From positions 1 to 23,614 of the IMG/VR virus record IMGVR_UViG_3300028897_001092: DNA of 23,614 bases, one strand, 5' to 3'. Positions 1-23,614 of the stretch are shown here, piece by piece; positions within the stretch are counted from its first letter, which is position 1, and each line of letters opens with the position of its first letter. The position numbers were made by a program, and so were the translations under genes. This stretch comes from a virus. The notes under the pieces are model-generated. The model did no database searches, was not told where the DNA came from, and saw nothing but the letters and a program-made list of their open reading frames with translations.

Positions 1-477
1 AAAGAAGGTGATATGTTTGAATTTGTTGATGGCGTCAGTGGTCAACCAAATATGCGTTATCTAACTTTCATTGGTCATGTTCCTTCCGATCAACCGGTAC
101 AATTTAGAGCGAAAGCAGATGCTGGTTCTGATGGGGCTGGAAATGTCGTTGTTAACATTTATCCAGCATTAATAAGTGCATCAGGAGCAAATCAAAATCT
201 TAATAATGCAATTGCCGCTGGGATGAAATGTCAGGTTATGGATAGTCATAGGGCTGGATTAGTGGTTGGCGGAAATGCGCTTTATTTAGCAATGCCGAGG
301 TTACCAAGCACAGATCCATTTCCATCGTCCAGTGAGTATGATAGTGAGACAGGCGTTTCAATGCGTTTAAATTATGGATCAATTTTTGGGACATCAAACC
401 AAGGATTTATTCACGCGGTTATTTGGGGTTCTACATTGGTTCCTAGTTATTCAATGCGTATTTTATTTCCATTATAA
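1..477 (+). CDS. P22-type major coat protein, C-terminal part (5' end outside window)
   Basis: The reading frame is open from the first base, so the ATG at 13 is probably internal and the gene starts upstream. The visible 158 residues run from 'KEGDMFEFVDGVSG' through beta-rich text with 'VVVNIYPALI', then 'NNAIAAGMKCQVMDSHRAGLVVGGNALYLAMPRLP'-type residues. This order (a 'gD.f...gV' strand, a sheet ending in 'I.P.I', then an 'N.a....A' and 'Alyla.p.Lp' segment) is the C-terminal pattern of P22 gp5-like coat proteins, which build the T=7 head. Its position just before gp4- and gp10-like genes supports this. The fold is inferred from the pattern; another HK97-fold capsid family cannot be excluded. 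Confidence 0.65.
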   Translation, partial: KEGDMFEFVDGVSGQPNMRYLTFIGHVPSDQPVQFRAKADAGSDGAGNVVVNIYPALISASGANQNLNNAIAAGMKCQVMDSHRAGLVVGGNALYLAMPRLPSTDPFPSSSEYDSETGVSMRLNYGSIFGTSNQGFIHAVIWGSTLVPSYSMRILFPL

Positions 478-505
478 AGCAATAATTTAATTTTGAGAGG
501 TTATT

Positions 506-1243
506 ATGTCAAATTTAGTTCAAGCAATAAATTTACCTAGTTTGTATGTCAATGGCATGCGGCTTACATGGACAGGTAACACAGCAATTTCTGTTGATGC
601 TGGACAAATTAGAAATAGAGAAAATAGTTTTGATATCACTTTTGATGCCGCTCGTACCATAGATGGCACAATTAATGGAGCAGGCGGTTTAGATACAGGA
701 ACATTAACGCTTAATACGTGGTATCGTGTTTTTGTTATATATCAAAAAACCGGCTATAGCTTACCAGATTTAATTATATCTAAATCTGATATTCCAACTT
801 TACCAAGTGGATATGATGATTATATTCGTATCGGTTGGCTAAGGACTAACGCTAGTTCGCAGTTTATTCACTTTTATCAAGGTGGAAACGGGAATGCTAA
901 GGTATATGAATGGAATTCCGCTATTAATGTTTTAACTGGCGGAAATGCTACATCCCACACCCTGATTGATTTAGACGGCGCAGTACCTCCATCTGATTTT
1001 ACGCATGTTGTTTTTAATGCTGCTATTACTCCAAATTCTGCCGGTAATACGATAGAAATAGCAAGAAGCACTACATCTACAGCCGGAGCTTTTTTGAGTG
1101 GTTCAGTAGCTGCTGTTAAACAAATAGGAGAATTGAGTGTTATTTGTGGGTATGTTACAGAAAAAGCAGGCGTAAATTATAAAGTATCAAATGCTTCTGA
1201 TAGTGCTTATGTAGATGTGCGTCAATTTATAGATTATATTTAA
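506..1243 (+). CDS. Phage virion protein, fibre/decoration-like
   Basis: This 245-residue protein has a good ribosome site (TGAGAGG shortly before the ATG). It has no transmembrane segment or signal peptide and is rich in Thr, Ser, Asn and aromatic residues, as in beta-structured fibre or decoration proteins. The segment at about residues 100-125 ('GYDDYIRIGWLRTNASSQF') resembles a motif that recurs in phage fibre-like proteins ('Y..yRRIGs.rtd.sg.i..F.q'). It lies between the coat gene and the gp4-like adaptor and its stop overlaps the next ATG by 1 nt (TAATG), so it belongs to the late virion operon. I cannot assign a precise role; head decoration or a small fibre are both possible. Confidence 0.5.
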   Translation: MSNLVQAINLPSLYVNGMRLTWTGNTAISVDAGQIRNRENSFDITFDAARTIDGTINGAGGLDTGTLTLNTWYRVFVIYQKTGYSLPDLIISKSDIPTLPSGYDDYIRIGWLRTNASSQFIHFYQGGNGNAKVYEWNSAINVLTGGNATSHTLIDLDGAVPPSDFTHVVFNAAITPNSAGNTIEIARSTTSTAGAFLSGSVAAVKQIGELSVICGYVTEKAGVNYKVSNASDSAYVDVRQFIDYI

Positions 1244-1953
1244 TGCCTTATTTAACAAGAGAATTGATAAGCGACGCTTACTATTTATCTAGAATAGTAG
1301 CCAGAAATTTGCAATCTGTCAGTGGGCAACAGCTTACTGATGGATTGCAATGGCTAAATGATATCTTGTTAGAAAAAACAATTGATGAACGACATATTCC
1401 TTATTACGAAGAATATCAATTTGATGCAGTTCCAGGTCAGGAAAAATATTTCATTGCAAATTTAATAACTGCCGAGACTTTAACTTTTAATATCGGTACA
1501 GTTAGATTTTCTATGAGGCCTATTAATAGTAATCAATATCATGGTTGCACAAGAACTGAGGAAATAGAATCTTTACCATATAGTTGGGCAATTAATAAAG
1601 TTAGAGGCGGCGCAGATATTTATTTATATTTTTCTCCAGATAAAGATTATCCATTAAAATTATGGGGTAAATTTAGTCTCAGCGAAGTTATATCACCAGA
1701 CCAAGATTTATTATTATCTTATGATAGATTTTATATTCATTATTTAGAATATGAATTAGCGCGGGAAATTTGCGATCATTATACAATTACAACACCGCCA
1801 AATGTCTTAAGAAAGTTAGAAATTTTAGAACAAAAAACGCTTGATGTTTCTCCTCAAGATTTATCAATGCAAAAACTTTCTTCTCTGCAAAGAGAAACCG
1901 GTATTAATTATGCTGATATTAATATTGGCAGGGGGTGGCGTCCTGGTGATTAG
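1243..1953 (+). CDS. gp4-like head-completion / tail-adaptor protein
   Basis: 236 residues. The N-terminus 'LISDAYYLSRIVARNLQSV' followed by 'GLQWLNDILLEKTID' is the helical start typical of P22 gp4-type accessory factors, which bind the portal and close the head for tail assembly. Later blocks 'VPGQEKYFIANLITAETL' and 'DRFYIHYLEYELAREICDHY' match the pattern I associate with this adaptor family in podoviruses. P22 gp4 is shorter (166 aa), so this is an enlarged relative. Its last codons overlap the start of the gp10-like gene by 8 nt, and gp4-gp10 adjacency is the expected P22 order. Soluble; no signal peptide. The role is inferred from order and pattern. Confidence 0.6.
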   Translation: MPYLTRELISDAYYLSRIVARNLQSVSGQQLTDGLQWLNDILLEKTIDERHIPYYEEYQFDAVPGQEKYFIANLITAETLTFNIGTVRFSMRPINSNQYHGCTRTEEIESLPYSWAINKVRGGADIYLYFSPDKDYPLKLWGKFSLSEVISPDQDLLLSYDRFYIHYLEYELAREICDHYTITTPPNVLRKLEILEQKTLDVSPQDLSMQKLSSLQRETGINYADINIGRGWRPGD

Positions 1954-3382
1954 ACCTCAATTAAATGTAACTCCAGTTCCTTTAAATATTGTAGGTTCTT
2001 CCGTATTTGGGCGGTATCCAAAAATATCTGCTGAAAAAACTTATAATATGATTATTTCTGACGGATGGCTTGTGCCTTATCCAGGATATAAAAAAGTTAT
2101 TGAACTTGAAACTAATGCGGTTGGTCGAGGGATTTTTGGCAGCACTAGATTAAATGGAATGATTACGGTTATTGATGAAAATGTATATTTAATTGATAAG
2201 AATTTAATAGCTAGAAGAGTAGGCTCTATAGAGACTTCTACTGGTGATGTATTTATTGCTGAAAATAATGCAAGTGAGATAGCGATTTGCGATAAGAAAG
2301 ATTTACATATTTATGATTATAAAAATGGTACTTTCGGGAAAGTAACTTTAAATTTTACCCCAGGATATATAACTTTTCACAAAGGTTATTTTATCGCTTC
2401 AGTTAGAGGTGAAATTGGCGTAATTGGTACAAAAATTCCAAAATGGAGATTATCTGCTTTAAATGATGGTAATTCATGGCCCGCCGCTGCTGAAAATGTC
2501 GGAGAATTTGAAACTAAAGCAGATAATGTTGTGGCTGTTATAGGCATTCCAGGCAAACAAAATCATATATTAGTTATTGGCAGCATCGTTTCTGAAGCAT
2601 GGACAGATACAGGTGCAGCTTTATTTCCTTACCAACAAAATAGTTCATACAACATTGATTATGGATGTGTAAATCCAAATACAATAGCTTTTAATGAGGA
2701 ATTTGTAGTATGGCTTGCAAAAAGTAATAAATCTGGAGCGGTTATTTTATTTAGTGATGGGGGAATTACACAAAAAATATCAACAGACGGTATTACTTTC
2801 CAGTTAGAACAAATTACAAATTATGATAATGCTTATGCTTATATGGCAACTATTGACGGGCATCCAATTTATCATCTTACTTTTCCGGAGGAAAATTTAA
2901 CTTTAATTTATGATTTCACTCTCCGGAAATTTTATCATCTTTGCGATAGATATATGAATTGTTATATAGCCAAACGTGTAACATATTTTAATAATAAATA
3001 TTATTTTGTTAGTTTTATTGACGGAAATTTATATGAATTGGGCAGTGAATATACTGCTTATGATGGGGAAGAAATCCCACGGATTAGGATAACAAAAACA
3101 TTTAGATTAAATAATTCCAAACCATATATTGCCAATAATTTAAATTTTATTATTGAACAGGGAGAGGATGCAGAAATTGCTAGAGTTGATATGTCATTAT
3201 CAAGAGATGGCGGAGTTACTTTTGGAAATATTATTGGATTAGATCAAAATCCATTGGGAGTAAGAAAGAATCGTTGGTCTCACTATAATTTAGGTTATGC
3301 AAATGAATTTACTGTTCAATTTAGATTTTGGGGACATGGAAGATTCGTTGCCTATGACGGAGTTATGGAGGCCTATCGATGA
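1946..3382 (+). CDS. gp10-like packaged-DNA stabilisation / tail needle-hub protein
   Basis: I start this gene at the GTG at 1946 (protein start 'VIRPQLNVTPVPLNIVG'), which overlaps the end of the upstream gene and has a GGGGG ribosome site. The longer frame back to 1841 only reads out-of-frame sequence of the preceding gene. From 1946 the product is 478 aa, close to P22 gp10 (472 aa). The N-terminal 'Y.PKISAEKTYNMIISDGWLVPYPGYKKV' pattern and the beta-rich body ('KWRLSALNDGNSW', 'WTDTG', 'GCVNPNTIAFNEEFVVWLAKS') fit gp10, which plugs the portal-gp4 channel after packaging. The stop overlaps the next ATG (ATGA). Confidence 0.75.
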   Translation: MIRPQLNVTPVPLNIVGSSVFGRYPKISAEKTYNMIISDGWLVPYPGYKKVIELETNAVGRGIFGSTRLNGMITVIDENVYLIDKNLIARRVGSIETSTGDVFIAENNASEIAICDKKDLHIYDYKNGTFGKVTLNFTPGYITFHKGYFIASVRGEIGVIGTKIPKWRLSALNDGNSWPAAAENVGEFETKADNVVAVIGIPGKQNHILVIGSIVSEAWTDTGAALFPYQQNSSYNIDYGCVNPNTIAFNEEFVVWLAKSNKSGAVILFSDGGITQKISTDGITFQLEQITNYDNAYAYMATIDGHPIYHLTFPEENLTLIYDFTLRKFYHLCDRYMNCYIAKRVTYFNNKYYFVSFIDGNLYELGSEYTAYDGEEIPRIRITKTFRLNNSKPYIANNLNFIIEQGEDAEIARVDMSLSRDGGVTFGNIIGLDQNPLGVRKNRWSHYNLGYANEFTVQFRFWGHGRFVAYDGVMEAYR

Positions 3383-3510
3383 ATATACCTAATTTTATAG
3401 ACGCACAGATGGTGGATAAAAACGGGACAGGTAATATTATTTATGATAAAACAACTAATCAATTAAAAGTAAATATTCACGGTACTTTTAAAGTGATACA
3501 AGTCGTTTAG
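3379..3510 (+). CDS. Small 43-aa protein between gp10 and ejection genes
   Basis: A 43-residue ORF whose ATG overlaps the TGA of the gp10-like gene (ATGA), with GGAG about 9 nt upstream; both suggest translational coupling. The product begins 'MNIPNFIDAQMVDKNGTG' and ends 'GTFKVIQVV'. It is soluble and mostly beta-prone ('NIIYDKTTNQLKVNIHG'), with a repeat-like feel as in tiny virion proteins. It fills an otherwise empty gap in a tightly packed operon. No family recognised. Confidence 0.55.
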   Translation: MNIPNFIDAQMVDKNGTGNIIYDKTTNQLKVNIHGTFKVIQVV

Positions 3511-3520
3511 TGAGGTTATT

Positions 3521-4315
3521 ATGACATATTTTCAGAGTCCTGAATTTCAGCAACAATTAGGAGCTGCAATTACTCCAACGGGAATGGGGGCAGAAGCTCC
3601 TACAGCTTGGGCGGCTCCTACTTTAGGTGGTATGGGTCCATTTGGTTGGGCCGGTATAGGTGCCGGATTGGGAGGTATATTAGGTGGATTATTTGGGGGA
3701 AGAGGTCCAAGTCCTGAACAAGCAGCTAGTCCTTATTTCCAGCAAGCGTTGCAGCAAATGTATGGAATCCAACGGCAATTACCAGGGTATTTTCAGCCAT
3801 ATATGCAAGCTGGACAATGGGCTATGCCAAGATTGGAGCAACAATATGCTGGGCTAGTTCAAGATCCGTCAGCAGTAATGGGAAAAATTGGTGCAGGTTT
3901 TAGGGAATCTCCTGGATATCAATTCCAATTGCAGCAGGCATTACAAGCAGCTAATAGGGCTGCTGCTGCTGGTGGAATGGCGGGTAGCCCGGCAGAACAA
4001 CAAGCAATGGCTGGGACAGCCAGAGGATTAGCCGCCCAAGATTATCAGAATTATTTAGCTAGAGCTTTGGGTTTATATCAAACTGGATTAACCGGTATGG
4101 GCAGATTAGGTCAAATGGGATTAGCTGGGGCTGGAGGATTAGCTCAAGGTATGGTTGGAACTGGCGCTGATATAGCTAATATATTTGGCGCCCAAGCTCA
4201 ATTAGCAGCAGCCCAGGCTGAAGCTCAACAGCAACAAAGCGCTCAAGAAGCTGCTGGAATTGGCAGTATTATAGGTGGCATAGGGGGCGCAGTATTACCA
4301 TTTATTAAATTATAG
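3521..4315 (+). CDS. DNA ejection/injection protein (gp7-like position)
   Basis: 264 residues, dominated by Ala, Gly and Gln. There is a Gly-rich hydrophobic stretch at about residues 40-62 ('GWAGIGAGLGGILGGLFGG'), a helical middle with 'ESPGYQFQLQQALQAANRAA' and 'AAQDYQNYLARALGLYQTG', a long Gln/Ala coil and a second hydrophobic tail ('IGSIIGGIGGAVLPFIKL'). The 'sPGYqfql.qal.a.nRaAAa.G' signature recurs in phage DNA-transfer/ejection proteins. It is the first of three proteins in the slot of P22 gp7/gp20/gp16, which leave the capsid and form the conduit across the envelope. A TGAGG ribosome site precedes the ATG. Confidence 0.6.
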   Translation: MTYFQSPEFQQQLGAAITPTGMGAEAPTAWAAPTLGGMGPFGWAGIGAGLGGILGGLFGGRGPSPEQAASPYFQQALQQMYGIQRQLPGYFQPYMQAGQWAMPRLEQQYAGLVQDPSAVMGKIGAGFRESPGYQFQLQQALQAANRAAAAGGMAGSPAEQQAMAGTARGLAAQDYQNYLARALGLYQTGLTGMGRLGQMGLAGAGGLAQGMVGTGADIANIFGAQAQLAAAQAEAQQQQSAQEAAGIGSIIGGIGGAVLPFIKL

Positions 4316-4324
4316 GGTTTTAAT

Positions 4325-5827
4325 ATGACAGTAAGATTTCCAAGTTTTGCATTTGCAGCCCAGGCTCCTGATATATTTAGGGCGCCAACCGAAGCAGTTG
4401 GTATGCTTGGCGATATACAGAGAATTAGGGAAGCCGCAATCAAAGGGCAATATTTAGGACCACTTTTACAACAACAGTTACAACAGGAACAATTAAAAAC
4501 ACAAACTGCTCAAGTCGTGGCTCCATATGCTGGACCAGAAGAACAAGCTAAATTAGCACAAATGCAAGCTACGCCTGCATTAACAAGAGCTCAGACACAA
4601 CAGGCTTTAGCTAACGCCAAAAAGCTTTCAGATCAAATATATAAAGACCCAACTATTTCAAGATTAACTGAATTAACTAAAGCATTAAAACGCCATGATA
4701 TATCTCAAAATATTTTACAGGCATCTGGATTGGGAGGTTTGATTCCAGCACAACAGCAGGCAGCCCAACAAGTTACTCCTCCAGTTGCTGCGCCTATAGT
4801 ACAACAACCAGTAGCACAACAACCAACTCCTATAGATTATTTTCATCAAGCTATTCAGAGGGGACTTAATATGCAGCAGCTTCAATTACCGACTGCTCAG
4901 CCTCAAATTACTCCACAAGTTTCTGCTACACCAGTAGCTCCGACTGCACAACAACAACCGCCTGTAAGAACTATTCCGTCCCCACAATTACTTGGGAAAC
5001 AAATAGCATCTCAGCCAATAGATGAAGGTTATATGCCTGGTAAAGAATCCACACAATCAGATATATCAAACTTTTTACTTACTGGCCAGATGATGACTCC
5101 AGCTACGGTAGCAGCATTAAAAGCTTCTTCTGCTGCAACAGCTAAAGCGGCCAGCATGGCATTGGCTGGTGAAAAAAAAATAGCTTCTGCAGGCGCTGAT
5201 AATGCAAACAATTCTTTGGATCAAATAGATGATTTGGAGTCAGCATACAAAAATGCTTATAAAAAATATGAAACAGGGATCGAATCGTTTAATCCAGCAA
5301 ATGCTTTTAGAATGCTTAGAACGTCTTCTGTTATGGGATTTAATAGAATGCAAAATTATGCAGCATCCTTGGATCCAAATTTATCGAATGCATTAAGAGC
5401 ACAGCGTGCATTGGCTTTAGAAGCAATTAAACAAGTTCATCTTGGGAGAATGACATATCAAGAGTTTCAATATATTCAAAGTGTATTACCAACTTTTGGA
5501 ATGAATCCACAAGCATTTATGCATAGTTTAAATTTACTTAGAGTTAGGAATGAAAGAAATATTCAATATAATAAATTTATTGTAGCTGCTAATGCCAGAG
5601 GAATAACAGATGTTTCTACAATTAAAGCATTGTGGAGTGATTTTATACATGATAATAGGGTAATAAACGTACAAACAGGTGAAATTAATAAGACAAATAT
5701 AGACAATTGGCAAAAATATTTATCTAAAGATGCTGTTCAAAATGTTTTAAGAGGTAAAAGTGCTATTGGCGGAAAAAATTTAAGTCAGTATTCAAGTGAA
5801 CAATTAATGAGTATCGCGCGTGGTTAA
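4325..5827 (+). CDS. Internal virion / ejection protein, Gln-Pro-rich (gp20-like position)
   Basis: 500 residues. Residues about 35-110 form a long Gln/Glu/Ala helix ('GPLLQQQLQQEQLKTQTAQ'). Residues 140-240 are low-complexity Gln/Pro/Ala ('PVAAPIVQQPVAQQPTP'). The C-terminal 250 residues look folded and helical ('RMQNYAASLDPNLSNALRA', 'LEAIKQVHLGRMTYQEFQ'). No signal peptide or clear membrane span. Position between two hydrophobic Gly-rich proteins after gp10 suggests the second ejection protein. Assignment rests on order and composition. Confidence 0.5.
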   Translation: MTVRFPSFAFAAQAPDIFRAPTEAVGMLGDIQRIREAAIKGQYLGPLLQQQLQQEQLKTQTAQVVAPYAGPEEQAKLAQMQATPALTRAQTQQALANAKKLSDQIYKDPTISRLTELTKALKRHDISQNILQASGLGGLIPAQQQAAQQVTPPVAAPIVQQPVAQQPTPIDYFHQAIQRGLNMQQLQLPTAQPQITPQVSATPVAPTAQQQPPVRTIPSPQLLGKQIASQPIDEGYMPGKESTQSDISNFLLTGQMMTPATVAALKASSAATAKAASMALAGEKKIASAGADNANNSLDQIDDLESAYKNAYKKYETGIESFNPANAFRMLRTSSVMGFNRMQNYAASLDPNLSNALRAQRALALEAIKQVHLGRMTYQEFQYIQSVLPTFGMNPQAFMHSLNLLRVRNERNIQYNKFIVAANARGITDVSTIKALWSDFIHDNRVINVQTGEINKTNIDNWQKYLSKDAVQNVLRGKSAIGGKNLSQYSSEQLMSIARG

Positions 5828-5829
5828 TT

Positions 5830-7281
5830 ATGCAAAATAATAATTTACAAATAACTCCAGATGAGGCAAGGGCAGAATTGGCAAGGCGTGGAATAAATGT
5901 TGATGCGATTAAAGACGCTTATATTCCAGCAACTACGACTGCTACTACTAAACCAACATTGCTTCATTCTATAGTACAATCTCCGTATGTTCAATATATT
6001 CTTGGATCTCAGTACGGGACTGTTTCTCCATTTATTAGAGAGCCGCAATATGGAGGTGGTGCTGCATTTGAAGCGGGAAAACCCCTTGGCGGAGCATTGA
6101 GTATTTTGGGGTTGACAGCTCTTGGCATGGGAGCTGGTGCTTCTCCTGCGGTAGCAAATATATTAGCGCCTACTTTATATGGAGGTTTAACAGGAGGTAC
6201 ACACGGCGCATTAATTGGAGCATCTGCAGGACTGCTTGGGGAGGGTATAGCTGGGATGCCAGGTGCAGGAGCAGCTATAGAAGCAACAAAATTTATACGA
6301 CCTAAAGCTGTTGTAAATGCTATACAGGAAGCTTTAAGTCCAGAAAAAATAAAACAAAAAATTCAAGAAGGAAGCGCCATGTATGATGATGTTTTTGGGC
6401 GAAAAATTGAAAGTAAAGATTTATATCATAAAGATTTTACATCAATACCATCAAAAATAACTGACTTGGGTTTTAATACATATCGTGATTTAGATAAAAC
6501 AGAAATGAAACGTGCATTTAGTGGCTCGACAAAAGTAATGGCTGATAATTTTGATGATAATCCTACTATAATGAATGCGCATAAATTACAAAGTTCATTA
6601 CAGGATAGAATATCAAAGTTAACTGAAATGAAAATAAGAAATGCTGGATTACCATCTAAAGAAAATACTGAATTATATTCAAATATGCTCGCCAGACAAT
6701 TATTAAAAAATGATATGCAAAATTCTTTAGCTTCAATCAATCCAGAGTTAGCCAGTAAATATAATCAGGCTTCTTTAAATTGGGCAACAGAAGTAGAACC
6801 ATATAAAACAGCAGCTTTGATTAATAAAAATATTATTGGGAAAAAAACTCCAGAAAGAGTTTTATCTAATTATGAGAAATATGTTACAAAAAAAACTCCT
6901 ATAACTGAAGATTTGTCTTTAAATGCAATTGTCAATAAAGACCCTGATGAAATAGCTGCTGGAATTTTGCCTAATGAAATAGTGGGTAGACTTAATTCTT
7001 TGAGCAGATCATTAAGAAACAGAAATTTATTGCAATCAGGTTTAGCTGGCGCAGCAGGATATACACTTGGAGGAGGTCATTTAATTGGCGATATATCATC
7101 GGCTATTGTTGGAGGAACTGCTCCTAAATTTTTAAGACTTTTAGCGCAAAGGTATCGGCCAAGTATATTTGAGACGGCAATACAAAGGACACGGACTCCT
7201 TTATTATCTCCTATAGCAAGACAAGAGATGCGCAGAATGTTAGCGAGATTGATTTTACCTTATTTAACAGGTGGCCAATAA
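5830..7281 (+). CDS. Ejection protein with Gly-rich hydrophobic segments (gp16-like position)
   Basis: 483 residues, starting 2 nt after the previous stop. The N-terminus has a short helix ('TPDEARAELARRGIN') often seen at the start of phage internal virion proteins. Residues about 75-145 are Gly/Ala-rich and hydrophobic ('GGALSILGLTALGMGAGAS'), and a second hydrophobic patch lies near residues 400-425 ('SGLAGAAGYTLGGGHLIGD'). The middle is helical and charged. This profile fits an ejection protein that inserts into the cell envelope during DNA delivery. No lytic transglycosylase motif seen. The stop shares one base with the next ATG (TAATG). Confidence 0.5.
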   Translation: MQNNNLQITPDEARAELARRGINVDAIKDAYIPATTTATTKPTLLHSIVQSPYVQYILGSQYGTVSPFIREPQYGGGAAFEAGKPLGGALSILGLTALGMGAGASPAVANILAPTLYGGLTGGTHGALIGASAGLLGEGIAGMPGAGAAIEATKFIRPKAVVNAIQEALSPEKIKQKIQEGSAMYDDVFGRKIESKDLYHKDFTSIPSKITDLGFNTYRDLDKTEMKRAFSGSTKVMADNFDDNPTIMNAHKLQSSLQDRISKLTEMKIRNAGLPSKENTELYSNMLARQLLKNDMQNSLASINPELASKYNQASLNWATEVEPYKTAALINKNIIGKKTPERVLSNYEKYVTKKTPITEDLSLNAIVNKDPDEIAAGILPNEIVGRLNSLSRSLRNRNLLQSGLAGAAGYTLGGGHLIGDISSAIVGGTAPKFLRLLAQRYRPSIFETAIQRTRTPLLSPIARQEMRRMLARLILPYLTGGQ

Positions 7282-9266
7282 TGGGACTAGATACAAGATA
7301 TATACCGATTAAATATTTACAAGAATTATTTAGAGATAAAGATACTGGTTTACCATTATCTGCCGGTAAAGTTTATTTTTATAAAGATCAGGCACGAACT
7401 ATTTTAAAACCAGTTTATCAATTAACTGGTTCACCTCCTAATTATACTTATGCAGCACTGCCTAATCCTTTAACTTTAAGTGCAGCAGGGACTTTTCAGG
7501 ATGGTAGCGGAAATGATATTGCTGTTTACTATTTTCCTTATGATTCTAGCGGGAATTTAGAATTATATTATGTAAAAGTAGAAAGTGCTGGAGCTGTTTT
7601 ACAATTTACCAGAGAAGGACAACCAAATTTAAAAGCAAAGGAAGATGACACAGTCGATGTAAAAAATAATGTTCCCAACGGGCAATTCTTAACGCATAAC
7701 GACATAAAAGAAACTCCGTCACGAGATGCAGGAGAAATTACACAGGCTATTACAGATATAGCCCCAGGCGGTTGGACATTTGAAAGACCTGGAACTAGTA
7801 CTGCAAAAGATTATATAACTTTTGAAAGATTCGCCTCTCCAGTTGATATTCCAAGTAGCCATCCTAGATATGCGGCCAGAGTAAAAACAACTGTTGCAGA
7901 TGCAGATGATACATATAAAGGCCTAAGATTAAAGTATCGGGATGTAAATAAATTCGCTTCTGATACAGAAGAATATACTTTTTCATTTTCAGGCAAAAGT
8001 AATATTTCCAGTGATTTAACTATTCCTATTAATTTAATTAAAAACTATGGAAGCGGAGGCAGCGCTACTAATACAACATTATTACAATCAATAACCCTAA
8101 CTCCAACTTATCAAGTTTTTAATATAACTTTTATTTTTGGCAAAAATACCAGCAAAACAATCGGGGCTAATAATGATGATTTTTTACAATTAGAATTAGG
8201 ATTACCAACAAGTTATTCTTACGACATTTCAGTTACAAATTTTGCGCTGCCTAAAGGTGATATAGATATAAGTTTATATCCAATAGCGACAAGCGCTCAA
8301 TCATTATATAGAAGTTTAGCTGGCTGGTTACCAATTCCAGATTATGAAGGAGCCAATTTGTATCTACCAGTTATATTAGGACCAAAAGGGTTAGAATATG
8401 ATGATAGCCAAATAGGTAAAATATTTTCTACCAGTTTAGAATTACCTGCAAAAGGAGAATTATTATTAAACGGCGCTAATTATGATGTAGCTGAATATTC
8501 TTCAGAAGGAATACCATATCGTCGATTATATGAAAAATGGAAAGATATATATGGATTATCTAAATTTGGCGCATCTACTTATTTTGCAAATATTATAGAT
8601 CCTGGGTTAAATCCTAATGATTTTAGAATATATAATCGTTTAAATGGAAATGTTACAGATACTGCAGATGGAACTCCGGCAACGGGTTTTACTTTTGTTA
8701 AAGATCAGGATGGTAGTCCTACACAACCTGAGATAACAACTATATCAACAGTTGCTGGTTCTTCTATTCCGGCTGGTGCTAATTTTACTTTTCATGTTCC
8801 AGCTGGCCCAGATACAGATTGGTATGTTTGGTATAAAGTAAATGGCTCAGGAACTGACCCGGCTATAAGTGGTTATCGTGGTATTTTGGTAGAAATTTTA
8901 TCGACAGATACAAATGAGACAGTAAGAAATAAAACCATGCTCGCAATAAATGCTACTAATTTCCATGTTCCGCATTGGAATGGTTATTTCTTTCGATTTT
9001 GGGATAATGGACATGGTATTGATCCAGATGCTAGTAGTAGAACAGCTCGAGGAGATGGAATTACCGGAGATGCAATTGGTACTTATCAACAAGATGAATT
9101 TAAATTTCATGGGCATAATATAACGGTTAATCTTTCAAGTTATTCTGCTCCAGTTGGCGGAACTAGCGCCTTATGGGATGGTTTTGATGCAGGTTCTACA
9201 AGTGGAAGTGGCGGTAATGAAACACGCCCTAAAAATGTTTATCTAAATTATGTAGTTAAATACTGA
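7281..9266 (+). CDS. Tail fibre/spike with head-binding-like N-terminus and tail-collar C-terminus
   Basis: 661 residues. Residues about 15-115 ('GLPLSAGKVYFYKDQARTIL', 'NPLTLSAAGTFQDGSGND', 'LYYVKVESAGA') resemble the N-terminal virion-attachment domain of short-tail-phage fibres and spikes, where parameters such as 'P..l..aG.f' are laid out in this order. The middle is a beta-rich carbohydrate-module-like region (about 130-330). The last 60 residues contain 'DEFKFHGHNITV' and 'GGNETRPKNVYLNYVVKY', the signature of phage tail-collar fibre ends. Likely a receptor-binding fibre attached to the tail. The receptor is unknown. Confidence 0.7.
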   Translation: MGLDTRYIPIKYLQELFRDKDTGLPLSAGKVYFYKDQARTILKPVYQLTGSPPNYTYAALPNPLTLSAAGTFQDGSGNDIAVYYFPYDSSGNLELYYVKVESAGAVLQFTREGQPNLKAKEDDTVDVKNNVPNGQFLTHNDIKETPSRDAGEITQAITDIAPGGWTFERPGTSTAKDYITFERFASPVDIPSSHPRYAARVKTTVADADDTYKGLRLKYRDVNKFASDTEEYTFSFSGKSNISSDLTIPINLIKNYGSGGSATNTTLLQSITLTPTYQVFNITFIFGKNTSKTIGANNDDFLQLELGLPTSYSYDISVTNFALPKGDIDISLYPIATSAQSLYRSLAGWLPIPDYEGANLYLPVILGPKGLEYDDSQIGKIFSTSLELPAKGELLLNGANYDVAEYSSEGIPYRRLYEKWKDIYGLSKFGASTYFANIIDPGLNPNDFRIYNRLNGNVTDTADGTPATGFTFVKDQDGSPTQPEITTISTVAGSSIPAGANFTFHVPAGPDTDWYVWYKVNGSGTDPAISGYRGILVEILSTDTNETVRNKTMLAINATNFHVPHWNGYFFRFWDNGHGIDPDASSRTARGDGITGDAIGTYQQDEFKFHGHNITVNLSSYSAPVGGTSALWDGFDAGSTSGSGGNETRPKNVYLNYVVKY

Positions 9267-9276
9267 GGTAATTATT

Positions 9277-9618
9277 ATGAGTACTAAATTTCAATTAACA
9301 AGAGATATTAATGGTTATAATGGCTTTGGATTAAAATTTGCTGATGATAAATATAGCACAACTTTAGCATCTTCGGTCGCTCAAAGTTTAGTAATCCCGT
9401 CTAATTTTGCAAAATGGATAGCTATATTTTCATTTGCTCCTGGGACTGAAGTTTGGGTGGCAAATAATGCAGCGGCGACAATTCCTGGCGGTGCATTTGC
9501 GGCAACTAATTCAGAATTAAACCCAGTGGGGAGAGAAGTAGCTGGTGGAGATATATTAAGTTTTATTACTCCAAATACTCAAGCAGAAGTGAGCGTGACT
9601 TTATATGCCCTACAATAA
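9277..9618 (+). CDS. Small virion-associated protein, beta-rich
   Basis: 113 residues after a TGAGG ribosome site, 10 nt from the fibre stop. It has evenly spaced beta strands ('SLVIPSNFAKWIAIFSFAPG', 'EVWVANNAAATIPGG', 'VSVTLYALQ') and no membrane span. This type (a single compact beta sandwich encoded beside fibre genes) is common in tailed phages and may be a fibre-associated or head-surface protein. Its 3' end overlaps the next ORF by 14 nt. Function not known. Confidence 0.5.
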   Translation: MSTKFQLTRDINGYNGFGLKFADDKYSTTLASSVAQSLVIPSNFAKWIAIFSFAPGTEVWVANNAAATIPGGAFAATNSELNPVGREVAGGDILSFITPNTQAEVSVTLYALQ

Positions 9619-9790
9619 TGATAAGTACTCGCAGATAAAGGATTCATTAATTGATAGTCCTTTTGTGAATAATAACTTTGACGAAAGTAATTTTCCGCCA
9701 GTTAATATTTTTTTTAGGATAACTGCAGAAGATGATTTTAGAATAACAGCGGCTGACGACAGACGTATAACCGCCGATTCAGATTACTAA
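9605..9790 (+). CDS. Short protein with three 'RITA-DD' repeats
   Basis: 61 residues. The ATG at 9605 lies inside the end of the previous gene, with no strong ribosome site, so translation is probably coupled. The C-terminal third is a tandem repeat of an 8-9 residue unit: 'FRITAEDD', 'FRITAADD', 'RRITADSD'. Similar 'R-I/V-T-E-x-G-D-F' repeats occur in small phage fibre-region proteins, where they may form a beta solenoid or cap. The N-terminal half ('YSQIKDSLIDSPFVNNNFDE') is unremarkable. The repeat supports it as a real gene; function unknown. Confidence 0.5.
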   Translation: MPYNNDKYSQIKDSLIDSPFVNNNFDESNFPPVNIFFRITAEDDFRITAADDRRITADSDY

Positions 9791-9800
9791 TAGGTGAACT

Positions 9801-12800
9801 ATGGCAAATAAAAAAATTAGAGATGCAGCATTGCTTCCAACTCTATCTGGAACAGATGAATTTGAGGTAGACGATGGATCAAATACATATTATAAGACAA
9901 ATACTGATAAAATTAAGCTTTTCACAGATGCGAACTTTTTTGCAATGGGTGAGCCAAATGGAATTGCTGATATAACGCAATCAACAATTTTCTTTGTAAA
10001 TGCAACAAGAAGTTTTAGTATTAATCCACTCGCTACAGATTTTGATTATTATATTGGCGCCACAAAATATACAAGTACTGGGGATTTTAAAGTAATTGCA
10101 GACATTGTAGGATTGCATCTTTTATATTATGACGGAGCAACATTAACTGAAATTGTAAATCCAACCAATGTTCAAATAAGTAATATTATTTTATATAAAT
10201 GTATAATTGCTTATGTATATTGGGATGGCGGGATTGGGAAATTATTAGAAGAACGCCATGGTATTGTGATGGATGGAGCAACACATCTTCATTTGCATTT
10301 TTCAATCGGGACTCAATATCAAGATGGTTTAGCTTTAGGTAATTTTTTAGTAGATCAAAATGGCTCCTTAGATTCTCACGCCCAATTCTCTACTGCCTCA
10401 GGGGTAATTAGTGATGAAGATCTTCAATTATCAATTAATGCAATTGGGGCTACAACCGGATTAGAAATTTGGTATCTTGAAGGCACCACTTGGAAGTGGA
10501 CAACAAATGTAGGTTTTTCTGTTTTAACTACAGGATCGGGGAGATTGGCATATAATGATACAGGGGCACAAGCTGAAGTCCCAAATAATCAATTTGTTTT
10601 ATGCCATGTTTTCGCATGGAATGCCGCCGATCAAAAACCGATTGCTATTCAGGGACAAAATTATTATGGAAATATTACTGCTGCTCGCGAAGGAGCGCAA
10701 ACAGAAATAGCAAATTTGATATTGTCTAACTTACCTTCCCCAGAAATGAAGCCGATAGGAACAGTAATTTTTCAAACGTCCGATACTTATACAAATTCCG
10801 TAAAGGGAAGAGTTAGAAGTACTGATACTGGCGAAAATTATGTTGATTTTAGAAGAAATCCGCTAAATGCTACTGTAACAGCATCTGATCATGGACAACT
10901 GGCCGGGTTAACAGATGATGATCACCTACAATACGCTTTTTTAAATGGTCGCTCTGGGGATGTGCAAAAAATAGATGCCATAGAAGAATATACTACTGAT
11001 CTAGGCGTAACTATCGAAGAAATAAAGTTAAGAAATAAAATTTTAACAATTCCATTTCACCCAGGTGAAATATTTTTTGGAACGCCGACAGACGCACCTT
11101 ATGGTTGGTATCATTGCAATTCAAGTTCAGGAAATATTGTTTATGATTCCTCTGGTTTTGGTAGAAATGGAACAACGGTTAATATGGATGATTCAAACTG
11201 GGTGCCTGGAAAACTAAATAAATGTTTAACTTACGACGGCATTAACGAATATGTAAACTTAGGCAATATTGCCGGATTTGATCGCGGAAATACTTTTTCA
11301 CTTGAATGCTGGCTTAAAACTTCTACCGACGGAAAATATATAATTTCTAAACTTGATGCAACTACGCCATTTCGTGGTTGGGGCATGTATATAGCTGCTG
11401 GCGGATATTTACATTTTTTAATGACTCATGACCAACCATTTGGAAATAGAATTGTTGTCAGAGCAAATGATACTGTATTAACTGATAACGCCTGGCATCA
11501 TTGCGTAGTAACTTACGACGGTAGTAGTACTGCCGCTGGCGTAGTATTTTATGTTGATAATCATTTAGAGTCAAAAGTGGTAACTACCGATAATTTAACA
11601 AATACAATTACTAATGCGATTAATTGCCAGATTTCTGGCAGAGATGGGGCTGATACAACTTTTAACGGTTTAATTGATGAAGTACTAATTTATCCAACAA
11701 CCCTAGATGCGACTGATGTGGCAAACAGATGGAATGGGGGAGTTGGAACAGAAAGTCTTACCGGGTTTTTGAATGTAGGCAGGCTTAGTGTAGCTGGCGC
11801 AACTGGTGTAATGACACAGCAATATGGTGGTGATTGTGAAATAGTTACTACTGCTAGTGGTTCTAAAATTAAACTTGTTCCACCTTCAGATGGCGGAGTA
11901 GAGATAACAGATGGTGAATATTTTCAATGGCTTTCTGGAACAACTGCGCAACGACCCAGCTCTCCAGTTAATGGCATGGTCCGGTATAACAGTGATACTA
12001 ATCGTAATGAATTTTATGAAAATGGAGTATGGGAAAATTATTTAACTGAAAATGCGGAAAATTTATGGGATAGAGAATTAATAAGTGGAAGTGATTATAG
12101 ACTTAATCCGCATAATGCTGGAGACAGGGTAAATATTGATCTCACTTCTGCGTACCAAATTAATAAAAGTGATTTTTTAAAATCTCACGGAACTAACAAT
12201 ATTAGTTTGGGTTTTGGTGCTGCTACCAGTATAACAACTGGACAAAGTGATATTCTTATAGGCTCAAATGCCGGGGCTTCAATAACCAGTGGATCATATA
12301 ATGTTTTTATAGGTACAGAGGCCGGATATTCAACCACAACCACAAATGATAATGTTTACATCGGTTATTATGCTGGACATCAAAGCACCGGAGTTTATCA
12401 AACTTTAATCGGAACTGGCGCAGGAGCTTCTTTATTAGGAACAAGTTCAAATACTTTTATCGGAGCTGCTGCTGGTTATCAAGCGACAACATGTAATGAT
12501 TCAACATTAGTAGGTGCTGGAACCGGTTTTAATCTGACTACTGGCAGTAAACATGTTTTAATAGGTTATCATGCAGGTGAATCACTAACTACTCAGAGTG
12601 AAAATGTATTTATAGGATATCTTGCTGGCCAAAATTCGATAGCAATAAATAATATTTTAATTGGCACTGAAGTAGGAAAATCATTAACTACCGGGGGAAG
12701 CAATGTATTTATTGGAAATAGTGTTGCAACTGGAGCAAATACTACTATTAATTCGGTTATCATTGGCCATGGAGCTGGCTTATCTTTGGTTAATGGTAAT

Positions 12801-13469
12801 AATAATGTTTTAATTGGTAGAAGTGCTGGAGGGGCTTTAACTAATGAATCCGGTAATATTGTAATTGGTTATTTGGCGGGGCAAACTTCTTTAACTGCCT
12901 CTAATAAACTTTGGATTGACAATTCTGATACAAGTGCTCCTCTTATTGAGGGAGATTTTGCAACAAATGCTTTAAAAATAAATGGAACTTTAGATGTTAC
13001 TGGTAAATTAACTGTTGGGGGCTTAATAGATCCAACTGGCTTGATTCTAGATGCGCAGGCTTCTGCGCCCAGCACAAATGATGGAACAATTTATTATGAT
13101 TCTGGGGCCGCTGAATTTAAATTCAGAGAAAATGGCATTTGGGAAACATTATCTGCTACTGGTTTATGGCAGCGTACTGTTACCACACTATCACCATTAA
13201 ATGCCGGAGATAGTATTGATTTAGGAACAGGTAAATTAAACGCTAGTCTAGTATCCATCGGTTGGACTGGTGCAATGAGTGGATTACTGTATGTTAATCA
13301 AAATTCTACTACTCTTGGGGAACCGGCGATGGTAATTAATCAACAAGATGCGTCAGAAGGATTTATAAATTTAATTGGAAATGCTGCTCCTGCTGTCACT
13401 GGAGACCCAGATATGACAGTTTACGTGGAATTTAATGGTGTTCCCAAAAAACTTGGATTATGGAATTAA
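9801..13469 (+). CDS. Giant tail fibre with LamG jelly-roll and 'IG' repeat shaft
   Basis: 1222 residues after an AGGTG ribosome site. The N-terminus 'MANKKIRDAALLPTLSGTDEF' is a typical virion-attachment start. Near residue 360 is the fibre motif 'DHGQLAGLTDDDHLQYAFLN'. Residues about 430-650 form a LamG/concanavalin-like domain ('NIVYDSSGFGRNGT', 'FSLECWLKT', 'DNAWHHCVVTYDG', 'FNGLIDEVLIYPTTL'), which usually binds glycans. Residues about 800-1040 carry around 13 repeats of some 17-19 residues centred on 'N-V-x-I-G-x-x-A-G'. Two short parallel blocks ('VRYNSDTNRNEFYENGVWE' and 'IYYDSGAAEFKFRENGIWE') flank that shaft. There is no recognisable S74-type self-cleaving chaperone end, although such IG repeats often precede one. 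Likely a trimeric receptor-binding fibre. Confidence 0.75.
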   Translation: MANKKIRDAALLPTLSGTDEFEVDDGSNTYYKTNTDKIKLFTDANFFAMGEPNGIADITQSTIFFVNATRSFSINPLATDFDYYIGATKYTSTGDFKVIADIVGLHLLYYDGATLTEIVNPTNVQISNIILYKCIIAYVYWDGGIGKLLEERHGIVMDGATHLHLHFSIGTQYQDGLALGNFLVDQNGSLDSHAQFSTASGVISDEDLQLSINAIGATTGLEIWYLEGTTWKWTTNVGFSVLTTGSGRLAYNDTGAQAEVPNNQFVLCHVFAWNAADQKPIAIQGQNYYGNITAAREGAQTEIANLILSNLPSPEMKPIGTVIFQTSDTYTNSVKGRVRSTDTGENYVDFRRNPLNATVTASDHGQLAGLTDDDHLQYAFLNGRSGDVQKIDAIEEYTTDLGVTIEEIKLRNKILTIPFHPGEIFFGTPTDAPYGWYHCNSSSGNIVYDSSGFGRNGTTVNMDDSNWVPGKLNKCLTYDGINEYVNLGNIAGFDRGNTFSLECWLKTSTDGKYIISKLDATTPFRGWGMYIAAGGYLHFLMTHDQPFGNRIVVRANDTVLTDNAWHHCVVTYDGSSTAAGVVFYVDNHLESKVVTTDNLTNTITNAINCQISGRDGADTTFNGLIDEVLIYPTTLDATDVANRWNGGVGTESLTGFLNVGRLSVAGATGVMTQQYGGDCEIVTTASGSKIKLVPPSDGGVEITDGEYFQWLSGTTAQRPSSPVNGMVRYNSDTNRNEFYENGVWENYLTENAENLWDRELISGSDYRLNPHNAGDRVNIDLTSAYQINKSDFLKSHGTNNISLGFGAATSITTGQSDILIGSNAGASITSGSYNVFIGTEAGYSTTTTNDNVYIGYYAGHQSTGVYQTLIGTGAGASLLGTSSNTFIGAAAGYQATTCNDSTLVGAGTGFNLTTGSKHVLIGYHAGESLTTQSENVFIGYLAGQNSIAINNILIGTEVGKSLTTGGSNVFIGNSVATGANTTINSVIIGHGAGLSLVNGNNNVLIGRSAGGALTNESGNIVIGYLAGQTSLTASNKLWIDNSDTSAPLIEGDFATNALKINGTLDVTGKLTVGGLIDPTGLILDAQASAPSTNDGTIYYDSGAAEFKFRENGIWETLSATGLWQRTVTTLSPLNAGDSIDLGTGKLNASLVSIGWTGAMSGLLYVNQNSTTLGEPAMVINQQDASEGFINLIGNAAPAVTGDPDMTVYVEFNGVPKKLGLWN

Positions 13470-13484
13470 TCGGAACACACAATA

Positions 13485-13513
13485 TTGACTATTAAATTTA
13501 ATTCTAATATAAT
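13485..13513 (+). promoter_or_regulatory. Sigma70-type promoter for the OMP/lysis module
   Basis: TTGACT (13485-13490) and a perfect TATAAT (13508-13513) are separated by exactly 17 bp in the gap after the giant fibre gene. It would start transcription near 13520, about 25 nt before the ATG at 13544. A consensus promoter here suggests that the downstream OMP and lysis genes can be expressed apart from the virion genes, possibly from the prophage. Confidence 0.7.
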
Positions 13514-13543
13514 AATTCTTATTATTTAATGGCGGAGAAAAAA

Positions 13544-13831
13544 ATGAAATTGAATTTTAATTTTTTATGTAAAAATCCAGATGGATCAATATCTATAGGT
13601 GAGCGCGGCAAAAATATAAATATTGGCGAAATATTATCAACTTATTTATTGCACGGGAATTTCAAAGAAGGCGATGCACTCTCAAAATTCGCATTAGCCG
13701 GCAAGGTAAAGAGCGAATTTGATGCTAACGACGCGGAATATGACTTGATTAAAAAAATGCTTGATTCAAAATTATTGCCTCCTATTTTTGAAGCCAATAT
13801 AAGAATTTATCTTAATTCATTAAAAGATTAA
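13544..13831 (+). CDS. Hypothetical phage protein, 95 aa
   Basis: I choose the ATG at 13544 ('MKLNFNFLCKNPDGSI') because a GCGGAG ribosome site lies 7 nt upstream; an in-frame ATG at 13529 has none and sits very close to the predicted transcription start. The pattern 'MKLNFNF...DGS...NIGEILSTYLL', then 'KFALAGKV' and 'EYDLIKKML', recurs in small proteins encoded near phage fibre/lysis genes; their role is not known to me. No membrane span or cysteine cluster of note. Confidence 0.5.
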   Translation: MKLNFNFLCKNPDGSISIGERGKNINIGEILSTYLLHGNFKEGDALSKFALAGKVKSEFDANDAEYDLIKKMLDSKLLPPIFEANIRIYLNSLKD

Positions 13832-13866
13832 TTATTTATCAACAATTCAATTAACGAGAAAATTTT

Positions 13867-14487
13867 ATGAAAAACTTATTATTTTTGTTTTTAACAATAT
13901 TTTTAATGCCTACGGTGAATGCTCAACCAATTGCTAAAACTGTCGACCATTCAGTATATATTGGTATCCAGGGCGGAATAGCATATGATAAATTAAAAGA
14001 TAATGAAAAAATTATACCTGAAGTATTATCTTTGAAAAAAGATCAGAAAGTAAATTTATCTGGTCGCATTTTCATGGGTTATAATTTTAATAAAAATTTT
14101 GCGTTAGAAGGTGGATTTTTAATGACTGACCAAAGAGATATTAAGGCTATAGCTTTTAATAAAGAAGTCATAACAAAATTTAAAATCAAAGAGCATATCC
14201 TTGATTTGACCCCTCGTATAAATATCCCATTGGGTGATAAATTTACAGCTTATGCTAGAGGCGGTGTAGTTTATATTGATGCTTTTAATACTGGCAAAGA
14301 TAAAAAGGAATTTAATTTAACATATGGTCTCGGATTGGATTACCATATTAATAATTCTGCTTCTGTCGGCGTAAGTTGGTCTCATTATAATGGTGGCTCA
14401 ACAAAACCTATTGATATTATTTATAAAAAGTATGAACCAGCATTAAATTTCTATACTATTTCAATCTCTTATAAATTTAATGTTTAA
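13867..14487 (+). CDS. Phage-encoded outer-membrane beta-barrel protein (Lom-like position)
   Basis: 206 residues with a clear signal peptide: 'MKNLLFLFLTIFLMPTVNAQ', cleavage after NA-Q or nearby. The mature part alternates strands typical of an 8-strand OmpA/OmpX-type barrel: 'VYIGIQGGIAYD', 'LSGRIFMGYNFNKNFALEGG', 'DLTPRINIPLGDKFTAYARG', 'TYGLGLDYHINNSASVGV' and the end 'FYTISISYKFNV'. Lambda lom encodes a comparable OMP next to tail-fibre genes and is expressed from the prophage. Possible roles are blocking superinfection by masking a receptor, or altering host-cell adhesion. These roles are inference; the barrel assignment is strong. Confidence 0.75.
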   Translation: MKNLLFLFLTIFLMPTVNAQPIAKTVDHSVYIGIQGGIAYDKLKDNEKIIPEVLSLKKDQKVNLSGRIFMGYNFNKNFALEGGFLMTDQRDIKAIAFNKEVITKFKIKEHILDLTPRINIPLGDKFTAYARGGVVYIDAFNTGKDKKEFNLTYGLGLDYHINNSASVGVSWSHYNGGSTKPIDIIYKKYEPALNFYTISISYKFNV

Positions 14488-14489
14488 AA

Positions 14490-14672
14490 ATGGAAAAATA
14501 TAAAATAGACTCAATTGATTTACTATCGGGAATAGAAATAGATGGTCTAGGCCCAATGCCGCCAAAAAGGACTTTTAAAATAAAAGTTAAAGTTACAAAA
14601 ATAGCAAAAGGATTGCCTACAATTCCTGAATTTAAATCAAATAAGCAACTACCTCAAAATGCCTTACTATAG
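14490..14672 (+). CDS. Hypothetical 60-aa protein
   Basis: The ATG follows the OMP stop by 2 nt and the 3' end overlaps the endolysin start by 14 nt. The product is basic and soluble: 'MEKYKIDSIDLLSGIEIDGL' then 'PPKRTFKIKVKVTKIAKG'. There is no clear ribosome site, so expression would depend on coupling to the OMP gene. No family recognised. It is kept because it fills the operon gap and overlaps the next start. Confidence 0.4.
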   Translation: MEKYKIDSIDLLSGIEIDGLGPMPPKRTFKIKVKVTKIAKGLPTIPEFKSNKQLPQNALL

Positions 14673-15066
14673 TGAAATATCAAAAAAACGATTGTGTGAG
14701 TGCTGCGAAGATTTACAAAAATTATTTAGTTTTGTAATCCTCTATCTTGATTGTTCGGTACTGGTTGGATATCGGGGTGAAATAGAACAAAATAAAGCAG
14801 TCGAAAGTAAAAAAAGTAGTCTAAAATTCCCCTATAGTAAACATAATGTAAAACCTAGTTTGGCAGTCGATGTAGCACCGTATCCTATTGATTTTAATAA
14901 TAAAAAGAGATTTTATTATTTTGCCGGATCTGTAATGGCGGTTGCTAAAATACTTAAAGAAAGCGGCGAAATAACTCATGACATCAGATGGGGTGGCGAT
15001 TGGGATCGTGATAATGATTTAGATGATCAAAATCTTTATGATTTATTACATTTTGAGGTAATTTAA
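14659..15066 (+). CDS. Endolysin, M15-family peptidoglycan peptidase
   Basis: 135 residues. 'ISKKRLCECCEDLQKLF' is the opening helix usual in this family, followed by 'DCSVLVGYRGEIEQNKAV', 'FPYSKHNVKPSLAVDVAPY', 'IRWGGDWDRDND' and the C-terminal 'LYDLLHFEV'. Predicted zinc ligands are His62, Asp71 and His131; Asp128 sits in the DxxH pair seen in M15 enzymes such as T5 endolysin and VanX-type dipeptidases. It would cut peptide stems of peptidoglycan to release progeny. No signal peptide, so it should need the holin encoded downstream. The stop shares one base with the next ATG. Confidence 0.85.
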   Translation: MPYYSEISKKRLCECCEDLQKLFSFVILYLDCSVLVGYRGEIEQNKAVESKKSSLKFPYSKHNVKPSLAVDVAPYPIDFNNKKRFYYFAGSVMAVAKILKESGEITHDIRWGGDWDRDNDLDDQNLYDLLHFEVI

Positions 15067-15200
15067 TGAAAATTATACTTCTTGTTTTATTATCAACAGT
15101 ATTTCTTGTTATATTGGTACTCTCTTTAGGCAAAATGGTCGCTGAAGAAGAAGAAGATTTAGAAGAACGTGAAATTGACAAAAAAAATAAATTATCCTGA
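15066..15200 (+). CDS. 44-aa single-span membrane protein in the lysis cassette
   Basis: Begins at the ATG overlapping the endolysin stop (TAATG). The first 23 residues are an uninterrupted hydrophobic span ('MKIILLVLLSTVFLVILVLS'); the rest is strongly charged with an acidic run 'EEEEDLEERE' and a basic end. No lipobox cysteine. In this context it could be a small holin-like, pinholin or spanin component, or an antiholin. These roles are inference; the membrane span and coupling to the endolysin are visible. Confidence 0.5.
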   Translation: MKIILLVLLSTVFLVILVLSLGKMVAEEEEDLEEREIDKKNKLS

Positions 15201-15201
15201 A

Positions 15202-15276
15202 ATGAAAATTATTTGTCCACATTGTAAAAATGGGCATATTTTTAAGTTGAACCATTGGTTTGATAGGAGAAAATAA
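15202..15276 (+). CDS. 24-aa Cys-rich micro-ORF
   Basis: Encodes 'MKIICPHCKNGHIFKLNHWF' plus four residues, ending DRRK. It has CPHC (CxxC) and two later His residues (His12, His18), enough for a minimal zinc knuckle. The ATG begins 1 nt after the upstream stop and its own stop overlaps the next ATG (TAATG), an arrangement favouring real translation by coupling. Function unknown. Confidence 0.35.
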   Translation: MKIICPHCKNGHIFKLNHWFDRRK

Positions 15277-15476
15277 TGAATCTTAAAATTGAAGATCGAA
15301 GTGATGTTTATGGACCAGATTTTAAAGCAGAGGTAGATCTTTACGAAACTTTGCGTGGATGTGGTGAAACCGAAAAAGATGCTCTAAAAGATGTTCTTTA
15401 TTATTTAAAATGTGAAATACAAGGTGTAATTGAAGGATTAGAATCAATTTTAGATGAAATAAAAGCGAGAAAATAA
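15276..15476 (+). CDS. Hypothetical 66-aa protein
   Basis: Start overlaps the previous stop; TAGGAG lies about 7 nt upstream. The sequence 'YGPDFKAEVDLYETLRGCGE' followed by 'KDALKDVLYYLKCEIQGVIE' predicts a short beta part and two amphipathic helices, vaguely like a HicB-type or helper fold, but I see no diagnostic motif. It belongs to the lysis-region operon. Confidence 0.5.
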   Translation: MNLKIEDRSDVYGPDFKAEVDLYETLRGCGETEKDALKDVLYYLKCEIQGVIEGLESILDEIKARK

Positions 15477-15477
15477 T

Positions 15478-15867
15478 ATGATATCCGATGCTATAATTTC
15501 AGTAGGAAGCTTAATAATTCCCCCAATATTTGATTTTATTAAAAAGAAATTTTTAAATTCCGGAAAAGATAATCCAATCGCCACCATGAGTACGTTAGCT
15601 GTAAGTAAGCCTGATATTTTGCCTCAATATGTAGAGGCATTGGCCAAATACACAGAATCTCAAGTTAATTTTTATAATAGAGATGTAGTTGGACAAGTAA
15701 GCAAATGGGTTTCTAATTTAAGGGCAGCAATTAGGCCTATTTATGTAGTTTTGTCTTTAGCAATAGTCTTTATTGAACTAAGGTACAAAATTAAACTTGA
15801 TCCAGCCATTAGGTATAATATGGAAGTTGCTATAGGTTCCTGGTTTGGGAGCAGATTGAATAAATAG
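15478..15867 (+). CDS. Holin, GTA-type 3TM family
   Basis: 129 residues. A first hydrophobic helix is at residues 2-22, a central helix contains 'VSKWVSNLRAAIRPIYVVLS' running into 'LAIVFIEL', and a final amphipathic part ends 'VAIGSWFGSRLNK'. The 'W...LRA.IRP.y...s.a' block followed by a membrane span is the hallmark of the 3TM holins first described in gene-transfer agents (PF11351 as I recall). It would form the membrane lesion that lets the M15 endolysin reach the wall. The stop is immediately followed by the next ATG. Confidence 0.65.
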   Translation: MISDAIISVGSLIIPPIFDFIKKKFLNSGKDNPIATMSTLAVSKPDILPQYVEALAKYTESQVNFYNRDVVGQVSKWVSNLRAAIRPIYVVLSLAIVFIELRYKIKLDPAIRYNMEVAIGSWFGSRLNK

Positions 15868-16155
15868 ATGATATTCGAATTCAACATTTTATTTAACGTT
15901 ATTAAAACTCATCTCGCAGGATTAAGTGCAATAATTGACGCAGGTTTAATTGTATATGTTATATATTTAAAACGAGAGATTGGCAAATGCGTCTCTAAAA
16001 AAGATTTAGAATCTTTAAAAGAATATATCTCAAAATTATTTTTGCATGAAATCAAGGGGATTAAAGAAGTCCACGAAAATTTTAGGGAAGCGATTAATCA
16101 AAGGATTTCAGATTTGCAAATAACTTTACTGAACGAAATTAATAGACGTGTTTAA
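15868..16155 (+). CDS. Membrane-anchored coiled-coil protein, spanin or lysis accessory candidate
   Basis: 95 residues, starting directly after the holin stop. An N-terminal hydrophobic span (about residues 12-33, 'THLAGLSAIIDAGLIVYVIY') is followed by a heptad-rich charged helix up to the end ('KDLESLKEYISKLFLHEIKG', 'NFREAINQRISDLQ'). One inner-membrane span plus a coiled coil is the architecture of Rz-type i-spanins, but no embedded or following lipoprotein partner is seen. It is the last rightward gene before the convergence with the leftward operon. Confidence 0.5.
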   Translation: MIFEFNILFNVIKTHLAGLSAIIDAGLIVYVIYLKREIGKCVSKKDLESLKEYISKLFLHEIKGIKEVHENFREAINQRISDLQITLLNEINRRV

Positions 16156-16197
16156 TTTTGTGAAATTAAACATCATTAGAAAGCAAAAGCAATTTAT

Positions 16198-16533
16198 TTA
16201 TTTTTCCAATTCAAAAAATTTAGATTTTTCAGTTACTTTGGATTCCTTAATCATGCCCTTTAATAATTTTATATCCTTCTGCTCATAAACTTGCAGAAAG
16301 TGCATTGTCGCGTAACAATAATCATTTCCATTGTAAAAAGATTTGCTGAAGATACTGCATTCAATTTCGCGTTCATTTAAAAACTTGAGCAATGAAAGGT
16401 AAGTTTTTATGTCAAAAACATTATAATTTTCTGTATGTTTTAATGCAAACAGATTTTTTGTGCCAAAAAACCGGCAGAAATAATCATTCGTAATTGGATA
16501 TAAATTTACTAATTCTTTTTCCCAGTTAATCAT
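16198..16533 (-). CDS. Hypothetical protein, 111 aa, with own promoter
   Basis: Begins 'MINWEKELVNLYPITNDYFC', followed by a helical middle and 'ECSIFSKSFYNGNDYC'. No domain recognised. No clear Shine-Dalgarno before the ATG, but a textbook promoter (16594-16622) lies just upstream on the same strand. It ends 43 nt from the rightward lysis operon, so it is the terminal gene of the leftward side. A separate strong promoter on a terminal gene suggests prophage-stage expression. Confidence 0.5.
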   Translation of the reverse strand: MINWEKELVNLYPITNDYFCRFFGTKNLFALKHTENYNVFDIKTYLSLLKFLNEREIECSIFSKSFYNGNDYCYATMHFLQVYEQKDIKLLKGMIKESKVTEKSKFFELEK

Positions 16534-16593
16534 TAAAAGTGCGTCAAATTTTAAAAAATATTTTGAAAAATTATATAAAATTATTATATAATA

Positions 16594-16622
16594 ATTATAC
16601 CGATTTTTATTTAAAATGCCAA
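16594..16622 (-). promoter_or_regulatory. Sigma70-type promoter, leftward
   Basis: Read on the minus strand: TTGGCA (16622-16617), 17-bp spacer, perfect TATAAT (16599-16594). Transcription would start near 16587, leaving an AT-rich leader of about 54 nt before the ATG at 16533. Confidence 0.65.
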
Positions 16623-16646
16623 ATATTACTTATCCTCCCGCTGTTT

Positions 16647-16790
16647 CTAATTTAAAGTAATAAAATCAATTTCCTCAAAATAGTCAATGGAATCGATAAA
16701 AAAAATCTGGCTTATTGGAAGATAGGCTTCTGTTTCATCAGAATAAGTAAATTTTATCACTCTATTATTTATAATAATATTCTTATGCAT
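16647..16790 (-). CDS. Hypothetical 47-aa protein
   Basis: Short ORF 'MHKNIIINNRVIKFTYSDET' continuing 'EAYLPISQIFFID' and ending 'IDFITLN'. The ATG lies inside the end of the upstream gene (8-nt overlap) and is preceded by a GGAG ribosome site 9 nt away, so coupled translation is likely. Soluble, acidic, beta-prone. No family recognised. Confidence 0.5.
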   Translation of the reverse strand: MHKNIIINNRVIKFTYSDETEAYLPISQIFFIDSIDYFEEIDFITLN

Positions 16791-17025
16791 TTTTCAATCT
16801 CCAATTTAAAGAACTACTTCTTTTTGGCGCAGGCGGTACAAGCGAGCTCTTCCTTTCTGGCACCTCTGGCCTAAAAAAAGAAGTAGTTACAGGAATAAGC
16901 GGTCCATGTACTTCGTTGATTACTTTGTCAAGAATATTTTTCAATAAAAAAAGCTCCTCTTGATTAAGTTTTTCTAGTTTAATCCGTTTTTTCTTCTTTC
17001 TTTTAAAAAATTTAAAAAATTTCAT
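16783..17025 (-). CDS. Hypothetical basic protein, 80 aa
   Basis: I start at 17025 ('MKFFKFFKRKKKKRIKLEKL') where GGAG lies next to the ATG; an in-frame ATG at 17052 overlaps the preceding gene and seems less likely. After the Lys-rich start comes a helix 'NQEELFLLKNILDKVINEV' and a Pro-rich tail. The DNA around its start ('ccattcctcagcc' plus a purine-rich stretch) resembles the boundary between the two glycine-rich genes upstream, as if this gene were attached by the same tandem duplication. Function unknown. Confidence 0.5.
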   Translation of the reverse strand: MKFFKFFKRKKKKRIKLEKLNQEELFLLKNILDKVINEVHGPLIPVTTSFFRPEVPERKSSLVPPAPKRSSSLNWRLKNA

Positions 17026-17035
17026 CTCCCATTCC

Positions 17036-17293
17036 TCAGCCTTTCTCTTCATTTACAAGCACAGTGCAATAGTAAAATTCATTTCCATTCAAATTGCCAT
17101 AGCCATTGCCATTGTAAAAGCCATCGCCAAAGCCACTGCCCTCGCCAAAGCCAAAGCCAAAGCCATAGCCACCGCCAAAGCCATCGCCATCGCAAAAGCC
17201 ATAGCCATAGCCATCACCATAGCCATCGACCTCATTATCGATATTTAATATAAATTCTGCCTTACTTTGTTCCGTTTTTTCTTCTTTTCCCAT
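17036..17293 (-). CDS. Gly-rich repeat protein 1 (GDG/GYG array)
   Basis: 85 residues. N-terminal segment 'AEFILNIDNEVDG', then about 45 residues alternating Gly with Asp, Tyr, Phe ('GYGDGYGYGFCDGDGFGGG'), then a unique end 'NEFYYCTVLVNEEKG'. The 'LNID' start and 'FYYC...VNE' end are shared with repeat protein 2, so they are paralogs. Such every-second-residue Gly proteins are common in metagenomic tailed phages next to an 'RGW...RRWGTT' gene, as here; no function is known to me. The array is built from GCC-NNN hexanucleotides and is GC-richer than its surroundings. Confidence 0.55.
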   Translation of the reverse strand: MGKEEKTEQSKAEFILNIDNEVDGYGDGYGYGFCDGDGFGGGYGFGFGFGEGSGFGDGFYNGNGYGNLNGNEFYYCTVLVNEEKG

Positions 17294-17296
17294 TCC

Positions 17297-17560
17297 TCAG
17301 CCAATCCCTTCATTTACAAATCCATTGCAATAGTAAAATACATCCACATTCCATTTGCCAAAGCCATCGCCATTGTAAAAGCCATCGCCACAGCTATAGC
17401 CATCGCCATTATAAAAGCCATCGCCACAGCTATAGCCATCGCCATCGCCAAAGCCATCGCCAAAGCCAAAGCCACTGCCCTCGCCAAAGCCATCGCCATC
17501 GCCATCGCCAAAGCCAAAGCCACCGCCCTTATCATCGATATTTAACATAAATCCTGCCAT
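17297..17560 (-). CDS. Gly-rich repeat protein 2
   Basis: 87 residues: 'MAGFMLNIDDKGGGFGFGDG', an array with the near-duplicate 'GYSCGDGFYNGDGYSCGDGF', then 'VFYYCNGFVNEGIG'. Its stop is 3 nt from the start of repeat protein 1 and the boundary DNA 'ggctgaggaatggga' recurs after protein 1, showing tandem gene duplication. The Cys every 13 residues could form disulfides or bind metal; this is speculation. Confidence 0.55.
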   Translation of the reverse strand: MAGFMLNIDDKGGGFGFGDGDGDGFGEGSGFGFGDGFGDGDGYSCGDGFYNGDGYSCGDGFYNGDGFGKWNVDVFYYCNGFVNEGIG

Positions 17561-17569
17561 ATCATCGTC

Positions 17570-17792
17570 TTAATCCAAGCCAAAGCCATTGCCATTGCCA
17601 TTGTCAAGGCCATCGCCTGCCATTGCCATTGTCAAGGCCATCGCCTTTGCCAAAGCCATCGCCATCACAAAAGCCATAGCCATCGCCAAAGCCACTGCCC
17701 TCGCCAAAGCCATCGCCATCGCAAAAGCCATAGCCATCGCCATCGCCAAAGCCACCGCCCTTATCATCGATATTTAATATAAATTCTTCCAT
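17570..17792 (-). pseudogene. Gly-rich repeat protein 3, frameshifted by a 28-bp duplication
   Basis: Begins 'MEEFILNIDDKGGGFGDGDG' at 17792, overlapping the 3' end of the upstream 'RGW' gene by 19 nt. As sequenced it stops at 17604 with an off-pattern 'GNGRRWP'. The 28-bp segment 17591-17618 is repeated exactly at 17619-17646; 28 is not a multiple of three. Removing one copy restores a frame ending 'GLDNGNGNGFGLD' at 17570, about 64 aa. It lacks the FYYC tail of proteins 1 and 2. Either a recent mutation or a length-variable locus. Confidence 0.55.
17591..17646. repeat. Exact 28-bp tandem duplication
   Basis: Copy one is 17591-17618, copy two is 17619-17646, identical base for base (each starts gccattgccattgtcaag). 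It shifts the frame of repeat protein 3 by one base. Confidence 0.9.
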
Positions 17793-18112
17793 TTTGATTC
17801 ATCGCACTCGATTAACGCAATGGTTGTAGGATAACTGAACCGCACATCTGGGATTTTATCTAGTACGGTATCTGCTTGTTTTCCCTCAATTGCTAATTGC
17901 CCCAAGCCATAAGTAGTGCCCCAACGCCGGATCACATAAGCGTTATGAAGCATGCAGTCTGTATTATTTTTTGAAAATTTACCTATCATAATCCATCCAC
18001 GCTGAAATATTACGATTTGTATAGAATTATTACGTGGCTCCTCAATATTGCAGCCATTGTTGCATCCGTTGCCTTTTTTTTCGCCATTTATAGATATTGT
18101 TTGATTTTGCAT
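17774..18112 (-). CDS. Conserved phage protein with 'QRGW...IRRWGTTYGLG' signature
   Basis: 112 residues. A Gly/Cys/Asn-rich start ('GNGCNNGCN') is followed by 'SIQIVIFQRGWIMIGKF', 'LHNAYVIRRWGTTYGLGQLA', 'TVLDKIPDVRFSYPTTIALI' and 'CDESKW'. This set recurs in a small phage family often encoded beside Gly-alternating repeat proteins; I loosely associate it with DUF6948, from memory. Role unknown. AGAGG lies before the ATG. Its end overlaps repeat protein 3, so the two are probably co-translated. Confidence 0.6.
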   Translation of the reverse strand: MQNQTISINGEKKGNGCNNGCNIEEPRNNSIQIVIFQRGWIMIGKFSKNNTDCMLHNAYVIRRWGTTYGLGQLAIEGKQADTVLDKIPDVRFSYPTTIALIECDESKWKNLY

Positions 18113-18219
18113 AAAATACCTCTTAAAATTTAAAAATTAATAAAAATAATAATTACACCAATATTTATTTTCGGCATAATTATCGCCCTATTTAATCAAA
18201 TTCTTTAGTTTGGTTGTAT

Positions 18220-18319
18220 TTTTATCAGAAATAGTTAAAGGAGGTGCTTCTTTTGCTATTAAATTAACAGATAAAAAAATTAATGTAAGAAGCACCTCCT
18301 TTAACTATTTCTGATAAAA
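18220..18319. repeat. Perfect 33-bp inverted repeat (34-bp spacer) containing a Shine-Dalgarno
   Basis: Arms 18220-18252 and 18287-18319 are exact reverse complements. Each arm contains taaaggaggtgcttctt in one orientation, so any transcript across it carries both a near-perfect Shine-Dalgarno (AAAGGAGGUG) and its complement (CACCUCCUUU), the latter matching the 3' tail of 16S rRNA. It fills the gap between the Gp157 gene (11 nt from its stop) and the 'RGW' gene. Neither strand has a U-run after the stem, so it is not a standard terminator. Apart from this element, 18113-18330 holds only AT-rich sequence. Confidence 0.85.
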
Positions 18320-18330
18320 TTTGTTTCCAT

Positions 18331-18825
18331 TTAATTAATCTCCAATCTTGTGTCTTTTGCTAAAATTGCCCCAGGAACTTCTTCGCCTTTTTCCATAACT
18401 GCTCTTATAAGAACTTTATTTGGAGAATACATTATATTTTCTTTTAAAAACTTCATAGGCAAGATTCTTTCATCAAATATTTTTACATGAACAGGATTGT
18501 GCCTTAACTTTATAGCAATGTATTCGTTGCAGATTTTGGTAATATTACATGCTTCCATGTTTTGTTTTAAATAATTTTTTAAACGTTCCAATTTTTTTTC
18601 CGTGGCTATCCGGCGTCTTTTTATTTCACATTCTGCTTTTTTGAATTTGTCAATATTTGCCTCCATCTCTTTTGCAATTATTGCTATATTTAATCCCTTA
18701 CTTTTTACATCAATTGTAATTTCATTTAATTTTTGCAATATTTGTTCGGATTCCTCTTCGGACGCATCATCAATATATCTTTCCAAACATTTCAACTGTG
18801 ATGTTAATTCGTATAATTTAGCCAT
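18331..18825 (-). CDS. Gp157-family phage protein
   Basis: 164 residues with the full pattern of the siphovirus Gp157 family (PF05565): 'KLYELTSQLKCLERYIDDAS' at the start, a long coiled coil with 'GLNIAIIAKEMEANIDKFKK' and 'RRIATEKKLERLKNYLKQNM', then a C-terminal beta part 'AIKLRHNPVHVKIFDER' and 'VLIRAVMEKGEEVPGA'. Family length is about 160-180, so this copy is full length. It lies among early replication/recombination genes in many phages; in Streptococcus phages it has been linked to phage resistance when expressed in the host, but a biochemical role is not settled. Confidence 0.85.
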   Translation of the reverse strand: MAKLYELTSQLKCLERYIDDASEEESEQILQKLNEITIDVKSKGLNIAIIAKEMEANIDKFKKAECEIKRRRIATEKKLERLKNYLKQNMEACNITKICNEYIAIKLRHNPVHVKIFDERILPMKFLKENIMYSPNKVLIRAVMEKGEEVPGAILAKDTRLEIN

Positions 18826-18846
18826 TGTTTAAAATTTTGTTAATTG

Positions 18847-18988
18847 TTAATCAGCCCATGGTTTTAATTGCGCTCTGTGTTCTTCTGTTAAGCTGTAAAG
18901 TTTTTTTTTCTTCAGGATACGCCGGATAAATACCTTTATCAATTTGACATGGATAGACTAAATTGCCAATAAAAAATTTGTTTTTCAT
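18847..18988 (-). pseudogene. Small phage protein interrupted (or slipped) at an A9 run
   Basis: From the ATG at 18988 (AGGAG upstream) the frame reads 'MKNKFFIGNLVYPCQIDKGI', then 'YPAYPEEKK', and then loses sense, stopping at 18851 (45 aa). At a run of nine A on the coding strand (18909-18901) a one-base skip gives 'KLYSLTEEHRAQLKPWAD', stop at 18847 (46 aa). That second part matches a motif I know from other phage small proteins ('LTEEHRAQLKPWADKW'), so the fused reading is probably ancestral. Causes could be a real deletion, a sequencing error or productive RNA-polymerase slippage on A9. Confidence 0.6.
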
Positions 18989-19002
18989 TTCATTTCTCCT
19001 GT

Positions 19003-19341
19003 TTAAAATGGAATATCTATTTCAGGTTCATTTTTTGGTTTTTCTATCGCTGATAATTGCATATCAAGCTTATAAACTTTCAGCGCCCAAATTGACAAAA
19101 AATGACGTGTTTTCCCTTGATATTCATATTCTCTATTCAATAAAGTTGCTTCAATAAATACTCTGTCGCCAGTATTAATACTTGCAGGTAAAGCCTCAAT
19201 TCTTGATGCTATATCGAATGAATAAGTTGTTGTTTTACCCTCATAAGTTCTTTTATCCTCAATTTTGAAAGTAACTATACCCTTTTCTTTGAAATTAATA
19301 TCAGTAACTAACACGTCTTTAAATTCAGTTTTATTGCTCAT
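19003..19341 (-). CDS. Single-stranded DNA-binding protein, OB-fold
   Basis: 112 residues. Strand pattern 'EFKDVLVTDINFKEKGIVTF', 'TTTYSFDIASRIEALPAS', 'GDRVFIEATLLNREYEYQGK' and 'HFLSIWALKVYKL' fits a phage OB-fold SSB. The C-terminus 'NEPEIDIPF' reproduces the acidic DIPF tip through which bacterial SSBs recruit partner proteins. AGAGG lies 7 nt before the ATG. It is encoded with a nuclease and an annealing-protein candidate, consistent with protecting ssDNA in phage replication and recombination. Confidence 0.75.
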   Translation of the reverse strand: MSNKTEFKDVLVTDINFKEKGIVTFKIEDKRTYEGKTTTYSFDIASRIEALPASINTGDRVFIEATLLNREYEYQGKTRHFLSIWALKVYKLDMQLSAIEKPKNEPEIDIPF

Positions 19342-19359
19342 TATTTGCCTCTTCTTTAC

Positions 19360-19700
19360 TTAACTTAATTTTTCTGCACCGTCAGCGCCTTTGCCACATC
19401 CATTTCTATCTCCAAAGCTATAGCCCCGCTACAGCCATCTCCTTTGCCTTCGCCATCACCACAGCCATCACCATCGCCATCGCCAAAGCCAAAGCCAACG
19501 CCACACTCATCGCCAAAGCCATTTCCAAAGCCATCGACATAGCCATTGCCATAGCCATCGCCATCGCCAAGGTCATCTCCGTCTTCCCCATCGCCGGAGC
19601 CATTGCCATTTCCAAAGCCATTGCCATTGCCAAGGCCATCGCCAGCGTCATCGCTAAAGCTATAACCATCATTTGTATATATATTCGGAATCTCTGTCAT
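19360..19700 (-). CDS. Gly-rich repeat protein 4, frame-changed 3' end
   Basis: I start at the ATG at 19700 ('MTEIPNIYTNDGYSFSDDAG'); a TTG at 19712 overlapping the upstream stop is a possible earlier start. A long Gly-Asn/Asp/Phe array follows. After 'GDGCSG' the open frame turns into 'AIALEIEMDVAKAL' and stops at 19365. A -1 shift at GGGG (coding strand, 19427-19424) would instead continue the pattern as 'GYSFGDRNGCGKGADGAEKL', ending at 19360. So this copy too appears frame-changed. 'NDGYSF' pairs it with repeat protein 5. Confidence 0.5.
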
Positions 19701-19990
19701 AAATTTCTTCAATTAAATATCCGGCGATATTACACCAACGCCATCGCCTTTGCCATCGCCAAAACCATTGCCATATCCAACGCCATCGCCATAGCCACAG
19801 CCATCACCAATGCCAACGCCATCGCCATCGCAAAAGCCATAGCCATAGCCAAAGCCAACGCCATCGCCAACGCCATAGCCATAGCCAAAGCCACTGCCAT
19901 CACCAACGCCATTGCCATAGCCAACGCCACTGCGAAAGCTACAACCATCATTATTAAAAGCCATTGCCCTAGCCAACGCCACATTAGTCG
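19419..19990. repeat. Hexanucleotide (GCC-NNN) arrays, cluster B
   Basis: Two arrays (about 19435-19660 and 19738-19990) of the same degenerate hexamers as cluster A. Segment 19818-19851 is identical over 34 bp to 17180-17213, a direct repeat 2.6 kb apart that could support deletion of the SSB-Gp157 interval by recombination. Confidence 0.8.
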
Positions 19991-20000
19991 CCATCGCCAT
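19713..20000 (-). CDS. Gly-rich repeat protein 5
   Basis: 95 residues as drawn: a short Ala-Met start ('MAMATNVALARAMAF', the array's alternate frame), then 'NNDGCSFRSGVGYGNGVGDG' and a Gly-Val/Asp/Tyr array ending 'GDGVGVISPDI'. The start could be the internal ATG at 19964. 'NDG-[CY]-SF' is shared with repeat protein 4. A purine-rich GAAGTGGGAA precedes the ATG at 20000. It is the first gene after the nuclease in the leftward order. Function unknown. Confidence 0.5.
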   Translation of the reverse strand: MAMATNVALARAMAFNNDGCSFRSGVGYGNGVGDGSGFGYGYGVGDGVGFGYGYGFCDGDGVGIGDGCGYGDGVGYGNGFGDGKGDGVGVISPDI

Positions 20001-20027
20001 TTCCCACTTCTTTTTTTTCAGAAATTT

Positions 20028-20170
20028 TTAATACCTTGAAAGTACCGAATTCTCTGTAACTCTTTGATTTTCCGATATTTTTGATTAGCTGTATACAAAA
20101 ATAAAATGCAATAAAATCAATAGGTTGCATAGCGGCAGCGAAGAATTCGGTACTCTTAAGTTAATACCTT
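20028..20170. repeat. 13-bp inverted repeats flanked by 10-bp direct repeats (MITE-like)
   Basis: agtaccgaattct (20041-20053) and its exact complement agaattcggtact (20142-20154) enclose 88 bp with no ORF. TTAATACCTT occurs on both sides, at 20028-20037 and 20161-20170, like a target-site duplication. Inside, tttgatttt and aaaatcaa form a second complementary pair. The rest of the 20001-20209 gap shows no gene. Alternatives are a structured RNA or an operator. Confidence 0.6.
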
Positions 20171-20209
20171 CTTGCAAATAAGTATATACTCTATTTTCAT
20201 GCTCTAAAC

Positions 20210-20557
20210 TTAATCCTCTTTATATTTAAGAAAATATTTATAAAGGGTAAACCAATCGCCAGCATACATTGTCACCAGCCATTTTTCATGATTTTTGCGG
20301 TGTGCCACAATTGGCATTAATGGTTTTTCTCCGGCCTCTTCCACTGATTGCTGCATTGCTTTTTCTATATTTAATTTTTCTACCCTCTTCACCTCCTGAT
20401 GAACGTATGGCAACCCTGTGCAGTCAGCGGCATTTGGATCATATTTGCCGCAATACTGTTCTGTTCTTATAACGGCAAAACCATGTTCTCGACAAAATCT
20501 AGCCCATTCTCGCTCACCAACTTTGCCTTTTAGATTGCTGTTTATTTTTTTCTTCAT
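20210..20557 (-). CDS. PDDEXK nuclease, Holliday-junction-resolvase-like
   Basis: 115 residues. 'KGKVGEREWARFCREHGFAV' supplies the helix with the first acidic residue, 'DPNAADCTGLPYVHQEVKRVE' gives the D...ExK core (Asp in AADCTG, Glu and Lys in QEVKRVE), and 'PLMPIVAHRKNHEKWLVTMY' with 'DWFTLYKYFL' completes the fold usual in phage resolvase-like PDDEXK enzymes. Such enzymes cut branched DNA before packaging or during recombination. The ATG directly follows the stop of the 288-aa gene, so they are co-expressed. Confidence 0.7.
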   Translation of the reverse strand: MKKKINSNLKGKVGEREWARFCREHGFAVIRTEQYCGKYDPNAADCTGLPYVHQEVKRVEKLNIEKAMQQSVEEAGEKPLMPIVAHRKNHEKWLVTMYAGDWFTLYKYFLKYKED

Positions 20558-21424
20558 TTACTTTAAAGCAGTTTTATAAATTTCTTCGACTTGAGAATAA
20601 AATAATCTCAATTGTTTTTTTTCTTCTCCCTTTTTAATTTGAGCCTCATCAATTGTCCACTTTAAATAGCTTTCTTTAAGCGCTTTTCTTTGATCTGCAT
20701 TTTCTTCTGTTGCAAGACATTCCTTATATTCGTCGAGCTTTATTTCTAGCTCCGGAGATAATTTAATTTTCTTGCTGAGTTGTGTGGAAGATTGTGTTTG
20801 CGGTAAATTTTCTAAGTCTTCTATGTCTTGTGTAAAAATATCACTCGCTGCCGTCGCAGTAAGAATCGCATCAACAAGACTTCTCTTTTTAGCCATTTTT
20901 AAGGCAGTATTATAATAATCCGTGGGATTATCATGTTCAATTTTTTTAAAAATAAACCATCCTTTCTCGCCTAATTTTCTAGGCGAATAAGATTGTCCGC
21001 CTAAAATTTCATTGTCTTTACTGTCCCAATATTCTTTTGGAACGGATTTATTGGTATTTTCCCAACGGTATCTATATTTATTTTCTAAAGTTGAACAACA
21101 TCCTACTCCTTCGCCTAAAACTTTATTATTGGTGATATTAGTTAAGGTGGTAATAACTTCATATTCTCGATGGTCATTTGCATGCTGATGCTTTATTATT
21201 TGGTAATGCGGTGCAAGTCTAAACGTTAAAGCTAATTTTTCTGCACCAGATTTAAGTAATGTCGGTTTATCTCCGCAGCCGGGAATTTTACCATAATGTT
21301 CATTTTCCCGCATAACCGATTTCATAACGGCATGTATCAAAGCAACTTGATTTTTAAGATCATTAATTGTTAATTGGGGCGTTGATGGTTGCTTATTTTC
21401 TGTAATTGCGACTTCATTTGCCAT
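20558..21424 (-). CDS. Putative recombination (annealing-type) protein, 288 aa
   Basis: The core 'MRENEHYGKIPGCGDKPTLL' followed by 'KSGAEKLALTFRLAPHYQI' belongs to a widespread phage family with consensus 'g.hYG.IPG..KPtL.k.GAEkL...F.lap'. A second block 'YYNTALKMAKKRSLVDAIL' is also conserved in that family. These are usually annotated hypothetical or as single-strand-annealing (Rad52/Erf-like) recombinases; I hold that only as likely. Adjacency to an SSB and a resolvase-like nuclease agrees. The C-terminal 80 residues are a charged helix. The gene lies 26 nt from the transposon's left end, so its former upstream transcription is cut off. Confidence 0.6.
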   Translation of the reverse strand: MANEVAITENKQPSTPQLTINDLKNQVALIHAVMKSVMRENEHYGKIPGCGDKPTLLKSGAEKLALTFRLAPHYQIIKHQHANDHREYEVITTLTNITNNKVLGEGVGCCSTLENKYRYRWENTNKSVPKEYWDSKDNEILGGQSYSPRKLGEKGWFIFKKIEHDNPTDYYNTALKMAKKRSLVDAILTATAASDIFTQDIEDLENLPQTQSSTQLSKKIKLSPELEIKLDEYKECLATEENADQRKALKESYLKWTIDEAQIKKGEEKKQLRLFYSQVEEIYKTALK

Positions 21425-21442
21425 AAATTGTTCTCTTTTTTA

Positions 21443-21450
21443 AATTATTA
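21443..21450. repeat. Target-site duplication, left copy
   Basis: AATTATTA directly outside the left end; identical to 23452-23459. Confidence 0.9.
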
Positions 21451-21472
21451 CGGAATGTCCCAATAATTGGTT
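21451..21472 (+). repeat. Left terminal inverted repeat (22 bp)
   Basis: Starts cggaatgtcccaataattgg; exact reverse complement of 23430-23451. Its last two bases are the first two of the transposase -35 box. Confidence 0.95.
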
Positions 21473-21499
21473 GACAATACCTGCTTCTAATGTTATTAT
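21471..21499 (+). promoter_or_regulatory. Transposase promoter at the inner edge of the left repeat
   Basis: Perfect TTGACA (21471-21476), 17-bp spacer, TATTAT (21494-21499). The -35 box begins inside the terminal repeat, so transposase bound at the end could repress its own promoter (inference). Confidence 0.75.
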
Positions 21500-21531
21500 A
21501 TCAATAAATGTAATAACAGAGGAGCAGAGCA

Positions 21532-22422
21532 ATGAATATTATACAGATTTTTCAAAAATTTCCAACTCAACAATCTTGCATTGAACATCTAGAAAATCTA
21601 CGCTGGCCTAACAAAATCATCTGCCCATATTGTGGTAGTGGACACAATTATCCGCTTAAAAATGAATTTAGACATCATTGTAATACTTGTAGAAAGTCAT
21701 TTAGTGTCACAGTTAATACAATTTTTCACGATACAAGAGTACCCCTTCAAAAATGGTTTTTAGCTATCTCATTGATTTTAAATGCAAAAAAAGGAATATC
21801 AGCGCGCCAATTAGCACGAGATATTGAAGTAAACAAAGATACAGCATGGTCAATGGCTATGAGAATTAGAGACGGAATGAATGAGGATATTGGCTTATTA
21901 AATGGAATTGTAGAAATGGATGAGACTTACGTTGGTGGCAAACCACGTAAAATTTGCAAGAAAGATGATGACGATGATTTGCCAAAGAATAAGAGGGGTC
22001 GAGGCACAAATAAACAGCCAGTTATTGGAATGGTAGAACGCAAAGGTAGAGTAAAGGCAAACAAAATAAATAAAAATGAATTAAATATCAAATACTTAAA
22101 TGAACTAATAAGAAAGAACATAAATAAAAACGGTTCTGTTTTAATAACAGATGAATACAAAGGCTATAATAAAGTTTCAAAAATCTTAAAGCATTATCAA
22201 ATAAATCATCAAAAAGAATATGCTAATGGTGAAATTCACACCAATAGCATAGAGAGCTTCTGGGCTATCTTGAAGAGAGGCATTGTTGGGCAATTTCACA
22301 AGGTTAGCAAAAAATATCTTGATAAATATTTAGATGAATTTTGTTTTAGATATAATAGAAGAAAAAACGAAACTAGTTTGATTTTTAATGAGACAATAGC
22401 TAAAATGATATTTTGTAAATGA
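21532..22422 (+). CDS. IS1595-family (ISXO2-like) DDE transposase
   Basis: 296 residues, GAGGAG ribosome site. N-terminal zinc ribbon: 'ICPYCGSG' and 'HHCNTCRKSFSV' (two CxxC, residues about 32-65). Next an HTH region 'LILNAKKGISARQLARDIEV' with 'NKDTAWSMAMRIR'. The catalytic DDE-type domain shows 'GIVEMDETYVGGKPRK' (first Asp, about residue 129), 'VLITDEYKGYN' (second Asp) and 'IHTNSIESFWAILKRGIVGQ' followed by 'FRYNRRKNE' (third acidic/Asn region and Lys). Length matches the family. Conserved arginines, for example in CRKSFS and FRYNRR, are encoded by AGA, showing that AGA must be read as Arg for this enzyme. Confidence 0.92.
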   Translation: MNIIQIFQKFPTQQSCIEHLENLRWPNKIICPYCGSGHNYPLKNEFRHHCNTCRKSFSVTVNTIFHDTRVPLQKWFLAISLILNAKKGISARQLARDIEVNKDTAWSMAMRIRDGMNEDIGLLNGIVEMDETYVGGKPRKICKKDDDDDLPKNKRGRGTNKQPVIGMVERKGRVKANKINKNELNIKYLNELIRKNINKNGSVLITDEYKGYNKVSKILKHYQINHQKEYANGEIHTNSIESFWAILKRGIVGQFHKVSKKYLDKYLDEFCFRYNRRKNETSLIFNETIAKMIFCK

Positions 22423-22444
22423 ACATCTATTTTTTAAAAAATAC

Positions 22445-22473
22445 TTGATGTTTTATTTGTTAAAGGGTATAAA
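22445..22473 (+). promoter_or_regulatory. Promoter for the transposon tRNA
   Basis: TTGATG (22445-22450), 17-bp spacer, TATAAA (22468-22473). Predicted start about 22480, inside the first arm of the hairpin at 22477, so the RNA would begin with that hairpin and run into the tRNA. Confidence 0.55.
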
Positions 22474-22476
22474 AGA

Positions 22477-22505
22477 AAACGGAGATGATGGTTTCATCTC
22501 CGTTT
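22477..22505. terminator. 12-bp perfect hairpin before the tRNA; terminator on the minus strand
   Basis: aaacggagatga (22477-22488) pairs with tcatctccgttt (22494-22505) around TGGTT. On the plus strand it is followed by TTTATAAAAA, a poor U-run; on the minus strand it is followed by TTTTCTTTTATA, a better one. It may end leftward transcripts and/or act as a 5' leader hairpin or attenuator of the tRNA. Confidence 0.6.
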
Positions 22506-22513
22506 ATAAAAAT

Positions 22514-22608
22514 GGCAGGCTGCCAGAGTGGTTTAATGGAACTATCTTCTAAATAGTCAGTGATAATAGAACTATCGCTCGTGGGTTCGAAGCCCACGCC
22601 TGCCGCCA
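22514..22608 (+). tRNA. Class II tRNA with serine-type body and UCU (AGA) anticodon
   Basis: A full cloverleaf can be drawn. Acceptor GGCAGGC (22514-22520) pairs with GCCTGCC (22598-22604); discriminator G at 22605; encoded CCA 22606-22608. D-stem CCA/TGG is 22523-22525 with 22537-22539. Anticodon stem ACTAT/ATAGT (22541-22545, 22553-22557) holds loop CTTCTAA, so the anticodon is TCT (22548-22550). The variable arm is 23 nt with a 7-bp stem (22559-22565 with 22573-22579, one G-T pair). T-arm GTGGG-TTCGAAG-CCCAC (22581-22597). The long arm plus G73 marks a tRNA-Ser; UCU would read AGA, normally Arg. A one-base change (G34 to U) from a tRNA-Ser(GCU) would give it. It could be charged by SerRS, ArgRS or both. 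Confidence 0.85.
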
Positions 22609-22615
22609 TTTTTTT

Positions 22616-22659
22616 ATACACAAAATTATGTGTATCATTAAAGTATAACATAATTTTGT
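22616..22659 (+). promoter_or_regulatory. Alternative hairpins after the tRNA
   Basis: ATACACA (22616-22622) pairs with TGTGTAT (22629-22635), or ACAAAATTATG (22620-22630) pairs with CATAATTTTGT (22649-22659); the two are mutually exclusive. A T7 run (22609-22615) directly follows the tRNA CCA. The region may end the tRNA transcript and/or shape the leader of the 145-aa gene. Confidence 0.4.
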
Positions 22660-22689
22660 ATTTTTACAATATTTTTAAGAGGAGCAATT

Positions 22690-23127
22690 ATGGAAACAAG
22701 AGACATTAACATTCTAAAAGATTTATACGAAAGGCGTAAAAAGGAAAAGCTAATAATAGATAATGAATTGGCACATATTAAAGCCTTAATCGATTTACAA
22801 TTAAATTTACATGGTAATATTCAAAGCGGAACAATAAAAAAACATAGAAAAGTAAATAAAAAGAGCGTGGTATATGAGGCTTGTAAAAATATGATAGGAG
22901 AATTTTGTTCTACAGATATTAAAGAAGTTTTAAATAATTCTACCGATGAAGAAATAAGAAAAATTACTTTATCTTATATTTCCGCTTTATTAGGAAAATT
23001 TTTAAAAGACGAAATATTGATTGTATCAAAACAAGGTGCCGGTCGCGGTAGTTCTAACTATTATTCAATGAAAAAAAACAATGAAATTGACAATGTTAAC
23101 GAAAATGAAGAAATAAAAAACCCGTAA
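22690..23127 (+). CDS. Transposon cargo: coiled-coil plus winged-helix-like protein, 145 aa
   Basis: GAGGAG lies 7 nt before the ATG. Residues 1-45 form a charged coiled coil ('RDINILKDLYERRKKEKLII'). Residues about 58-130 look like a winged helix: 'KSVVYEACKNMIGEFCSTDI', 'LSYISALLGKFLKDEILIVS' and the wing 'KQGAGRGSSNYYSM'. The Asn/Glu-rich tail is disordered. The fold suggests DNA (or RNA) binding; as cargo it may regulate transposition or the neighbouring cargo genes, or act on the host. No homolog recognised by name. The stop codon lies within the stem of the downstream terminator. Confidence 0.6.
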   Translation: METRDINILKDLYERRKKEKLIIDNELAHIKALIDLQLNLHGNIQSGTIKKHRKVNKKSVVYEACKNMIGEFCSTDIKEVLNNSTDEEIRKITLSYISALLGKFLKDEILIVSKQGAGRGSSNYYSMKKNNEIDNVNENEEIKNP

Positions 23128-23149
23128 ATATTCGCGTATTTACGGGTTT
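23118..23149. terminator. Bidirectional hairpin terminator
   Basis: aaacccgtaaata (23118-23130) pairs perfectly with tatttacgggttt (23137-23149) around TTCGCG. On the plus strand only TTT follows; on the minus strand the stem is followed by TTTTTTATTT (counting the last stem bases), a strong U-run. It ends the 145-aa transcript and should stop leftward phage transcription. Confidence 0.75.
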
Positions 23150-23277
23150 GGCAAGCGTTTTGAGACGATACCTTGCCTCCTATAAAAACGCTCTACTTAA
23201 CATAAGTAAAAGCAAGTATAGCATATTTATAGGCTTTTGTAAATTCGTCTCCAATCTTTTTATAAAGGAGGCGCTAT
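23150..23277 (+). ncRNA. Structured leader of the 34-aa peptide, Shine-Dalgarno sequestering
   Basis: Several exclusive pairings are visible. GGCAAG (23150-23155) with CTTGCC (23172-23177). AGCGTTTT (23154-23161) with AAAACGCT (23185-23192). GAGACGA (23162-23168) with TCGTCTC (23245-23251). GCCTCCTATAAAAA (23175-23188) with the segment 23257-23272 that contains the Shine-Dalgarno AAAGGAGG, leaving a 2-nt bulge. TACTTA/TAAGTA and AAAAGC/GCTTTT hairpins fill the middle. The last long-range helix would close the ribosome site and competes with the upstream hairpins, the logic of a riboswitch, RNA thermometer or type I toxin leader. No known riboswitch class is recognised and no clear promoter is seen. 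Confidence 0.55.
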
Positions 23278-23382
23278 ATGCTAACTTGTAAAAAAGTAGT
23301 ACCAGTGCGTGCTTATATTCGCTATAGATTGCGTAAATTTGAGCATGTTTGCAAGCATTGGCGACGTTGGCCTATACGATAG
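23278..23382 (+). CDS. 34-aa very basic peptide, transposon cargo
   Basis: Near-perfect Shine-Dalgarno AAAGGAGG ends 6 nt before the ATG. The product starts 'MLTCKKVVPVRAYIRYRLRK' and continues 'FEHVCKHWRRWPIR'. It has about 11 Arg/Lys, two Cys, two His and two Trp, and no membrane span, so it differs from classic hydrophobic type I toxins and looks more like a nucleic-acid-binding or antimicrobial-like peptide. It is flanked by a structured leader and its own intrinsic terminator, so it forms an independent unit at the right end of the transposon. Function unknown. Confidence 0.55.
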   Translation: MLTCKKVVPVRAYIRYRLRKFEHVCKHWRRWPIR

Positions 23383-23395
23383 TTAGGTAAAATTT

Positions 23396-23429
23396 GGCTC
23401 AAGTGCTAGCAATAGTGCTTGAGCCTTTT
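23396..23429 (+). terminator. Intrinsic terminator of the peptide gene
   Basis: GGCTCAAGTGCTA (23396-23408) pairs with TAGTGCTTGAGCC (23413-23425; two G-T pairs) around a GCAA tetraloop, followed by TTTT (23426-23429) immediately before the right terminal repeat. Confidence 0.8.
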
Positions 23430-23451
23430 AACCAATTATTGGGACATTCCG
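23430..23451 (-). repeat. Right terminal inverted repeat (22 bp)
   Basis: Ends attattgggacattccg; exact reverse complement of 21451-21472, no mismatch. Confidence 0.95.
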
Positions 23452-23459
23452 AATTATTA
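23452..23459. repeat. Target-site duplication, right copy
   Basis: AATTATTA directly outside the right end. Its last three bases are the stop codon (TAA on the minus strand) of the zinc-ribbon gene, so the duplication kept that gene intact. Confidence 0.9.
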
Positions 23460-23612
23460 ATCAACAAAACTTTTGTGACAAAATGGACATCCTGTAATTA
23501 ATTTTGTACCATCGTCTGGAATTAATTTGCCGCAACTAAAACATACCCCATTTAGTGGCACAAATATTTCTAAATCATGGTTTATACAATAAATGATTTG
23601 TTTTTCCAATAA
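23457..23612 (-). CDS. Zinc-ribbon phage protein, C-terminal part (start outside window)
   Basis: Minus-strand frame open to the window edge; 51 residues seen, including 'NHDLEIFVPLNGVCFSCGKL' and 'LITGCPFCHKSFVD'. Two CxxC pairs (CFSC, CPFC) 20-odd residues apart form a zinc ribbon. It is the leftward gene just upstream of the transposon; its TAA is within the target duplication. Role unknown; small zinc ribbons are frequent in phage early operons. Confidence 0.6.
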   Translation of the reverse strand, partial: LLEKQIIYCINHDLEIFVPLNGVCFSCGKLIPDDGTKLITGCPFCHKSFVD

Positions 23613-23614
23613 TG

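Follow-up and report, generated by a model that had tools for sequence, protein, structure and literature searches.

Type I toxin-antitoxin systems encode toxins that are usually, not universally, hydrophobic membrane peptides. IS1595 elements that carry passenger genes are already a known kind of transposon, and the protein family PHROG 21154 is listed without a function. Allo-tRNAs have been tied to a transposon-related gene, and a toxin-antitoxin role has been suggested for them (Mukai et al., 2017, as reviewed in PMC7609411).

The window, that is, the whole stretch of 23,614 nucleotides analyzed here, is a 23.6-kb linear virus record. It harbors one copy of an intact IS1595-family element of 2001 bp (21451-23451; Table 1), which lies inside a phage contig; its cargo consists of a tRNA, a 145-aa gene and a peptide of 34 aa. 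The element ends, CGGAATGTCCCAATAATTGGTT, are perfect over 22 nt and match at 23 of 24 positions when counted over 24, and the two copies of the target-site duplication, AATTATTA, agree at 8/8 positions. The transposase matches Pfam DDE_Tnp_IS1595 (1.6e-38), including the zinc ribbon, and NCBIfam transpos_IS1595 (4.2e-62). Both features of IS1595 membership are present, namely a DDE transposase with the IS1595 zinc ribbon, and terminal inverted repeats with an 8-bp duplication. An earlier note, made from the letters of this DNA, had proposed an IS1595-type transposon with passengers, perfect 22-bp repeats and an 8-bp duplication, more than half of which is not transposase; all of this was confirmed, 1110 of the 2001 bp lying outside the transposase gene. 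The insertion site is located between a minus-strand phage gene (20558-21424; phrog_10048) and phage sequence beyond 23459. As judged from its sequence, this is a mobile IS1595-family element that jumped into the phage genome and brought its cargo along. Elsewhere in the window, the minus strand of 17036-17792 and 19365-20000 contains several short, GDGDGFG-rich ORFs of low complexity with tandem-like repetition.

Table 1. Features of the IS1595-family element and its flanks (window coordinates).
Feature	Position	Strand	Basis
Left target-site duplication, AATTATTA	21443-21450		Sequence comparison of flanks
Left terminal inverted repeat, 22 bp, perfect	21451-21472	+	
Promoter-like site for transposase, TTGACA-17-TATTAT, TG-extended	21471-21499	+	
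IS1595-family transposase, 296 aa	21532-22422	+	Pfam, NCBIfam
Promoter-like site ahead of tRNA, TTGATG-17-TATAAA	22445-22473	+	Sequence
12-bp hairpin at start of tRNA leader; terminator-like on minus strand too	22477-22505		
Serine-type (class II) tRNA, UCU anticodon, encoded CCA; passenger of window copy	22514-22608	+	ARAGORN, structure
12-bp inverted repeat with 16-nt spacer ahead of 145-aa gene; operator/terminator candidate	22620-22659		
145-aa protein; N-terminal segment common to L009 147-aa protein	22690-23127	+	
Predicted antisense RNA of about 95 nt with two hairpins; z -4.3	23114-23208	-	Promoter/terminator prediction, folding
Predicted intrinsic terminator of antisense RNA, overlapping end of 145-aa gene	23118-23149	-	
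Peptide leader	23150-23277	+	
Predicted antisense promoter, TTTACA-17-TATACT, TG extension; -10 end 63 nt from peptide ATG	23215-23243	-	
Micropeptide MLTCKKVVPVRAYIRYRLRKFEHVCKHWRRWPIR, 34 aa, PHROG 21154	23278-23382	+	
Hairpin and T-run, terminator of peptide transcript	23396-23429	+	Sequence
Right terminal inverted repeat	23430-23451	-	
Right target-site duplication, AATTATTA	23452-23459		

Scans of viral contigs with a single protein, either the transposase or the 145-aa protein, gave no matches, whereas an alignment-based scan yielded 80 loci each from viral contigs and GTDB genomes. The best genome matches were found in a Rickettsiales MAG (64%) and an alphaproteobacterial MAG (60%), and further off in Caedimonas (58%) and Deianiraea (54%), which points to a phage host that is probably an intracellular alphaproteobacterium. 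Among the 80 relatives with clean ends, 76 have more than 400 bp beyond the transposase; therefore, a passenger-carrying IS1595 element is ordinary in this clade, in line with the earlier statement that such members are known. Duplications matching at 8/8 positions flank 53 of these 80. Their passengers are mainly DNA methylases, P63C proteins, and HNH and Mrr nucleases, with ThsB-TIR, AbiV and DUF4145 found once each, and the clean-ended IS1595 elements (n = 80) look like small carriers of defence-like genes.

The closest relative, L009, resides in a 36.6-kb viral contig and has 72% transposase identity and an identical end sequence. Its cargo consists of a 147-aa gene, a leader and a micropeptide, with about 65 bp at the place where the tRNA would be expected, and the first 30 residues of its 147-aa protein resemble those of the window protein. 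The layout of a 145/147-aa gene, putative leader and micropeptide thus recurs in a second element. The 145-aa ORF has the ribosome site ascribed to it, but the 'wHTH-like' label given with it was not confirmed: the protein has no Pfam or NCBIfam match and only weak PHROG and PDB matches, and its AlphaFold model is of low confidence and unusable (pLDDT 42). A third IS1595 element with the peptide, L101 (Hyphomicrobiales), encodes it on the minus strand near the right end, beside a DNA methylase that takes the place of the 145-aa gene. Recurring in L009 and L101, the peptide is a repeated IS1595 passenger, and the tRNA, which L009 lacks, lies outside that unit. The earlier note had regarded tRNA, gene and peptide as one unit, against which copies lacking both tRNA and peptide were to speak; as far as the tRNA goes, L009 is such a copy and counts against the unit, but it has the peptide together with its gene and leader.

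The window peptide and that of L009, MHIKDVYVHAYIRYRMKRFEHVCQHFRSRPS, are 63% identical over 27 aa (E 3e-12), and both match PHROG 21154 (1e-6 and 4.5e-8, respectively). By tblastn, the family was found on 100 plasmids when the window peptide served as query and on 124 when a hand-written, consensus-like sequence did, most of the copies being unannotated. A degenerate DNA pattern retrieved 91 stretches from IMG/VR, and nearly all of the 80 loci that were read are true members. In all, family members were seen in about 80 viral contigs, on 124 plasmids and in three IS1595 elements, again mostly without annotation, and the carriers include plasmids, prophages, phage immunity regions and transposons. 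In phages and plasmids the peptide is found without IS ends. The loci L198-L277, L188-L197 and L289-L293 are members; among them are ColE1-like E. coli plasmids of 4 kb, which bear an AAA ATPase gene as well.

Merging left 71 different peptides with a common core, about 30-46 aa long and almost all preceded by a ribosome site, such as AAAGGAGGC ahead of the peptide ATG in the window. Codon-position differences across the family amount to 8235:7392:18251, and about half of the changed codons are synonymous; this third-position excess indicates that the ORF is coding and selected as a protein. In the 70 peptides that fit the core pattern, conservation of V, Y, R, R, E, V, H and R follows from the pattern's own construction, and G and F/Y each occur in 68 of them largely because the viral scan required both. 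As an unbiased check, an alignment of 11 BLAST-found members shows V, V, Y, R, R, E, V, H, R and P to be invariant. The peptides are basic, with a mean net charge of +6, and no hydrophobic stretch was seen. A literature text search with peptide strings found no paper, and the peptide module with its antisense-framed layout appears to be undescribed so far.

The leader of the window peptide contains two segments with complementary partners further on: GAGACGA (23162-23168) can pair with TCGTCTC (23245-23251), and the possible partner of GCCTCC (23175-23180) is the ribosome site itself, GGAGGC (23267-23272). Both the window and L009 have one leader segment able to pair with the ribosome site and a second able to pair immediately upstream of it, and the sequences involved are entirely unrelated. 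Family-wide, pairing of the leader with the ribosome site is weakly above chance (21% in the top decile, p 0.011). The earlier proposal of a leader-controlled micropeptide holds as a layout of leader and ribosome site, the control by RNA being presumptive. Of the leader and terminator signals assigned there to the peptide, the hairpin with its T-run downstream of the gene stands, whereas T6 follows the hairpin at 23118-23149 on the minus strand only; as this hairpin terminates better on that strand than on the other, its more likely role is to end an antisense RNA and not the sense transcript. L009 shares this arrangement, with an antisense RNA that is predicted to fold comparably (z -4.2).

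These signals were counted in 58 non-redundant loci with 580 random stretches as the control. Opposite-strand terminators upstream of the peptide occur in 21/58 loci, or about a third, versus 5/58 on the sense strand and 48/580 in the control (p 4e-8), mostly 160-220 nt from the ATG. Opposite-strand promoters occur in 25/58 loci versus 12/58 on the sense strand and 65/580 in the control (p 1e-8), their -10 ends lying mostly 62-72 nt from the ATG. The usual layout is a leader of ~150-220 nt behind an upstream gene, with the opposite-strand promoter about 65 nt before the start codon. Statistically, across the family, an opposite-strand promoter and terminator frame a short predicted RNA antisense to the leader, although the minus-strand terminators at some loci with convergent neighbors could have other causes. 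Rfam reported nothing above threshold in the window; manA-II, placed on the minus strand of 23114-23259 over the antisense RNA and its terminator, reached 21.7 bits against a threshold of 100 (E 0.9) and is probably a chance match. No Rfam family, including ptaRNA1, was detected at the plasmid peptide loci.

The best explanation, held with a probability of about 0.5, is an IS1595 element with an antisense-RNA-gated micropeptide resembling a type I toxin-antitoxin system, the tRNA having been acquired separately. The antisense RNA and the leader fold would hold down translation of the small basic peptide, and when the element is lost while the mRNA outlasts the antisense RNA, the peptide would be released; in this way the module may stabilize its host transposon, phage or plasmid. 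Points that speak against this explanation are the basic rather than hydrophobic peptide, the restriction of opposite-strand terminators to about a third of the loci, the weak family-wide pairing with the ribosome site and the single copy of the element. Both the toxicity of the peptide and its control by RNA are what we infer from these layouts, and the family is best read as a module repeatedly loaded onto mobile elements. An addiction module had been suggested earlier for the whole set; it is now the best guess for the peptide part, and the tRNA, absent from L009, falls outside it.

Neighboring genes bear on two other explanations. The upstream gene is on the same strand in 42/56 loci, commonly about 150-230 nt before the peptide, and ImmA/IrrE-type peptidases (Peptidase_M78) account for 15 of the 35 upstream neighbors scanned (a raw count), with phrog_2439/phrog_87 in 15-16 of them; Peptidase_M78 is absent among the families listed for downstream neighbors. 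The peptide directly follows the repressor gene and a gene of about 173 aa in Salmonella phage Oslo and in a phage-plasmid. Such arrangements would suit a peptide that is a regulator rather than a toxin and that partners, inhibits or triggers the protein encoded upstream, as part of a switch for lysogeny or stress that the antisense RNA tunes; the upstream protein would be the ImmA/IrrE-like peptidase in phages and plasmids and the 145/147-aa protein in IS elements. This is a doubtful alternative, as the upstream gene is different or on the opposite strand in many loci and the L101 peptide has no such partner within its IS element.

Downstream neighbors are often convergent and include AAA_13, Abi_2, DUF3800 and TIR (raw occurrence). 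In P2-like prophages and unrelated plasmids, the peptide gene converges with a large AAA_13-type ATPase gene, the stops being about 9-50 nt apart (L199, L211, L223, L240, L242, L246, L270 and L275; plasmids L189, L191 and L196); these plasmids are enterobacterial, and in Acinetobacter plasmids Abi_2 and DUF3800 adjoin the peptide. The peptide might belong to the adjoining defence genes, as an inhibitor, antitoxin or sensor for nucleases and ATPases. The short distance to the ATPase genes, about 10-50 nt, fits this in several P2-like prophages as well as in unrelated enterobacterial plasmids, and so does the Acinetobacter arrangement. It is nonetheless improbable, since the partners vary widely and are missing from the window, L009 and many phages.

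The remaining passenger was reported by ARAGORN as a tRNA-Arg(tct) of 95 nt. It folds into an intact class II tRNA with 7/5 stems, a 7-bp variable arm, a serine-style D-arm (GAGTGGTTTAA), G73, an encoded CCA and the acceptor pairs G1-C72 and G2-C71. The structural features of tRNA-Ser (long variable arm, serine D-arm, G73 and 7/5 stems) are thus present, with the arginine anticodon UCU instead of a serine anticodon, and the best near-full-length DNA matches are phage tRNA-Ser. Structurally it is a serine-type tRNA despite its arginine anticodon. Rfam preferred tRNA-Sec (RF01852), which was rejected at 39.6 bits against a threshold of 47. AGA is the most frequent Arg codon of the phage, and columns of the transposase alignment aligned with AGA are Arg in 55% and Ser in 1% among 161 relatives, and a change of the genetic code was rejected on these grounds. 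Because AGA is read as arginine in the element, the tRNA, if serylated, would mistranslate.

Four further viral contigs (L298, L305, L308 and L318) have class II UCU tRNAs, and a pattern search detected such tRNAs in 0/115 alphaproteobacterial genomes. Other IS1595 elements contain class II tRNA-like genes whose anticodon is UGC, adjoining DNA methylase cargo (L102:6700-6789 and L103:2914-3004). L133 was not counted, as its tRNAs are part of a host tRNA cluster and its supposed element ends consist of tRNA sequence. The tRNA could itself be the functional cargo: with a UCU anticodon and serine as its amino acid, it would mistranslate AGA as a weapon, addiction device or regulatory missense suppressor, or it would be a decoy for anticodon nucleases. 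Its intact fold with the serine identity features, the promoter-like site that the earlier note had placed ahead of it, and the tRNA genes in the four contigs and the two elements are consistent with such a role; even so, it is most improbable, since the tRNA is missing from L009 and nearly all of about 150 relatives, the L102 and L103 copies have imperfect stems and no CCA, and strong expression should harm a host that reads AGA as Arg. Under the preferred explanation, the tRNA would be a separate acquisition whose presumed charging with serine would let AGA be misread, or it may be kept as a decoy or resistant tRNA.

More broadly, and only tentatively, antisense-RNA-gated basic micropeptides may be a very widespread and overlooked class in phages, plasmids and IS1595 transposons, often encoded beside defence ATPases or ImmA/IrrE peptidases and serving in general to trigger addiction or immunity, with IS1595 elements also trading serine-type tRNAs with foreign anticodons. 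If true, a gene of 30-40 residues, mostly unannotated on the plasmid records searched and also present on plasmids of common enterobacteria, would be a device for control or addiction that many mobile elements have in common. The family offers a defined sequence signature and RNA layout that are directly testable, and a serine-type UCU tRNA on a transposon provides a naturally occurring example on which the idea of mobile missense suppressor tRNAs can be tested.

Compared with the systems introduced above, the element shares with passenger-carrying IS1595 elements its transposase family, 8-bp duplication, end sequence and a passenger downstream of the transposase; those elements mostly carry DNA methylases, P63C proteins and nucleases, whereas this one carries a tRNA and an antisense-framed micropeptide. 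Like allo-tRNAs, as the review describes them, the tRNA is class II and serine-type, with serine identity elements, judging from its predicted fold, and a non-serine anticodon; allo-tRNAs have an 8/4 or 9/3 acceptor branch, whereas this tRNA has the canonical 7/5 branch and a UCU anticodon (PMC7609411). The description of PHROG 21154 does not include the antisense RNA, the leader, or the plasmid and IS spread seen here. Finally, the peptides differ from type I toxins such as those of hok/sok and tisB/istR in being basic and soluble-looking, with the core V..Y.R[FY]R.G..E.V..H.R in place of a hydrophobic membrane helix, and resemble these systems in a very short ORF with a ribosome site and protein-level selection, a structured leader, an RNA predicted to be encoded in cis and antisense to the leader, from promoter and terminator signals that are enriched at the sequence level, and a distribution over plasmids, prophages and transposons.
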